Notes under the pieces: generated by a model
Told to the model about the DNA's origin: nothing
The model's database searches: none
The model's input: the letters and a program-made list of their open reading frames with translations, nothing else
Position numbers and translations under genes: made by a program
Part shown: positions 1 through 64,000 of the stretch, piece after piece
Position numbering within the stretch: the first letter of the stretch is position 1
How the letters are laid out: every line of letters starts with the position of its first letter
NCBI RefSeq assembly: GCF_009617755.1
Contig: NZ_BGZH01000005.1
Coordinates: 110,086-174,085 of the forward strand
Direction: 5' to 3'
DNA length: 64,000 nt
Origin: Marinobacter salsuginis
GTDB taxonomy: Bacteria > Pseudomonadota > Gammaproteobacteria > Pseudomonadales > Oleiphilaceae

Positions 1-4
1 ACGT

Positions 5-811
5 ATGCGGGTAGTATCAATCAGCGTCAATGGCCTCGCCCAGGCTGTTGAAAAAGGCTTTTTCGACTGGCTGGCAGAGCAGGACGCTGACGTGGTCTGT
101 GTCCAGGATCACCGCATGCGGGCCTACGAGATTGAAGACTACAACCTGATTCCGGAAGGGTACGAAGCCTATTTCATTGATGGCGAAAAAAACGAGGATG
201 GCGGTGTCGGTATTTACACCCGCCATTTCCCGAAAGCCATCATGTACGGGTTCGCCAATGAACAGGCGGATCGCGAAGGCCGGTTCATTCAGGCCGATTT
301 TGACAAGGTGTCTGTCGCCTGCGTGCTCGCGCCCTGCGCCCTTGGCCGCGAAGACGAGCTGATCGGCGAGGACGACCTCACGGTGCTGGATCACAAGGAC
401 GAGTTCATGGAGTCCTTCGGCCTACACATGCAGAAAACACTGCGCAAGCGTCGGCAGTTCATTTTCTGCGCCAACCTCCAGACCGCCCATCACGTAACCG
501 ATGCCAGCCCGCTATACCACAAGCTGGACTTCTCCGGCTTCCTGCCCCACGAGCGTGCATGGTTGGATCGCCTGTTTGACGAAATGGGCTGCGTCGACGG
601 TTTCCGTGAGATCAACAAACAGAGCAACCAATTCACCTGGTGGCCCGAGCAGGCCGAGGGTTCCCGCAGGAATGCCGGCATTCGTGTGGATTACCAGCTA
701 CTGACACCTGGCATCCGCAAGACCATCGAGGACGGCTGGATCGACGATTCAACACGCTTCTCCGATCACGCCCCGGTGATCATGGATTACGACATAGAAA
801 TCGGCTTCTGA
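5..811 (+). CDS. crc: Crc-like catabolite repression control protein (exonuclease III fold)
   Basis: 268 residues of the exonuclease III/endonuclease-phosphatase fold, about the length of Pseudomonas Crc (259 aa). Key nuclease positions are changed: the catalytic Glu of the LQE motif is Asp35 (VQDHR), and the GDxN motif appears as CANLQTAH with Asn157 and Gln159 in place of the catalytic Asp and Asn. The terminal SDHAP motif is kept. Pseudomonas Crc is likewise nuclease-dead and works with Hfq to block translation of catabolic mRNAs. It sits tail to tail with rph, the neighbour crc has in Pseudomonas. The ATG lies five bases from the window edge, so its ribosome site cannot be judged. A distant active exonuclease is the alternative, but the lost residues argue against it. 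Confidence 0.82.
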   Translation: MRVVSISVNGLAQAVEKGFFDWLAEQDADVVCVQDHRMRAYEIEDYNLIPEGYEAYFIDGEKNEDGGVGIYTRHFPKAIMYGFANEQADREGRFIQADFDKVSVACVLAPCALGREDELIGEDDLTVLDHKDEFMESFGLHMQKTLRKRRQFIFCANLQTAHHVTDASPLYHKLDFSGFLPHERAWLDRLFDEMGCVDGFREINKQSNQFTWWPEQAEGSRRNAGIRVDYQLLTPGIRKTIEDGWIDDSTRFSDHAPVIMDYDIEIGF

Positions 812-838
812 GGCGAGATCTTACCTTGATAGTAGCGG

Positions 839-946
839 GTTCGGAGGGGGAGACCTTTTCGGGACCGTCTCCGGCCAGGGAGGGCCGGAGCCGAGCGCAC
901 ATGGATGTGCTTGTAGCGTGTCCCGGAAAGGTCTCCCCCTCCGGAC
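839..946. repeat. Compound palindromic intergenic element between crc and rph
   Basis: Two 27-base arms (839-865 and 920-946) are inverted repeats matching at 25 of 27 positions. Both mismatches would be G-U pairs in RNA. Between them lie two more perfect hairpins: CTCCGGCC (869-876) with GGCCGGAG (883-890), and GCACAT (897-902) with ATGTGC (905-910). The whole folds as a branched, clover-like structure. It fills the gap between two convergent genes, so it may end both transcripts, although there is no long T run. The architecture resembles REP/BIME-type mobile palindromes. No second copy was noticed in this window. Confidence 0.8.
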
Positions 947-961
947 ACGCGGGCGACAACC

Positions 962-1678
962 TTAATCAGCCAGCGCCGCCTTCTGAATCTCAAACAACTG
1001 CTCGATACCCTGTTTGGCCAGAGTCAGCATGCTGTCCAGCTCTGACTGGTCGAACGGAGCTCCTTCCGCCGTTCCCTGGATTTCAATGAATCCGCCCTGG
1101 TCAGTCATGATCACATTCATATCGGTCTCGGCTTCGGAATCTTCCGGGTAGTCCAGATCCACCACCGGCGTACCCTTGTAAACACCTACCGACAGAGCGG
1201 CGACCATCTGCTTGAGGGGCGATTTCTTCAGGCGCTTCTCGGCGACCAGGTGGTTCAGGGCGTCCACCAGCGCCACGCAGCCGCCGGTGATCGCCGCGGT
1301 GCGGGTGCCGCCATCGGCCTGGATGACGTCGCAATCGATGGTAATGGAGTGTTCGCCAAGGGCGGTCAGATCCACCGCAGCACGCAGGGAGCGACCAATC
1401 AGGCGCTGGATTTCGACGGTGCGACCACCCTGTTTGCCGCGGGCAGCCTCCCGACCCATTCGGCTGCCCGTGGAGCGGGGCAGCATGCCGTATTCGGCGG
1501 TGATCCAGCCCTTGCCTTCGCCCCTGAGAAATGGGGGAACCTTGTTTTCGACGGAGGCGGTGCAGATGACTTTGGTATCCCCGAATTCCACCAGCACCGA
1601 GCCTTCGGCATGACGGGTGTAGTTGCGGGTGATTCGAACATCTCTAGGTTGCTCGGGCGTTCTGCCGCTTGGACGCAT
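962..1678 (-). CDS. rph: Ribonuclease PH
   Basis: RNase PH is the phosphorolytic 3'-5' exoribonuclease that trims tRNA precursors and other RNAs. The protein is about 238 residues, normal for the family, with typical blocks such as [10 protein letters not shown] at the start, [23 protein letters not shown] and [14 protein letters not shown] chose the ATG at 1678 because family members begin MRPSGR and a Shine-Dalgarno-like AGGAA lies just upstream. An in-frame ATG 18 bases earlier is possible. It is divergent from yicC and convergent with the crc-like gene, as in Pseudomonas. Confidence 0.95.
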
Positions 1679-1846
1679 AGTATTTCCTGAAATCATTATT
1701 GAATGTCCGGGCGCGTGTCCCGGTCGAACGTTTGTCGAAAAGGCCGGTCAGTATAACACGTTGGTGTTGGGCTTTTGTCCGGTTCGCCGACGCTGTTAAG
1801 AGCCTGTTAGACTGGGTTTATCATTATCTATCGAAGCGGAGCCAAC

Positions 1847-2713
1847 ATGATCCGAAGTATGACCGCATTTGCCCGCAAGGATGTCCAGGGAGACTGGGGT
1901 ACGCTGACCTGTGAAATCCGGACCGTCAACCATCGATATCTGGAGCCCTCATTCCGGTTGCCGGAGGCTTTCAGGGAACTGGAAAACCGGTTTCGGGAAG
2001 AGCTGAGAAAACAGCTGAAACGGGGCAAGGTGGATGTGTCCATGCGCCTGCAGTCTGCAGAGAAGGCGTCCCAGAGCTTCGAGATCAGCAAAGACATGGC
2101 CCAGGCGGTGAATGAGGCGGCCAACCACATCAACCGGATGCTGGATAATCCGGCCCACATCAATGCCCTGGATATCCTCAGATGGCCGGGCGTATTGTCT
2201 GTGCCGGAGCAGGATTACAGCCCTGCAAAAGAGGCTGCTATAGGACTCTTCGAACAGACCGTGTCCGACCTGGCCTCGGTGCGCGAGCGTGAGGGGGAGC
2301 GCCTGCGGCCTCTGTTCGAGGATCGCCTCAATACCATGGGCAGTCTTGTCGCCGATGTGCGTAAACGCATGCCGGAATTGCTGGATGCCCAGGAAAAAAC
2401 GCTTCGGGAGCGGTTTGAAAAAGCCAAAGTGGAGCTGGATGCCGAGCGGGTGGCCCAGGAGATGGTCATGCTGGCCCAGAAGAGCGATGTTGCCGAAGAA
2501 TTGGATCGGTTAGACGCGCATATTGGCGAGGTGACGGATACCCTCAAAAGCGACGACGCTATAGGCCGGCGGCTCGACTTCCTGATGCAGGAGCTGAACC
2601 GGGAGGCCAATACCCTGAGCAGCAAGAGTATCGATGCCGGCGTCACACGCATCGCGGTGGATCTCAAGGTGCTCATCGAGCAGATGAGGGAGCAGGTGCA
2701 GAACCTGGAATAG
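1847..2713 (+). CDS. yicC: YicC family endoribonuclease
   Basis: 288 residues matching the YicC family from the first residues (MIRSMTAFAR, then EIRTVNHRYLE) to the conserved C-terminal part (GRRLDFLMQELNREANTLSSK and an ending similar to IKEQVQNIE). Family members are stress-linked endoribonucleases; E. coli YicC has been tied to decay of the small RNA RyhB. The start is supported by GGAG a few bases upstream. The gene stands divergent from rph and before gmk, the usual gammaproteobacterial context. Identity is clear; its RNA targets in this organism are unknown. Confidence 0.93.
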   Translation: MIRSMTAFARKDVQGDWGTLTCEIRTVNHRYLEPSFRLPEAFRELENRFREELRKQLKRGKVDVSMRLQSAEKASQSFEISKDMAQAVNEAANHINRMLDNPAHINALDILRWPGVLSVPEQDYSPAKEAAIGLFEQTVSDLASVREREGERLRPLFEDRLNTMGSLVADVRKRMPELLDAQEKTLRERFEKAKVELDAERVAQEMVMLAQKSDVAEELDRLDAHIGEVTDTLKSDDAIGRRLDFLMQELNREANTLSSKSIDAGVTRIAVDLKVLIEQMREQVQNLE

Positions 2714-2734
2714 CCCGGGCTTCTGTTTTAGTGG

Positions 2735-3562
2735 TCAGCTCTGGTTCTGTCCCAGGGTGTCCAGCTCTGCGGGCAGTTCGAACACCATCTTGCGTTTGTT
2801 GAGGGGACAGTCGAATTCGAGATAGAAGGCCAGGAGCTGCAAGGGAACGCCTGCGGCCCGACCATACAGGCGATCACCGATTATCGGGTGCCCGAGGCCA
2901 GCCAGATGGCGGCGGATCTGGTGCTTCCGACCGGTCTCGATACTGACCTGGAGCAGGGAAGTCTGCTCAGCCTCATTGGTCGCCAGTGTCGAAACATGAC
3001 TGACCGCCGGTTTTCCCTCAACGGGCGCATCAACCACCTGGTCTTGCGTCTCCATCACGCCACACACTCGCGCTTTGTAACGCTTGGTCATGGTTCTGCC
3101 TGAAAAGCGCTGGGAAAGGGCGCCTGCGGCTTTCGGGTCATGGGCAATCAGCATCAGCCCGGCGGCATCGGCATCAAGTCGGTGGATCAGGTGGCAGGGG
3201 CGCTGGAGCTGAAGTTCCGCCAGGCGAAGCAGGCTGCAATGGTCACCCCACTGTGAGCCCTGGGCCAGCAGGCCGTGAGGCTTGAACCACACTGTGTAGC
3301 GCTCCAGATCGTCCAGTAGAACCGGATCCTCCGGTTTTCTCGCCAACACCTTTTCATCGTAGTAAAGCTGCAGCCGGATGCCCGGCTTGAGTTCCTTGGT
3401 GGCGCGGCGCAGTCGAAGGCGCTTGCCCTTGTGCGTCCACCAGCAAGCACCCTTCGCCATGGCATCCTTGATTTTCTGTCGGGAGAGCCCCGGCGCCGCC
3501 TCACTCAGGGCGTCTATGGCTTTGCTGGTTTGCTTCAAGTTGATATCGATGGTGGTTCGCAT
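2735..3562 (-). CDS. RluA-family RNA pseudouridine synthase
   Basis: 275-residue pseudouridine synthase of the RluA family. The catalytic HRLD motif is at residues 127-130 (catalytic Asp130), followed by the family block TGRKHQIRRHLAGLGHPIIGDRLYG. The N-terminal 75 residues look like a degenerate S4-type RNA-binding part (SRQKIKDAMAKGACWW). The substrate cannot be told from sequence: RluC, RluD and TruC-like enzymes share this core. It lies antisense between yicC and gmk as a single gene and is not part of the usual yicC-gmk block, so it may be a local insertion. Confidence 0.88.
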   Translation of the reverse strand: MRTTIDINLKQTSKAIDALSEAAPGLSRQKIKDAMAKGACWWTHKGKRLRLRRATKELKPGIRLQLYYDEKVLARKPEDPVLLDDLERYTVWFKPHGLLAQGSQWGDHCSLLRLAELQLQRPCHLIHRLDADAAGLMLIAHDPKAAGALSQRFSGRTMTKRYKARVCGVMETQDQVVDAPVEGKPAVSHVSTLATNEAEQTSLLQVSIETGRKHQIRRHLAGLGHPIIGDRLYGRAAGVPLQLLAFYLEFDCPLNKRKMVFELPAELDTLGQNQS

Positions 3563-3651
3563 GGGATTTTGCAGTCATTGAGCGGATGGATAGGCAAATG
3601 GTATCAGCTGGCTCGCCTCTGGGGTGCGGTGTTTTGGCAAAGTCCGTATAA

Positions 3652-4344
<693 letters not shown>

Positions 4345-4431
4345 TACGGGGTTTTCCTGTATACAAATTGAACCGGTCACAGTAAACTGTGCGGTCTGCT
4401 GAAAACAGTCATTTTATGAGTCGGGGAAGTT

Positions 4432-4644
4432 ATGGCACGAGTTACCGTTGAAGATTGTCTGGAAAACGTTGATAACCGCTTCCAGCTGGTAATGCTGGCA
4501 ACCAAGCGTGCCCGTCAGCTCGCTACCAAGGGTGCCGAGCCGATGGTGGCTGAAGAGAATGATAAGCCTACGGTAATTGCTCTGCGCGAAATTGCCGAAG
4601 GCAAGGTTACTCGTGATCTGCTCAAGGAAGACGACGACGAGTAA
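4432..4644 (+). CDS. rpoZ: RNA polymerase omega subunit
   Basis: 70-residue omega subunit, which helps assemble RNA polymerase by holding the beta' subunit and forms part of a ppGpp site. The family opening [20 protein letters not shown] is present and the ending is acidic (LLKEDDDE). Family members are 70-91 residues, so this is a short version with a truncated acidic tail. It lies between gmk and spoT, its normal place. A terminator hairpin follows 110 bases later. Confidence 0.96.
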
Positions 4645-4691
4645 GGCACCTGCGGCCAGGTATATAAGTATCTGTCCGCAAGTGAGAAGCA

Positions 4692-4719
4692 TTGAAATCT
4701 GTCCCCGCGGTTTTATAGT
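4692..4719 (+). promoter_or_regulatory. Candidate sigma-70 promoter ahead of spoT
   Basis: TTGAAA (4692-4697) and TATAGT (4714-4719) are 16 bases apart, a good fit to the housekeeping consensus. A transcript would begin near 4726 and meet the hairpin at 4756-4783 before reaching spoT, so any spoT expression from here depends on read-through. Confidence 0.45.
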
Positions 4720-4755
4720 GTAACTATAGAACGTTGCTGGAAGGACTATGGAAGG

Positions 4756-4783
4756 ACCCGGATGCGAGCATTCGGGTTTTTTT
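4756..4783 (+). terminator. Intrinsic terminator between rpoZ and spoT
   Basis: ACCCGGATGC (4756-4765) pairs with GCATTCGGGT (4768-4777) with one G-T wobble, directly followed by a run of T to 4783. It can end gmk-rpoZ transcripts and could attenuate spoT. Confidence 0.82.
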
Positions 4784-4815
4784 GTCCCTGAATTTCATGG
4801 AATTGTGGAGGCGCG

Positions 4816-6957
4816 GTGTCGGCAGAGGCTACGGTTGAAGGACTGGCTCTAGAGCTCAGCTCCTATCTTGATACCAATCGCATCAACCAGGTGCGACGGG
4901 CCTACTATTATGCCGAGCAGGCCCATGAAGGCCAGATGCGCAAGAGCGGCGACCGCTACATTACCCATCCCCTGGCTGTTGCCCATATTCTCGCCGACCT
5001 GCGGCTGGATCATCAGAGTCTGATGGCGGCCATGCTCCATGATGTAATTGAAGACACCGGTATTCCCAAGGACGCTCTGGCGGAACAGTTTGGCGAGGAC
5101 GTTGCGGAACTGGTGGATGGTGTCAGCAAACTGACCCAGATCGAGTTCCGCTCCAGGGCGGAAGCCCAAGCCGAAAACTTCCAGAAAATGACCCTGGCCA
5201 TGGCGCGGGACATCCGGGTCATTCTGGTGAAGCTGGCGGACCGGTTGCACAACATGCGCACGCTCGGCCCGATGCCTTACGAAAAGCGCCAACGCATCGC
5301 CACCGAAACACTCGACATCTATGCCCCCATCGCGAACCGCCTGGGCATGCACTCCATCTGCACCGAGCTTGAGGACCTGGGCTTTACCTCCCTGTACCCC
5401 ATGCGCTCCAAGTACATTTCCAAGGCCGTGGACAAACTCCGGGGCAGTCATCGGGAAATTATCGAGGATATCCGCGGGAAGCTGCAGGAAAAGCTGGAGG
5501 AGCGAGGCCTGCCGGGCCGGATTCTGGGCCGGGAAAAACACCTGAACAGCATCTATAACAAGATGAAGTTCAAGCAGAAGTCCTTCCATGAAATCATGGA
5601 TGTGTATGCCTTCCGGATTATTACCGACACCGAAGATGACTGCTACCGCATCCTTGGCGCCGTTCACAGCCTGTACAAGCCGCTGCCTGGCCGGTTCAAG
5701 GACTACATTGCCATGCCCAAGGCCAATGGCTATCAGTCGCTCCATACCACTCTGTTCGGTATGCATGTGAACATCGAGATCCAGATCCGTACGGAGGAGA
5801 TGGAGCACATCGCCAATAACGGTATCGCGGCTCACTGGATGTACAAGAACGAGCCCAGCAGTGTGACCAGCGTGAATCAGGCGCGGGTGGACCGCTGGGT
5901 GAAGGGGCTGATGGAAATGCGGGAGCGGGCCGATGACTCCATGGAGTTCATCGAACACGTGAAAGTGGATCTGTTCCCGGATGAAATCTACGTGTTCACG
6001 CCCAAAGGCCGCATCATGGAGTTGCCCAGCGGGGCAACGCCGGTGGACTTCGCCTATGCCATCCATACCGATATTGGTAACGCTACCGTCGCGTGTCGCA
6101 TCAACCGCAACCTGGGTTCACTGAGTCAGCCTCTGCAGAGTGGCCAGACCGTCGAGATCATTACCGCACCCGGCGCCCGGCCTAACCCGGCGTGGCTGAG
6201 TTTTGTGGTGACCGGCAAGGCGCGCAGCAGTATCCGTCATGTGCTCAAGAGCCAGAAGCGGGCGGAATCGCTGGAGCTGGGCCGCACATTGCTCAAGAAG
6301 TCCCTCAAAGGCTTTGGCGCGAAACTGTCAGAGATCAGCGACGCCCAGAAGCAGGCGGTCGTGAATCATAATCAGGTGAACAGTTTTGATGATCTGATCA
6401 GTGACATCGGCCTGGGCAATCGTATGGCCTACCTGGTTGCCCGTCAGCTTGTAAGCGGCTCCGAAGAAACTGAGGCAGCTGAGGGGCCTCGCGATATCGA
6501 GGGTGGAAATCACAGCCCCGTGACCATCCGTGGCACCGAAGGTTTGCTGGTCCGGTTCGCCAGCTGTTGTAAGCCGATTCCGGGAGACCCGGTGGTTGGG
6601 GTGATGGATTCCGGCAAAGGCATGGTGATTCATTCTGATACATGCTCCCGCTTGCCGGAGGATGACGAGGGCCGGGCCCGCCTGACCCATCTGAAGTGGG
6701 CCAAGGACATTACCGATGAGTTTTCCGTTGAGCTGCGGGTAGAGCTGGAGCGCCAGCGTGGTGTGATTGCCGAGATGGCCAATGCCGTAGCCATGGCTGA
6801 CGGAAACATCGAGCGCATTAATGTGGAAGAGCAGAATGCCCGGTTTGGCGTTGTCAGCCTGGTGGTGCACGTGAATGGTCGGCGGCACCTGGCTCGGGTA
6901 ATGCGTCGAATCCGCAACATTCGTGCAATTACCCACATCAGCCGCGTGCGGCACTGA
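4816..6957 (+). CDS. spoT: Bifunctional (p)ppGpp synthetase/hydrolase SpoT
   Basis: 713-residue RelA/SpoT homologue that makes and degrades the alarmone (p)ppGpp. The N-terminal HD hydrolase domain keeps its metal site (MLHDVIEDT, His75-Asp76). The synthetase domain follows with RFKDYIAMPKANGYQSLH; RFKD is the charge pattern of bifunctional enzymes rather than the EXDD of RelA. A TGS domain (EIYVFTPKGRIMELPSGATPVDFAY) and a C-terminal ACT domain complete it. The start is GTG, supported by GGAGG about 5 bases upstream. The order rpoZ-spoT-ridA matches Pseudomonas. Confidence 0.96.
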   Translation: MSAEATVEGLALELSSYLDTNRINQVRRAYYYAEQAHEGQMRKSGDRYITHPLAVAHILADLRLDHQSLMAAMLHDVIEDTGIPKDALAEQFGEDVAELVDGVSKLTQIEFRSRAEAQAENFQKMTLAMARDIRVILVKLADRLHNMRTLGPMPYEKRQRIATETLDIYAPIANRLGMHSICTELEDLGFTSLYPMRSKYISKAVDKLRGSHREIIEDIRGKLQEKLEERGLPGRILGREKHLNSIYNKMKFKQKSFHEIMDVYAFRIITDTEDDCYRILGAVHSLYKPLPGRFKDYIAMPKANGYQSLHTTLFGMHVNIEIQIRTEEMEHIANNGIAAHWMYKNEPSSVTSVNQARVDRWVKGLMEMRERADDSMEFIEHVKVDLFPDEIYVFTPKGRIMELPSGATPVDFAYAIHTDIGNATVACRINRNLGSLSQPLQSGQTVEIITAPGARPNPAWLSFVVTGKARSSIRHVLKSQKRAESLELGRTLLKKSLKGFGAKLSEISDAQKQAVVNHNQVNSFDDLISDIGLGNRMAYLVARQLVSGSEETEAAEGPRDIEGGNHSPVTIRGTEGLLVRFASCCKPIPGDPVVGVMDSGKGMVIHSDTCSRLPEDDEGRARLTHLKWAKDITDEFSVELRVELERQRGVIAEMANAVAMADGNIERINVEEQNARFGVVSLVVHVNGRRHLARVMRRIRNIRAITHISRVRH

Positions 6958-7035
6958 ACCCGACCAAAGCCCGGTTGACAGGCGCGCGCCGCAAGGGCGA
7001 CGATTGGCGTTTTGGATGAGAGGAAATCAAGGGTC

Positions 7036-7422
7036 ATGACCAACAAATCTGTAATTCAGACCGAGAATGCGCCCCAGGCGATCGGTACATACTCCCAAGC
7101 GGTCAAGGCAGGGGACACCGTGTACCTGTCTGGCCAGATTCCGCTGGTACCGGAAACCATGGAAGTGGTCGCCGGCGATTTTTCTGCCAAGACCCGGCAG
7201 GTGTTTGATAACCTCAAGGCTGTCTGCGAGGCCGCCGGTGGCGAGCTGAAGGACATCGTGAAGCTGAATATCTACATGACTGATCTGGCGAATTTCGCCA
7301 CGGTCAACGAGATCATGGCCACCTATTTCCAGGAACCCTATCCGGCCCGCGCGGCGGTGGGTGTCGCGGCGCTGCCCAAGGGTGTGCCCATTGAAATGGA
7401 AGCGGTGATGGTGCTCAGCTAA
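7036..7422 (+). CDS. ridA: RidA family enamine/imine deaminase
   Basis: 128 residues when started at the ATG at 7036 ([20 protein letters not shown]), the standard length. RidA hydrolyses reactive 2-aminoacrylate and related enamines released by PLP enzymes. The family blocks [24 protein letters not shown] and [19 protein letters not shown] are all present, including the arginine of PARA that binds the substrate carboxylate. A TTG 24 bases upstream would extend the frame but matches nothing in the family. It follows spoT by 78 bases and ends at a strong terminator. Confidence 0.94.
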
Positions 7423-7445
7423 GACTTGATGACACCAGAATTCAG

Positions 7446-7472
7446 AAAAGGCGGCCTCGGGCCGCCTTTTTT
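7446..7472. terminator. Bidirectional terminator after ridA
   Basis: GGCGGCC (7450-7456), loop TCG, GGCCGCC (7460-7466), flanked by A on the left and T on the right, so it can act on both strands. It serves ridA and the convergent epimerase-like gene. Confidence 0.88.
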
Positions 7473-7489
7473 ATTTTAATGCCGAAGGC

Positions 7490-8368
7490 TCAGCCCTGGT
7501 CGATCATGGCACGGTAGCCGGCCCGGAAATCCGGATAGCGGAACTGAAAGCCGGTGCTCAGCAGTCTTTTGTTGCAGCAGCGTTTACTGCCGGCCCGCCC
7601 GCCTTTTCGGGCATCGGGCTTTGGCTCGGCACAGGGTGTCTGCTGCCGGACCCAGTCCACCACCTCATCAAGCCGCACCGGCTCGCAGTCGCTGGCAAGG
7701 TAGCAGGTTTGAAGAGTCGCTCCCGAAAGTGCCAGGTTCACCAGATGGGCCGCCGCGTCTGCGGCATCGTCTTCATGAATCCGGTTGCTGAACGGTGCTG
7801 GCTTGGTCGGATTCATGCGTCCCGCCTGAACCTCCTCAAGAAAACGCCGCCGGGAGGGCCCATAAATGCCGCTGTAACGAATGATCGTTGCCGGATGGCC
7901 GCTTTCCAGCGCGGTCTGCTCACCGGCCAGAACCTGCTCGCCGCTGAACCGGACCGGTTTGGTGGGGCTGGATTCATCGACCCAGCTATCGTCATCCTGT
8001 GAATAGACACTGCTGCTACTGACAAAAAACAGGTGCTTCAGCGATTGACCGCCCAGGGCTTCCAACAAGTTTGCCAGGCCGGTCACGTAGGCGTCCCGAT
8101 AACCCTGCTCATCGTAGCTGGAGGGCGTCAGGCAATAGAGAACGATGTCGAGCCCTTCCGGCAGTTTACCGCTGAGGGTTTCCGGTTGGGTCAGGTCGGC
8201 GCCGATGCCTTGAATGCCCTCGGGAACCCGGTCGGGGTTTCGGCGCAGGCCGTACACGGTGGCCGAGGTTTCCAGTCGGCTGGCAATGGCACCCCCGAGT
8301 TTGCCGCAACCGGCCACCAGAATTCGGGGCGCCTTACTACCTTCGGTGATTGCCATAGACAATTTCAA
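7490..8368 (-). CDS. NAD(P)-binding epimerase-like protein (extended SDR, YeeZ type)
   Basis: 292 residues with a Rossmann nucleotide-binding start (ILVAGCGKLGGAIASRL, GxGxxG). It continues with the extended short-chain dehydrogenase pattern LFFVSSSSVYSQDD and IIRYSGIYGPSRRRFLE, whose YSGIYGP is typical of YeeZ/NAD-dependent epimerase-like proteins. The substrate is unknown; homologues are usually left as sugar-nucleotide epimerase-like. The start is uncertain: the ATG at 8368, or the one 12 bases in (MAITEGSK). It is divergent from oxyR with about 60 bases between, and ends at the terminator shared with ridA. Confidence 0.8.
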   Translation of the reverse strand: MKLSMAITEGSKAPRILVAGCGKLGGAIASRLETSATVYGLRRNPDRVPEGIQGIGADLTQPETLSGKLPEGLDIVLYCLTPSSYDEQGYRDAYVTGLANLLEALGGQSLKHLFFVSSSSVYSQDDDSWVDESSPTKPVRFSGEQVLAGEQTALESGHPATIIRYSGIYGPSRRRFLEEVQAGRMNPTKPAPFSNRIHEDDAADAAAHLVNLALSGATLQTCYLASDCEPVRLDEVVDWVRQQTPCAEPKPDARKGGRAGSKRCCNKRLLSTGFQFRYPDFRAGYRAMIDQG

Positions 8369-8432
8369 TCCTTATGCTTGACCTCATAAATTCGTGAAAC
8401 TTCGACCCGCATCTTTCTGACCGGAGCTCACC

Positions 8433-9392
8433 ATGACTCTCACCGAGTTACGATACGTCGTTACGCTGGCCCGCGAAAGGCATTTTGGCCGGGCCGCAGA
8501 GCGTTGCCATGTCAGTCAGCCAACGCTCAGTGTTGCCGTTAAAAAGTTGGAGGATGAGCTCGGAATCCCTCTGTTCGAGCGAAGCAAAAGCAGCATCCGT
8601 GTCACCGAAACCGGCCTACGCATTATTGAGCAGGCCCAGCGTGTCCTTGATCAGGTAGGCCTGATCAAGGACATGGCGCAGGATGGCAAGAACCAGCTCA
8701 ACTCACCTTTGAAAGTGGGTGCCATCTATACCATTGGTCCCTATCTGTTCCCGCACCTGCTGCCGGAACTGCGGCGTGCTGCTCCGGAAATGCCGCTTTA
8801 CATTGAAGAGAATTACACTGCCAACCTGAGGCAGAAACTCCGGCAGTCCGAGCTGGACGCCATTATTATTGCCCTGCCGTTTGAAGAGCCGGAAGTGGTT
8901 ACCCTGCCGCTGTACGACGAGCCGTTTGTTGTCCTGCTGCCTGCCGGACACCCGCTGGCAAGCAAGGAGCAGTTGACGGCCGATGAACTGGCTAAAGAGC
9001 AATTGCTATTGCTGGGGCCAGGCCACTGTTTCCGGGATCAGGTGCTGGAGTCCTGTCCACCCCTGGTGGAGGCGGTAACGCATCGGGCCAACAACGGCTC
9101 ACCGGCTCTGGTCACCGAAGGCAGTTCCCTGGAAACCATTCGCCATATGGTCGCCTCCGGTCTGGGCATCACGGTACTGCCACTCTCGGCCGCCACGGCC
9201 ATGCAGTACCATGAGGACATTCTGGCCGTTCGGCCGTTCGCGCCGCCGGTGCCGTTCCGCACGGTGGCTCTGGCCTGGCGGGTTACCTTCCCCCGGCCCA
9301 AGGCTATTGATGTGCTGTCCCTGGCTGCCAGTCAGTGCCGGGTCATTGAAAAGGCGAAAACGGATACGCCGGCTGTGGCCGAAAGCGCCTGA
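8433..9392 (+). CDS. oxyR: Hydrogen-peroxide sensing regulator OxyR
   Basis: 319-residue LysR-type regulator. The N-terminal winged helix (MTLTELRYVVTLARERHFGRAA, SQPTLSVAVKKLE) binds DNA. The peroxide-sensing pair is Cys199 and Cys208 in GHCFRDQVLESCP, the same numbers as the redox cysteines of E. coli OxyR. That supports OxyR over other LysR regulators. The stop is 8 bases before recG, so the two are probably co-transcribed, an arrangement also found in Pseudomonas. It should activate catalase and peroxidase genes, none of which are in this window. Confidence 0.95.
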   Translation: MTLTELRYVVTLARERHFGRAAERCHVSQPTLSVAVKKLEDELGIPLFERSKSSIRVTETGLRIIEQAQRVLDQVGLIKDMAQDGKNQLNSPLKVGAIYTIGPYLFPHLLPELRRAAPEMPLYIEENYTANLRQKLRQSELDAIIIALPFEEPEVVTLPLYDEPFVVLLPAGHPLASKEQLTADELAKEQLLLLGPGHCFRDQVLESCPPLVEAVTHRANNGSPALVTEGSSLETIRHMVASGLGITVLPLSAATAMQYHEDILAVRPFAPPVPFRTVALAWRVTFPRPKAIDVLSLAASQCRVIEKAKTDTPAVAESA

Positions 9393-9400
9393 GCCCGACT

Positions 9401-11476
9401 ATGACGTCACTGGATGACATACCGGTCACCCAGCTCAAGGGCGTAGGGAACGCCCTGGCGGAGAAACTCGCCAAGCTGGGTATCACCTCCCTGCAGGATC
9501 TGTTGTTCCATTTGCCCCATCGGTACGAAGACCGCACCCGTATCGTACCCATGGGAAGCCTTCGCATTGGCGATGTGGCGGTGGTTGAAGGGGAGGTGAT
9601 GAAAGCCGATCTCGTGATGGGGCGCAGGCGCAGCCTGCAGGTGACTCTGCGGGATAACAGCGGCTTCCTGGTGATGCGTTTTTTTCATTTCAACGCCGCC
9701 CAGAAGAACCAGCTGAGCGAGGGCGCCAGGGTTCGCTGCTTTGGCGAGGTTCGTCCGGGCCGTGCAGGTTATGAGTTTTACCACCCGGAATACCAGGTTA
9801 ATCCACCGCCTATGCCAGCTGAAGGTGAGGCTACCCTGACGCCGGTTTACCCACTGACCGAGGGGATTCAGCAGCCCCGGGTGCGCTCGCTGTGCCAGCA
9901 GGCCCTGGGCTATCTCCAGCGGTTCCCGATTCGCGACTGGCTGCCGGAGAATCTGCTGGCCGAGTACCAGTTGCCCGGAATCACCGACGCCGTGCAGCTT
10001 GTGCATTCCCCTCCTGCGAGCGCACCGGTAAATCTCCTGATGGAGGGGCGTCACCCGGCTCAGCAGCGCCTGGTAATGGAGGAGTTGCTGGCGCACCAAC
10101 TTAGCTTGCTTCAGGTACGCGAACAAATCCAGGCCAGGGAGGCGCTGCCACTTTTGCCCACGGGGGATCTGCCCGACCGTTTCCTGGATTCCCTGCCTTT
10201 CGCGCTCACCGGTGCCCAGCGTCATGTGCTGGCCGACATCCGTCAGGACCTGAGTCAGCCGCTGCCAATGCTCCGGCTTGTCCAGGGGGATGTTGGCTCC
10301 GGCAAGACCGTGGTGGCGGCGCTAGCCGCCTTGCAGGCCATTGGCGCCGGTGCCCAGGTGGCATTGATGGCGCCCACCGAAATCCTCGCTGAACAGCATT
10401 TCCAGAATTTCCGGGCCTGGCTGGAGCCACTCGGTATTCGCCTCGCCTGGCTATCCGGGAAGGTCAAGGGTAAGGCCCGGGCTGAAACACTGGACGCGGT
10501 CCAATCTGGCAATGCCACCGTGGTGATAGGCACCCATGCCTTGTTCCAGGAAGACGTCGAGTTTCACCGCCTTGCCCTGGTGATCGTGGACGAACAGCAT
10601 CGTTTCGGCGTACACCAGAGGCTGGCCTTGCGGGAAAAGGGCGTGGGTGGGTCGCTGGCACCCCACCAGCTGATCATGACGGCAACGCCGATTCCCCGAA
10701 CGCTGGCCATGAGCGCCTATGCAGACCTGGATACCTCAGTTATTGACGAACTTCCGCCGGGCAGAAAGCCGATAGAAACCATCGTGATTCCCGACAGCCG
10801 CAGGGAAGATGTGATTGAACGGGTTCGCAGCGCTTGCCGTGAAGGGCGACAGGCCTACTGGGTTTGCACTCTCATAGAAGAATCCGAAGCCCTGCAGTGT
10901 CAGGCGGCAGAGGTCACCGCTCAGGAGTTGGCCGAGCGATTGCCGGATCTGAAGGTGGGGCTGGTGCACGGGCGGCTAAAGGCTCAGGAAAAGGCGGCGG
11001 TGATGGAGCAGTTCAAGGTAGGCGAATTGGATCTGCTGGTTGCAACCACGGTTATTGAGGTGGGCGTGGACGTACCGAACGCCTCGCTGATTATCATTGA
11101 AAACCCTGAACGGCTTGGGCTGGCACAGCTGCATCAGCTTCGCGGTCGTGTTGGCAGGGGCGAGCAGGCCAGTTTCTGTGTGCTGATGTATCACCCGCCG
11201 TTGTCTGTGAATGGCAAGGCACGGCTACAGGCCCTGAGGGACAGTCAGGATGGCTTCTTCATCGCCGAGAAAGACCTGGAAATCAGGGGGCCGGGAGAGG
11301 TGTTGGGGACCCGGCAAACCGGTATGATGCAGTTTCGGCTGGCGGACTTTGAACGGGACAAGGGCTGGATCGAGCCGGTTCGGGAAATGGCGCCAGGCCT
11401 GATGGCTCATCCGGAGATTGTCGGCGCTCTGGTTCGACGTTGGCTTGGTGAAAGAACCCGTTACGGTGATGTGTAA
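9401..11476 (+). CDS. recG: ATP-dependent DNA helicase RecG
   Basis: 691-residue branched-DNA helicase that remodels stalled forks and Holliday junctions. The N-terminal wedge/OB region (VTQLKGVGNALAEKLAKLGI, LLFHLPHRYEDRT) is followed by helicase motifs: Walker A GDVGSGKT near residue 297, DEQHRFG near 396, TATPIPRTLAM, then VATTVIEVGVDVPNA and QLRGRVGRG. The length is standard. It is downstream of oxyR with an 8-base gap, probably one transcript. No sign of damage. Confidence 0.97.
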   Translation: MTSLDDIPVTQLKGVGNALAEKLAKLGITSLQDLLFHLPHRYEDRTRIVPMGSLRIGDVAVVEGEVMKADLVMGRRRSLQVTLRDNSGFLVMRFFHFNAAQKNQLSEGARVRCFGEVRPGRAGYEFYHPEYQVNPPPMPAEGEATLTPVYPLTEGIQQPRVRSLCQQALGYLQRFPIRDWLPENLLAEYQLPGITDAVQLVHSPPASAPVNLLMEGRHPAQQRLVMEELLAHQLSLLQVREQIQAREALPLLPTGDLPDRFLDSLPFALTGAQRHVLADIRQDLSQPLPMLRLVQGDVGSGKTVVAALAALQAIGAGAQVALMAPTEILAEQHFQNFRAWLEPLGIRLAWLSGKVKGKARAETLDAVQSGNATVVIGTHALFQEDVEFHRLALVIVDEQHRFGVHQRLALREKGVGGSLAPHQLIMTATPIPRTLAMSAYADLDTSVIDELPPGRKPIETIVIPDSRREDVIERVRSACREGRQAYWVCTLIEESEALQCQAAEVTAQELAERLPDLKVGLVHGRLKAQEKAAVMEQFKVGELDLLVATTVIEVGVDVPNASLIIIENPERLGLAQLHQLRGRVGRGEQASFCVLMYHPPLSVNGKARLQALRDSQDGFFIAEKDLEIRGPGEVLGTRQTGMMQFRLADFERDKGWIEPVREMAPGLMAHPEIVGALVRRWLGERTRYGDV

Positions 11477-11626
11477 AGCGTCCATCAAGGCCTCGAAAGC
11501 GTATGAAATCGTTCTGGAAATAGAGTTCAGTCAACCCCGGGGTCATTTCTTTACCCTATACTGAACTCAACATGATTTCCGCCATCGGGTAATCCGACGG
11601 AAAACAGCAATATTCGGGAGATTTTT

Positions 11627-12991
11627 ATGGAATTACCTGTCGCAGTTCAGCAGGCTCTGGGTGAGACCGCCGCGGGTGTATCCTTGAGGGATGTTAGCAC
11701 CGCCAGCCGAAAAGAACTGTTACGCATGGTCTTGCTGACTGATGAGCAAGGAAACTTTCAGGTGATTTGTCGCAAGGACGATCTGATTGATTTAGAACAG
11801 ATGAACAAGGAACTCGGGCGCGATCTACGTCTGATGAAGCGCAGGGAACAAGTGCGGGTGAGAGAACGGGCGGGCCTTAAAGCGCTTCCGGCATTGCCGT
11901 CATTGACCGGCTGGCCAACGCTTGTTGATGAGCGTGTAGATCAACTTTCTGCGGTTGCGTTGGAGCTTGGCGAACAAAACCTGGCGATGGTAATGCCCGC
12001 AGAGGACTTTCAGGCTCTGACAGCCAACGCCGATAGGCTTTCTCTTGCGGTCGCCCTGAAATCTATTTCCGTGAATTATGATGACCACGACAGAGATCGG
12101 GATCAATTCCATTCGGCCATCAAGAAATTCACCGGTCTGAGAATACAACAGCGACTGGAAGACACTCTTGAGCTGCCGCCGCTGCCGGAAACGGCCCAGC
12201 GGATTATCCATCTCAGGGTCAATCCGAACGCCGTCATGGGTGACCTCGTTGATATTGTCGAGAGTGACCCAAGCCTCGCAGCACAAGTGGTGAGCTGGGC
12301 ATCCTCTTCGTTCTATGCGGCGGCAGGCCAGGTAAAGTCAGTGCACGACGCCGTTTCCCGGGTGCTCGGTTTCGATCTGGTCATGAACCTGGCGATGGGC
12401 CTTTCTCTCGGGCGGGCACTAAAGCAGCCCCAGGATCACCCGGAGGGCTACGTTGATTACTGGCAGCAGGCAATCTGGCAGGCTCAGTCAGCGGGCATCC
12501 TGGCCAGCATGATGCCTCGTGGTGAGCGACCAGTGTTCGGCCTTGCCTACCTCGGCGGACTGCTCCATAACTTCGGTCATCTGGTTCTTGCACAGGTGTT
12601 CCCACCCCATTTCAAGCTGGTGTGCCGGTCACTGGAAGTAAATCCCGATATTGATTCTTCGGTTATCGAGCACTATCTGCTTGGCATTACCCGGGAACAG
12701 ATCGCCGCCCAGCTGATGGAGAACTGGGGCATGCCGGACGAGGTTACCCTGGCGATCCGCTATCAGAAGAACTCCTCGTACGATGGCAGTCACAGCGTCT
12801 ATGCCAGGTTGCTGTGGTTGGGCCGTCAGTTGCTAACGGCCAGGGGCGTGGCTCTGGGCGCGGGAGAGGAAGTCAGTCAGGGGTTTTATGATGGGCTCGG
12901 GCTCGATCGGGCGCAGGTTGAAGAACAGTTTGATGAACTGGTTAACAGCAAGGACAGTGTGATGGCCATGGCCGGCATGATGAGCCAGTAG
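11627..12991 (+). CDS. YbaK-like deacylase domain fused to HDOD domain
   Basis: 454 residues with two parts. Residues 1-150 resemble the YbaK/aminoacyl-tRNA editing fold (GLKALPALPSLTGWPTLVDERV). From about 165 to 370 is an HDOD domain (LPPLPETAQRIIHLRVNPNA, IVESDPSLAAQVVSWASSSF, GLAYLGGLLHNFGHLVL). HDOD is a degenerate HD fold that usually acts in signalling without hydrolase activity. The fused architecture occurs in Pseudomonas and relatives, with no well-defined role that I know of. A long inverted repeat (GAGTTCAGT 11523-11531 with ACTGAACTC 11560-11568) lies in its leader and might be regulatory. Confidence 0.82.
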   Translation: MELPVAVQQALGETAAGVSLRDVSTASRKELLRMVLLTDEQGNFQVICRKDDLIDLEQMNKELGRDLRLMKRREQVRVRERAGLKALPALPSLTGWPTLVDERVDQLSAVALELGEQNLAMVMPAEDFQALTANADRLSLAVALKSISVNYDDHDRDRDQFHSAIKKFTGLRIQQRLEDTLELPPLPETAQRIIHLRVNPNAVMGDLVDIVESDPSLAAQVVSWASSSFYAAAGQVKSVHDAVSRVLGFDLVMNLAMGLSLGRALKQPQDHPEGYVDYWQQAIWQAQSAGILASMMPRGERPVFGLAYLGGLLHNFGHLVLAQVFPPHFKLVCRSLEVNPDIDSSVIEHYLLGITREQIAAQLMENWGMPDEVTLAIRYQKNSSYDGSHSVYARLLWLGRQLLTARGVALGAGEEVSQGFYDGLGLDRAQVEEQFDELVNSKDSVMAMAGMMSQ

Positions 12992-13017
12992 CAGACAGCC
13001 TTTTCCAGGCTCTTACC

Positions 13018-13042
13018 AAAAAAAGCCGGCCCCAAGGCCGGC
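13018..13042 (-). terminator. Intrinsic terminator on the minus strand
   Basis: GCCGGCC (13025-13031), loop CCAA, GGCCGGC (13036-13042). On the minus strand it is followed by seven T. It ends a leftward transcript, either the DUF2489 mRNA or a separate small RNA. Confidence 0.85.
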
Positions 13043-13134
13043 AAGCTCACCCGCTTTATTGCAGTGTCGTCCAAACTTATCAGGAGAAAACAACGTTAGG
13101 TGGCACCTTCCGCAGATGATAGGTGCGTCCCTGT
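13018..13134 (-). ncRNA. Candidate small RNA in the 335-base gap before the DUF2489 gene
   Basis: The gap 12992-13326 has no plausible protein gene. On the minus strand it holds a TTGACT box (13166-13171) and a TCTAAA box (13141-13146), though with a long 19-base spacer. About 117 bases downstream is the strong terminator at 13018-13042. Between them the sequence can fold: GAAAAC pairs with GTTTTC around an inner GCACCT/AGGTGC hairpin with GGA in its loop. I do not recognise a family. It could also be only the 3' untranslated end of the DUF2489 gene. Confidence 0.35.
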
Positions 13135-13326
13135 TTTCAATTTAGACCCTGATAGAAAAAAGAAAAGTCAACAGTTGTAACTGTGAAGGAATGAGCAGGG
13201 TGTCAGTTTTTCGAATCTACAGAACCTTTTGATTTGCTGAACTAAAATATCTGTTTTACCACTATTCGAGTTACAAAATGTTACAAAAATGAGGTCTGAC
13301 CAGTTGCTGCGAGCGCGTAACTGCGG

Positions 13327-13782
13327 TCAAAAAGAATGGTGTCGGACAGCCGTTGCCGCTCTGCGAATCTCGTCGGCGTGTTTCTGCTCAACCTCAAATC
13401 GTTCCTTGTCCATTTTATCCACGAACTTCGTTTCCGTTGCCTGACGGGCCCGATGGGTGGGCATGTGCTGCAGTTGGTCGTGTACTTCCTGAAAAATCCT
13501 GAAGGGCGCCTGATCCAACAACTCCGGGGCAATGTGGTCGAGGAGGCCCTTTAGCCTGAGGCAGGCTTCCGAGTATTCGATCTGGTCCTCTTCAACCGCC
13601 ATAGCGATGACCCGGATACTGCGGATCATGTCTTTTCTGCGGTTGGTCTGGAACTCCTCCGCCTTGGCCTGCCGCTTGCGGCTTTCCGAGAGCAATCCTA
13701 TTTGACGGCGGATAAACACCAGCAAAAGGATAATGGCGACCAGGCCAGCGATGATCAGACTCCATTGCAGCCACTGGGGCAT
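13327..13782 (-). CDS. DUF2489 membrane-anchored protein
   Basis: 151 residues. A single N-terminal membrane helix (about residues 6-26, WSLIIAGLVAIILLLVFI) is followed by a charged, probably helical cytoplasmic part. The pattern of MIRSIRVIAMAVEEDQIEYSEACLRLKGLLD fits the DUF2489 family found in Pseudomonas and Marinobacter. Function is unknown. It is 19 bases downstream of the molybdopterin oxidoreductase on the same strand, so the two may share a transcript, but nothing ties them functionally. Confidence 0.75.
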   Translation of the reverse strand: MPQWLQWSLIIAGLVAIILLLVFIRRQIGLLSESRKRQAKAEEFQTNRRKDMIRSIRVIAMAVEEDQIEYSEACLRLKGLLDHIAPELLDQAPFRIFQEVHDQLQHMPTHRARQATETKFVDKMDKERFEVEQKHADEIRRAATAVRHHSF

Positions 13783-13801
13783 TATCGACTCCTTTTTTGA
13801 A

Positions 13802-16096
13802 TCAAGCCCGTTTGCGTTGGCGCTCCGGGCGCCAGACTTTCACACTGACGGGTTGCCCATTCAATACGGAAGTACCGGAGAGCGGATCAATATCGCCGTC
13901 GCTGAGCACATCGTTGATGCTGGCGCCAGCGTGGGCTGTTGCCACCGACTGGCCGGTGCCCTCCCGGTCATGGCCCCAGCCATGGGGAATGGACACCACG
14001 CCCGGCATGAGATCCTCGGTGATCTCGACCGGTAAAACAATCTGCCCGGATTCAGAGGCAATCTCGGCGGAGTCAGCCGCCTGCAAACCTAGGCGACTGG
14101 CATCCCTGGGGTGGATCATCAAAGTGCAACGGTCCTTGCCTTTTACCAGCCGCTGACTGTTGTGCATCCACGAGTTGTTGCTTCGGACATGGCGCCGGCC
14201 GATCAGTTGGAGGGAATCTCCTCCGGGAGCTGCCAGGGTATCGCGCAGCCTCCCGAGATCGTCAAGGTAGCGCCTGGGGGCAAGGTTGATCTTGCCGTCG
14301 CGTGTAAACAGCCGCTCTGGCAGGGATGGTCGCAGCGGCCCGAGATCGACCCCATTCGGATTATCCTTCAGGGCGCTCAAGGATAGTCCTTTGGGTAGTT
14401 CGTCCCAGTGGCGGTTCAGGGGGCTGAGTTTGGCCAGGCCACGAAGCGGGTTTCGCTTCGGCAGGATGTCAATGGCGAGATCAACCGCGGGCTGCACAAA
14501 GCCCCGGGCGCGTCCGGCATCAGCGCCATAGGGACCTGAGCGCAACAGCAGATCAAGAATGGGATCGGGGCCAATCTGTTTGAAAGCGCGCCAGCCCAGC
14601 TCCGTGCGCATGGGGAGCTTCCCGCCTTTCTGGAGCTTTTCCAGCCGATGGGCCAGTTCCAGCAAGATCTGCCAGTCATGGCGGGTGTCCGGGCCGGCAT
14701 CGAACAGTGCTTCGCTGTATTTGGCGAAATTGCGCACCGCAAACATGCTGAAAATCAGGTCGTAGTGGCTGCGTTCCAATGCCGCTGTTGGCGGCAGAAT
14801 GATATCGGCATGACGGGTAGTTTCGTTCAGGTAATAGTCCACCGATACCATGAAGTCGAGGCCGGTGAGAGCCTCTTCCAGGCGTCGCCCGTTAGGGCTG
14901 GAAAGCACCGGGTTGCCGGCAACGGTGACAAAGGCTCGGATCTGCCCTTCACCGGGTGTCAGCATCTCATCGGCCATGGTGCTGGCAGGATACTCACCGG
15001 CGAACTCAGGCAACCCCTTGACGCGGCTGTGGCGTTTGCCGAAGTGGCCTTTTTGACCGGCCATGGCGCCGAGTTCCACCAGATCGATCGCCGGTTGCGA
15101 AAACAGAACTCCGCCCGGCAGATCCAGTTTCCCGGTCAGGATATTAAGGCAGTAGGCCAGCCAGGTAGCCACACCGCCAAACGTCTGGGTGCTGGTGCCC
15201 ATCCGGGTATACAGGGCCGCCTTCCGGGTATTGGCCAGTTGCCTGGCCAGCGCCCGGATGTCCTCTGCGGAGATGCCGGTGGGCTCACTGACGGCCTCGG
15301 GGGTGAAGCTGAGGGCGGCCAGACGCAGAAGGTCTACGTCCTTCACCAAGCGCTCGGCCGGTCCAGGATCCACCAACCCTTCTTCAAACAATGTATGCAC
15401 CATAGCCATCAGCATCAGGGCATCGCTTCCGGGCCGGATGAAATGGAACTCGTCGGCCAGCTTCGCGGTCTCGGTGCGGCGCGGGTCAACCACGATCATC
15501 CTGCCTCCGCGCTGTTTCAGGGCCTTGAGCCGTCCTCGAAAGTCCGGAACGGTCATCAGGCTACCATTGGATGCCATGGGATTGGCGCCAATGCAGATAA
15601 ACAGATCCGTGTGATCGATGTCGGGAATGGGAAACAGAACCTGGTGCCCGAACATCTCCAGGCTGGCCAGCATGTGAGGTAGTTGATCGTTCGAGGTTGC
15701 CGAGAACCGGTTCTGTGTTCCGATTGCCCGCAGCAACGGCATGGTGGCAACCAGAGATCCGTGGTTGTGGACATTCGGGTTGCCCAGATAGACGCCGATG
15801 CTGTTGCGACCGTGGTCCTGACGGGTCTGGTGGAGTTTTTCGGCGACCAGATCAAAGGCCTCGGCCCATTCCATTTCCTGCCAGCCGCTCTGGGTCTTCC
15901 GGACCGGCTTTTTCAAGCGGTCCGGATCCTCGTGCAGGTCTTGCAACGCAACCGCCTTCGGGCAGATATGTCCCCGACTCAGTGGATCATTTTCATCACC
16001 CTTGATGGATGCTATCCGACCGTCCTCCAGTTCGATTGCGACACCGCACATGGCCTCGCAAAGGTGACAGGTACGATAGTGGGTGCCGTTTTCCAT
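13802..16096 (-). CDS. Molybdopterin-dependent oxidoreductase, orphan catalytic subunit
   Basis: 764 residues of the DMSO reductase/formate dehydrogenase superfamily. A [4Fe-4S] cluster site is formed by Cys10, Cys13, Cys17 and Cys45 (CHLCEAMC, then HICPKA). Bis-MGD binding blocks follow: FICIGANPMASNG, MIVVDPRRTETAKLAD and a C-terminal molydopterin dinucleotide-binding domain (SIPHGWGH). No Tat signal is seen, so it is likely cytoplasmic. Where relatives such as NapA carry the Mo-ligating Cys, this protein reads SNDQLPHMLAS, with no Cys or selenocysteine. No electron-transfer subunit or maturation gene is adjacent. The substrate is unknown; a formate dehydrogenase label would be unsafe. Confidence 0.85.
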   Translation of the reverse strand: MENGTHYRTCHLCEAMCGVAIELEDGRIASIKGDENDPLSRGHICPKAVALQDLHEDPDRLKKPVRKTQSGWQEMEWAEAFDLVAEKLHQTRQDHGRNSIGVYLGNPNVHNHGSLVATMPLLRAIGTQNRFSATSNDQLPHMLASLEMFGHQVLFPIPDIDHTDLFICIGANPMASNGSLMTVPDFRGRLKALKQRGGRMIVVDPRRTETAKLADEFHFIRPGSDALMLMAMVHTLFEEGLVDPGPAERLVKDVDLLRLAALSFTPEAVSEPTGISAEDIRALARQLANTRKAALYTRMGTSTQTFGGVATWLAYCLNILTGKLDLPGGVLFSQPAIDLVELGAMAGQKGHFGKRHSRVKGLPEFAGEYPASTMADEMLTPGEGQIRAFVTVAGNPVLSSPNGRRLEEALTGLDFMVSVDYYLNETTRHADIILPPTAALERSHYDLIFSMFAVRNFAKYSEALFDAGPDTRHDWQILLELAHRLEKLQKGGKLPMRTELGWRAFKQIGPDPILDLLLRSGPYGADAGRARGFVQPAVDLAIDILPKRNPLRGLAKLSPLNRHWDELPKGLSLSALKDNPNGVDLGPLRPSLPERLFTRDGKINLAPRRYLDDLGRLRDTLAAPGGDSLQLIGRRHVRSNNSWMHNSQRLVKGKDRCTLMIHPRDASRLGLQAADSAEIASESGQIVLPVEITEDLMPGVVSIPHGWGHDREGTGQSVATAHAGASINDVLSDGDIDPLSGTSVLNGQPVSVKVWRPERQRKRA

Positions 16097-16203
16097 GAGG
16101 AGGTGCTCCTGGCAGGTTGTTATTGTGTTGTCGCGGTTTCAATGTGAAACCAGATTAGCAGTAAATGACCGAGAGGGGGAATGACATGGGGTATCCTCCT
16201 TTG

Positions 16204-16234
16204 CAAAAAGGGCCAACCCGAAGGCTGACCCTTT
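16204..16234 (-). terminator. Terminator after the aupAB-like operon
   Basis: GGGCCAACC (16210-16218), loop CGAA, GGCTGACCC (16223-16231) with two wobble pairs. On the minus strand it is followed by TTTTT. It is placed just past the lipoprotein gene. Confidence 0.82.
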
Positions 16235-16253
16235 GTGCGGACTCCAGAGCCCT

Positions 16254-19200
16254 TTAGTGGTCTTCTGGTATCTCTTTGACCGGGTTGGAGATGAAGTTGA
16301 GGTAGACGCCCTGTTCGGGAATCTGAAGAGGCAGATCAATCGTCACAATTTCACCACCGGGAACGCCCAGGGCTCGCGCCCGAACGTTGATGTCCACCAG
16401 ATTGGAGTTGCGTTGCTCAATCTGCATCCGGCCGTCATCGAAAAAGGTGATATTGCCTTCGAGTTCAAGCACAAATTCCCGGCCATAAAGATCGTGACGG
16501 CCCCCGAGAGGAATTTCCATGTCCGGTGCATCCAGCATCAGTTCCGCCCGGGTCTTGAATACCGGTTGGCCATTGTCGCCTTCGGTGATCACCCCGGGTA
16601 TCAGGCTGGAACGGCTGCAGGCCGGGCCCGAACACGCCGGATCGTCCTTGGCGTAGCGCATGCGGAGAACCTGGGTATTGGTAATGGATTCCTCCTGAAG
16701 TGGGATAAATCCAAAAACCCTGAGCTCTGTGAACACACTGATCGAAGTGGTCGCCAATTGCGTGGGATACAGGTTCACCAGAATCCCTTCATCGCCGGTT
16801 GGTTCATACACGCCAGGGCCAACCACCTCCGTGTTCAGGGCATAGGTTTGATAGATGAACTTGTCTTTCGGGCAACGCTCGCCGGTTTCGCAGCCAACCC
16901 GGGCATCGGCAGTACTGGCGACAATAACAGGCGGAGAAGCGGAGGCCTCGTTATTGCGCACCCTCAGTTTGGTTGAATTGGCTGAAGCGGCCCAACCGTC
17001 ATTGTCGCTGCCCTCGTGGGCGAAAGGCTCAAGACACTCCGGATTGGTATTTGAGTCGCAATCCACCAGGAAGTTTGCGTTGGTATCGCGAACGGGCAGG
17101 TTCCGCAGCGGTGTGAACACGCTGTCCAGCGGCTCTGTTCCAGTGAAATAGATCACCATGTCATCGGGACCGTTGTTGCTGCCGCCGTCATCCAGCCCTT
17201 CAAGCAGGTCGGTTTTCAGGGCTAATCCATCGCTGTCGCAAATCGAACCGTAGTTTCCGGCTGTGCAGGTACCGGCGTCTTCGGATGATTTCAGGGTGTA
17301 GCGGTAGTGTGCGCCAGGCTCCCAGGGCTGGTCCGGGTAGAAGCGGATCCGCTGAAGGTTTTTCTCAAGCCGACCAGGCACATCGCTTTCCAGGACTGTC
17401 ACCGAGCCATTCGGTTCCTGACTCACTTTTTCAACCATAAACGTGTCGCCGGGAACAATCGAATCCAGATCCATGGACTTTGAGAAGACCACGGTGATGG
17501 GGCGATCTGACGGCATGGTACTGACTGGTAGAATGTCTCCGACACCGCCATCCGAATAGCACTGCCCAAGTACGCCAGCGGAGAGGTCCAGAAGGCTGTG
17601 GTCGGTTTCGCATGGGTAGCCCGGATAGGTGGTCAGGGCCAGGGCAGGGCGTCTGGTTACGGAGGAGTCCCCGATGTCTTCCAGTGAAAACTGCAAGGGA
17701 GCGGTGGTGGCCGGGTTGCCGGCGAGATCGGTCAAACCATCAACAACGACTTCATAGTCGACTCCATGGCGAAGGCCACCGTCGGGATTTAGGATGATCG
17801 CCGTTCCGTCCAGCTTGGTCTCAAGTGCCTCGACGGGAACACCATCAGCGAACAGCGAGACGCCGGAATCAATGGAGTCCTTGGACAGGGGCTCGTCAAA
17901 GAAGAGAATGACCGGATCCCCCGGCCGCTGCATAGACTGGCGCGTGTCTGGAATGGCATTGTCGGGGCCGGGCATCCAACTGGACAGGCTCGGCGGTGTG
18001 CTGTCCAATTCACGGAGCATTTCGGCATCAAGTACCGAGTCGGCATCGGTCGCGGCCTGCAGGTGGAACGCGATGGTCGAGTCAGTGTACTCCTGCCCCA
18101 GAAGATTGGGCTCCACCATGCCGATGGCGTCGATGGTCAGTACACCATCCTGCACCAGGGCAATGCCGCGCAGCTCCACACCCATCAAATCCTGAGACAG
18201 CGCCGCATTGGGCTGTGCGTTTTCGGTGTTCATGGAGACATCCATAAACAACGTAATGTGCCTTGGTGCGTTGATGTCGTCGGTATAGGGGTTAGGGCTC
18301 AGGTAGCCCGAGGCATCTGAGAGCATGGTGACCTTGATGTTGCCGGTCGTCTGGAGTTGGCCGGTGGCGGCATCCAGAACCGGCACCTCCCCGCCCACGA
18401 GAACATCAAGACTGGTGCTGTTCAGCACGCTGCCGCGGGCAATGCGCAACGGCAGTGCTTCATCGGCCCCGAACGCTGGTGCATAGGCCAGCTCCGCAAA
18501 CAGGTCGCCGGTCTGTTGGGATGGGCCGGCTTCACCTTGCAGTACGGAATTGAGAGTTACGCCGTTGATGACCTGTCCGTTCAGAACTGACCGGGCTGCG
18601 TCCTCTTCCACTGCACCTGACGCCAGGCCGGAGTCAACGGCCGATTGCTGCAGCACCACGGTGGGTCCGGTTTCTCTGGGCGTGAATGTAAACTCGTGAC
18701 TGAACCGATCGGTCTGCGGGGAGTTGAGGCTGGCCAGGTTTTCGAGTTGCAGCGTGTAGGTCTGGCTGGTATCCAGAACATCGTCCTTGCTGCCACATTC
18801 CCTGGGATCCTCTACCACGCAGGGATCCACGGTTATCCGGTTGCCTTTTACCCGAACCATCGCCGGGACTTCATCGCCGTTGCCATCGCGAAGCTGGATC
18901 GACCCGCCCAGGGCCTCCCACTCTGGGTGGACGGGATGGGTCATGGCCAACCGGAAGGTAGAGAAGTTCATGGCCTTGAACGGACCATCATTTGCCGGCA
19001 CCTGCCAGGCAATACCAAAATCCTCGGCTGAGTTGGTTGTGCTCGCCGGCCCGGAGAAGCCGCCCCGGGTCTCGAACTGGATGCCGGCGTCGCCCACCGC
19101 GTTGGGTGTGACTATTTGTCGACCGCCTTCGGCCACCAGGGGCTCGCTAAAGGTCACCGTGTACGCGCCGAGTTGGTCGAGCTCTGAGGTAGGGGACAGC

Positions 19201-19481
19201 TTCAGGCTTTTACCCCCGTCCACCCGGCTGATCGAGAAGGGCACGGGTTGGCCCTGGGATTCCATCAGGATCTTTTCTTCTAGGCCCGCATCCTCGTCGG
19301 TCAGCGCATGGCTGAAGCGAAGAACGATGTCTGCCTTCGGGCTGACCCCCGCCTGCCCGTCGGTCGGATAGGAATAGATCACAGAGCCGGGAGAGACTGT
19401 CTCGTTCATGGTCTGTTCGTCGCCGCCACAGGCAGCCAGTAACAGGGCGGGAACCAGTGCCAGTGTTTTGTTGTACTTCAT
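16254..19481 (-). CDS. aupB: Large Ig-like domain lipoprotein, AupB-like
   Basis: 1075-residue lipoprotein. The signal peptide ends in the lipobox LAAC with Cys18 as the lipidated residue and Gly-Gly after it. Bacterial Ig-like (Big_5/SbsA type) repeats are visible, e.g. PTDGQAGVSPKADIVLRFSHAL near the start and VILFFDEPLSKDSIDSGVSL with DYEVVVDGLTDLAGNPA in the middle. It follows a FadL-like outer-membrane gene by 12 bases in an apparent two-gene operon closed by a terminator. In Marinobacter hydrocarbonoclasticus, aupA encodes a FadL-type outer-membrane protein and aupB an inner-membrane lipoprotein that interact in alkane uptake. The symbol rests on gene pairing and family type, not on an alignment. 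Confidence 0.65.
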   Translation of the reverse strand: MKYNKTLALVPALLLAACGGDEQTMNETVSPGSVIYSYPTDGQAGVSPKADIVLRFSHALTDEDAGLEEKILMESQGQPVPFSISRVDGGKSLKLSPTSELDQLGAYTVTFSEPLVAEGGRQIVTPNAVGDAGIQFETRGGFSGPASTTNSAEDFGIAWQVPANDGPFKAMNFSTFRLAMTHPVHPEWEALGGSIQLRDGNGDEVPAMVRVKGNRITVDPCVVEDPRECGSKDDVLDTSQTYTLQLENLASLNSPQTDRFSHEFTFTPRETGPTVVLQQSAVDSGLASGAVEEDAARSVLNGQVINGVTLNSVLQGEAGPSQQTGDLFAELAYAPAFGADEALPLRIARGSVLNSTSLDVLVGGEVPVLDAATGQLQTTGNIKVTMLSDASGYLSPNPYTDDINAPRHITLFMDVSMNTENAQPNAALSQDLMGVELRGIALVQDGVLTIDAIGMVEPNLLGQEYTDSTIAFHLQAATDADSVLDAEMLRELDSTPPSLSSWMPGPDNAIPDTRQSMQRPGDPVILFFDEPLSKDSIDSGVSLFADGVPVEALETKLDGTAIILNPDGGLRHGVDYEVVVDGLTDLAGNPATTAPLQFSLEDIGDSSVTRRPALALTTYPGYPCETDHSLLDLSAGVLGQCYSDGGVGDILPVSTMPSDRPITVVFSKSMDLDSIVPGDTFMVEKVSQEPNGSVTVLESDVPGRLEKNLQRIRFYPDQPWEPGAHYRYTLKSSEDAGTCTAGNYGSICDSDGLALKTDLLEGLDDGGSNNGPDDMVIYFTGTEPLDSVFTPLRNLPVRDTNANFLVDCDSNTNPECLEPFAHEGSDNDGWAASANSTKLRVRNNEASASPPVIVASTADARVGCETGERCPKDKFIYQTYALNTEVVGPGVYEPTGDEGILVNLYPTQLATTSISVFTELRVFGFIPLQEESITNTQVLRMRYAKDDPACSGPACSRSSLIPGVITEGDNGQPVFKTRAELMLDAPDMEIPLGGRHDLYGREFVLELEGNITFFDDGRMQIEQRNSNLVDINVRARALGVPGGEIVTIDLPLQIPEQGVYLNFISNPVKEIPEDH

Positions 19482-19493
19482 GGCGTGCCCTCC

Positions 19494-20831
19494 TTAAAAC
19501 TTCAGGGTAATGGAGCCGCTGACAACGTGAACGTCGCCGTCTGCCGTAACCGGTGTTTCGTTGCCATCAAAATCCACCAGCGTAAAATCCCGTTCCTGAA
19601 GCTGCTGGTACTGATAACCAATGTCCAGGCGGACGGGGTAGGCCAGCAGACGGGTGCGGTCGTATGTGGCGCTCAGGCCCAGGCCGACCACGATCTTGTC
19701 GGTATCGAGATAATTGATCTCCGGATTGCGAGTGGACTTGAGGGGGGATTCCTCGTACGCCACGCCGCCACGTACGGAGAAGTTCTTGTTGAGCGCGTAC
19801 TCGGCGCCGATTCGGGGAATCAGCACGTCGTCGAACTGAATCCGGCTGCCCGCTGGCACCGACTGCTGATCCTTGATTGTGTCGGAAGAAAACTCGTTCT
19901 CCAGCTCTGACCAGTTCTGCTGCTCCACGCTGCCACCGATCCGCCAGTTTTCGCCCCTGTACTGGGCACCAACACCAAAGGTTTCCGGCTGGAAGGAGTC
20001 AATGGTAGAGACCGCCAGACTCAGGCCGGGATCCGGGATGGTCTGGGTAACAATAATGTTGGAGTCCACCGATGTAGAAGCAGCTGACTTGGTGCGATAG
20101 GTGAATGCGGTTTCCCAGCCGTCCAGGAAACAGTCGCTGTCCGGGCAAAACGTGCTTCCTAGGTCGATGTTGGTGCCCAGGATCGTTTTCAGTGAGGGTT
20201 CAGCGTTGACTGCCAGTCGCTCGCGGCTGGTTTCGCCACCGAGGGTCGAGACCGCATCAAGGTTTGCCTGGGCATCCAAGGTAACGCGCACCGAGGCACC
20301 GGCGGAGATGCCACGCCAGATTGGCGTAGCGCCCCCGATGTTGAGGAACAGGGGTTCTTTTCCATACTGCAGGAACTGGCCGTTCTCCGTGGTTTGCGAA
20401 TCGAAGGCCAGCATTTCCTTGCCGTATTTCTCAACGCCGGCAATAAAGCCCAGATAGATTGGATGTTTGAAGCGAGTCAAAGAACCCAGATTGGTTTTCA
20501 TACCAATAAGAACGTGCTGGCTCGGCGAGTTGGCCAGAATATCGCCATTGGCATTCGGGTTGGCAGAACGAAGCTCCTGCTCGGCATGCAGAATGCCGGC
20601 GGTCAGCTCCCCGCGCTCATCTTTGGTCAAGTAAGCGGGGTTGTAATAGGTGGCAGATACCTGGTCGTTGAACATCGACAGGGACTGGGCCGTAGCGACA
20701 TCCACCGGCATAACGCCGTAGGTGGTGCCAAGGTTGCCCATGCTGGCATTGACCGGAAGAGAAAAACCGACAGAGGCGGTGGTGATAGCAAGAGACAGTG
20801 CCCTTGACCGGGAAAGGGAGGAAAAAGCCAT
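19494..20831 (-). CDS. aupA: FadL-family outer-membrane protein, AupA-like
   Basis: 445 residues: signal peptide (cleavage near residue 29, LPVNAS), a FadL/OmpP1-type N-terminal segment (QSLSMFNDQVSATYYNPAYL, where NPA is the family mark), a beta-rich body, and a C-terminal Phe (SGSITLKF) expected for outer-membrane barrels. FadL proteins pass hydrophobic molecules through the outer membrane. The partner lipoprotein gene follows directly, which matches the alkane-uptake operon aupAB known in Marinobacter. TGGAG lies about 8 bases before the ATG. Two A-rich Hfq/Crc-like motifs lie in the leader (20848-20860 and 20894-20903). Another hydrophobic substrate is possible. Confidence 0.7.
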   Translation of the reverse strand: MAFSSLSRSRALSLAITTASVGFSLPVNASMGNLGTTYGVMPVDVATAQSLSMFNDQVSATYYNPAYLTKDERGELTAGILHAEQELRSANPNANGDILANSPSQHVLIGMKTNLGSLTRFKHPIYLGFIAGVEKYGKEMLAFDSQTTENGQFLQYGKEPLFLNIGGATPIWRGISAGASVRVTLDAQANLDAVSTLGGETSRERLAVNAEPSLKTILGTNIDLGSTFCPDSDCFLDGWETAFTYRTKSAASTSVDSNIIVTQTIPDPGLSLAVSTIDSFQPETFGVGAQYRGENWRIGGSVEQQNWSELENEFSSDTIKDQQSVPAGSRIQFDDVLIPRIGAEYALNKNFSVRGGVAYEESPLKSTRNPEINYLDTDKIVVGLGLSATYDRTRLLAYPVRLDIGYQYQQLQERDFTLVDFDGNETPVTADGDVHVVSGSITLKF

Positions 20832-21036
20832 TGATACACTCCATTACTTCGTTGTTTTTATACTCGTGCCGTGAGGTGTCCTTGCACGGCTGGTATTTTT
20901 GTTCAGGAGCTAGTGTATTCGGCTTGTCTTTTGGGGACGTTGGCTTTTTTGACAAAAATTAAGGGCGGGAGAACCATGTATCGATAAACGATTGACACTT
21001 CGTATGGATATTCTTTGTCATTGCGGATACAGGAAG

Positions 21037-21113
<77 letters not shown>

Positions 21114-21149
21114 GTTCAGCGAATGCTGTTTTGAAAGGTGTTTCCTGGG

Positions 21150-21196
21150 GGGAAACAAAGCGGGCGCCATTATACCGGTGAGGTAAGGCGCCCGCT
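21150..21196 (-). terminator. rpoD terminator hairpin with a TATAAT box in its loop
   Basis: AGCGGGCGCC (21159-21168) and GGCGCCCGCT (21187-21196) pair perfectly over 10 bases. On the minus strand the hairpin is followed by TTGTTTCC. Its 18-base loop contains TATAAT on the minus strand (21169-21174), placed to start transcription just ahead of the tRNA at 21113. A clear -35 box is missing. Confidence 0.65.
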
Positions 21197-21209
21197 ACTG
21201 TTGTAGTGC

Positions 21210-23060
<1,851 letters not shown>

Positions 23061-23139
23061 CCTGTGAACTCGCTTTTAGACGGAAAAAAGTTAAACAGCC
23101 ATTATAGCTGTCGCTCGGTTGCTCTGCCACCGAATGGTT

Positions 23140-23168
23140 AGATGGTGATCAGAGCGTCAAGTTTCAAG
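23140..23168 (-). promoter_or_regulatory. Candidate heat-shock (sigma-32) promoter of rpoD
   Basis: On the minus strand CTTGAAA (23162-23168) is followed after 14 bases by CACCATCT (23140-23147), close to the sigma-32 consensus CTTGAAA / CCCCATNT. It begins just past the dnaG stop. E. coli rpoD also has an internal heat-shock promoter in this operon. A TATAAT box (23101-23106) lies further downstream. Confidence 0.55.
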
Positions 23169-23173
23169 TGCTG

Positions 23174-24901
23174 CTAGTCCCCGGTGCCACCACTCAGGGC
23201 TCTCAGCTCCTGTCGTTCCTCGCTCGTGAGGTTGGACAGGTTTCTCAATAGTGTGGCAAGCCTTTGCTGGCGGGCAGCCTCTTCATTCGGGCTCAGCAGC
23301 TCTCGGGCGGCTGCCAAGGTGCTTTCCCTTGCCGGAATGTGCTCGATCCCGTCAAACAGGTGGTAAAACCGCTCGCGAGCGGCTGAATCAAGCGCCATCC
23401 CGCGCACCAGCGTTTTCCGGTCCCGAATGTCGCTTGCCAGAATCCACTCGGCAAAATTCCGGGCCTGATTGAATTGCCGGGAGCTGCGGGCCAAGTCGGT
23501 CACTTCAGTGGCCAGGTCTGGTGCTTCCAGCAGGGCAAGGCACAGAATGCTGTCCTTGCTGAGCTTTACATCAATCCGATCTTCGGAAACCCGGTCCCTT
23601 CGCTCGCCGTTCCACCGGCCTTTCTGTCCCTGCTGGCGGTTCTGCCACTGGTTCCGGCCACCGCAAAGGCGCAGCATTTCGTGCCACATGGCATCCCGAA
23701 GGGTGCTTCTGGGCATTTTGTTCAGCAGGGGTTCAACCCTGGCTCGCAGTTCGCCCCGGTGTTCCGGCAGCTGCAGGTCCAGTCCTTCACTCTGCCGGTC
23801 GAACAGGTACCGCGACAGAGGTGTTGCGCCTTCAATGCGCTTCTGGAACGCCTGCGCTCCCTCCTTGCGCACCAGGGTGTCCGGATCCTCGCCCTGAGGC
23901 AGCATCAGAAACTGCAGGTGCAGGCCGTCGGCCATCAGTTCCAGCGCGTTTTCCATGGCCTTGTCGGCGGCCCGGAAGCCGGCCTGGTCGCCGTCGAAGC
24001 AGAACACTATGTGCCTGACCTGCTTTAACAGTGCCTGCAGACTGTCCTGATTCGTCGCGGTGCCCAGTGTCGCAACTGCATAGTGAATGCCGTGTTGGGC
24101 GAGGGCGATCACGTCCATGTAACCCTCAACCACCAGCAGCTTGTCTAACTGCCGGATGGCCTGCTTGGCTTCGAAAAGCCCGTAAATCTCGCGACTCTTG
24201 TGGAATACATCTGACTCCGGAGAGTTGATGTATTTTGCCTTGTCGTCACCAAGCGTGCGCCCACCAAAGGCAACGGTTCTGCCGCGGGTGTTACGGATCG
24301 GGAACATGACCCGGTTGCGGAACAGATCTCTTGGCCTGCCGTATTTGTCAGACACCGTCCCTGTTTCAATCAGCGGGCCTTGCAGGTCCTTGCTGGCGGC
24401 ATCAAACAGGGCGGTACCGGTTGAGGGGGCATACCCCACCTGATACTGCTCAATGATGGCGTTATTCAGTCCCCGTTGTTTCAGATAGTCCCGGGCGTAG
24501 GCGCCTTGCTGACCCTTGAGTGCCGATTGATAGAAACGGGTGGCAAAGTCCAGCGCGTCGGTTAAAGTCCGCGCCTGCTGCATTTCCTGCTTTGCCGCCC
24601 GGTCATAGGGGACTTCAAGCCCCACTCGTTTGGCCAGCTCCTCAACCGCTTCGGTAAATCCCAGGCCTTCAAACTCCCTGACGAAGCTGATGGCATCGCC
24701 GTGGGCGCCGCATCCGAAACAATGGTAAAAGCCTTTGTCTGGCCGGACGTTGAACGAGGGCGTTTTCTCGTCGTGGAACGGGCAGCAGGCCTTGTAGTTG
24801 GCCCCGGCTTTCTTGAGCGTAATGCGGGAACCGATCAGCTCCGCCAGATCGATACGATCCAGCAGGTTTTCAACAAACTGTTGAGGGATCAGTCCGCTCA
24901 T
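23174..24901 (-). CDS. dnaG: DNA primase
   Basis: 575-residue primase that lays RNA primers for replication. The N-terminal zinc-binding domain has the CHC2 pattern (CCPFHDEKTPSFNV, then HCFGCGAHGD). The Toprim core follows (LLVVEGYMDVIALAQHGI, then FCFDGDQAGFRAADKA). The C-terminal helical domain that docks on DnaB is shorter and divergent, so the protein is at the short end of the family. It lies between rpsU and rpoD, separated from rpsU by an attenuating terminator. Confidence 0.97.
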   Translation of the reverse strand: MSGLIPQQFVENLLDRIDLAELIGSRITLKKAGANYKACCPFHDEKTPSFNVRPDKGFYHCFGCGAHGDAISFVREFEGLGFTEAVEELAKRVGLEVPYDRAAKQEMQQARTLTDALDFATRFYQSALKGQQGAYARDYLKQRGLNNAIIEQYQVGYAPSTGTALFDAASKDLQGPLIETGTVSDKYGRPRDLFRNRVMFPIRNTRGRTVAFGGRTLGDDKAKYINSPESDVFHKSREIYGLFEAKQAIRQLDKLLVVEGYMDVIALAQHGIHYAVATLGTATNQDSLQALLKQVRHIVFCFDGDQAGFRAADKAMENALELMADGLHLQFLMLPQGEDPDTLVRKEGAQAFQKRIEGATPLSRYLFDRQSEGLDLQLPEHRGELRARVEPLLNKMPRSTLRDAMWHEMLRLCGGRNQWQNRQQGQKGRWNGERRDRVSEDRIDVKLSKDSILCLALLEAPDLATEVTDLARSSRQFNQARNFAEWILASDIRDRKTLVRGMALDSAARERFYHLFDGIEHIPARESTLAAARELLSPNEEAARQQRLATLLRNLSNLTSEERQELRALSGGTGD

Positions 24902-24943
24902 GGGGGCTCCACATCAGGCCGTCATCGGAGTTGGCCAATAGCC

Positions 24944-24980
24944 AAAAATGCCGCCGAAGCCAGGCCTCGGCGGCATTTTT
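24944..24980 (-). terminator. rpsU-dnaG attenuator/terminator
   Basis: A perfect 14-base inverted repeat: AAAAATGCCGCCGA (24944-24957) with TCGGCGGCATTTTT (24967-24980). On the minus strand it ends in T after a GC-rich stem. A partial terminator here is a known feature of the E. coli macromolecular synthesis operon and lowers dnaG relative to rpsU. Confidence 0.92.
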
Positions 24981-25050
24981 GAGTCGCTCTGTGCAGCCTG
25001 CGGCTGGACAGGCAATCAGTGCTTTGCAGTCAAGCGGCGTCAGGTAAAAC

Positions 25051-25266
25051 TCAGTACAGACGCTCGAACTTGCGCTGTTCCCGCTGAAGCTTCTTGAGAT
25101 GACGCTTAACGGCAGCGGCTGCTTTGCGCTTACGAACAGCGGTCGGCTTCTCGTAGTGCTCGCGACGACGTACTTCAGAAAGTACACCCGCTTTTTCGCA
25201 GGAACGCTTGAAGCGACGCAGTGCTACGTCAAACGGCTCATTCTCTTTCACTTTAACAGCTGGCAT
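25051..25266 (-). CDS. rpsU: 30S ribosomal protein S21
   Basis: 71 residues, the standard length, beginning [20 protein letters not shown] with the conserved [20 protein letters not shown] block and a basic C-terminal helix. S21 sits on the 30S platform near the anti-Shine-Dalgarno region and helps initiation. It is the first gene of rpsU-dnaG-rpoD and is divergent from tsaD, as in E. coli. Confidence 0.98.
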
Positions 25267-25385
25267 TCGGAAATCACCTACCTGATAGATTCGGTTTCAA
25301 TTTTGTCCGTCTGGCGTGGCCAGATCGGTTCTCGATCCCTGGTCAGATTGGCTAAAACTCGACCAGTGCATATTTTAGGGCGGCA

Positions 25386-25415
25386 ATGATAGCGCCTGCG
25401 TTATAGCAAGGTCAA
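25386..25415 (-). promoter_or_regulatory. Main promoter of rpsU-dnaG-rpoD
   Basis: On the minus strand TTGACC (25410-25415) and TATCAT (25386-25391) are 18 bases apart, with rpsU starting about 120 bases downstream. It is the best sigma-70 match in the rpsU/tsaD gap. Confidence 0.65.
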
Positions 25416-25504
25416 TGTTTGTTCGATGAATCTGCCAGTGGGTTTCGGGTTTCTGCTAAAATGCGCGTCGTTTTCATTTCTGCCAACCAATGTGGCCCGA
25501 CATT

Positions 25505-26560
25505 ATGCTGATTCTAGGTATCGAGACGTCCTGTGATGAGACCGGCGTGGCGCTGTATGACACCGAAGCGGGATTGCTGGGACATGCCCTGTTCAGTCAG
25601 ATCGACATGCACGCCGATTACGGGGGGGTCGTGCCTGAGCTGGCGTCCCGGGATCACGTTCGAAAGCTGCTGCCCTTGTGCGACCAGGTACTATCAGACG
25701 CGGGCAAACGTCGGTCAGATATAGAGGGTATTGCCTACACTGCAGGCCCTGGATTGGTGGGCGCCCTGATGGTTGGCGGCTCGGTGGCCCATGCCCTGGG
25801 TTTTGCCCTGGGTGTTCCTGTTCTGGGCGTGCACCACATGGAAGGGCATCTGCTGGCCCCCATGTTGGAAGACAACCCGCCCGGATTTCCGTTCGTCGCA
25901 TTGCTGGTCTCTGGTGGCCACACCCAACTGGTCAGGGTTGATGGCATTGGCGAGTACGAGATGCTGGGCGAATCGGTGGACGATGCCGCCGGTGAAGCCT
26001 TTGACAAGACTGCCAAGATGCTCGGCTTGGACTATCCGGGTGGCCCTCGGGTGGCGGCGCTCGCGGAAAAGGGAACCGAAGGCCGTTACCGGTTCCCCAG
26101 GCCAATGACCGACCGGCCCGGGTTGGATTTCAGCTTCAGCGGCCTGAAAACCTTCACCCTCAACACCGTCAATGCTGCACGGGAGGCAGGCGGGCTGGAT
26201 GAGCAGACCCGGGCGGATATCGCCCTGGCGTTTGAAGCTGCTGTGGTTGATACACTGACTATCAAGTGCCGTCGGGCCCTGGAGCAGACAGGTTGCAAGC
26301 GTCTGGTCATTGCCGGGGGTGTCAGTGCCAACAAGCGCCTTCGGGCGGGCCTGGAGAAAATGACTGCCAAGCTCAAGGCCAACGTGTTCTATGCCCGGCC
26401 AGAATTCTGCACGGATAACGGTGCAATGATCGCCTACGCTGGCGCCCAGCGCATGAGTGCTGGCCAACAGGACGGTGAGCGGATTGTGGCTGTGCCCAGA
26501 TGGCCAATGAACACGCTGCCACCGATCAACGAACCGCGATCCACCGGTCTGGTGGACTGA
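25505..26560 (+). CDS. tsaD: tRNA N6-threonylcarbamoyladenosine transferase TsaD
   Basis: 351 residues from the ATG at 25505 ([14 protein letters not shown], the family opening). An ATG 15 bases earlier adds MWPDI and is less likely. TsaD, with TsaB and TsaE, transfers threonylcarbamoyl to A37 of ANN-decoding tRNAs. The metal site HHMEGH is near residue 110. The ASKHA-fold blocks [38 protein letters not shown] and [10 protein letters not shown] are intact. It is divergent from rpsU, a conserved arrangement. Confidence 0.97.
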
Positions 26561-26563
26561 TTT

Positions 26564-27154
26564 CTAGAGCCCGGCTTCGCGTCCCTGGGCCAACCGGATC
26601 AGATTGTTCCGATGGCGAACCACAATCAGCAGGGCGAGCAGACCGAACAGGGGCAGGGTTTCCGGTTCAAGGAAGGCGCTGATCAACGGGCCACTGATAA
26701 TCGCCACCAGGGAGGCGAGAGCTGAGATGCGCCAGCGCCAGATCACCAGCATCCAGATAGCGGCCATCATCAACGTTGTAACCGGAGCCAGGGCAAGGCC
26801 GGCCCCAAGTGCGGTTGCAACCCCTTTTCCACCCTTGAAACGATAAAACATCGGGATCATGTGGCCGGTGACGGCGCAAAGGGCAACGACGGCCTGAACC
26901 ATTACCGAAAGGCCGGCGGCATGAGCCAGCCATACGGGAAGCCAGCCTTTGGCCGCATCCAGTGCCAGAGTCAGCAGTGCTGGCGGCCAACCGCCTGTGC
27001 GGTAGACGTTGGTGGCACCGGGGTTGCCGGAGCCCTGGGCCCGCGGGTCTGGCAGTTTCCAGAGTTGGCATACCGGCAGCGCAAACAACACCGAGCCTGC
27101 CACATACGCGGCGGCGCAGAGTAAAACCGTTAACACCGGGTCACTGAGAAGCAT
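26564..27154 (-). CDS. plsY: Glycerol-3-phosphate acyltransferase PlsY
   Basis: About 196 residues starting at MLLSDPVLTV (27154). A longer frame to 27262 adds 36 residues without family support. PlsY uses acyl-phosphate to acylate glycerol-3-phosphate, the first step of phospholipid synthesis. It is an integral membrane protein with about five helices and the conserved loops GSGNPGATNVYRTGG and FKGGKGVATALG. It is convergent with tsaD (3 bases apart) and divergent from folB, as in many gammaproteobacteria. Confidence 0.95.
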   Translation of the reverse strand: MLLSDPVLTVLLCAAAYVAGSVLFALPVCQLWKLPDPRAQGSGNPGATNVYRTGGWPPALLTLALDAAKGWLPVWLAHAAGLSVMVQAVVALCAVTGHMIPMFYRFKGGKGVATALGAGLALAPVTTLMMAAIWMLVIWRWRISALASLVAIISGPLISAFLEPETLPLFGLLALLIVVRHRNNLIRLAQGREAGL

Positions 27155-27294
27155 GCTGTGGGCTCGGAAGCAAAGACGACCATGGCCAATATGTGCGAAA
27201 ATGCCCGCCCTGAAAACGCAGGCGGGCTTGATCACAGTATCCCCTGGCTGTGCGTTATTCAATCACCAAAGAGTGGAAGAACCCGGGAGCACCC

Positions 27295-27669
27295 TTGGCA
27301 GACACCGTATTGATCGAAGGCCTGGTTGTGGAGACTGTGGTCGGAGTTTACGACTGGGAGCGGGAAGTCACCCAGAGCCTGGTGATTGATCTGGAAATGG
27401 CCTGGGATAACCGGGTGCCGGGCAAGACCGACGAAGTTGCTGACGCTCTGGATTACGCGGCTGTGAGTACCCGGGTCGAGTCCTGCCTGCAGACGCTCAG
27501 GCCGAAACTGCTTGAGTATGGGGCGGAAGTTCTGGCCAAAACCCTGCAGGATGAATTCGGCATAAGCTGGCTGCGACTGGCTATCCGCAAGCCTGGCGCT
27601 GTACCTGCAGCAAAGGCGGTGGGCGTGCAGATCGAACGGGGAGAGAAAACTGAGACAGGAGCACGTTAA
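27295..27669 (+). CDS. folB: Dihydroneopterin aldolase
   Basis: 124 residues from a TTG at 27295, with GGGAG seven bases upstream. This start gives MADTVLIEGLVVETVVGVYDWER, the usual N terminus. An upstream GTG at 27250 would add 15 residues with no family match. The enzyme cleaves dihydroneopterin to hydroxymethyl-dihydropterin in folate synthesis. Conserved GVYDWE and the catalytic-region KPGAVPAAKAVGV are present. Its stop overlaps the folK start (TAATG), so the two steps are translationally coupled. Confidence 0.93.
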   Translation: MADTVLIEGLVVETVVGVYDWEREVTQSLVIDLEMAWDNRVPGKTDEVADALDYAAVSTRVESCLQTLRPKLLEYGAEVLAKTLQDEFGISWLRLAIRKPGAVPAAKAVGVQIERGEKTETGAR

Positions 27670-28193
27670 TGGCAGCGGCCGCCCGGGTATACATCAGCAT
27701 TGGCAGCAATGTGGACAGGGAGCGCTACGTCACTGCGGCACTTGATGCCCTGTCTGGGTGGTTTGGCGAGCTGGTTATCTCCCCGGTCTACGACAGCGAG
27801 GCTGTCGGATTTGACGGTTCTCCGTTCTTGAACCTCGTGGTGGGCGTAGATACGTCCTTGTCGGTTGCCGAACTGTCACAGCGTTTCAAACAGTTGGAAG
27901 CCGACAACGGCCGGCGTCGGGATGTCCCGAAATTTAGCGCGCGGACCCTTGATCTGGATATTCTCACCTATGGTGACGCGGTCGGCCGGATAGATGGCGT
28001 CGAGCTGCCCAGAGGGGAAATCCTGAAAAACGCTTTCGTGCTGCGGCCGCTCGCCGACATCGCGCCGGAGGAGGTGCATCCGGTGTGCGGTAAATCCTAC
28101 GGCCAGTTGTGGCGGGAATACAGCACCGGCCAGCGGCTCTGGCCGGTAGATTTCAACTGGCAAGGGCGGCAGATCTCAAGCGCTGCCGGCTGA
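27669..28193 (+). CDS. HPPK-family pyrophosphokinase, FolK paralogue
   Basis: 174 residues of the 6-hydroxymethyl-7,8-dihydropterin pyrophosphokinase family. ISIGSNVDRERY at the N terminus and [15 protein letters not shown], with the Asp pair that binds magnesium, are visible. It starts inside the folB stop. A second, more standard folK lies at 31559-32056. This copy is the more divergent: the family ARTLDLDIL is kept but RWGPR is replaced by KFSAR. It may be an active isozyme or a specialised homologue. Its 3' end overlaps pgi by 18 bases tail to tail. Confidence 0.85.
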   Translation: MAAAARVYISIGSNVDRERYVTAALDALSGWFGELVISPVYDSEAVGFDGSPFLNLVVGVDTSLSVAELSQRFKQLEADNGRRRDVPKFSARTLDLDILTYGDAVGRIDGVELPRGEILKNAFVLRPLADIAPEEVHPVCGKSYGQLWREYSTGQRLWPVDFNWQGRQISSAAG

Positions 28194-29837
28194 GCGGAAC
28201 CGCTCAATAAGGTGATCGGTCGAGCTGTCGCTGGCCTGGTTGCCTCCTTCATCCCCAAGCAGTCGCGGCAAAATACCCTTGCCCAGTTGTTTGCCTAGTT
28301 CCACGCCCCACTGGTCGAATGAATCTACATCCCAGATTACCCCCTGAACAAAGGTGCGGTGTTCGTAGAGCGCGATCAGGGCTCCCACGGTCTCCGGGGT
28401 AACCTTTTCCATGGTCAGGGTATTGCTCGGCTTATTGCCGGGGATGACCTTGTGGGGCGCAAGCTGCTCAATCTCGCTTTCGTCCCGCCCTTCTGCTTTC
28501 AGCTCAGACCTGGCTTCTTCCAGTGATTTGCCGGCCATCATGGCCCGGGACTGGCTCAGGCAGTTGGCAAACAGGTCTGCGTGATGGGTAGCCACCGGAT
28601 TGTGGGATTTCAGGGGGATGATGAAATCCGCCGGAATCAGTCGGGTGCCCTGGTGGATCAATTGGTGATAGGCGTGCTGGCCATTGGCGCCGACCCCACC
28701 CCAGATGACCGGTCCGGATTGCCAGCCCAGGGTATCGCCGGCCTGGGTCACGCTCTTGCCATTGCTTTCCATGTCCAGCTGCTGGAGGTGGTCCGGCAGG
28801 CTGCGAAGGTAGTGATCGTAGGGCAGGATTGCGTGGGTCTCGGCACCCCAGAAGTTGTTGTACCAGACGCCAAGCATGGCCATGACGACAGGCAGATTTT
28901 CCGCCAGTGGCGCTTCACGAAAGTGCTGATCCATGGCATGGGCGCCGGCCAGCAGAGCCCGGAAGTTGGCCATGCCAACACGGAAGGCAATGGGAAGTCC
29001 GATGGCAGACCAGAGCGAGTAACGTCCGCCTACCCAATCCCACATCGGGAAAACGTTGTCCGAATCAACGCCGAAGTCCTGTGCCGCGGGTACGTTGGCG
29101 GTCACTGCCATGAAATGCCGCGAGACAGCCTGTTCATCACCGCAGCGGTCCAGAAACCACTGTCGCGCCACCTTGCTGTTCTCCAGCGTTTCCTGCGTAC
29201 GGAAGGACTTCGACTGGATGAGGAAAAGGGTGGTTTCCGGGTTTACCTGGCGAAGGGTCTCACAAATCTCTGTGCCGTCGATGTTGGCCACGTAATGGCA
29301 GCGGATACCAGACTGGGCGTAGGGCTGAAGGGCTTCGCTGACCAGCTTTGGGCCCAGATAGGAGCCGCCGATACCGATGCTCACTACATCGGTGAAAGGC
29401 TTGCCGGTGTATCCGGTGCGACGTTGGTGCAGAACGTCGTTTACCAGTGTTTCCATGCGATCGAGAGTGCTCTGTACCACGGCGACCACGTCCTCGCCGT
29501 CTATCATGATGGCCTCGTTGCCGGGATGGCGCAGGGCGGTATGCAGGGCAGGGCGATCTTCGGTAATGTTGACCCGCTCCCCCTGCAACAGGGCCCCCCG
29601 CCTGGCTTCCAGGTCGCAGCTGCTGGCCAGAGCCAACAGTGCCTCCAACACCTCATCCGTAAGCCGGTTCTTGGAAAAATCCAGTGACAGACCTGCTCCC
29701 TCGATAAAATAGCGCTTTGCCCGCCCCGGATCTTTATCGAACAGATCCTTCATCAAAACGCCTTCCAGGCGTTCCCTGTGCTCCTTCAGTGTCTGCCATT
29801 CGGGTTTCGAGGTCAGTACTGCAGGATGTGCGGGCAT
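28176..29837 (-). CDS. pgi: Glucose-6-phosphate isomerase
   Basis: 553-residue phosphoglucose isomerase, converting glucose-6-phosphate and fructose-6-phosphate. Signature blocks include VVSIGIGGSYLGPKLVSEAL, the catalytic-Glu segment GGRYSLWSAIGLPIA and the C-terminal signature near FDQWGVELGKQLGK. It is the last gene of the dksA-to-pgi minus-strand array, next to panC as in Pseudomonas. Pseudomonads and marine relatives mostly use this enzyme for gluconeogenesis and envelope sugars. Confidence 0.97.
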   Translation of the reverse strand: MPAHPAVLTSKPEWQTLKEHRERLEGVLMKDLFDKDPGRAKRYFIEGAGLSLDFSKNRLTDEVLEALLALASSCDLEARRGALLQGERVNITEDRPALHTALRHPGNEAIMIDGEDVVAVVQSTLDRMETLVNDVLHQRRTGYTGKPFTDVVSIGIGGSYLGPKLVSEALQPYAQSGIRCHYVANIDGTEICETLRQVNPETTLFLIQSKSFRTQETLENSKVARQWFLDRCGDEQAVSRHFMAVTANVPAAQDFGVDSDNVFPMWDWVGGRYSLWSAIGLPIAFRVGMANFRALLAGAHAMDQHFREAPLAENLPVVMAMLGVWYNNFWGAETHAILPYDHYLRSLPDHLQQLDMESNGKSVTQAGDTLGWQSGPVIWGGVGANGQHAYHQLIHQGTRLIPADFIIPLKSHNPVATHHADLFANCLSQSRAMMAGKSLEEARSELKAEGRDESEIEQLAPHKVIPGNKPSNTLTMEKVTPETVGALIALYEHRTFVQGVIWDVDSFDQWGVELGKQLGKGILPRLLGDEGGNQASDSSTDHLIERFRSAGSA

Positions 29838-29859
29838 CAGAGGTTCCTTTTCTGTTGGC

Positions 29860-30708
29860 TTATCGGGTAAGGGACAGGTTGTCGATCAAGCGGGTTTTGC
29901 CCAGGAAGGCTGCTGCCAGAATAGTAATCTCCCTGTCCTCCGGTGTGGCCGGCTTGAGGGTCTGGCTGTTGACGATGTTGAAGTAGTCCGGCCTGAGACC
30001 AGCATCCCCGAGACTCTGCTCAGCTTCGCTTTCCAGTGCCTGGAAATCTGTACGACCATCGTTGATCTTGGTCGCTGTGGCCTGCAGGGCCTGGTGGACC
30101 GCCGGCGCAATCTGCCGCTCCTGAGCTGTCAGGTAACCATTACGTGAGCTTTTCGCCAGCCCATCGTCCTCTCTCACCGTGGGGGCGCCCACCACGTCCA
30201 CCGGAATCATCAGGTCCCTGACCATTTTCCGGATCACGGCGAGTTGCTGGAAATCCTTCTCGCCAAATACGGCAAAGTCTGGCTGAACCATGTTAAACAA
30301 CATGGTAACCACCGTGGCTACACCCTCAAAGTGACCTGGCCGGCTGGCACCGCAGTGGCCATCGCTGACATCAGGCACAATAACCTGGGTCTGCTTCGCC
30401 AGGCCTTCCGGGTAGATTTCTTCGGCGGCGGGCGCGAATACCAGGGTGTTTCCGGCGGAAGCGAGCTTTTCCTGGTCTTCGGCTAGCGTTCTCGGGTAGG
30501 TATCCAGGTCTTCGCCGGCTCCGAACTGCATCGGATTCACGAAGATGCTGGTTACCACCACATCCGCCATTTCAGCCGCCTTGCGAACCAGTGAAATATG
30601 ACCTTCGTGCAGGTTGCCCATGGTGGGAACCAGGCCGATGGTTTTTCCCTGCTGGCGATAGCCGCGGAGGATGGTTCTCAGTTCTTTCAGGGAATGTACG
30701 GTTCTCAT
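29860..30708 (-). CDS. panC: Pantothenate synthetase
   Basis: 282 residues. It joins pantoate and beta-alanine using ATP to make pantothenate, on the route to coenzyme A. The HIGH-type motif [15 protein letters not shown] begins near residue 24; [16 protein letters not shown] and [11 protein letters not shown] follow. The start ATG overlaps the panB stop (ATGA), so translation is probably coupled. Confidence 0.97.
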
Positions 30709-31499
30709 GCCTTGAACGTATGCTCCTCAGCGGGGAATGTGCGCTCGCCCACGGCTTTCACGTAGGCCTGCAGGGCTTCCTGTATTGAATCTGTCTCTGC
30801 CAGGAAGTTCTTCACGAACCGCGGCTTGCGGCCAGTGGTAATGCCCAGCATGTCGTGCAGGACAAGAATCTGGCCGTCAGTGTCCGGGCCTGCGCCTATT
30901 CCAATGACCGGTGCTTTGATGGCCTGGGCGATTCGCGCCGCCAGAGGCGCGGGGACGCATTCCAGAAGGATGACATCGGCGCCGGCTGCCTCCAGTTCGC
31001 AGGCATGCTCGATCATCATTTCGGCCGCCTTTTCGTCGCGGCCCTGCACCTTGTAGCCGCCAAATTTATTGACGAACTGCGGCGTCAGGCCAAGATGCGC
31101 ACATACGGGCACGGCCCGTTCGGTCAGGGCGGTAATGGTCTCTTTCATCCAGTCCGTGCCCTCAAGTTTTACCATGTGGGCGCCTGCCCGCATCAGTTCG
31201 GCGGCATTTTCCATGGCAGTCTCAACGGTGCCGTAACTCATAAAGGGCATGTCTGCCATGATCAGGGACCCGCGGTTGCCTTTGGCCACGCAGCTGACGT
31301 GATACACCATTTGATCCATGGTGACCGGCAGAGTGCTGTCGTGCCCCTGGAGTACCATGCCCAGGGAATCGCCAATCAGGATGACGTGAACGCCCGCTTC
31401 GCTGACCACCTGAGAAAAGGTGGCGTCGTAGGAGGTAAGGGCAGCGAAGGCTTCGCCCTTCTGCTTGAACTCACGCAGGGTATTGATGGTAACAGCCAT
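30705..31499 (-). CDS. panB: 3-methyl-2-oxobutanoate hydroxymethyltransferase
   Basis: 264 residues from the ATG at 31499 ([28 protein letters not shown]). The frame is open for 36 more codons but these match nothing. PanB adds a hydroxymethyl group to alpha-ketoisovalerate to make ketopantoate. Metal and substrate blocks [30 protein letters not shown] and [19 protein letters not shown] are complete. Upstream is folK (59-base gap), downstream panC (4-base overlap). Confidence 0.97.
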
Positions 31500-31558
31500 A
31501 GAATCCTTGCCTTTTGGGTGGATGGGCCTGGGCGTGCCGGGGTATCGGCGTTGAAGTG

Positions 31559-32056
31559 TTAAGGGTAATCCGCCGGCGGAAGCTTGCGCAAGCCGTTGTC
31601 GGGGCATTGGCTGCGCAGCTTGGAAATGGCGGTGCCATCCGGCAGAGCGAGGTCGGCCTTCAGGTCCATTAGGGGTTGGAGCGCAAAGTCGCGGTTCCGT
31701 AACTCTCGATGAGGAATGGTGAGGCGATCATCGTCGAGTACCTGGTTGCCGAACAGCAGTATGTCCAGATCGAGCGTGCGGGGCCCCCAGTGCCGAAGCC
31801 GCTCCCGGCCGTGCTTGTGTTCAATTTCCTGCAGTTCGTCAAGAAGCTGGTGTGGCGCCAGGGATGTCCTTAACCACGCGGCCCCATTAACAAAGTCAGG
31901 CTGGTCCTGGGGCCCCACCGGGCGGCTGGCATAAAAGGGCGATTGGGCCACCAGAACCGTCTCCGGTAGGTTAGCCAGGGCAGAGACTGCCCGGGCCAGT
32001 TGGGCTGCAGGGTCTTTCAGATTGCTGCCAAGACCGATAAAGACGTCTGTCATCAT
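31559..32056 (-). CDS. folK: 6-hydroxymethyl-7,8-dihydropterin pyrophosphokinase
   Basis: 165 residues starting at 32056 ([16 protein letters not shown]). The start codon overlaps the pcnB stop as TAATG. The second ATG at 32053 is also possible. This is the canonical enzyme, transferring pyrophosphate from ATP to hydroxymethyl-dihydropterin: [17 protein letters not shown] and [17 protein letters not shown] are textbook HPPK. Its place between pcnB and panB is the conserved position of folK in gammaproteobacteria. Confidence 0.95.
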
Positions 32057-33420
32057 TACTGGGCGGGGCGTTTGACCGGTTTGCGGCGACGCCGACGCTT
32101 TTTGGGCGCATCGCTGCTTAATTGTGACAGCATCCGTTCTTGGCCACGTTCGTCTTCTTGCTGGAACTCGGTCCACCATTGGCCCAGCCCCGGTTCAATC
32201 TCGCCCGACGCCTCTCTAACCAGCAGGAAATCGTAAGCCGCGCGAAACCGCGGGTGGCTCATGGTGGCAAAAGCCCGCTTGCCCTGGCGCCGGGGCAGGC
32301 GCATCTGTAGTTCCCAGATTTCCTTCATGGGGCCGGAGAAGCGCTTGGGAATCGATGTCGCCTGAACCTGGCGGCCAATCACCTTGCCAATGGCACCGTG
32401 CAGGGCGGGCTGGACCGGGTCACCGTTATCCTGCCTGCGGTGCCATTCTGCCTGCAGCGCAGGCCAGAGCATGGCGGCAAAGAGGAAATAGGGCGTGACC
32501 GACTTGCCCTGGGCAATCCGGGCATCGGTGTTTCTCAGGGCCTGGCGAATAAGCTCGTCCGGCTCTCCGGCCTGAATGGCTCTGACCGTCTCCGGAAACA
32601 GGGGCTCCAGCAGGTTGTAACGGGTCAGTAGATCGTAAGTGGCTTCACCGTGGCCTGCGGAGAACAGTTTGAGTACTTCATCAAACAGGCGCGCGGGCGG
32701 GATATGGGTTAACAGAGGGGCTAACTCACCGATTGGCGCTTCGGTTTCCGGTTCAATATCGAAGCCCAGTTTGGCGGCAAAGCGAATAGCACGAAGCATA
32801 CGCACCGGGTCTTCCCGGTAGCGGGTTTCCGGGTCGCCAATCAGACGCAGTTGCCGGTTGCGCAGATCTTCGATGCCGTTGGCAAAGTCGATAACGGTGA
32901 AGTCGCGGATGCAGTAGTATAGGGCATTGACGGTAAAGTCGCGCCGCAGGGCATCCTCTTCCTGGTTGCCGTAGACATTGTCGCGCAGCAGCAGACCGTG
33001 TTCATTGGTCCTGCGATCGTCATCATCGGTGTCGGTATCCGCTTCCGTGGCGTTGCCCCGGAAGGTCGTTACCTCAATCACCTCGCGGCCAAACACCACG
33101 TGGACAATCCGGAACCGGCGTCCGATCAGCCGGGAATTGCGGAACAGGTCGTGAACTTCCTCCGGCGTGGCATTGGTGGCAATGTCGAAATCCTTGGGCT
33201 TTCCACCCAGCAGGATATCCCTGACGCCGCCGCCTACAAGGTAGGCTTCATAGCCCGATTTGTTCAGACGATGCAGGACTTTCTTTGCAGGCTCGCTGAT
33301 CACCGAGCGTGAGACATTGTGTTGGTCCCGGGGAATTTCCCGTCGCTGGTAGGTGCGGGCTTTCTTCTTTCCGTTGCCGGGCATAAAGGAACGGAGTTTT
33401 TCGACGAGTCGTTTAGGCAT
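32056..33420 (-). CDS. pcnB: Poly(A) polymerase I
   Basis: 454-residue nucleotidyltransferase that adds 3' poly(A) tails and speeds RNA decay. The catalytic block is LVGGGVRDILLGGKPKDFDIAT. The IGRRFRIVHVVFGREVIEV segment marks poly(A) polymerases as distinct from CCA-adding enzymes. The C terminus is very basic (KKRRRRRKPVKRP), as usual. It follows the CrcZ-type RNA, exactly as in Pseudomonas. No strong ribosome site is seen before the ATG, only CGGA. Confidence 0.95.
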   Translation of the reverse strand: MPKRLVEKLRSFMPGNGKKKARTYQRREIPRDQHNVSRSVISEPAKKVLHRLNKSGYEAYLVGGGVRDILLGGKPKDFDIATNATPEEVHDLFRNSRLIGRRFRIVHVVFGREVIEVTTFRGNATEADTDTDDDDRRTNEHGLLLRDNVYGNQEEDALRRDFTVNALYYCIRDFTVIDFANGIEDLRNRQLRLIGDPETRYREDPVRMLRAIRFAAKLGFDIEPETEAPIGELAPLLTHIPPARLFDEVLKLFSAGHGEATYDLLTRYNLLEPLFPETVRAIQAGEPDELIRQALRNTDARIAQGKSVTPYFLFAAMLWPALQAEWHRRQDNGDPVQPALHGAIGKVIGRQVQATSIPKRFSGPMKEIWELQMRLPRRQGKRAFATMSHPRFRAAYDFLLVREASGEIEPGLGQWWTEFQQEDERGQERMLSQLSSDAPKKRRRRRKPVKRPAQ

Positions 33421-33513
33421 TGAAATCCGTGGTTGCGATGAGCAAAAACCGAGAGTTTAACGGTTTGAGCAGGATTTGCACACGTTTGCCGTGGATTACC
33501 GTTCCGGGGCCCA

Positions 33514-33550
33514 GAAAATCAAAAGGCGGATCCGTTTTCACGAATCCGCC
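33514..33550 (-). terminator. Intrinsic terminator of the CrcZ-type RNA
   Basis: GGCGGATCCG (33525-33534) pairs with CGAATCCGCC (33541-33550), with one mismatch-like wobble. On the minus strand it is followed by TTTTGATTTT. It gives the RNA a defined 3' end and leaves about 93 bases to pcnB. Confidence 0.88.
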
Positions 33551-33902
33551 CTCAAAGCGTTGACGATCTGCATTGTTTTTGTTTTTGCCGGGATTTTTCT
33601 TGGTTTTTGTACCCCACTGCATATCCCCATTGAGGGGCATCTCAGCAGCGCAAACGGAAAGCTTTGAATACACAGAGCGGTCAGAGACATCGGGCGGGTC
33701 TGGGGTAGCTGCAGCGTCACCTCAAAGGCGATTCTTCTCTACATCTACAACTCGCACGTGCCGTGGGACCACTAAAAAGCAAAGTACCCAAAACACTCAG
33801 TTCGCTCACGTTCTGTTGTTGTTTTTGTTACCGAACGTTTCCCGCAGCTTTTTGTTCTTGTTGTTGGCGCTGCTTTGTCACTCTTGTTTTTGTTGTTGTG
33901 CG
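33514..33902 (-). ncRNA. crcZ: CrcZ-type small RNA sequestering Hfq/Crc
   Basis: About 390 nt, close to the 407 nt of P. aeruginosa CrcZ. It lies in the same place (cbrB-crcZ-pcnB), is preceded by a sigma-54 promoter and ends at an intrinsic terminator. Five A-rich runs of the AAnAAnAA type lie in it: 33883-33899, 33848-33866, 33812-33829, 33592-33611 and 33572-33589. An example is AACAACAAAAACAA on the minus strand, right at the 5' end. Such runs bind Hfq with Crc and so relieve repression of catabolic mRNAs. It has no credible open reading frame. Length and ends are inferred from sequence. Confidence 0.88.
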
Positions 33903-33912
33903 CCAAATAGAT

Positions 33913-33928
33913 TGCAGTCCGTGTGCCA
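33913..33928 (-). promoter_or_regulatory. Sigma-54 promoter of the CrcZ-type RNA
   Basis: On the minus strand TGGCACACGGACTGCA matches the sigma-54 pattern TGGCAC-N5-TTGCA except for one base, with GG and GC 12 bases apart as needed. It predicts a start near 33902. The adjacent activator gene cbrB encodes a sigma-54-dependent regulator. Confidence 0.88.
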
Positions 33929-33979
33929 GGTTTTGAATGTTCTTTATTAACAGTGCCTTACGATTTTGTAGGCCATAAG

Positions 33980-34061
33980 TGTTACCCCGTATTCAACCTA
34001 AGTGTTACCCAGATCACGTTACTTTAGTGAGGAGTGTTACCGACAGGAACATGGGGTAACA
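33980..34061 (-). promoter_or_regulatory. CbrB-type upstream activating sites
   Basis: Four TGTTAC/GTAACA units precede the sigma-54 promoter: TGTTACCC at 33980-33987, TGTTACCC at 34003-34010, and an inverted pair TGTTAC (34035-34040) with GTAACA (34056-34061), 15 bases apart. Pseudomonas CbrB recognises TGTTAC and GTAACA half-sites separated by about 14 bases. The cluster is 50-150 bases upstream of the start, as expected for enhancer sites. Confidence 0.75.
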
Positions 34062-34090
34062 ACTGAGTGCCGATTCACACTTTGGCGGGC

Positions 34091-35494
34091 TCAGTTGCCC
34101 GAGGATTTTTTCCGGGGGATGCCGAGCCGCTGCCGACGTTCCCAGAGGGATTTTCGGCTGATGCCCAATTTTTGAGCCAGCTCTGTCTCGCTCATGCGAT
34201 CCTGGTTCTCCAGGACAAAATGCTGGAAGTAGTCCTCCAAAGAGAGATCGTTGGAGGAATCCACCTCGCGGGTGTGAGTCTGCTCGTTGTTGCCTTCCAC
34301 GAGGGTCTCAGGGATGTATTCGTCGTTGCCTTCGCTATCAAGGTCCAGCAATGACGGCGTAATCACATCCCCGTCGCAGAGGATGGTGGCGCGCTCAATG
34401 GCGTTTTCCAGCTCCCGTACGTTACCCGGCCAGCGATGGCGTTCCAGGGCGCGCATGGCCTCGGGGCTGAGGTTGAGATCGGGTTTGCCCATTCTCTCCC
34501 CCTGGCGTTTGAGGAAGCGGCGAGCCAGTCCCAGAATATCGCTCTGGCGCTCGCGTAAAGGCGGTATCCGGATCTGCATAACATTCAAACGGTAATACAG
34601 GTCTTCCCGGAATTCCCCGGTTCGGGTCATGGCCTTCAGGTTGCGATGGGTGGCCGCAATCATTCGCACATTTACGGTGCGGCTCTGGGTTGAACCCACT
34701 TTCCGGATCTCGCTCTCCTGCAGCACGCGAAGCAGGCGGGCCTGGGCTTCAGCCGGCAGTTCGCCGATCTCGTCCAGAAACAGGCTACCGCCATCAGCCG
34801 CCTCAATCAGACCCGTTCTTGCCGAAACCGCACCGGTGAAGGCGCCTTTCTCATGGCCGAACAGTTCCGATTCAATCAGGCTTTCCGGGATGGCCGCGCA
34901 GTTTACCGAAATCAGCGGTTTCGCGGCGCGGGGGCTCAGCAGATGCAGGGCGCGCGCGGCCAACTCTTTGCCGGTACCGGATTCGCCCTGGATCAGTACG
35001 GTGGTTTCTGTCGGAGCCACCTTCCGGATCAGGGTAAATACCCTCTGCATAGGCTCGCACTGGCCGAACATGATATTGGCCGGGTCGCTACTCTCGGGCG
35101 TTTCCGAGGGTGCCGCCGAGTCATCACCCGCATTGCGGGCAGAGGGCTGGCGGGCCAGGATATTCTCCACCGCAGCAAGCATTTCATCATGGTCGAACGG
35201 TTTTGCGATGTACTCAACGGCCCCCATTTTCATGGAATCCACGGCTGACCGGAGGCTGGCATAGCTGGTCATGATCAGCACCGGTGTATTGGGTGCGCGG
35301 TTGATCAGTTCCGTGCCTGCTGCTCCTGGCAAGCGCAGATCCGATATGATCAGGTCAAACTGATCCGGCTCGTGGTGCTGTTCGGCTTCCTCCACGGAAG
35401 CCGCATCGGCGACTTCATAGCCGGCATGCAGCAGCAGCTTGCGAACTGCCGAGCGAATAATGTCTTCGTCTTCCACGATCAGAATGCGAGGCAT
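34091..35494 (-). CDS. cbrB: Sigma-54-dependent response regulator CbrB
   Basis: 467 residues from [12 protein letters not shown] (35494). A TTG-started extension of 12 codons is less likely. The receiver domain has a phospho-acceptor at Asp52 (IISDLRLPG). The AAA+ domain has Walker A GESGTGKE and the sigma-54 contact loop GAFTGA. A Fis-type helix-turn-helix ends the protein ([20 protein letters not shown]). It is 7 bases downstream of cbrA and upstream of the CrcZ-type RNA it should activate. NtrC or another family member is the formal alternative, but context makes CbrB. Confidence 0.94.
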
Positions 35495-35501
35495 AGGAGT
35501 C

Positions 35502-38465
35502 TCAAGACCTTTGGTTCTGGCTGATGGCAATGTTGCCGGTTTCCGGTTCGTAGGCTGGCAATCTCAGCCTCACACAGGTTCCCCGGCCAGTGTCGGCGTC
35601 CGCCGGGCTGTCTACCTGAACGTTGCCATAGTGCTCTTCAATAATGCTGTACACCAGCGACAGGCCAAGACCGGTTCCCTGGTTGGGGGCCTTGGTGGTG
35701 TAAAACGGCTCGAAGATATGATCGAGCTGATCCCCGGGGATTCCGGAGCCCTCATCAACGACTTCGATGATAGCGGAGTAGCCATCGCCCTTTCCACTGA
35801 CCCGGATGGTGCCTCCTTCGGGCGAGGCATCCCGGGCGTTGGCAAGAAGGTTAACAAACACCTGCACCAGGCGCTGTTCATCGCCCAGCACCTGCAAGGA
35901 GGGCGGGCAGTCGTTGATGTAGTGAATGCCCAGGCCCTTGTCGCTCAGGGAGAGCAGGTTGATAGACTCTTCCACGCAACGATGTATCGTCACCGGTTCG
36001 TACCGGTTGGCCTGGGCGTGGTTGCCGGTGCGGGCAAAGTTCATCAGCGACTGCAGTATGGTGGAGATGCGCCGCGTCTGTTGCTGGATCTGGTCTGCCG
36101 TATCGAGAATATCGGGGTTATCGGTTTCCAGTTTCAGGTTCTGGGCCAGCGATGAGATGCCGGTTACCGGGTTCCCGATCTCGTGGGCGACGCCGGCCGC
36201 CAGTCTACCCACCGACGCCAACCGCTCGCTGTGCATCAGCTCATCTTCCAGCAGTCGGGTTTCGGTCTGGTCTTCCACCAGGATGATGCTGCCGCCTTCG
36301 GTGTGGTCCGGCCCGCTCAGGGCGGCTTTGTGAAGGTTCAGCCAATGGGGCTTGCCACGCAGATCCAGCCGGTGTTTGTAGCGATGCAGGTCGGGCCCGC
36401 GGTTGAAATCCTCGAGCAGCAGATGCCAGTGCTCCGGCAGTGCCATCAGCCTGGCGCCGACCACATCATCGGCGGTAATGCCGGTGAGCGCCTCCATGGC
36501 GTGGTTCCACATCAGGATTTCACCGTCCTCGCCCACGGAGCAGGCGGGAATCGGCAGGTTTTGCAGTGTCTGGCGGTAATGTCGTCGCAGGTTGTCCAGC
36601 TCTCCGGCCAGGCCGGTAAGGCGGTTCTGGTAGTCGCCGAGGGCCCGCTCGACATAGCGAATGTCCTGGGCGGTGCCACCCTGGGCCATAGGCTTGAAGC
36701 CGAGATGGCGTTTGACCATGTCCCGGGCGACAGAGGGTCCGAGCAGACCCGACAGATTGATCTCCACCTGATCCCGCAGTCGTCTGAGCTGGTAAGGCCT
36801 GTATTCCACGTTGGGTAGCTTCAACTGGCTCAGTGCACGCTCCACTTCCCGCCGTGCGACGCCATAGCCCAAAGGCTCCGCCAGTTGCCGCACAAAATCA
36901 CTGGAGGATGTCGCCAGCAGTTCACGGCGTTGAGGGCGGGACAGCGCACCCAGCGAGCAGGCCTGGGCTGCACTGTTCTCTTCACTGGTACTGGTGCTGA
37001 GGATGGAAATCAGCGCGAACACAGTAATGTTGGCGGTCAGGCTGACGAACGTGAATATATGCCAGTTGGTGTAATCCGGTATCAGCGGCGCGTCTATCCA
37101 GGCCAGCAGATTGGCCGTATGGGAGAAGGGTAGTACCAGGGTAACCACCCAGATGGTCAAACCGACAATCAGGCCGGCAATCAGGCCGCGGCGGTTGCCC
37201 TCCGGCCAGTAAATCACGCCCAGGGCGCCCGGGAGAAGCTGCAATGTGCCTGACAGGGAAATGGCGCCGAGAATGGAAAGGTCAAGGTTCTTGCCAACGG
37301 CCTCGTGAAACAGCAATGCCAGGAAAATGATCACGGCGATGAGCAGACGTTTGATCCACTGCAGCCAGCGATAGATGTCGCCCTGGTCTTTCGGGGTTTT
37401 CAGCGGCAGGACCACGTGGTTCAGGGCCATGCCCGCCAGTGCCAGCGTGCTGACGATCATCAGGCCGCTGGCTGCGGACAGGCCGGCAATGTACATGAAC
37501 AGCGTCAGTACAGGGCTCTCCAGCGCTTGGGCAGCGCCGATAGCGAAGAACCCGGGGCCGGTGGTGACGGCCAACTCCTGCCCGCCCCACAGAATCAGGG
37601 GTACCGGCAGGCCCAGCAGCAACAGGTACAGTGGCAGGCCCCAGCTGGCCTTGGCCAGTGCCTTTGGGGAAGGGTTCTCGCTGAAGGTCATGTGATACAT
37701 GTGCGGCAGCACCAGTGCGGCGGCAAAGGACATCAGCATCAATGCCCGCCAGCTGCCGTCGTCAATGCTCAGAGTCATGGTGGTGGCTGGCGAGGTTCGG
37801 TTGTCCAGCCAACGCTCCAGACCGTTCATGCCATCGAAGACCCCGAACAGGATCACGCCCCCGAGCACCAGCAGCGCCGCCAGTTTGACCAGAGAATCAA
37901 AGGCAATGGCCAGTACCAGGCCCTGGTGGTTATCGGAATTCTGGTTACGGCGTGCTCCGAACAGCATGGCAAACAACACCACGATCATACTGAACATCAC
38001 ACTGATCAGCTTGGGAGAGGTGTCCGGCGCCAGGATACTGGCTGAGGTGGCGACGGCCTGGATCTGCATGCTCAGCAGCGCCAGTATGGCCCCGCCGGAA
38101 CACAGGGTGACCAGGGTTCCTGCCCACTGGCTCCGGTAGCGGTAGGCGAACAGGTCGGCCAGGGAGGTTAACTGATAGGCGCGGCCAATCCTCATGACCG
38201 GGTTCAGAAGTACCGGTGCCAGCAAAAAGGCGCCACTGATGCCCAGGTAGTAGGCGAGGAAGCCGTAGCCGGATTCGGCGGCCATGCCAACGGCGCCGTA
38301 GACCGCCCAGATGCCCGCGTATACCCCCAGGCTGAGCACGTAAACCAGCGGGTGGCGAACCCAGCGCCTCGGCACCATGCCCCGCTCGGTAAACCAGGCA
38401 ATGCCGAACAGCAGAATCAGGTAGAGCAGGCTGGCGAGCAGCAGACCGGAGGCACTAAAACTCAT
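35502..38465 (-). CDS. cbrA: CbrA transporter-linked sensor histidine kinase
   Basis: 987 residues (P. aeruginosa CbrA has 983). The first 500 residues form a sodium/solute-symporter-like membrane domain with about 13 helices. Then come a linker, a PAS-like domain ([20 protein letters not shown]), a HisKA domain with the H-box [11 protein letters not shown] (His near 760), and an ATPase domain ([18 protein letters not shown]). It senses carbon/nitrogen status and phosphorylates CbrB; in Pseudomonas its transporter part can take up histidine. The start ATG at 38465 lies inside the end of cbrX (11-base overlap). Confidence 0.95.
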
Positions 38466-38631
38466 TGGGGTCCCGCCGCCATTCCAGCCAGAAACCGATG
38501 GCAATCAGCCCGGCCCAGATAATGTAGGGGCTGTACCAGACGTTTCCCGGCGAAGTCCACCAGTCAAGGATGTTGGGCGAAAAGATATAGATGGCCAGTA
38601 CCAACAGGAAGACCAGACGGTAGATATACAT
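38455..38631 (-). CDS. cbrX: CbrX-like small membrane protein overlapping cbrA
   Basis: A 58-codon frame reads MYIYRLVFLLVLAIYIFSPN, then a Trp-rich middle (WWTSPGNVWYSPYIIWAG) and a charged end [11 protein letters not shown]. Two short hydrophobic helices are likely. Its last codons overlap the cbrA start (ATGAGTTTTAG), so cbrA translation is probably coupled to it. A small gene cbrX in the same place is known in Pseudomonas. No strong ribosome site precedes the ATG. The function of the peptide itself is unknown. Confidence 0.82.
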   Translation of the reverse strand: MYIYRLVFLLVLAIYIFSPNILDWWTSPGNVWYSPYIIWAGLIAIGFWLEWRRDPNEF

Positions 38632-38681
38632 CAGGCATGCTATCCGCGCTGAGGTGTGAGAAAGGCTTTATACCATGTCCC

Positions 38682-39554
38682 TCACCGGGATGTCAGGTGG
38701 ATGGCGCCCCGGTGCCAGTTCTCCCGGCCCCATTCCAGCAAGGATTCCGGGGAACCGGTTGCCAGTTCCGAAGGCGGATTCTGACCAAGGGCAACGAGGG
38801 CCTCGAACAGGTTGTCGACAGGCCTTTCATCGTTGAGCGCCGGGGCGTGGGTCTGCTTGCTGAGTTTCTGGCCGTGTTCGTTCAGTATGACCGGAATGTG
38901 TAGCCAACGGGGAGGGTGGGCGCCCAGAGCCCGGTAGATCTGCTGCTGTTGCGCTGTCATGTCCAGCAGATCCGACCCGCGCACCACGTCCGTGATGCCC
39001 TGATCAATGTCATCAACAACCACCGCCAGTTGATAGGCGTAGAACCCCTCTTTACGGAGGATCACGGGATCATCAAGCTCAGCGCGCACGGTTTGATGCT
39101 GTGGGCCCAGGAGTTGATCCCGCCAGTGGCAGTCCTCATCTTCCAGGGCAAAGCGGATGGCGTATGGGCGGTCACCGTCTATGGCTTTGCGGCTGCGGCA
39201 TTGGTGGGGGTGTCGGCCCCCATGGGCTTGCAGCTCTTTCCGTGAGCATTGGCAGCGATAGGCGTAGCCGCTTTCGAGTAATTGATCGATGGCGGCCTGA
39301 TAGGCGTCGTGACGTCTGGATTGAAACCGTACCGGTTCGTCGGGGAACAGGCCATGGGCGTCCAGGCTGGCTAGAATCTGGCCGGTCGCTTCCGGCGGCT
39401 CTCTCAGCGGATCGAGATCTTCCAGGCGAATAAACCATTGGCCGCCCTGGCTGCGGGCTTCCAGAAAGCTGGCAAGCGCAGTAACCAGTGAGCCAAAATG
39501 CAGCGGGCCGGTCGGAGAGGGCGCAAAGCGGCCCCGATAGGAAGAGTTGTTCAT
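38682..39554 (-). CDS. gluQ: Glutamyl-queuosine tRNA(Asp) synthetase
   Basis: 290 residues, a truncated glutamyl-tRNA synthetase without anticodon-binding domain. It glutamylates queuosine in tRNA-Asp. The class I motif is RFAPSPTGPLHFGSLV and the second signature is KLSKQ. Zinc ligands come from CQCSRKELQAHGGRHPHQC. It lies between dksA and cbrX-cbrA, the arrangement found in Pseudomonas. Confidence 0.95.
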   Translation of the reverse strand: MNNSSYRGRFAPSPTGPLHFGSLVTALASFLEARSQGGQWFIRLEDLDPLREPPEATGQILASLDAHGLFPDEPVRFQSRRHDAYQAAIDQLLESGYAYRCQCSRKELQAHGGRHPHQCRSRKAIDGDRPYAIRFALEDEDCHWRDQLLGPQHQTVRAELDDPVILRKEGFYAYQLAVVVDDIDQGITDVVRGSDLLDMTAQQQQIYRALGAHPPRWLHIPVILNEHGQKLSKQTHAPALNDERPVDNLFEALVALGQNPPSELATGSPESLLEWGRENWHRGAIHLTSR

Positions 39555-39566
39555 GATCGTCAGTCA

Positions 39567-39597
39567 GCCGGCGGGGCAGGAATAGCCCGCGGCCGGC
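39567..39597 (-). promoter_or_regulatory. GC-rich hairpin between dksA and gluQ
   Basis: GCCGGCGGGGC (39567-39577) and GCCCGCGGCCGGC (39585-39597) pair with two small bulges. No T run follows on the minus strand, so it may act as a processing site or partial terminator rather than a full stop. Confidence 0.4.
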
Positions 39598-39615
39598 AGC
39601 TGTTGAAGGTTCGGC

Positions 39616-40056
39616 TCAGATGCCGGTCTGGCGTTCGCGAATCTCGGCCAGAGTCTTGCAGTCGATGCACAGGGTCGCAGTCGGACGCGCTTCCAAACGG
39701 CGGATACCGATTTCCACGCCGCACTGATCGCAGAAGCCGTAGTCGTCCTTGTCGATGCGGTCGATGGTCTGGTCAATTTTCTTGATCAGTTTCCGCTCCC
39801 GGTCGCGGGTGCGCAGTTCCAGGCTGAATTCTTCTTCCTGGGTTGCGCGATCGCTGGGATCCGCGTAATTTGCGGCGTCTTCCTGCATGTGGTGCATGGT
39901 GCGGTCGACTTCTTCCATCAGCTCCTGCTTCCATTGCAGCAGCAGATCCTTGAAGTGCTGAAGCATTTCCGCACTCATATACTCTTCACCCTTCTTCATT
40001 TCATAGGGGGTGAAGTTGGTAAAGCGTTCGCGTGGTTGTTCTGCAGTCGTTGCCAT
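39616..40056 (-). CDS. dksA: RNA polymerase-binding transcription factor DksA
   Basis: 146 residues. DksA enters the polymerase secondary channel and works with ppGpp on rRNA and amino-acid promoters. The coiled-coil tip has the two essential aspartates, Asp66 and Asp69 (YADPSDRATQEEEFSLELR). The four-Cys zinc finger is CDQCGVEIGIRRLE then LCIDCKTLAE. The partner gene spoT and rRNA promoters with GC-rich discriminators are in the same window. Confidence 0.97.
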   Translation of the reverse strand: MATTAEQPRERFTNFTPYEMKKGEEYMSAEMLQHFKDLLLQWKQELMEEVDRTMHHMQEDAANYADPSDRATQEEEFSLELRTRDRERKLIKKIDQTIDRIDKDDYGFCDQCGVEIGIRRLEARPTATLCIDCKTLAEIRERQTGI

Positions 40057-40234
40057 TGAACCCGGCCTCTTGTTTGTACTTCACAAGAACGGTTGCTTCC
40101 CTCCGCGTGAGCCCCCGTGGCTGTGCGGTTATACCCTGGATGAAGCATTCGTCCTGAAACGGGAATTTGCGGAAAATAGCAGATTAGTCACGGGGGTGCC
40201 AGCCTTGTGACATCGACTTTTGTACGGAGATCAC

Positions 40235-40966
40235 ATGAAGTTTCCAGAACCTTTGGTTGAAGGCCGGCTTATCCGCCGCTACAAACGCTTCCTGGCAGAC
40301 GTGCGGCTGCCGGATGGCTCGGAGGTAACCGCCCACTGCCCGAACACCGGCTCCATGCTGGGCTGTCAGCCAGAGAATGCCCGGGTTTGGCTCAGCCGCA
40401 GCGATAATCCCAAGCGCAAACTCCAATACACCTGGGAGCTGGTGGAAACCTCGCCGGGACAGCTGGCATGCGTGAACACGGCCCGGCCGAACAGCCAGGC
40501 CAGGGAAGCGGTTCAGGCCGGCACCGTGGTGGAGTTGGCCGGTTATCGCGAGTGCCGCGCCGAGGTGAAATACGGTGCGGAGAAAAGCCGGATCGATCTG
40601 TTGCTGTCTGGTCACGAGTCCGCGGCCGATGCCTGGGTGGAGGTCAAGAACGTTACCCTGGCCGAGGATGGCCAGGGCTTTTTCCCGGATGCGGTAACCG
40701 AGCGTGGCCAGAAACACCTTCGTGAGCTGATGGCCCAGGTCCAGCAGGGTGATCGGGCGGTGCTGTTTTTCGTGGTCAATCACACCGGCATTCAGACCGT
40801 TCGCCCGGCGGACCACATCGACCGCAAATACGGGGAGTTGCTGCGCGAAGCCTGTGATGCGGGTGTGGAAGTGGTCGCCTACCGGGCCGACCTGAGTGAG
40901 AGTGATGGTACTCCCACGGGGGTGCTGACACTGACCGAGTCGGTGCCGGTTATTCTGGAAGTCTGA
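40235..40966 (+). CDS. sfsA: Sugar fermentation stimulation protein homologue SfsA
   Basis: 243 residues from the ATG at 40235 ([20 protein letters not shown]), with CGGAGA upstream. A TTG 15 bases earlier extends the frame. Family blocks [35 protein letters not shown] (with nuclease-like acidic and Lys residues) and RAVLFFVV are present. SfsA is a DNA-binding/putative nuclease-fold protein of unclear role. It is divergent from dksA, as in E. coli and Pseudomonas, and overlaps the Rieske gene by 17 bases tail to tail. Confidence 0.94.
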
Positions 40967-41321
40967 TCTCGATCTGGCCGTCGTGCTCTCTCAGATCCAG
41001 CTGGGTAAGCGCATCGCCCTGGCAGGGACCGGCAATGCATTCGCCGTCGCCAGGCTTGAACAGGGCGCCGTGGGTGGAGCACTGGATGAACAGATTGTCG
41101 GAATCCATAAACCGGCCCGGCATCCAGTTCAGCTCAACACCGAGATGCGGGCAGATATTCAGGTAGGCGCGGGGCGTGGTGCCGTCGAGGAACAGGAAGC
41201 CGGTAAGCGGCATGCCTGCAGGCTCCCGGGCCTTCTCCCGGAGCCGAAACTCGACGAATTGGCCCGGTGTCAGCTCGGACGCGGGACACACGGGCTGCCA
41301 GGAGTGCGGGTTGTTGCTCAT
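40950..41321 (-). CDS. Rieske [2Fe-2S] domain protein
   Basis: 123-residue stand-alone Rieske protein. The cluster ligands are CPHLG (Cys and His) and CSTHG (Cys and His). It lacks a signal peptide or membrane helix, so it is a soluble cytoplasmic ferredoxin-like protein such as those serving oxygenases or nitrite reductases. No partner enzyme is adjacent; substrate and partner are unknown. It starts within the stop of the pentapeptide-repeat gene (ATGA), so the two are coupled. Confidence 0.85.
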
Positions 41322-41686
41322 TTCGGCAATATGGCGTAGCGCATGCGGGTCCCGTGGTTCAGGGACATGACGATCTCATCGGCGTGCAGGCGATGAGGGA
41401 AGTAGCAGCCTGAAATTTTCGCGCTGGCGATGCTTGAGCCTTCCATTCTGGACTTCGAAAAGTCCACGCCTCTCAGGTCGGCACCGCGGAAGTAGGCATG
41501 GCGGAAATCCAGCCCCTTGGCGTCCATCCCTCTCAGATCCAGGCCCCGGAAATCGCCATGGGCGAAACTGGGGAACTCTGTGAGCTTTGCCTTCTCGGCA
41601 TTGAACGCCTGCATATCCTCGCTCCGAAGAATATCGTAGAGCGGGTGGCTGATCTGATGTACTTCGTGTTCGCTTTTATCGTCCAT
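41318..41686 (-). CDS. Small pentapeptide-repeat protein
   Basis: 122 residues from MDDKSEHEVHQISHPLYDIL (41686). Residues 50-95 contain about nine pentapeptide units of the A(D/N)LXX type: FRGLDLRGMDAKGLDFRHAY then FRGADLRGVDFSKSRMEG. Such units fold as a right-handed beta-helix. Role unknown. It is upstream of and overlapping the Rieske gene and 40 bases from the kinase-like gene, all on the minus strand. Confidence 0.8.
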   Translation of the reverse strand: MDDKSEHEVHQISHPLYDILRSEDMQAFNAEKAKLTEFPSFAHGDFRGLDLRGMDAKGLDFRHAYFRGADLRGVDFSKSRMEGSSIASAKISGCYFPHRLHADEIVMSLNHGTRMRYAILPK

Positions 41687-41726
41687 ATCTAACCTCGCGC
41701 TCGCCAGTGGGAGCCAGATGTTGTTC

Positions 41727-43313
41727 TTACCCGGCCTTGCCGCCGGGGATACCCAGGTGTTGACGGATACGGTCGGCCACGGCTTCGGCCACATGCTCCT
41801 GATCGGTGTGCAGATGAATGGTGTGGGTCTTCTCTTCGGCCGTTAACGGTTCAAACCAGGTTTGCTGGGCGTCCAGCAGCTCCTCGGTGGCCTCGGAGGC
41901 ATCGCCCTTGCGATTGCGGATCCATTCCCTGCGCAGATCTTCGGGCGCCTCGCAATGGATCAGGGCAAAGGGCACGCCCTGGGCTTCGGCGACGGATGCC
42001 AGCAGGGACCGCTCCTTTTCTTTCAGGCTGGTGGCGTCCACGATCACCGGGAACCCGGCCGCCAGAACCTGACCGGCCAGCTCGGCCAGTCGCTGATAGG
42101 TTTTCTCGGTCGCTTCCTCGGTGTACAGGTTGCCACCGGTCGGTGAACGTGAGCTCTCCAGCGGAGCCAGTCCATGCAGTCGCTTGCGCTCGACATCGGA
42201 CCGCAGGCGTATCAGCCCCAGCTCGTTGGCCATGGCGGCGCTGACGCACGTCTTGCCGCTGGCAGAAAGGCCAGTGGTAGCCAGCAAGTAGTGGTTAGGA
42301 ATGGAGCCGTAATCCTCGGCCAGTTGTGCATAGCCGCGATAGCGCTGCATAAGGTCGGCTTTTTCGGTGTCCGTGATGCCGGGATTGCCCATGGTGAATA
42401 GCGCAATCTTGGCGCGGACCATGGCGCGATAGGCCTTGTAGAGTGGCAGCAATGGCAGCGCTTCGAAGTCGTCCCGATATTCCAGATAAGTATTGAGCAC
42501 CTGATTGGCAAGAGCGCTCTCCCCGCGAGACTCCAGATCCATCAATAGGAAAGCGAGGTCGTTGATAACATCAATCCAGCGAAACGGCTCGTTGAATTCG
42601 ATGCAGTCGAATACGGTGACCTCGCCGTCGAAGCGGGTGATATTTGCCAGATGGAGATCGCCGTGGCATTCCCGGACCATACCACTGGCACGGCGGTGGG
42701 CAATCAGCTCCCGGTGCCGCTCGAAGGTGGATTCGGTCCAGGCCTGAAGGTTGTCCAGCTGCATGAGCAGATCCGGATCGTCAATCAGCGGACGGATCTG
42801 GTCAAAATTCTCTTGCATGGCGGCAAACACAGCCTCTGGTGTTCCTAACGGCTTGTCATCCGGCACGGGCGGCAACTGATCGTGGAAGCCGGCGACCTGG
42901 CCGGCAAGGTCGGTCAACAAGTCCGAGGGCAGTTTACCCTGCTCCTGCAGGCGATCGAAAAGCTGGTCCTGGCCAAACTGGCGCATCTTGATGGCGTATT
43001 CAAAAGCCTCGCCCTCGCCGCCGAGGATCGGGGCATCCGGTGTTCCGGTAATGGGTACCACTTCCAGATACAGCTTTTCTGCCAGCCGTCGGTTGAGTCT
43101 CAGCTCCTCTTCGCAGAAATGCTTCCGGCGATCGAGGGTAGAGAAGTTGAGGAAGCCGAAATCCATGGGCTTCTTGATTTTGTAGGCGTAATCACCGGTC
43201 AGGATCACCTGTGAGATGTGAGTTTCGATAACCTGAAAGCCATCCACCGGATGGTCGTACAGGTCCGGATTCTGCATCGACAGAATCAGATTGCCTGGGG
43301 ATGTCTCACTCAC
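41727..43313 (-). CDS. Phosphotransferase-like protein fused to a P-loop ATPase
   Basis: 528 residues in two domains. The first (about 1-335) is a protein-kinase-like/aminoglycoside phosphotransferase fold with HGDLHLANI as catalytic loop and VFDCIEF as metal-binding segment. The second (about 340-528) is an AAA_33-type P-loop kinase with GLSASGKT. The same fusion occurs widely in proteobacteria without a settled substrate. Nothing supports antibiotic resistance. It reads leftwards into the pentapeptide/Rieske pair and is divergent from mrcB. Confidence 0.85.
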   Translation of the reverse strand: MSETSPGNLILSMQNPDLYDHPVDGFQVIETHISQVILTGDYAYKIKKPMDFGFLNFSTLDRRKHFCEEELRLNRRLAEKLYLEVVPITGTPDAPILGGEGEAFEYAIKMRQFGQDQLFDRLQEQGKLPSDLLTDLAGQVAGFHDQLPPVPDDKPLGTPEAVFAAMQENFDQIRPLIDDPDLLMQLDNLQAWTESTFERHRELIAHRRASGMVRECHGDLHLANITRFDGEVTVFDCIEFNEPFRWIDVINDLAFLLMDLESRGESALANQVLNTYLEYRDDFEALPLLPLYKAYRAMVRAKIALFTMGNPGITDTEKADLMQRYRGYAQLAEDYGSIPNHYLLATTGLSASGKTCVSAAMANELGLIRLRSDVERKRLHGLAPLESSRSPTGGNLYTEEATEKTYQRLAELAGQVLAAGFPVIVDATSLKEKERSLLASVAEAQGVPFALIHCEAPEDLRREWIRNRKGDASEATEELLDAQQTWFEPLTAEEKTHTIHLHTDQEHVAEAVADRIRQHLGIPGGKAG

Positions 43314-43434
43314 CGTGTTCTCCTCGCGTTCCCTGAACCCATTGATTTTTCTTGCCCTATCATAACGGGCAGATTACAGAAATAACACATGGATGGCCTG
43401 CCTTCCTCACCGCTCCCTTCGTTATAATCGCGCC

Positions 43435-45765
43435 ATGAAAAAATCCAAAGCATCTTCCAGCCCCAAGCGAAAGCCCTCCAGGCGTTCTTCGAACAATGGC
43501 CGTCGGCCGTGGTTCTGGCGTTTCATGTTCCGGTTATGTGCCATTGGTCTCGTTTTACTGGCCGGCTGGATGGTGTATCTGGATGCCGTTGTAACGTCCC
43601 GTTTTGAGGGTCGGCGCTTTGAAGTACCTTCCCGCGTCTATGCCCGCCCGCTTGAGCTTTTCGATGGGGCCAGTGTCAGTGCCAGCGCGCTCGAGCGAGA
43701 ACTGAGCCTCTCTGGTTTCCGGAAAGGGGGCGGCGAGAAAGCGGGTAGTTACCAGCGCAGTGGCAATCGCTTCGTCATCAGTACCCGGGGCTTCTCGTTC
43801 CCGGACGGTGATGAGCCCCGGCGCCGGATCTCTTTGTCGGTCTCGGGCGATCGGGTTCAGGGTTTTTCGGTGATTCAGGGTGAAAGCGCCCCGATCGTCC
43901 GGCTGGAGCCAGCGCAGATTGGCGGTATTTATCCAGCCCACAAGGAAGATCGGGTATTGGTTCAGCTGGACGAGGTGCCGGCGCTGCTCCCCACCACACT
44001 GATGGCGGTGGAAGATCGCAATTTCTACGACCATTTCGGTATCGCGCCTCTCTCCATCGGCCGGGCCATGCTGGCCAACATCCAGGCCGGGCGCATCGTC
44101 CAGGGTGGCAGCACGCTGACCCAGCAATTGGTGAAGAACTTCTTCCTGACTCGCGAGCAGACACTGGTGAGAAAGGCCAATGAAGCCCTGATGTCGGTAT
44201 TGCTGGAGTTGCACTATGAAAAAAACGACATCCTGGAAACCTATCTGAACGAGGTTTACCTCGGGCAGGCCGGCACTCGCAGCATTCATGGTTTCGGCCT
44301 GGCCAGCCAGTTCTATTTTGGCGAATCCCTGAAAGATCTGGATGTGCACCAGATCGCGTTGCTGGTGGGCATGGTCAAAGGCCCCAGTTATTACAATCCG
44401 CGCCGCCATCCCGAGCGTGCAACCGAGCGACGGAATCTGGTTATTTCCGAAATGGAAGAGGCGGGCCTGATTGAACCGGGCCGAGCGGCGAGGGCCCGCG
44501 GCCTGCCCCTTGGGGTCAGTGAGCGCCCATCCTACTCAGAAAACCGCTACCCCGCTTACATTGACCTGGTCCGGCGGCACCTGGCCCGTGACTACAAGGA
44601 AGAGGATCTGCGCAGTGAAGGACTGCGAATCTTCACCACTCTGAACCCCGCTATCCAGTACGCGGCAGAGTACGCGGTAACTGAGACCCTCCCGAGACTG
44701 GCCGGCGGCCAGAGTTCGGAAGCTCTGGAGGCGACACTTGTGGTCACCGCGAAGGATTCCGGCGAGGTGCTGGCCCTTGTCGGTGGGAGGGATCCGCAAT
44801 TCGCCGGATTCAACCGGGCGCTGGATGCCAATCGCCCCATCGGATCTCTGATCAAGCCGTTTATCTATCTGTCTGCCTTGCAGGAACCGGAAAGATACAC
44901 CCTGAGTACACCGGTGCTGGACAAGAGCTTCACTCTGGAGTTCGACGACGGCAAACGTTGGCAACCCAAGAACTACGATGGCGAGGAGCGGGGTGAAGTG
45001 CCTTTGCATAAGGCTCTGTCTCGTTCTTACAACCTGCCGGCCGTTCGCGTGGGGCTGGATATCGGCGTGGACGTAGTGCGGGAGACACTGACTGCCTTTG
45101 GCGTGGATACACCCATTTCCCGTTACCCATCCATGCTCCTGGGGTCGGTGTCCATGAGCCCTGTGACGGTCGCCCAGATATACCAGGGACTGGCGACCTC
45201 GGGCTTCAATACCCCGCTGCGCACGATACGGGAAGTAACGGATGCCGGCGGTGAGGCCTTGTCCCGCTACAGTCTTGAGGTTGAACAGGTGGCCGACCCT
45301 GCCGCCGTGCACCTGGTGCAATACGCCATGCAGGAAACCATGCAGGAGGGGACGGGACGCTCGGCTTACTACACCGTTCCCCAGGAACTCACCCTCGCCG
45401 GCAAAACAGGAACCACTGACGATGGCCGGGATTCCTGGTTTGCCGGTTTCAGTGGCGATCTGCTTGCGGTCGCCTGGGTTGGGCGCGATGATAACGGCCC
45501 CACATCGCTGACCGGGGCCAGTGGCGCCCTGCCGGTGTGGTCGAGGTTTATGGCTCAGGTTCCCCAGCATGGCTTTTCTCCCGTGGTGCCAGACGGTGTC
45601 AACTATCACTGGGTGAATTCAGAGCGGCAGGCACTGACGGACGAATACTGTGACAATGCACGACTGTTGCCTTACATTGCCGGCAGTGAACCCACGCAAA
45701 CAATTTCCTGCTCCGGAAATCTGGAACGTCGGATCCGGGGCTGGTTTGAAGGACTGTTTCAATGA
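43435..45765 (+). CDS. mrcB: Penicillin-binding protein 1B (bifunctional murein synthase)
   Basis: 776 residues from the ATG at 43435 (MKKSKASSSPKRKPSRRSSN), giving the basic cytoplasmic tail, one membrane helix (about 27-47) and a UB2H-like domain. The glycosyltransferase domain has catalytic Glu near 192 (VEDRNFYDHFG) and GGSTLTQQLVKNFFL. The transpeptidase has Ser-x-x-Lys (GSLIKP, near 470), SYN (SRSYNLPA) and KTGTT (near 656). It polymerises and cross-links peptidoglycan. Its stop overlaps the start of a TPR lipoprotein, a likely activator. Confidence 0.95.
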   Translation: MKKSKASSSPKRKPSRRSSNNGRRPWFWRFMFRLCAIGLVLLAGWMVYLDAVVTSRFEGRRFEVPSRVYARPLELFDGASVSASALERELSLSGFRKGGGEKAGSYQRSGNRFVISTRGFSFPDGDEPRRRISLSVSGDRVQGFSVIQGESAPIVRLEPAQIGGIYPAHKEDRVLVQLDEVPALLPTTLMAVEDRNFYDHFGIAPLSIGRAMLANIQAGRIVQGGSTLTQQLVKNFFLTREQTLVRKANEALMSVLLELHYEKNDILETYLNEVYLGQAGTRSIHGFGLASQFYFGESLKDLDVHQIALLVGMVKGPSYYNPRRHPERATERRNLVISEMEEAGLIEPGRAARARGLPLGVSERPSYSENRYPAYIDLVRRHLARDYKEEDLRSEGLRIFTTLNPAIQYAAEYAVTETLPRLAGGQSSEALEATLVVTAKDSGEVLALVGGRDPQFAGFNRALDANRPIGSLIKPFIYLSALQEPERYTLSTPVLDKSFTLEFDDGKRWQPKNYDGEERGEVPLHKALSRSYNLPAVRVGLDIGVDVVRETLTAFGVDTPISRYPSMLLGSVSMSPVTVAQIYQGLATSGFNTPLRTIREVTDAGGEALSRYSLEVEQVADPAAVHLVQYAMQETMQEGTGRSAYYTVPQELTLAGKTGTTDDGRDSWFAGFSGDLLAVAWVGRDDNGPTSLTGASGALPVWSRFMAQVPQHGFSPVVPDGVNYHWVNSERQALTDEYCDNARLLPYIAGSEPTQTISCSGNLERRIRGWFEGLFQ

Positions 45766-46343
45766 TTGACCGACTTTCATTCAGGGCCGCCCTGTTGGCC
45801 GCACTGCTGTCACTGGCCGGCTGTGCCTCCGGGCCGGGCGGTGGAATCTATGTGCCCGTTGGTGGTGAGCCCGCCAAGGCGCCCGAGCCACCGAGAACCA
45901 GCACAGACACGGAGGAGAGCGAAGCCCCGGTCTGGCGCAAGAGTGAACAGCCCGAGGCGGCGCAGGAACCCGGTGAGCCTTCCCGCTCCAGTTCCCCAAG
46001 CTATCGTGAAACCGGTGATGGCCTCTCGCCGGCCGCGCTGAGCCTGGTGCGTGAAGCCGAGCAGCTGCTGGCCCAGGGTAACGTATCCGGCGCCATCGCC
46101 CGTCTTGAGCGTGTACAACGGATTGCGCCCCGATCGGCCGAGGTGTATTTCAAGCTGTCGGAAGCCTATGTGGCTGGCAATCAGCTGGGCTCTGCCGAAC
46201 AGTTCACGCTGAAAGGGCTGTCGCTGGCGGGCAGTGATATCCGGCTGCAGCGAGCGGGATGGTTGCTGCTGGCGGATATCCGCCGGGCTCGCGGGAATGT
46301 AGCGGGTGCGGATCAGGCGGAGGCGAGGGCGGCCGCCCTGTGA
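45762..46343 (+). CDS. lpoP: TPR outer-membrane lipoprotein, LpoP-like PBP1b activator
   Basis: 193 residues. The lipobox is LAGC with Cys21 lipidated. A disordered Pro/Glu/Ser-rich linker (about 30-85), suited to cross the periplasm, is followed by tetratricopeptide repeats (SLVREAEQLLAQGNVSGAIARL, EVYFKLSEAYVAGNQLGSAE). P. aeruginosa LpoP, encoded beside its PBP1b gene, has this same build and is needed for PBP1b activity. Here the gene overlaps mrcB by 4 bases (ATGA), which strongly suggests a joint function. The symbol is by context and architecture. Confidence 0.75.
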   Translation: MIDRLSFRAALLAALLSLAGCASGPGGGIYVPVGGEPAKAPEPPRTSTDTEESEAPVWRKSEQPEAAQEPGEPSRSSSPSYRETGDGLSPAALSLVREAEQLLAQGNVSGAIARLERVQRIAPRSAEVYFKLSEAYVAGNQLGSAEQFTLKGLSLAGSDIRLQRAGWLLLADIRRARGNVAGADQAEARAAAL

Positions 46344-46356
46344 TGTTTTTTGCGCG

Positions 46357-46391
46357 GCAGGCGGTCGCTGATGTCTAGCGACCGCCTGCCG
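46357..46391. terminator. Hairpin between convergent lpoP-like and DUF4382 genes
   Basis: GGCAGGCGGTCGCT (46357-46370) and AGCGACCGCCTGCC (46378-46391) pair perfectly over 14 bases around a 7-base loop. No T run follows on either strand, so it may block or process transcripts from both sides instead of acting as a classical terminator. Confidence 0.6.
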
Positions 46392-46401
46392 GTGCAGAGG
46401 C

Positions 46402-47337
46402 TTATTCGACGAGCGGAATCAACTCGGCCTCAGTTGTCTGGTCGGCAACAACCTCAAGGCTCTGGGTACCTTCGAACTCAATGTCGTCATCCTCCTCGTT
46501 GTTATCTTCCTGGCAGCTGTAACTGATGGTGTAATTACCCTCTGGCAGGAATGCTGCGGTGTAGCTGTAGAGGCTTGATTCAACGTCGAGCTCAACTGGC
46601 ACAATCATGAGAGGGTTGCCTTCCTCGTTGTTTACGTTCAGATCCGAGGTTTCTGCATTCTCACCAGAGAAGACGTAAACAGCGCCGTCGTACTGACAGT
46701 CAGCCAGAGTCTCATCCGCCATGCGAGTGGAAGTGATCTGGGCGACGTCCACCTGACCACTTATAGAGCCCACCTCAAGGTTGTTCACCAGTCGCAAAGA
46801 TGGTTTCAGCATATAGTCGGCCAGGGCATTACCCTGTGGGTTGACGATGGACTTGCGCACGTCGAAGTCGATGGTGAAATTGGTGGTTGTGTCTGCGGCC
46901 ACCAGGAAATCACCTTTCAGCTTGAGGCCACTTTGCTCGCCAGAGGGCACTGCCAGTGAGTACTCGCTATCACCAGTCGAGTCGAGCTTAACGAAGGAGT
47001 TGTCCGTGTCGATGATCAGGCGCAGTTCGGTGTAAGTGCCGGCCGGTACTTCTTCATCTTTAATCAGTGGTTCACTCAGTCCACCCTGAAGATCCAGCAG
47101 GTTTACCTGTTCAAATCCTTCAAGGGGAAATTCCACCCATTGACCATCCTCGGGTTTCAGGCGGATTTCCGTGAAAGCAATGGTGACATTACTGAGGTCC
47201 ATGGCTGGGGCGTCGGTAATACCGAAGGAAACCGTTCCGGTGCCCGAAGACGCTGAACTGTCGCTACCACTTCCACCACAGGCTGCCATGCCCGCAGCAA
47301 GAGTCGAAATGGCAATAAGTTGAACCGAACGTTTCAT
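46402..47337 (-). CDS. DUF4382 domain lipoprotein
   Basis: About 311 residues from the ATG at 47337, which has GGAGG five bases upstream. Signal peptide with lipobox MAAC (Cys20), then a Gly/Ser linker and a DUF4382 domain (GTVSFGITDAPAMDLSNVTIAFTEIRL is typical). The C-terminal part is acidic (DNNEEDDDIEFEG). DUF4382 proteins are envelope lipoproteins of unknown role, common in marine gammaproteobacteria. It is divergent from the ECF sigma gene, with 224 bases between, so it could be a target of that sigma factor. Confidence 0.85.
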   Translation of the reverse strand: MKRSVQLIAISTLAAGMAACGGSGSDSSASSGTGTVSFGITDAPAMDLSNVTIAFTEIRLKPEDGQWVEFPLEGFEQVNLLDLQGGLSEPLIKDEEVPAGTYTELRLIIDTDNSFVKLDSTGDSEYSLAVPSGEQSGLKLKGDFLVAADTTTNFTIDFDVRKSIVNPQGNALADYMLKPSLRLVNNLEVGSISGQVDVAQITSTRMADETLADCQYDGAVYVFSGENAETSDLNVNNEEGNPLMIVPVELDVESSLYSYTAAFLPEGNYTISYSCQEDNNEEDDDIEFEGTQSLEVVADQTTEAELIPLVE

Positions 47338-47561
47338 ATAAACCTCCAAGGTTTATTTACTGGAATCATAGCGAAGCAACATCGCTACCTGACTTCATCC
47401 TCACGTTGCAGTGGAGGGCAGAGTTCCGGAAATTTTGTTAACGTTCCCTAATGTCCGGGCAACCGTTGAATCGTCAGATCGGGAACGCGGCCAATGCATC
47501 GGCCCGGCAACTTGATATAGACTGCGCCGCTGGCATGAACCCACGCAGGTAAACAACGGCT

Positions 47562-48149
47562 TTGGCAATCTTTCCTTTCAAACCCTCCAAGTCCCGGCGG
47601 TTTGACGCCCTGGTGCAGCCTCACCTGGACGCCATGTACCGGTTTGCTTACCGGTTGGCCGGCCAACAACAGGATGCAGAGGATCTGGTTCAGGATGTTG
47701 TGGTCAAGCTATTCCCGAAGCTTGATGAGCTGGAAAGCGTTGATCAGCTGCGGCCCTGGTTAAACCGGGTGGTCTACCGGCAGTTTATTGACCAGGTTCG
47801 GCGTAAGAACCGACAGGGCGACCGCCCGTTGACGGAGCTGATTGGTACTGAAGGCCAGACTGACTGGCTGGATAGCCTCGAATCGGACAACGTTGGCCCG
47901 GACCTGCAGCTCGAACACTCGCGCCTGGGACCGGCATTGGACCGGGTGATGATGACCCTGACGCCCGATCAGCGGACCCTTTTGTTTCTTCATGATGTGG
48001 ACGGTTGGCGTCAGGAGGACATTGCGGAGGTGCTGGATATCCCGCTGGGGACTGTGAAATCGCGCTTACACAGGTGCCGGGCGGCCCTGCGAAAGAAATT
48101 GCAGCGGGAGCTGGAACCAACCGAGCCGGCTGGACGTGTGGGGGGATGA
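47562..48149 (+). CDS. ECF-type RNA polymerase sigma factor
   Basis: 195 residues. Region 2 is MYRFAYRLAGQQQDAEDLVQDVVVKLF and region 4 is MMTLTPDQRTLLFLHDVDGW with helix-turn-helix IAEVLDIPLGTVKSRLHRCR. These mark an extracytoplasmic-function sigma factor. The start is TTG at 47562; an in-frame TAA lies four codons upstream, so no longer protein is possible. The anti-sigma gene follows 4 bases after the stop. Possible sigma-E-like boxes (GGAAAT, then TAATG) occur upstream and would mean self-activation, but the match is weak. Confidence 0.9.
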   Translation: MAIFPFKPSKSRRFDALVQPHLDAMYRFAYRLAGQQQDAEDLVQDVVVKLFPKLDELESVDQLRPWLNRVVYRQFIDQVRRKNRQGDRPLTELIGTEGQTDWLDSLESDNVGPDLQLEHSRLGPALDRVMMTLTPDQRTLLFLHDVDGWRQEDIAEVLDIPLGTVKSRLHRCRAALRKKLQRELEPTEPAGRVGG

Positions 48150-48153
48150 GGTG

Positions 48154-48852
48154 ATGACAATGTCCTGCAACGAAATCCGGGTGGATCTGCCCGCCTACAT
48201 TAACAATGAGCTTTCCGCCCCCGCCCGTGATCGGGTGCAGGAGCATGTTGCTGCCTGCCCAGCGTGCAGTAAGTGGCTTGCTTCTGAGCGTGCTCTTAAC
48301 CGGGCGTTGCAGGAGCAGTTCAGCGTCCCGGCGCCTTCCCCTGATTTTCAGAATCGTGTTCTGAGTTCGGCCCGGGGCGCGGGCAGTCCGCAGTCCGGAT
48401 GGAGCCACGGGGCTCTGGGTGGTGCCATTGCGGCGGCCCTGGCGCTGGGTATTGGTCTTGGTGTCTTTTTAACGCCGGGTATTGTTACGGATGATGCAGA
48501 CCCGACCGTTGCGTTGTCGGAGAATGCCGCTGAAGGGTTGGCAACCGGGATTGCCCAACCGGTTGAGAGAACTGTGCGTCTTGCCTTCCATTCCGGTGAA
48601 GCGCTGGAAAATGTCACGCTGACTCTGGAACTCCCGCCCAATGTGGAGGTGGCCTCCTGGCCGGGGCAGCGAGAGCTTAGCTGGCAGGTTAGCCTTGATG
48701 CGGGCGAGAACGTGCTGTCGTTGCCGTTGAAGTTGCTGTTCCCAGGCTCTGGAGAGCTGGTGGCTCGACTGGACACCGGAGATCGCCATAAAACGTTCCG
48801 TGCCCCGATTCCAGAATACCCACAGCAGACCGTCGAGGGACCAGAATCATGA
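48154..48852 (+). CDS. Zinc-finger anti-sigma factor
   Basis: 232 residues from the ATG at 48154. The N-terminal zf-HC2 anti-sigma domain has Cys5 in MSCNEIRV and the HxxxCxxC site HVAACPACSKW. One membrane helix follows (GGAIAAALALGIGLGVFL, about 83-100), then a periplasmic beta-rich domain (VTLTLELPPNVEVASWPGQR). It should hold the preceding sigma factor at the membrane until an envelope signal frees it. The next gene starts in its stop codon. Confidence 0.88.
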   Translation: MTMSCNEIRVDLPAYINNELSAPARDRVQEHVAACPACSKWLASERALNRALQEQFSVPAPSPDFQNRVLSSARGAGSPQSGWSHGALGGAIAAALALGIGLGVFLTPGIVTDDADPTVALSENAAEGLATGIAQPVERTVRLAFHSGEALENVTLTLELPPNVEVASWPGQRELSWQVSLDAGENVLSLPLKLLFPGSGELVARLDTGDRHKTFRAPIPEYPQQTVEGPES

Positions 48853-49214
48853 TCAGAGAGACACTTGCATTGAGCGCCAAGCTGGTCGGATTTCTGATGG
48901 TCGGATTCTTTATACCGGCAACAGCGCTGGCCAACGAGGATCTGGATGTTACTATGCGCATGGTGACTGACGACGCAGAGCTCACCGATTCCGTGGTGCG
49001 GGAAATCGAGTTACCCCGCGCTATCGAAAGACCCGAAAATCCAGGCAAATCTGGCTCCCGGGGTCTGGATGCGGCGAGTGAAGCCCGAGAAAGGGGGCGA
49101 GAGTTCGGTGAGTCCATGTCCGAAAAGGCCAGGCAATCCCGAGAACTGATCAAGGGTAAGCCAGAGCGCCCGGAGCGCCCAGAACTGCCGGATGCACCAG
49201 GACTGGATCGCTGA
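48849..49214 (+). CDS. Small secreted protein, Pro/Glu/Arg-rich, unrecognised
   Basis: 121 residues, no family recognised. An N-terminal signal peptide ends near residue 29 (FFIPATALANE). The mature part is highly charged, with a helical Arg/Glu-rich centre (ASEARERGREFGESMSEKAR) and a repetitive end GKPERPERPELPDAPGLDR. It overlaps the anti-sigma stop by 4 bases (ATGA), so it belongs to the sigma operon, perhaps as a periplasmic partner of the anti-sigma domain. That role is a guess. Confidence 0.75.
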   Translation: MIRETLALSAKLVGFLMVGFFIPATALANEDLDVTMRMVTDDAELTDSVVREIELPRAIERPENPGKSGSRGLDAASEARERGREFGESMSEKARQSRELIKGKPERPERPELPDAPGLDR

Positions 49215-49267
49215 AGCCGGGTACGTAACCGGGCATCCCCTGCGAGGATTAACCCGGAGAGACCCGT

Positions 49268-50590
49268 TTGCTGGTATTTTGGCGCGCCCTGTTCCTGATC
49301 CTGTTGTTAATGCCCACGGTTGCTCTTCAGGCGGCTGAAACGGAAGCCGGCATGGAGGATTTCCGTGCTGGCGTTGAAGCCTTTGAAGCAGGAGACCTGA
49401 ACGCCGCGAAACAGCGCTTCCAGAGGGCCGTTGATGATGGCCTGAGATCTCCTTCGCTTTTCTATAACCTCGGTGTTGTCTGCTACCAGCTGGGCGATTA
49501 TGGCGCCGCTGAATCTGCCTTCCGTTCATTGCTCAATGGCTCCAATGGCGCCCTGGCGCGTTATAACCTCGGTCTGGTCGCGCTTGCTACGGAGGAGTCT
49601 GCCGAAGCCCGTCATTGGTTCGAGCAGGCCTCGGCAGAGAGCGCTCCGGATAAAATCCGGGCACTGGCCCGGGCGCAACTGAATAAACTGGATGGTGGAT
49701 CGCCTCGGTTGGCCCGCCAGCCCTCCATTCGCGGCTATCTGGGAATCTCAGGCGGTTACGATTCCAATATTGCCGGCCTGCCCGAGGACACGGCGTCGAG
49801 TGAAGGTGGGCTGTTCCTCGAAGCGCTGGCTGCCGGAACCTACGAACGGCCAGTCGGCACCCGCTCTCGGCTTTCCCTCGATGCTGCCGCCTATTCCCGG
49901 GAACATCCTTCCGATGACGAGTATGACGCTCAGGTATTGCAGGGACGATTGGCCTGGTCTGAGACCCTCACTGCAGGTGAGCGCGGCGCTCTGGTGTCGT
50001 TGGTGAAGTCCTGGTTTGGCAGCGAATCCCTTGAAACCCGATACGGCATCGAGGGGTTTTATCGTTGGCGTGAGTGTTCGCTACCCGTAGCCCCGGATCA
50101 GTGTGGAATCGCTCTGGCGGCGGCTGCCGTGAATGGTGGTTCAGGCTTCGAGGCCTATGACGGAGAGTGGTATCGAGCACGCGTTCATGCGCGGAAGTAC
50201 CTCGGACCCTGGCGATTGGACGGCGAATACTCACTGGAAATCAATGACCGGCGGGATCTGCAAACAACCAATGAGTTTATCAGTGTCTCACCTACCCACC
50301 ACACACTGGAGTTTGCCGGTCGCTACCAGTGGCGGCCAGATATCGTATTCGGAGCAACAGGCTCTGTTCGCCACAGTCGATACCGGGACGCCCATCAGTT
50401 GGTGTCCGGGGAAGGCGAGAGCGGGCGCAGAACAGATAACCGTCTGGAGATCGGATTGCTGGTGGAGAAGTCTCTGGACAGCCTTTGGCTTGTCAGGGGG
50501 GAGTGGTTGGTTCGGGATAACAGAAGCAGTCTTTCGCAATATGACTATCAGCGCGAGACGCTGATGTTTACCCTGGAAGGGGCCTTCTAG
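49268..50590 (+). CDS. TPR plus beta-barrel outer-membrane protein
   Basis: 440 residues. TTG start at 49268 with GGAG eight bases upstream. Signal peptide (ALFLILLLMPTVALQAAE), then tetratricopeptide repeats (about 30-145: GVEAFEAGDLNAAKQRFQRA, LFYNLGVVCYQLGDYGAAES). The C-terminal part (about 155-440) looks like a beta-barrel, with GYLGISGGYDSNI near its start and a terminal Phe. This build recalls Slam-type (DUF560) and PgaA-like proteins that move lipoproteins or polysaccharide over the outer membrane. It is the fourth gene of the ECF operon; its cargo is unknown. Confidence 0.75.
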   Translation: MLVFWRALFLILLLMPTVALQAAETEAGMEDFRAGVEAFEAGDLNAAKQRFQRAVDDGLRSPSLFYNLGVVCYQLGDYGAAESAFRSLLNGSNGALARYNLGLVALATEESAEARHWFEQASAESAPDKIRALARAQLNKLDGGSPRLARQPSIRGYLGISGGYDSNIAGLPEDTASSEGGLFLEALAAGTYERPVGTRSRLSLDAAAYSREHPSDDEYDAQVLQGRLAWSETLTAGERGALVSLVKSWFGSESLETRYGIEGFYRWRECSLPVAPDQCGIALAAAAVNGGSGFEAYDGEWYRARVHARKYLGPWRLDGEYSLEINDRRDLQTTNEFISVSPTHHTLEFAGRYQWRPDIVFGATGSVRHSRYRDAHQLVSGEGESGRRTDNRLEIGLLVEKSLDSLWLVRGEWLVRDNRSSLSQYDYQRETLMFTLEGAF

Positions 50591-50624
50591 CTCTGCAAGG
50601 CAAAGCCAGAAGACCGGCTACCCG

Positions 50625-51575
<951 letters not shown>

Positions 51576-51797
51576 TTATTCAAACTGCGGCTCAACCTAA
51601 CGGGTTGCTCCAGAGACTTCCTGCTCGTACTGCATCTGCCTTGGGGCAGACCGAGTGCTTCCGTGCGCTGACTTGATTCTTGTGTTTGTTAGATTGGTGC
51701 CGTCAGAGCATCTCGGTAGAGATTAGATCAACATTTGATCAGACGGGATGGTAAGTCAACGGCACAAAAGGCCAGGGAAGGGTGTTCGCCGTGGAAT

Positions 51798-51813
51798 TGT
51801 GATGGCTATCACA
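51798..51813. promoter_or_regulatory. Perfect CRP/Vfr-type palindrome
   Basis: TGTGATGGCTATCACA is an exact TGTGA-N6-TCACA site. It lies in the 328-base gap between the lipase start (51545) and the hemL 3' end (51874), about 255 bases upstream of the lipase. The rest of the gap has no gene; besides the hairpin at 51812-51858 I see only a small TCTGCC/GGCAGA hairpin (51635-51650). Confidence 0.55.
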
Positions 51814-51858
51814 TCGGTGGCCCCGCAGGACATGTTCCGACCTGCGGGGCCACCGATG
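51812..51858. terminator. Strong hairpin after hemL
   Basis: CATCGGTGGCCCCGCAGG (51812-51829) and CCTGCGGGGCCACCGATG (51841-51858) pair perfectly over 18 bases around an 11-base loop, 15 bases past the hemL stop. There is no T run. It may stabilise or end the hemL transcript. Confidence 0.65.
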
Positions 51859-51873
51859 GGGACAGCGGAAATA

Positions 51874-53154
51874 TCAGAGCGTAGCCATGACCTTTTTGGC
51901 TGCCGCTACCGTATCGGCGATGTCCTGTTCGGACAGTGCCGCTGTCGTAAAGCCTGCCTCAAAGGCGGATGGTGCCAGATATACGCCTTCCTTGAGCATG
52001 CCCTGGAAGAACTTCTTGAAGCGTTCGACATCACAGCCCATCACCTGGTCAAAGCGGGTAACAGAGCTTTCCTCGGTGAAGAAGAATCCGAACATGGCTC
52101 CGGCACTCTGGACCGTCAACGGGATGCCAGTGGCATCAGCGGCCTCTTTCAGGCCGTCGCGAACAGCATTGGTTTTCTCGGTCAGCCGGTCGTGGAAACC
52201 GGGCTCGGAGATTGCATTCAGTGTTGTCAGGCCGGCGCACATGGCCAGGGGGTTGCCGCTCAGGGTGCCTGCCTGGTAAACCGGTCCCAGTGGTGAGATG
52301 TGTTCCATGATTTCCCGTTTGCCGCCAAAGGCGCCGACCGGAAGCCCGCCACCAATTACCTTGCCCAGTGCGGTGAGGTCCGGGGTTACGCCATACAGCC
52401 CCTGGGCGCCGCCTAGGGAAACTCGGAACCCGGTCATTACTTCGTCGAAGATCAGCACGGTGCCGTGCTCGTCGCACACTTCCCGCAACCCCTCAAGGAA
52501 GCCGGGGACCGGCGGGATGCAGTTCATGTTACCTGCCACTGGCTCAACGATAATCGCGGCGATCTGGTCGCCCATCTCCCGGAAGCATTCCCGAACGCTG
52601 TCCATGTCGTTGTAGGTCAGCGTGATGGTGTGCTCAGCCAGGCTGGCGGGGATGCCCGGGGAGTTAGGTACGCCCAGGGTAAGGGCGCCGGAGCCTGCTT
52701 TGACAAGCAGTGAATCCACATGGCCATGGTAGCAGCCCTCGAACTTCACGATCTTGTCACGACCGGTGTAGCCCCGGGCGAGTCGAACGGTGCTCATGGT
52801 GGCCTCGGTGCCTGAATTCACCATGCGGACCAGTTCGATGGAGGGCACCAGTTCGCAAACCTTCTTGGCCATTTCGGTCTCGAGGGCAGTGGGTGCGCCA
52901 TAGCCAACGCCCAGATCCACTTGGGCGTGCAGGGCATCCTTTATGCGCTGGTCACCGTGGCCAAGAATCATGGGGCCCCAGGAACCGATGTAATCGATGT
53001 AGCGCTGATCGTCTTCGTCGTACAGGTAGGCGCCCTGGGCGTGCTTGAAGAAAAGGGGCGTACCACCGACACCGCGAAACGCCCGGACCGGAGAATTTAC
53101 GCCACCGGGGATGTATTTCTGAGCCTGTTCGAACAGGGTTTCGGAGTGCGTCAT
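51874..53154 (-). CDS. hemL: Glutamate-1-semialdehyde 2,1-aminomutase
   Basis: 426 residues, PLP-dependent enzyme making 5-aminolevulinate for haem. The opening [20 protein letters not shown], the [20 protein letters not shown] block and the PLP lysine near 265 ([15 protein letters not shown]) are all standard. It is the last gene of a minus-strand group clcA-hemJ-thiD-thiE-hemL, which places it with hemJ of the same haem pathway. Confidence 0.97.
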
Positions 53155-53169
53155 GGATCTGGGCTCCTG

Positions 53170-53829
53170 TTATTCGGGAATTGAAAAAAGTGGGTGATGG
53201 CTTGCGAACAAGCGCTCGAAGGCTTTGGCTCGCAGCTCAATCTCGTCGGCAGTACCGCCAAACAGGCCACCAACCACGGCAAGCATATCGGCCCCGGCGC
53301 GGATCAGTGGTTCTGCGTTTTCTGCAGTGACGCCGCCAATGGCCGTCAGTGGGCGCCCGAAACTCTTGGCTTCGGTTAACACGCTTGGGGCTGCAGCCGG
53401 TGCTCCGGGTTTGGTCGAAGACGTATAAAAGCGCCCGAAGGCCAGGTAGTCGGCGCCTGCTTCCAGCCCGGCGCGCGCCAAAGCCAGATCGGCGTGGCAC
53501 GTTATGCCGATAATCGCCTCCTCGCCGAGAAGCGCGCGGGCAGCTGCCAGTGAGCCGTCGGTTTGCCCCATATGGACGCCGGCAGCGCCCACACGTTTTG
53601 CCAGATCCGGGTCGTCGTTGATCAGCAAAGGCACACCGGCATTCCGGCAAACAGCTTGCAGGTCATTTGCCTGGGCAAGTCGTACCGCCATGGGCGCGTG
53701 TTTCTCGCGATATTGTACCATGACGGCACCGCCGCGAAGCGCTGCCTCGACCGATTCGATCAGTGTTTCGGGTGGTGTGAGCACGCTGTCGGTGATTGCG
53801 TAGAGGCCCGGACGAAGCCCTTTGCTCAT
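53170..53829 (-). CDS. thiE: Thiamine-phosphate synthase
   Basis: 219 residues from MSKGLRPGLYAITDS (53829). It joins hydroxymethylpyrimidine pyrophosphate and thiazole phosphate to thiamine phosphate. Conserved blocks MVQYREKHA, LLINDDPDLAKRVGAAGVHMGQ, IIGITCHA and AIGGVTAENAEPLIRAGAD are present. Its ATG overlaps the thiD stop (ATGA). No TPP riboswitch was seen in front of this pair. Confidence 0.95.
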   Translation of the reverse strand: MSKGLRPGLYAITDSVLTPPETLIESVEAALRGGAVMVQYREKHAPMAVRLAQANDLQAVCRNAGVPLLINDDPDLAKRVGAAGVHMGQTDGSLAAARALLGEEAIIGITCHADLALARAGLEAGADYLAFGRFYTSSTKPGAPAAAPSVLTEAKSFGRPLTAIGGVTAENAEPLIRAGADMLAVVGGLFGGTADEIELRAKAFERLFASHHPLFSIPE

Positions 53830-54614
53830 CGTTCCCACAGAATCCCTCGGTCCGGTACCGGTTGGCCTTTGCCAACGTCCAACGCGTGGAGTATGGCGCG
53901 ATGGACGTAGTTCTGGGCCTGCGAGATGGCCGCGCGTGGAGACAGGCCCGAGGCCCTTCCGGCCGCAATGGCCGCGGCCAGCGTGCAGCCCGTGCCATGG
54001 TACTCTCCGCCGATACGTTCGACCTCCCAGCGCATGGGGTCAGGTGCGTGATTGTAGAGGGTGTTGATAATGTGAACGCCGGTACCGTGCCCGCCAGTGG
54101 CCAATACCGATTCGCACCCGCTTTCCAACAGGTTGTTGGCAGCTTGGTCCGGGTTATCGCTGCCCCCGAGCATCGCCAGTTCAATACCGTTTGGCGTAAT
54201 CATTTCTGCCAGGGGAAACAGCTTCTCTTTCATGGCGCTAACCAGCTCGTCATCGGCCAGGTCGCCGCCACCCGCAGCTTTGATCACCGGATCGGTAATC
54301 ACGGGTACGCCTGGGTGTTCACGGATGAAATCCACCAGCACATCCACCACTGCCGCATTGCCCAGGGCGCCGGTTTTGATGGCGTGAATGGGGGTATCGT
54401 CAGCAAGGCACCGGAGCTGCTGGCGAATCAGCTCGGCGGAGACCGGCTCGGCGCCATAAACGTTGCGCGTATCCTGAACCGTGAGGCAGGACAGAACGGG
54501 CAAGGGGTGGCAGCCCAGCGAGGTGACTGCCTGAATGTCGGCCTGGATGCCGGCGCCGCCGGAGGGGTCGAGGCCGGAAAGAATCAGAACCTGGGGTCGG
54601 GTATAGCGTTTAAT
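53826..54614 (-). CDS. thiD: Hydroxymethylpyrimidine (phosphate) kinase, probable ATT start
   Basis: About 262 residues if started at the ATT codon at 54614. Conserved sequence extends well upstream of the first TTG (54503): QVLILSGLDPSGGAGIQADI and QAVTSLGCHP, which include the family substrate-binding start. In that frame a TGA lies two codons before the ATT, and no ATG, GTG or TTG lies between. GAGGAG stands 7 bases before the ATT. The start is therefore most likely ATT, which is rare. The enzyme phosphorylates HMP and HMP-P for thiamine. Later motifs DPVIKAAGGG and GGEYHGTGCTLAAAIAAG (catalytic Cys) are intact. Confidence 0.88.
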   Translation of the reverse strand: MKRYTRPQVLILSGLDPSGGAGIQADIQAVTSLGCHPLPVLSCLTVQDTRNVYGAEPVSAELIRQQLRCLADDTPIHAIKTGALGNAAVVDVLVDFIREHPGVPVITDPVIKAAGGGDLADDELVSAMKEKLFPLAEMITPNGIELAMLGGSDNPDQAANNLLESGCESVLATGGHGTGVHIINTLYNHAPDPMRWEVERIGGEYHGTGCTLAAAIAAGRASGLSPRAAISQAQNYVHRAILHALDVGKGQPVPDRGILWER

Positions 54615-54625
54615 GACTCAGCTCC

Positions 54626-55048
54626 TCAAAACGGTTTGACAACAGCCAGGATGACGACGGCCAGAAGGATCAGGACCGGCAATTCATTGAACCAGCGGTA
54701 AAACACATGGCTTCTGGTGTTCTGGTCGTCCCGGAAGACCTTTACAAGGTGCCCGCAGTAAAAATGGTAAATGATCAGAATGGCCACCAGAAGCAGCTTC
54801 GCATGCATCCAGCCCTGGCTGAAATAGCCAGTTGCATTGTAACTGATCAGCCAGACACCGAAGACGACGGTTGCGATCATCGAAGGTGTGGTAATGCCCC
54901 GGTACAGCTTCCGCTCCATGATCTTGAAGCGCTCACGGCCGGGCTCGTCCTCGCAAGCCGCATGGTAGACGAACAGTCTGGGCAGATAGAAGATGCCGGC
55001 GAACCAGCACACCAGTGAAATAATATGGAAGGCTTTCACCCACAGCAT
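54626..55048 (-). CDS. hemJ: Protoporphyrinogen IX oxidase HemJ
   Basis: 140-residue membrane protein with four predicted helices. It opens MLWVKAFHIISLVCWFAGIF, then YLPRLFVYHA, the HemJ/UPF0093 signature, with a His at position 8 and a conserved Lys in the WMHAKLLLV segment. HemJ oxidises protoporphyrinogen IX in many bacteria lacking HemG or HemY. It lies between clcA and thiD with hemL downstream in the same direction, so two haem-synthesis genes share the array. Confidence 0.93.
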   Translation of the reverse strand: MLWVKAFHIISLVCWFAGIFYLPRLFVYHAACEDEPGRERFKIMERKLYRGITTPSMIATVVFGVWLISYNATGYFSQGWMHAKLLLVAILIIYHFYCGHLVKVFRDDQNTRSHVFYRWFNELPVLILLAVVILAVVKPF

Positions 55049-55051
55049 TCG

Positions 55052-56827
55052 TCAGCTCCGTCGGTATTGGTAGTAACTCTCGATATCGGCTTTCAGAACC
55101 ACGCCATAAACGCGTTGGATCATTGGCGCCACGTGACGTTGTACGTAAAGGGCCTCGGCATTGGTTGCATCGAACTGGTCCAGGGCCTCCTCCAGAGTGG
55201 CCTGGTACTGCACCGGGGCAACGTCGCGACGATTGGCGGGAATGTCCATCAGGTCAATGGACTCCGGTGGTTCGATTTCCTCGTCGGCCACCAGTTTTTC
55301 CGTGTCTTCCAGATATCTCGCCAGGTCGACTGCCGGCAACAGTGCCGTGGGTCCGCTGCTGCCCTCAACCACCAGCCACTTTGGTTCCGATTTCAGGACC
55401 TTGCGCGCCTCTTCCACCGTCAAGTGTCGTTCAGTACGCAGGATGCTGCGATCCATGATGGCGCCGACCGACACCCGGCGCAGGGCCTGGATCACGGGAG
55501 AATTCTGGTAGCTCAGCCCCTGGTTCTTGAGAATGGTGAGGAACAGCGATTTCTTGCCGAAGGCCTCGCTGGTCACCAGGCTCGACGTGGTAATAATCAG
55601 CATGCCCGGAAGGATGATGTTGGGGTTCCGCGTGAGTTCCATGAGTGCCATCAGGGCGGCGAGTGGTGCCTGGAGCACGGCACCCATCATGGCACCCATT
55701 CCGAGCATCGCGTAAAAGCCAACCGACGAGGCGTGTTCCGGCAAAATCTGTGCGCCGATCAGGCCCATGGCGCCGCCCAGGGTTGCCCCCATGAACAGCG
55801 TCGGGCCAATCACGCCGCTTGGCATGCCCAGGCCGATGGAAAGCGAGGTAATGACCAGCTTGGCGGCGCCAGCACCCAGCAATAGCCAGAACGCCAGCTC
55901 ACCGTTAATGGTTTCGTTGACGGTGTCGTACCCGATACCCATGGTCTCCGGAATGAAAATGGCGAAGGGCACCATCAGAAGGCCCGCAATGGTAATGCGC
56001 AACAAAACCGGACGGTGGTGGTGCTTGCCCATGGTGTCCACCAACTGGATAAACAGCGCGGCGGCGATGCCGATAATGACGGCAATGGCCAGTATCCAGG
56101 GGATCTCCATCAGCGAGTTCATGGTCAGCGCCGGTACGCTGAAGGCCGGTTCCGCGCCATACACTGCCTGAGTCACAATCGCTGCGCTCACCGCCGCCAG
56201 AATGATTGGCGTGAAACCCGCAATGGTGTATTCCATCATCACCACTTCCATGGCGAAAATAACCCCGGAGATCGGCGTGTTGAACGAGGCCGAAATGGCC
56301 GCCGCACAGCCGCAGGCCACGAGCGTCCGGATGCTGTTGTTCGGCAGACGCATCCATTGCCCCATCAGACTCGAGAAGGCGGCACCGAGGTGCACGGCCG
56401 GCCCCTCGCGCCCCGCCGATTGGCCGCTGACCACAGTGGCCACTCCCGAGATAAACTGCACCATGGCGCTTCGCATGGAAATGTAGCCCTGGTGGTAGTT
56501 CAAACGCTCCATAACGTGAACGATCCCGACCTTGCGGTCGTGTGTGGCCAGCCGGTGCATCAGCAAGCCCAGCCCCAGAGCGCCGGCCAGAGGGAGAATC
56601 CCCCGGGTCAGCAGGTCCAGTTCCTCGAAGGATTCGGAACCTTCTCCCGGCAGGAAATGTTCGAGCGGCCACTCGATGGCCAGGCGGAATACGAGTATGA
56701 CGCCTCCGGTAAACAGCCCGGAGAGAAGGCCGAGCACGGCCAGTTGCGGTAATGCGTCAACACCGGACAATCGGCGCCGGAAAACGGGAATCAGATGCTC
56801 GGTAATCTGGTGCCAGATTTTCTGCAT
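55052..56827 (-). CDS. ClC-type chloride channel/transporter with CBS domains
   Basis: 591 residues. The ClC membrane core (about 20-430) has [11 protein letters not shown], whose Glu is the gating glutamate, the second key Glu in [10 protein letters not shown], and [11 protein letters not shown] at the C-terminal anion site. The first anion-site loop (GSGIP in E. coli ClcA) reads KVGIVHV here, so selectivity may differ. The C terminus (about 450-591) carries a pair of CBS-like domains. Glutamates at both places suggest a proton-coupled exchanger, but this is inference. It is divergent from argC. Confidence 0.88.
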
Positions 56828-56978
56828 GAGGCCAGAGTTCCGGTGGATTTGGATGGACGGTCAGAAAGATTCTGACAACATTGTAACGGTCGCCTTGAGG
56901 GCTGCAATAAGTCATTGGTTTATCATGGTAGACTACGGCGTCAAAGCTATTAATTCTGATACGACGTCGCTGGAGAAG

Positions 56979-58019
56979 ATGGTGATTAAAGTAGGCATCG
57001 TTGGTGGCACCGGTTACACCGGTGTGGAACTGCTGAGAATCCTCGCGGTTCACCCTGAAGTTTCGGTCAGCTGTATTACCTCCCGGTCTGAGGCGGGCAT
57101 GCCGGTAGCGGACATGTACCCGAATTTGCGTGGCCACTATGACCTGGCGTTTTCCGAGCCGGATGTAGCCGTGCTTGGAGCCTGCGACCTGGTTTTCTTC
57201 GCCACGCCTCATGGTGTGGCCATGCGAATGGTTCCGGAACTGATGTCGGCCGGCGTGCGTGTGGTGGATCTTTCTGCGGATTTCCGGCTTAAGGATCTTG
57301 ATGTTTGGGCCAACTGGTATGGGATGGCTCATGAAAGTCCGGAATGGGCTGAAAAGGCGGTTTATGGTTTGCCGGAGGTGGTGCGAGATGAAATCCGGAC
57401 AGCCCAGTTGGTTGCCAACCCCGGTTGTTATCCTACAGCGGTTCAGCTGGGCTTCCTCCCATTGCTGGAGCAGGGGCTGGTGGATCCTGCCCGGCTGATC
57501 GCGGACGCCAAATCCGGCGCCAGCGGCGCAGGCCGGCAGGGCAAGATTGGTATGCTGCATGGTGAGATTGGTGAAAGCTTCAAGGCCTATGGCGCCTCAG
57601 GGCATCGTCATCTGCCAGAGATTCGCCAGGGTCTGTCCGGGGCGGCCGGAGGTGATGTGGGCGTAACCTTCGTTCCCCATCTGATTCCAATGATCCGCGG
57701 TATTGAGGCGACGCTGTACGCGGAGCTGAAGAACCCGGCCGATTTTGATCGGCTGCAGACGTTGTTCGAGGAGCGCTTTGCGGACGAGCCGTTTGTCGAT
57801 GTCATGCCGTTTGGTAGCCATCCGGAGACCCGAAGTGTGCGCGGGGCAAACCAGTGTCGTATGGCGCTGCACAGACAGGAGCATAGCAACATCGTGATTG
57901 TCTCTTCTGTCATCGATAATCTGGTGAAAGGCGCAGCAGGGCAGGCGGTTCAGAATATGAACATCATGTTCGGCCTCAAAGAAACCATGGGGCTTGAAGC
58001 CCCGGCGCTGCTGCCTTGA
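56979..58019 (+). CDS. argC: N-acetyl-gamma-glutamyl-phosphate reductase
   Basis: 346 residues from the ATG at 56979 ([20 protein letters not shown]), with GGAG four bases upstream. The open frame runs far upstream antisense to clcA but is not coding there. ArgC reduces N-acetylglutamyl phosphate in arginine synthesis. The NADP site GGTGYTG and the catalytic Cys near 150 (NPGCYPTA) are intact. It opens the cluster argC, DUF6776-like, bactofilin and erpA, as in Pseudomonas. Confidence 0.97.
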
Positions 58020-58035
58020 TGCCCAGGGAAAGATC

Positions 58036-58776
58036 GTGAGCGAACAGCGAAAGCCGGCTGAAGAGTATGTCGTTATTCGCCATCGTCCCGGGTATCGCCT
58101 GCGCAGAACGGCCATCCTGCTGATTTTTACCGTTGTTGCGGCAATCGCCGGATATGCAACCGGCCTGGCTCAGGGTGGTTTCCGGTTTTCCAGCGCTGAG
58201 GAGTCAAACCAGGTGTTGGAGGATGAAGTCGAGGCCCTGCGAGAGGATTATCGCAAGGCCCGGCAACAGCTGATCAACCTGGAGCGAGGACGGGTCATAG
58301 ATGAGCAGGCCCTGAATCAGGCTCGCAAAACCATTGTCGAGCTGGAAACCCGGATTGTGTCACTGCAATCGGACCTGACATTTTATAAAAATATCATGGC
58401 GCCATCGGAGACCAGCAAAGGCCTCCAGGTTGACAGTTTCACGCTGGTTCCGACCCGTAATCAGGATAGCTACGACTTCAAGTTGGTGCTGACTCAGGTC
58501 GGCAACAACAAGAGCTACATTTCAGGTGTCGTAGCGGTCAATGTCATCGGTTTGCGTGATGAAGAGAAAGAGGTCATCGCTCTGCGCGACCTTTCGGAGG
58601 ACATAGCCGATCTCGGCGTGAAATTCCGTTTCCGGTATTTTCAGGACGTCGAAGGTTCCCTGAAACTGCCGGAAGAATTTGAGCCGCTGGAAATCCAGGT
58701 GGTAGCCCAGGCGGAAGGAAGAAAATCCTCGCAAGCCGAGCGCACCTTTAACTGGGACGATTTAACGGAGAACTGA
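58036..58776 (+). CDS. Coiled-coil inner-membrane protein (DUF6776-like)
   Basis: 246 residues from a GTG at 58036 (MSEQRKPAEEYVVIRHRPGY), with AGGGA upstream. A longer frame begins inside argC and is less likely. One membrane helix (about 25-47, AILLIFTVVAAIAGYATGLA) is followed by a long coiled coil (VLEDEVEALREDYRKARQQL onward) and a periplasmic beta-rich end. The family accompanies bactofilin genes in Pseudomonas-like genomes. Function unknown; a scaffold role with bactofilin is plausible since the stop is one base from the bactofilin start. Confidence 0.78.
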   Translation: MSEQRKPAEEYVVIRHRPGYRLRRTAILLIFTVVAAIAGYATGLAQGGFRFSSAEESNQVLEDEVEALREDYRKARQQLINLERGRVIDEQALNQARKTIVELETRIVSLQSDLTFYKNIMAPSETSKGLQVDSFTLVPTRNQDSYDFKLVLTQVGNNKSYISGVVAVNVIGLRDEEKEVIALRDLSEDIADLGVKFRFRYFQDVEGSLKLPEEFEPLEIQVVAQAEGRKSSQAERTFNWDDLTEN

Positions 58777-58777
58777 C

Positions 58778-59263
58778 ATGCTTGGCAAGAAAAAGCAGAA
58801 GCCGCGCCGGCCCACTGGCCACTTTGACACACTTATTTCCTCACGAACGACTGTGGAAGGCGATGTGCATTTCAGCGGTGGGCTTCATGTGGATGGCCGA
58901 ATTCGCGGGAAGGTGGTTGCCGATGAGGGCACAGATGCAGTACTGAGGGTCTCGGAGGTGGGCGAAGTGACGGGCGACATCAACGCGCCTCACGTCATCA
59001 TCAACGGTACGGTAAATGGTGATGTCTACGCATCGGCACATCTTGAACTGGCGGAAAAAGCGGCCATCAATGGCAGCGTCTACTACAACCTGATCGAGAT
59101 GGCGATGGGCGCCTCGGTGAACGGCAACCTGGTTCATCAGCGGGAGCCAGTCGGGCTGCTCTCCCAGGGTGCCAAATCTGCCGGTGCCGGCCCTAAACAG
59201 GCTCCTGCTGGTGATCAAACAGCGGAGCCCGAGGAATCGGGCGATGGTGGAAAGTCCGAATAG
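58778..59263 (+). CDS. Bactofilin (polymer-forming cytoskeletal protein)
   Basis: 161 residues. The central beta-helical bactofilin domain (about 20-120) shows the repeated pattern VEGDVHFSGGLHVDGRIRGK, then VTGDINAPHVIINGTVNGDV. The tail is Gly/Ala/Glu-rich and disordered. Bactofilins polymerise without nucleotide and position cell-wall enzymes or membrane proteins. It follows the coiled-coil membrane protein with a 1-base gap, probably as its partner. Confidence 0.9.
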   Translation: MLGKKKQKPRRPTGHFDTLISSRTTVEGDVHFSGGLHVDGRIRGKVVADEGTDAVLRVSEVGEVTGDINAPHVIINGTVNGDVYASAHLELAEKAAINGSVYYNLIEMAMGASVNGNLVHQREPVGLLSQGAKSAGAGPKQAPAGDQTAEPEESGDGGKSE

Positions 59264-59326
59264 TTGATTGTTTTAGTCGGGAATACCATAATCGCGAGAG
59301 TTGTTCACGATTATCCGGAGGCGAAC

Positions 59327-59680
59327 TTGAGCGCAGTTCAGCAACAAATGGCGACACCGCTGTTCTTCAGTGACAATGCCGTTGCCAAAGTACGTGAGTT
59401 GATCGAGGAAGAGGAAAACCCCGAACTGAAACTTCGCGTCTTTGTCACAGGTGGTGGCTGCTCCGGATTTCAGTACGGCTTCTCGTTTGATGAAAACCAG
59501 GATGAAGAAGACACCGTGATCGAGCGTGATGGCGTGTTCCTGCTGGTTGATCCGATGAGTTACCAGTATCTGGTGGGCGCCACGATTGATTATCAGGAAG
59601 GCCTGCAAGGGTCACAGTTCGTGGTCCAGAACCCTAATGCCAGCTCCACTTGCGGCTGTGGCAGTTCCTTCTCCATTTGA
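59327..59680 (+). CDS. erpA: Iron-sulphur insertion protein ErpA (A-type carrier)
   Basis: 117 residues from a TTG at 59327 with GGAGG about 6 bases upstream. An earlier frame start at 59264 adds 21 unmatched residues. ErpA delivers Fe-S clusters to apoproteins such as those of isoprenoid synthesis and respiration. The three cluster cysteines are Cys45 ([11 protein letters not shown]), Cys109 and Cys111 ([10 protein letters not shown]). Convergent with anmK. Confidence 0.95.
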
Positions 59681-59691
59681 TCCGGAAAACG

Positions 59692-60789
59692 TCAGGCGGG
59701 GTAGATGGCGCCCAGAATGCGTGGCCCGGCTGCTCCGGTGACTTCCGGGAGATTCCCGGGTTTTCCTTCCAGCGCCTGTTTTGCCAGCCATGCAAATGCC
59801 ACAGGCTCTACCATCTGCGGGTCTAGCCCCAGTTCCGAGGTCAGTGAAAGTTGGGCTTCGGGCAGTGCCTTACCCAGCTCTTCCATCAAAAGCGGATTTC
59901 GCGCCCCGCCTCCGCAAACGTAAACCCGAAGGCCCCTGGTCTCAGGCAGTTGGTCGACGACGCTCGTAACGGTCAGTTGCAGCAATGTCCTTTGAATATC
60001 TTCCGCTGGAATCTCCGGATGGCGACCTACCAGTGTTCTGACCCAATCAAGATTGAACCTTTCTTTCCCGGTGCTCTTCGGGGGCGTCTTCGAAAAGTAG
60101 GCATCAGAGAGCATGTCTTCGAGAAGTTCCTGGTTGACCGAGCCCTCGAAGGCCCAATGGCCATCGCTGTCAAAAGGAAGTCCTGTCTGGTCCAGGCACC
60201 ATGCGTCCATCAGTGCATTGGCCGGGCCGGTGTCGAAGCCGGTGGCCGGCGTGTTTTCACTGGCGGGGAGCCAGGTGATGTTGGCGATGCCACCGAGATT
60301 CAGAATGCAGCGGTTTTCCGTATTCGAGCTGAAAAAGGCCTTGTGGAAGGCAGGAACCAAGGGTGCCCCCTGGCCTTTCGCCGCCATATCCCTACGCCGG
60401 AAGTCGGCGACCGTCGTGACGTTCGTAGCTTCGGCAACCACGGAGGGATTCCCAATCTGGATTGAAAAAGGAGCCGTGCCGGAGGGTTGGTGCCGTATGG
60501 TTTGTCCATGGCTGCCAATGGCGCGAATCGCGGTTGGGTCAAAACCTGACTTTTGGATGACTTCGTTCGCGGCCTCGGAAAACAGCGTCCCGACGAGGGT
60601 GTCCAGCTCACCGACCTCGTCCGGTGCAGCCTGATTCTGGCTGGCAGCAAGCAGGCGATGGCGAATCTGGTCGGGGTAGGGAGTGGTATGCGAGGCGTGA
60701 ATCGTTACGGTGTTGTTCTGAAAAGACACCAGCACGGCATCAATGCCATCCATGCTGGTGCCCGACATCAACCCTATCCAGGCTTCCAT
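59692..60789 (-). CDS. anmK: Anhydro-N-acetylmuramic acid kinase
   Basis: 365 residues from MEAWIGLMSGTSMDGIDAVL (60789). The frame stays open another 43 codons without family match. AnmK opens and phosphorylates anhydro-MurNAc during peptidoglycan recycling. ASKHA-fold blocks IGSHGQTIRHQP, NLGGIANITWLP, FDTGPANALMDAW and VYVCGGGARNPLLME are intact. It lies 7 bases after an M23 peptidase gene on the same strand, so both serve wall turnover. Confidence 0.96.
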   Translation of the reverse strand: MEAWIGLMSGTSMDGIDAVLVSFQNNTVTIHASHTTPYPDQIRHRLLAASQNQAAPDEVGELDTLVGTLFSEAANEVIQKSGFDPTAIRAIGSHGQTIRHQPSGTAPFSIQIGNPSVVAEATNVTTVADFRRRDMAAKGQGAPLVPAFHKAFFSSNTENRCILNLGGIANITWLPASENTPATGFDTGPANALMDAWCLDQTGLPFDSDGHWAFEGSVNQELLEDMLSDAYFSKTPPKSTGKERFNLDWVRTLVGRHPEIPAEDIQRTLLQLTVTSVVDQLPETRGLRVYVCGGGARNPLLMEELGKALPEAQLSLTSELGLDPQMVEPVAFAWLAKQALEGKPGNLPEVTGAAGPRILGAIYPA

Positions 60790-60796
60790 TCCTGGT

Positions 60797-62215
60797 TCAG
60801 TCGTCTGATGCCAGTGCGAGTTGCTGATAGCTCTCGCGGAAAACGTCGAACTGGGCGATTCGTTGTTCTGTGAACTGCTTGAATCGGGCCATTTCGGAAG
60901 ACGGAATGGGTTTGGCATCCGGCAGCTTGACGGTGCGCGAATTGCGCGGAGACCCGTTCAGCCTGAACTCGTAGTGCAGGTGCGGACCAGTGACCATGCC
61001 GGAGGAGCCGACGTGGCCGATAGTCTGGCCCTGCTTGACCCGTGTACCATTCTTGATACCTTTGCCCAGGCGGCTCATGTGGGCATACAGGGTGGTGATG
61101 TTGTCACCGTGCTGCAGGATGACGGTTCGCCCGTAGCCACCTTTCCAGCCGGCAAATTTAACCCGCCCTGAACCTGCAGCCTTGATGGGCGTTCCGGGAG
61201 GTGCCGCGTAGTCGGTACCTTCGTGCGGGCGGACAACGTCTAAAACTGGGTGGCGGCGCTGCAAGTTGAAGGGGGAAGAAACCCGGGCATTAATCGGGGT
61301 CCGCAGGAAGGCTTTGCGCATGCTTTTGCCGTCCGGCGCGTAGTAATCGGCATCGCCATTGCTGTCGGTGTAAAGCAGGGCGAGGTTTTCTTCGCCACGG
61401 TTAACAAATCGGGCAGACAGGATTCGACCGGTATCGAACTTCTCGCCGTCAAGGTAGAGCTCTTCGTAAACCACTTCGAACTGGTCTCCCTTGCGGACAT
61501 CGTAGACAAAGTCGATATCCCAGCCGAAGATACCGGCCAGCTCCATGGTCAAACGGTCATTCAGACCGGCTTCCCGTGCAGCCAGATAAAGAGAACCGTC
61601 AATGGTGCCTGATGCGAAAGCCGGTCGTGCTTCCGGTTTACGAATTTCGGTCTCGCCGGTGAAACTCTCACCGTTCTTTTTAATCTTCAGGGTTTCCAGG
61701 CGATTCCTTTGCAGATCAATCGCTGCAAGTGAGCCGTCTTCGGTTGTTGCAAAGCGAATAGTCTCGCCCGCGTAGAGTCGCTGTAGCTTGTCTGCCTCGC
61801 CATCACCGTGAATAACAGAAAGCATGATGCCGTCATTGAAGCCCGCCTTCTTGAACAGGGAAGAAAGGGTGTCGCCGGACTTGATCGCGAAGGTTTGCCA
61901 GTCGAATTCGGGCTCCTTCGGAGCGGCAGTTTGTTCCGGCTCTGCAACGCTTACCTGTTTGCTGGCTTCTACAGCCATTTCTGGCGCGGATGCTTCCGGC
62001 TGGGTTTCTTTGGCTGCACCGGCTGGCGGTGTTGCTTCCACAGTTGCTGCGTCGGTTTCGGAAACAGTGCCCTGCTCCAGATCCAGGGAGTAGGACATCC
62101 GCTTTGCTTCAACGTTGCTGCTGGGGCTCATAAGAATGGCAGCGGTAACAACAACCGTGGCCGCAGCAGCAATGGTAATGTGAGTTTTGGGAAACATTTT
62201 TAGCACGTATCGCAC
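60797..62215 (-). CDS. M23 family peptidoglycan DD-endopeptidase (MepM-like)
   Basis: 472 residues. An N-terminal membrane anchor or signal (about 10-30, THITIAAAATVVVTAAIL), a variable Glu/Ala-rich segment, an OapA/LysM-like domain (FAIKSGDTLSSLFKKAGF), and a C-terminal LytM domain. The zinc ligands are in HEGTDYAAPPGTPI and GPHLHYEF, with HMSRLGKG between. It likely cuts cross-links so the wall can grow. The ATG at 62215 or the next one six codons in may be the start. Divergent from tyrS, as in Pseudomonas. Confidence 0.92.
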   Translation of the reverse strand: MRYVLKMFPKTHITIAAAATVVVTAAILMSPSSNVEAKRMSYSLDLEQGTVSETDAATVEATPPAGAAKETQPEASAPEMAVEASKQVSVAEPEQTAAPKEPEFDWQTFAIKSGDTLSSLFKKAGFNDGIMLSVIHGDGEADKLQRLYAGETIRFATTEDGSLAAIDLQRNRLETLKIKKNGESFTGETEIRKPEARPAFASGTIDGSLYLAAREAGLNDRLTMELAGIFGWDIDFVYDVRKGDQFEVVYEELYLDGEKFDTGRILSARFVNRGEENLALLYTDSNGDADYYAPDGKSMRKAFLRTPINARVSSPFNLQRRHPVLDVVRPHEGTDYAAPPGTPIKAAGSGRVKFAGWKGGYGRTVILQHGDNITTLYAHMSRLGKGIKNGTRVKQGQTIGHVGSSGMVTGPHLHYEFRLNGSPRNSRTVKLPDAKPIPSSEMARFKQFTEQRIAQFDVFRESYQQLALASDD

Positions 62216-62363
62216 CCGTTTTAATCGGCATTACGGCAGCTTGTACTACCTAATTAAAGCTGTTGTTCAAGTATAGTCCAACAGATTACCGTATAAAATG
62301 CATGCGGGACAGCGTGGAACATTACGGTTACTGTTCCATCCTCCGGATTTCTTTCGACAGCGT

Positions 62364-62372
62364 TGTTATAAT
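62364..62372 (+). promoter_or_regulatory. Extended -10 promoter element for tyrS
   Basis: TGTTATAAT at 62364-62372 is a perfect TATAAT box with the TGn extension, about 140 bases before tyrS. No good -35 is seen, as allowed for extended -10 promoters. It is the best promoter match in the mepM/tyrS gap. Confidence 0.5.
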
Positions 62373-62510
62373 ACGCCGCCCTGTAAACTCGGTGTTGGTC
62401 AATTTCTGGTCAGCTAACTTTAGCAGGGGAACAGGTAACTCACAGATTTCTTTTGTTGAACTCTGTAACTGACAGAATTTTTTCAGGATCAAAGCGGGGA
62501 CGTGTTGTTC

Positions 62511-63713
62511 ATGGCATCCATTGATGAAGCGTTGGCGATAATCAAGCGAGGCGTAGACGAGCTCATTCCGGAAGATGAGCTTATCGAGAAATTGAAAGAA
62601 GGTCGTCCGCTCCGGATCAAGGCCGGTTTCGATCCCACTGCGCCTGACCTTCATCTTGGTCACACCGTTCTAATCAACAAGCTTCGTCAGTTCCAGGATC
62701 TGGGGCACGAAGTGATGTTTCTGATCGGTGATTTCACCGGGATGATCGGTGATCCGACCGGCAAGAGTGCAACGCGTCCTCCTTTAACAGAGCAGCAGGT
62801 CGCCGAGAACGCGGTTAGCTATAAAGAGCAGGTGTTCAAAATCCTGGATCCTGAAAAAACGCGCGTCATGTTCAATTCCGATTGGATGAGCAAGATGAGC
62901 GCTGCAGATATGATTAAGCTGGCGGGCCAGTATACCGTCGCCCGCATGCTTGAGCGGGATGATTTCACCAAGCGCTACCGGGCTGAGCAGGCGATCGCAA
63001 TTCACGAGTTCCTCTACCCTTTGGTGCAGGGTTACGACTCAGTTGCCATGGAAGCTGATGTTGAATTGGGGGGTACCGATCAGAAGTTCAACCTCCTTAT
63101 GGGTCGTATCCTGCAGAAGCACTATGGGCAGTCGCCTCAAGTGATCCTTACCATGCCAATTCTGGAAGGGCTTGATGGTGTTCAGAAGATGTCCAAGTCT
63201 CTGGGGAACTATGTGGGCGTCAACGACTCGCCTGGCGAAATGTATACCAAGCTGCTCTCCATGCCGGATGATCTCCTGTGGCGCTACTTTGAACTTTTGA
63301 GTTTCCGGCCGCTTGCCGAAGTGGAAGGCTTTCGTGAGGCTGTTGCTGGCGGAGCGAATCCCCAGGACTATAAAAAGCTGCTCGCGGAAGAGATCATTAC
63401 CCGCTTTCACGATGAGGAGGCAGCCCGAACTGCTCACAAGTCCGCCGGTAACCGGGTGGCGCTCGGCGAGATCCCTGATAATGTGCCGACTGTTGAGGTG
63501 TCATTGGAGGGGCAGGCCGAGATTCCGATGGCGGCAGTGCTTCGCCTCGCCGGTTTGGTAAAGAACGGGGCGGCGGCCAGGGATGTCCTGGGGCGCGGAG
63601 CGGTATTTGTCGACGGTCAGCAATTCGAAGGCGATCGGATGTTTGTAGAGGGTGATGATTGTGTAATCCAGGCGGGTAAGAAGAAGATCGCCCGTGTTCT
63701 GATTACTGCGTGA
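62511..63713 (+). CDS. tyrS: Tyrosyl-tRNA synthetase
   Basis: 400 residues from the ATG at 62511 ([20 protein letters not shown]). A GTG three codons earlier is possible. The class I motifs are HLGH in [18 protein letters not shown] and KMSKS in [16 protein letters not shown]-terminal S4-like RNA-binding domain ([20 protein letters not shown]) completes it. It charges tRNA-Tyr. The gene stands directly before rRNA-type promoters; in P. aeruginosa tyrS also precedes an rRNA operon. Confidence 0.96.
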
Positions 63714-63722
63714 CCGATTTTG

Positions 63723-63751
63723 GGCGATTTTGAGTTTTTTTCAGAATCGCC
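63723..63751 (+). terminator. Hairpin after tyrS
   Basis: GGCGATTTTGA (63723-63733) pairs with TCAGAATCGCC (63741-63751) with one wobble, around a T-rich loop. It lies 10 bases past the tyrS stop and insulates tyrS from the promoters that follow. It has no T run after the stem. Confidence 0.55.
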
Positions 63752-63752
63752 G

Positions 63753-63780
63753 TTGACACCCCCGGGCAGGTCTGTAGAAT
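63753..63780 (+). promoter_or_regulatory. rRNA-type promoter P1
   Basis: Exact TTGACA (63753-63758), 16-base spacer, TAGAAT (63775-63780), then a GCGC discriminator as in stringently controlled stable-RNA promoters. Confidence 0.85.
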
Positions 63781-63885
63781 GCGCATCTCCTTCGAGGGGC
63801 AAGCCACTTAAGCGGCTCCAAATTCGAAGGGGCAACTGCTTGAAAGTGTTGAAGAAATTGAGTTTTAAAATTCTTCAGAAAGCAG

Positions 63886-63913
63886 TTGACAGGCAAGCAA
63901 TTCACTGTAGAAT
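63886..63913 (+). promoter_or_regulatory. rRNA-type promoter P2
   Basis: Exact TTGACA (63886-63891), 16-base spacer, TAGAAT (63908-63913), then GCGCGCC. The same CTGTAGAATGCGC core occurs in P1, so the two are probably duplicates. Confidence 0.85.
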
Positions 63914-63990
63914 GCGCGCCTCGAAATAAGCAGTAAGCCGGGTGATTTTTCGGCGCTTTCCGGGGACGGAAAACACCGAAAAATAAACGG

Positions 63991-63996
63991 TTGACA
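63991..63996 (+). promoter_or_regulatory. -35 box of a third tandem promoter, cut by the window edge
   Basis: TTGACA at 63991-63996, about 105 bases after the P2 -35 box, similar to the P1-P2 spacing of 133 bases. The -10 box would lie outside the window. Confidence 0.5.
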
Positions 63997-64000
63997 AGGT

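Follow-up and report, generated by a model that had tools for sequence, protein, structure and literature searches.

A probable CrcZ-type small RNA in the cbrB–pcnB gap of Marinobacter salsuginis

The gap between cbrB and pcnB in M. salsuginis very probably encodes an orthologue of CrcZ, the Hfq/Crc decoy RNA of Pseudomonas. Support comes from the gene order, from a sigma-54 promoter with CbrB-type activator sites ahead of it, from a structured RNA that bears five A-rich sites and ends in a terminator, and from CbrA, CbrB, Crc and Hfq all being encoded in the genome. By its sequence the RNA is most likely a decoy that acts on Hfq/Crc. The stretch of DNA analysed, 64,000 nt in length, is referred to as the window, and its relevant features are listed below.

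5–811, plus strand: crc, partner of Hfq, flanked by open reading frames read as pyrE and rph
32056–33420, minus strand: pcnB, the downstream neighbour (TIGR01942, 528.3 bits)
33515–33902, minus strand: CrcZ-type small RNA, putative transcript of about 388 nt, its 5′ end placed from the sigma-54 site
33522–33553, minus strand: intrinsic terminator, a 14-pair stem with a T-rich tail (helix 14 of the predicted structure)
33573–33586, minus strand: A-rich motif 5, kept in 34/34 Marinobacter sequences
33594–33601, minus strand: A-rich motif 4 (8 nt), in a predicted hairpin loop, kept in 32/34
33816–33829, minus strand: A-rich motif 3, in a predicted hairpin loop (stem columns 71–76/96–101, with compensatory changes), kept in 34/34
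33849–33865, minus strand: A-rich motif 2, in a predicted hairpin loop (stem columns 34–38/59–63), kept in 33/34
33884–33897, minus strand: A-rich motif 1, kept in 34/34 Marinobacter sequences
33914–33928, minus strand: sigma-54 promoter TGGCACACGGACTGC, a sequence match with GG and GC in place
33948–33960, plus strand: IHF-like site, between the activator sites and the promoter
33980–33985, minus strand: CbrB-type subsite R, GTAACA, 57 nt ahead of the sigma-54 site
34003–34008, minus strand: CbrB-type subsite R, GTAACA, 80 nt ahead
34035–34040, minus strand: CbrB-type subsite R, GTAACA, 112 nt ahead
34056–34061, minus strand: CbrB-type subsite F, TGTTAC, 133 nt ahead
34091–35494, minus strand: cbrB, sigma-54 activator/response regulator, named by its neighbours
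35502–38462, minus strand: cbrA, SLC5-type sensor kinase
38455–38631, minus strand: cbrX-like small open reading frame of 58 aa, overlapping the cbrA start, named by position

The minus strand carries, in order, the cbrX-like reading frame, cbrA, cbrB, a gap of 670 nt and pcnB, followed by reading frames read as folK, panB, panC and pgi. The CrcZ-type RNA is thus located between cbrB and pcnB and on their strand. The closest named relative of CbrA is that of M. flavimaris (97%). CbrB gives NtrC-type matches that lie under their cut-offs, and NCBIfam holds no model for CbrB itself. The 58-aa reading frame is hydrophobic and overlaps the cbrA start as does cbrX of P. putida, and therefore the whole cbrX-cbrA-cbrB-crcZ-pcnB block seems to be kept; cbrX has been described elsewhere (PMC8871633, PMC9100948).

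If the circuit works as proposed, CbrA would phosphorylate CbrB when preferred carbon is low, and CbrB, with DNA bending by IHF, would allow sigma-54 RNA polymerase to drive transcription from 33928. The RNA would then soak up Hfq once a good carbon source runs out.

The promoter TGGCACACGGACTGC has two mismatches to the longer sigma-54 consensus. The IHF-like site, scored against the IHF consensus, has at most one mismatch in all 33 Marinobacter loci and the same position in 32 of them, a degree of match that about 10% of shuffles reach. Distances of the four activator hexamers to the promoter (F 133, R 112, R 80, R 57) are nearly fixed across these 33 loci. The F-R-R-R set is found in 27 of them and the remaining six are off by one or two hexamers; the exact R hexamer at 57 nt is absent in four. 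The GG-N10-GC signature of sigma-54 promoters and the F and R sequences of the CbrB subsites are as described in PMC6296734, where CbrB of P. putida is reported to act via F1, R1 and R2 subsites of the same sequence upstream of crcZ, assisted by IHF.

How unusual this arrangement is was gauged with a composite unit, defined as a sigma-54 site with at most two mismatches, a first A-run of at least 11 nt within 45 nt of it, and at least two such runs in 450 nt. The unit occurs once in the 64-kb window, both strands counted. A further 800 kb of this genome, likewise searched on both strands, contains none despite 155 sigma-54-like sites of equal quality. In 20,000 dinucleotide-shuffled versions of the gap the unit never appears, and the four activator hexamers are likewise never reached. 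Single components are weaker alone: five A-runs of at least 8 nt arise in 70/20,000 shuffles, and one sigma-54 site in 895/20,000. The window has four A-runs of at least 11 nt on its two strands, all within the cbrB–pcnB gap. The enhancer units, sigma-54 promoter, five A-rich motifs and terminator named in the preliminary description are present, in that order and at the coordinates given there.

A covariance-model search, which had been proposed as a check, supports the assignment in part. The match to the Rfam CrcZ model RF01675 (33492–33890; 51.6 bits, E 2.4e-12 with 901 bases searched) covers the full length of the model and is far above chance, but it falls short of the gathering score of 95, so the RNA is not a curated RF01675 member. 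Rfam matches to L20-leader (E 0.038) and MAT2A (E 0.21) were taken as chance or as likeness to terminators.

The RNA was aligned in 34 Marinobacter sequences, the other 33 being 75–97% identical to this one. The RNA has five A-rich, Hfq-type motifs in about 388 nt, and each keeps its alignment column, rounded to ten, in 32–34 of the 34 sequences. Three lie in predicted hairpin loops and two outside those hairpins. RNAalifold predicts 86 pairs, 24 of which have compensatory changes on both sides. Double-change cells number 70 vs 18.2 in shuffles, and 97.6% of cells are paired, compared with 35–43% for slid pairings. None of 500 shuffles attains any of five covariation measures, a control that overstates significance for related sequences, and the pairs were counted in the very alignment that served to predict the structure. 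The longest helix, of 20 pairs, shows no double change. The single sequence folds better than its own shuffles (z-score –3.07). A protein-coding reading of the RNA was rejected, each open reading frame of at least 10 aa being intact in at most 18 of the 34 sequences.

Azotobacter belongs to the Pseudomonadaceae and Marinobacter does not. The Azotobacter CrcZ/CrcY pair provides an example of the same circuit beyond the genus Pseudomonas (PMC6292655). With Pseudomonas CrcZ (RF01675) the Marinobacter RNA shares its place between cbrB and pcnB, as in named Pseudomonas loci, as well as a sigma-54 promoter, F and R CbrB subsites, a transcript of about 400 nt that carries A-rich sites, a terminator and the full-length model match. 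The CrcZ-type reading of the preliminary description agrees with the synteny, the promoter and its activator sites, the A-rich motifs, the length and terminator of the RNA, its covariation, the Rfam match below the cut-off, and the presence of Crc, Hfq, CbrA and CbrB in the genome. There are also differences. The A-rich sites number five, whereas P. aeruginosa CrcZ has six (PMC4063720), and the hexamers are 133, 112, 80 and 57 nt from the promoter, compared with 122–124 nt for F and 102–104 nt for R in four loci of family f20, taken as Pseudomonas by their scores. CrcY and CrcX of Pseudomonas are decoys of the same type under CbrB (PMC8871633). They are second copies located elsewhere (two distant matches in five f20 genomes), while the Marinobacter genome has a single RF01675 match at E 0.001.

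A copy in Marinobacter had been presented as an extension of a system known mainly from the Pseudomonadaceae. The sequence evidence agrees with the extension, but its spread was understated, as the layout is found in 19 of the 24 families of the order that were sampled. Within the family, RF01675 has a match in 92/101 genomes, and the gathering score is reached in 0/101. Among the nine genomes with no match, pcnB was found in six; the composite unit is present in three of these, and the other three comprise one with a weaker sigma-54 site and two loci at contig edges or present as a fragment. In the order, 60/293 genomes have a match, 14 of them above the cut-off, and none was found in 14 control genomes. 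Several of the weak order-wide matches are directly upstream of pcnB, but not all: that of G330 is not at pcnB and that of G349 is about 1.4 kb upstream. The layout was scored instead of the Rfam model because the model matched only two of eight loci with layout units at E 0.1.

Scored in this way, a layout unit is present in 92 of 103 loci upstream of pcnB, a set that includes loci brought in by the Rfam search and for which the first A-run was allowed up to 60 nt from the promoter. The 24 families are from 47 family labels of the order; in f7, f26, f43, f45 and f46 no unit was found at the sampled loci upstream of pcnB. In a set of 40 loci in all, chosen family by family from pcnB places and scored with a 45-nt limit for the first A-run, the unit is found in 32: in 15 of 16 whose genome has an RF01675 match and in 17 of 24 whose genome has none. 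Among the eight loci with no unit, L098 is at a contig edge and L069 shows no cbrB; in L067, L068, L077, L093, L094 and L099, A-rich runs and TGTTAC/GTAACA hexamers are present while a sigma-54 site of the required quality is absent. Four of the latter (L067, L068, L093 and L094, families f7 and f43) perhaps use another promoter type. Named loci give a similar picture. Among 80 such loci, mostly Pseudomonas by title and 13 from Marinobacter, cbrB adjoins pcnB in 75, and the unit is in the gap in 74 of the 75, L236 being the exception; none of the 75 has a unit elsewhere on that strand.

CbrA-like genes were found in 39/369 genomes of a class sample, four of the 39 within the order. DNA downstream of these genes was taken for 33 loci, 32 outside the order and one (f35) inside it; left out were three genomes of the order and G439, G573 and G738, where the match is partial or near a contig start. 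On the cbrA strand of these loci, which span 2.2–4.4 kb (L122 just 237 nt), cbrB is present in 32/33, and the composite unit and pcnB in 0/33 each. Outside the order the unit is found in 0/32 such loci, and within it f35 lacks a unit after its cbrB (L129). Five loci outside the order (L118, L121, L124, L137 and L138) have, after cbrB, a sigma-54-like site preceded by TGTTAC or GTAACA; they lack A-runs of 11 nt and may represent a more ancient CbrB target. The cbrA loci of a Pantoea record (L195) and a Pedobacter record (L237), 52% and 48% identical to this CbrA, are perhaps from misnamed or mixed assemblies.

Variants of the locus are also found. Two units occupy a single cbrB–pcnB gap in L079, L085, L086, L100 and Bacterioplanes (L177, apparently the same genome as L086), and three units do so in L087 and Bermanella (L233). 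In family f28, genus g69, a Crc orthologue was not found in any of six sampled genomes, the best matches being none or 24–38% identical over the whole protein or a part of it, so that a more diverged Crc is possible; all six (L078, L241, L242, L243, L245 and L246) hold the unit. CbrA was not found in any of three genomes of family f36, genus g51, where matches correspond to the transporter part of other proteins. Two of these, G270 and G135, retain a unit ahead of pcnB, accompanied by no exact activator hexamer in the first and by one in the second; G347 keeps A-rich runs and has no sigma-54 site of the set quality. The f36 g51 loci with the unit upstream of pcnB are L083 and L239, and the upstream gene of L083 reads as gluQ.

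Other explanations of the Marinobacter RNA can be weighed. The unit is on the pcnB strand and upstream of pcnB in loci where both were found, and the sigma-54 transcript might run into pcnB as a structured cis leader whose A-rich sites tune that gene. This appears very improbable, as a strong, conserved terminator ends the RNA some 94 nt short of pcnB, a gap that holds two or three units is hard to see as one leader, and CrcZ of P. aeruginosa is a 407-nt RNA (PMC4063720). Equally improbable is a base-pairing sRNA bound by Hfq, whose A-rich sites would merely recruit Hfq while pairing sets the targets. Some highly conserved stretches are indeed not A-rich, e.g. GAGCGAACTGAGTGTTTTGGG at columns 102–122, but this stretch is predicted to pair internally (helix 4, 20 pairs, 14 of them invariant, so that the helix has no support from covariation), and the five A-rich sites hold their positions.

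A decoy that titrates Hfq alone, with Crc outside the Marinobacter circuit, is less improbable but still unlikely. The Crc encoded in the window has P. aeruginosa Crc (4jg3) as its best PDB match, with E 8.9e-70 and 42.8% identity. When compared with the residue roles given in PMC6422490, it is changed at E142 (Q), R196 (K), R230 (K), K155 (V), M156 (T), F231 (T) and R233 (E), and known Crc–Crc contacts and some RNA contacts are therefore not kept. These changed contact residues, together with the six f28 g69 genomes that have the unit and no Crc orthologue found, favour Hfq-alone titration. On the other hand, the basic, RNA-touching stretch (K135, R138, K139, R140, R141) is identical, and Crc is present in 12/12 Marinobacter genomes of the order sample at 88–100% identity. 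The genome encodes one Hfq, which closely resembles the P. aeruginosa protein but has F instead of Y at position 25; a Y25D change in P. aeruginosa Hfq abolishes CrcZ binding (PMC4063720). This F and the changed Crc residues count against the Hfq/Crc decoy reading.

Candidate targets were sought, so as not to choose genes beforehand, in the window and in 40 stretches of 20 kb each, which together make 864 kb with 745 predicted open reading frames. A-runs of at least 11 nt in the 50 nt around the predicted start, start calls being crude, are found in 10 reading frames in the sense orientation and one in antisense (p about 0.01, two-sided sign test). Adjacent intervals give sense/antisense counts of 4/3, 5/7, 1/1, 1/1 and 0/1. 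Nine of the ten sense reading frames have Pfam domains: an amidohydrolase, two solute-binding proteins, a porin, a redoxin, a pullulanase, a chemotaxis receptor, a PLP enzyme and part of a phenol hydroxylase. The tenth has no Pfam match and may be no gene. Six of the ten are catabolic or transport genes; in P. aeruginosa, genes of this class that Hfq represses have A-rich start regions (PMC4063720).

In PMC6296734 and PMC8871633, CbrAB is called exclusive to the Pseudomonadaceae; the 2022 review also terms cbrA-cbrB-crcZ unique to that family, with the order described only in Pseudomonas and Azotobacter. CbrAB outside the family has not gone wholly unnoticed, since a CbrA/CbrB homologue is listed in passing for a sulphur-oxidising gammaproteobacterium in PMC4136832. 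A full-text literature search, with most subscription journals outside its scope so that an earlier report is possible, gave no paper on CrcZ and Marinobacter or on CrcZ and Oceanospirillales. The two papers found that mention both CrcZ and Halomonas appear to treat other matters.

These data put the whole module in Marinobacter and, judged by layout, in 19 of the 24 families sampled from the order. It is rather more probable than otherwise that CrcZ is an old, order-wide fixture of the cbrB–pcnB gap and no Pseudomonas invention: its sequence would drift while promoter, activator and A-rich sites stay, with tandem multiplication in several lineages, and it would outlive Crc in f28 g69 and CbrA in f36 g51. 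If this is true, Hfq titration is the core function, and Crc and CbrAB are replaceable parts. Lineages where Crc or CbrA was not found offer natural experiments on the contribution of Crc alongside Hfq, and carbon-source choice in oil-degrading marine bacteria becomes directly testable.
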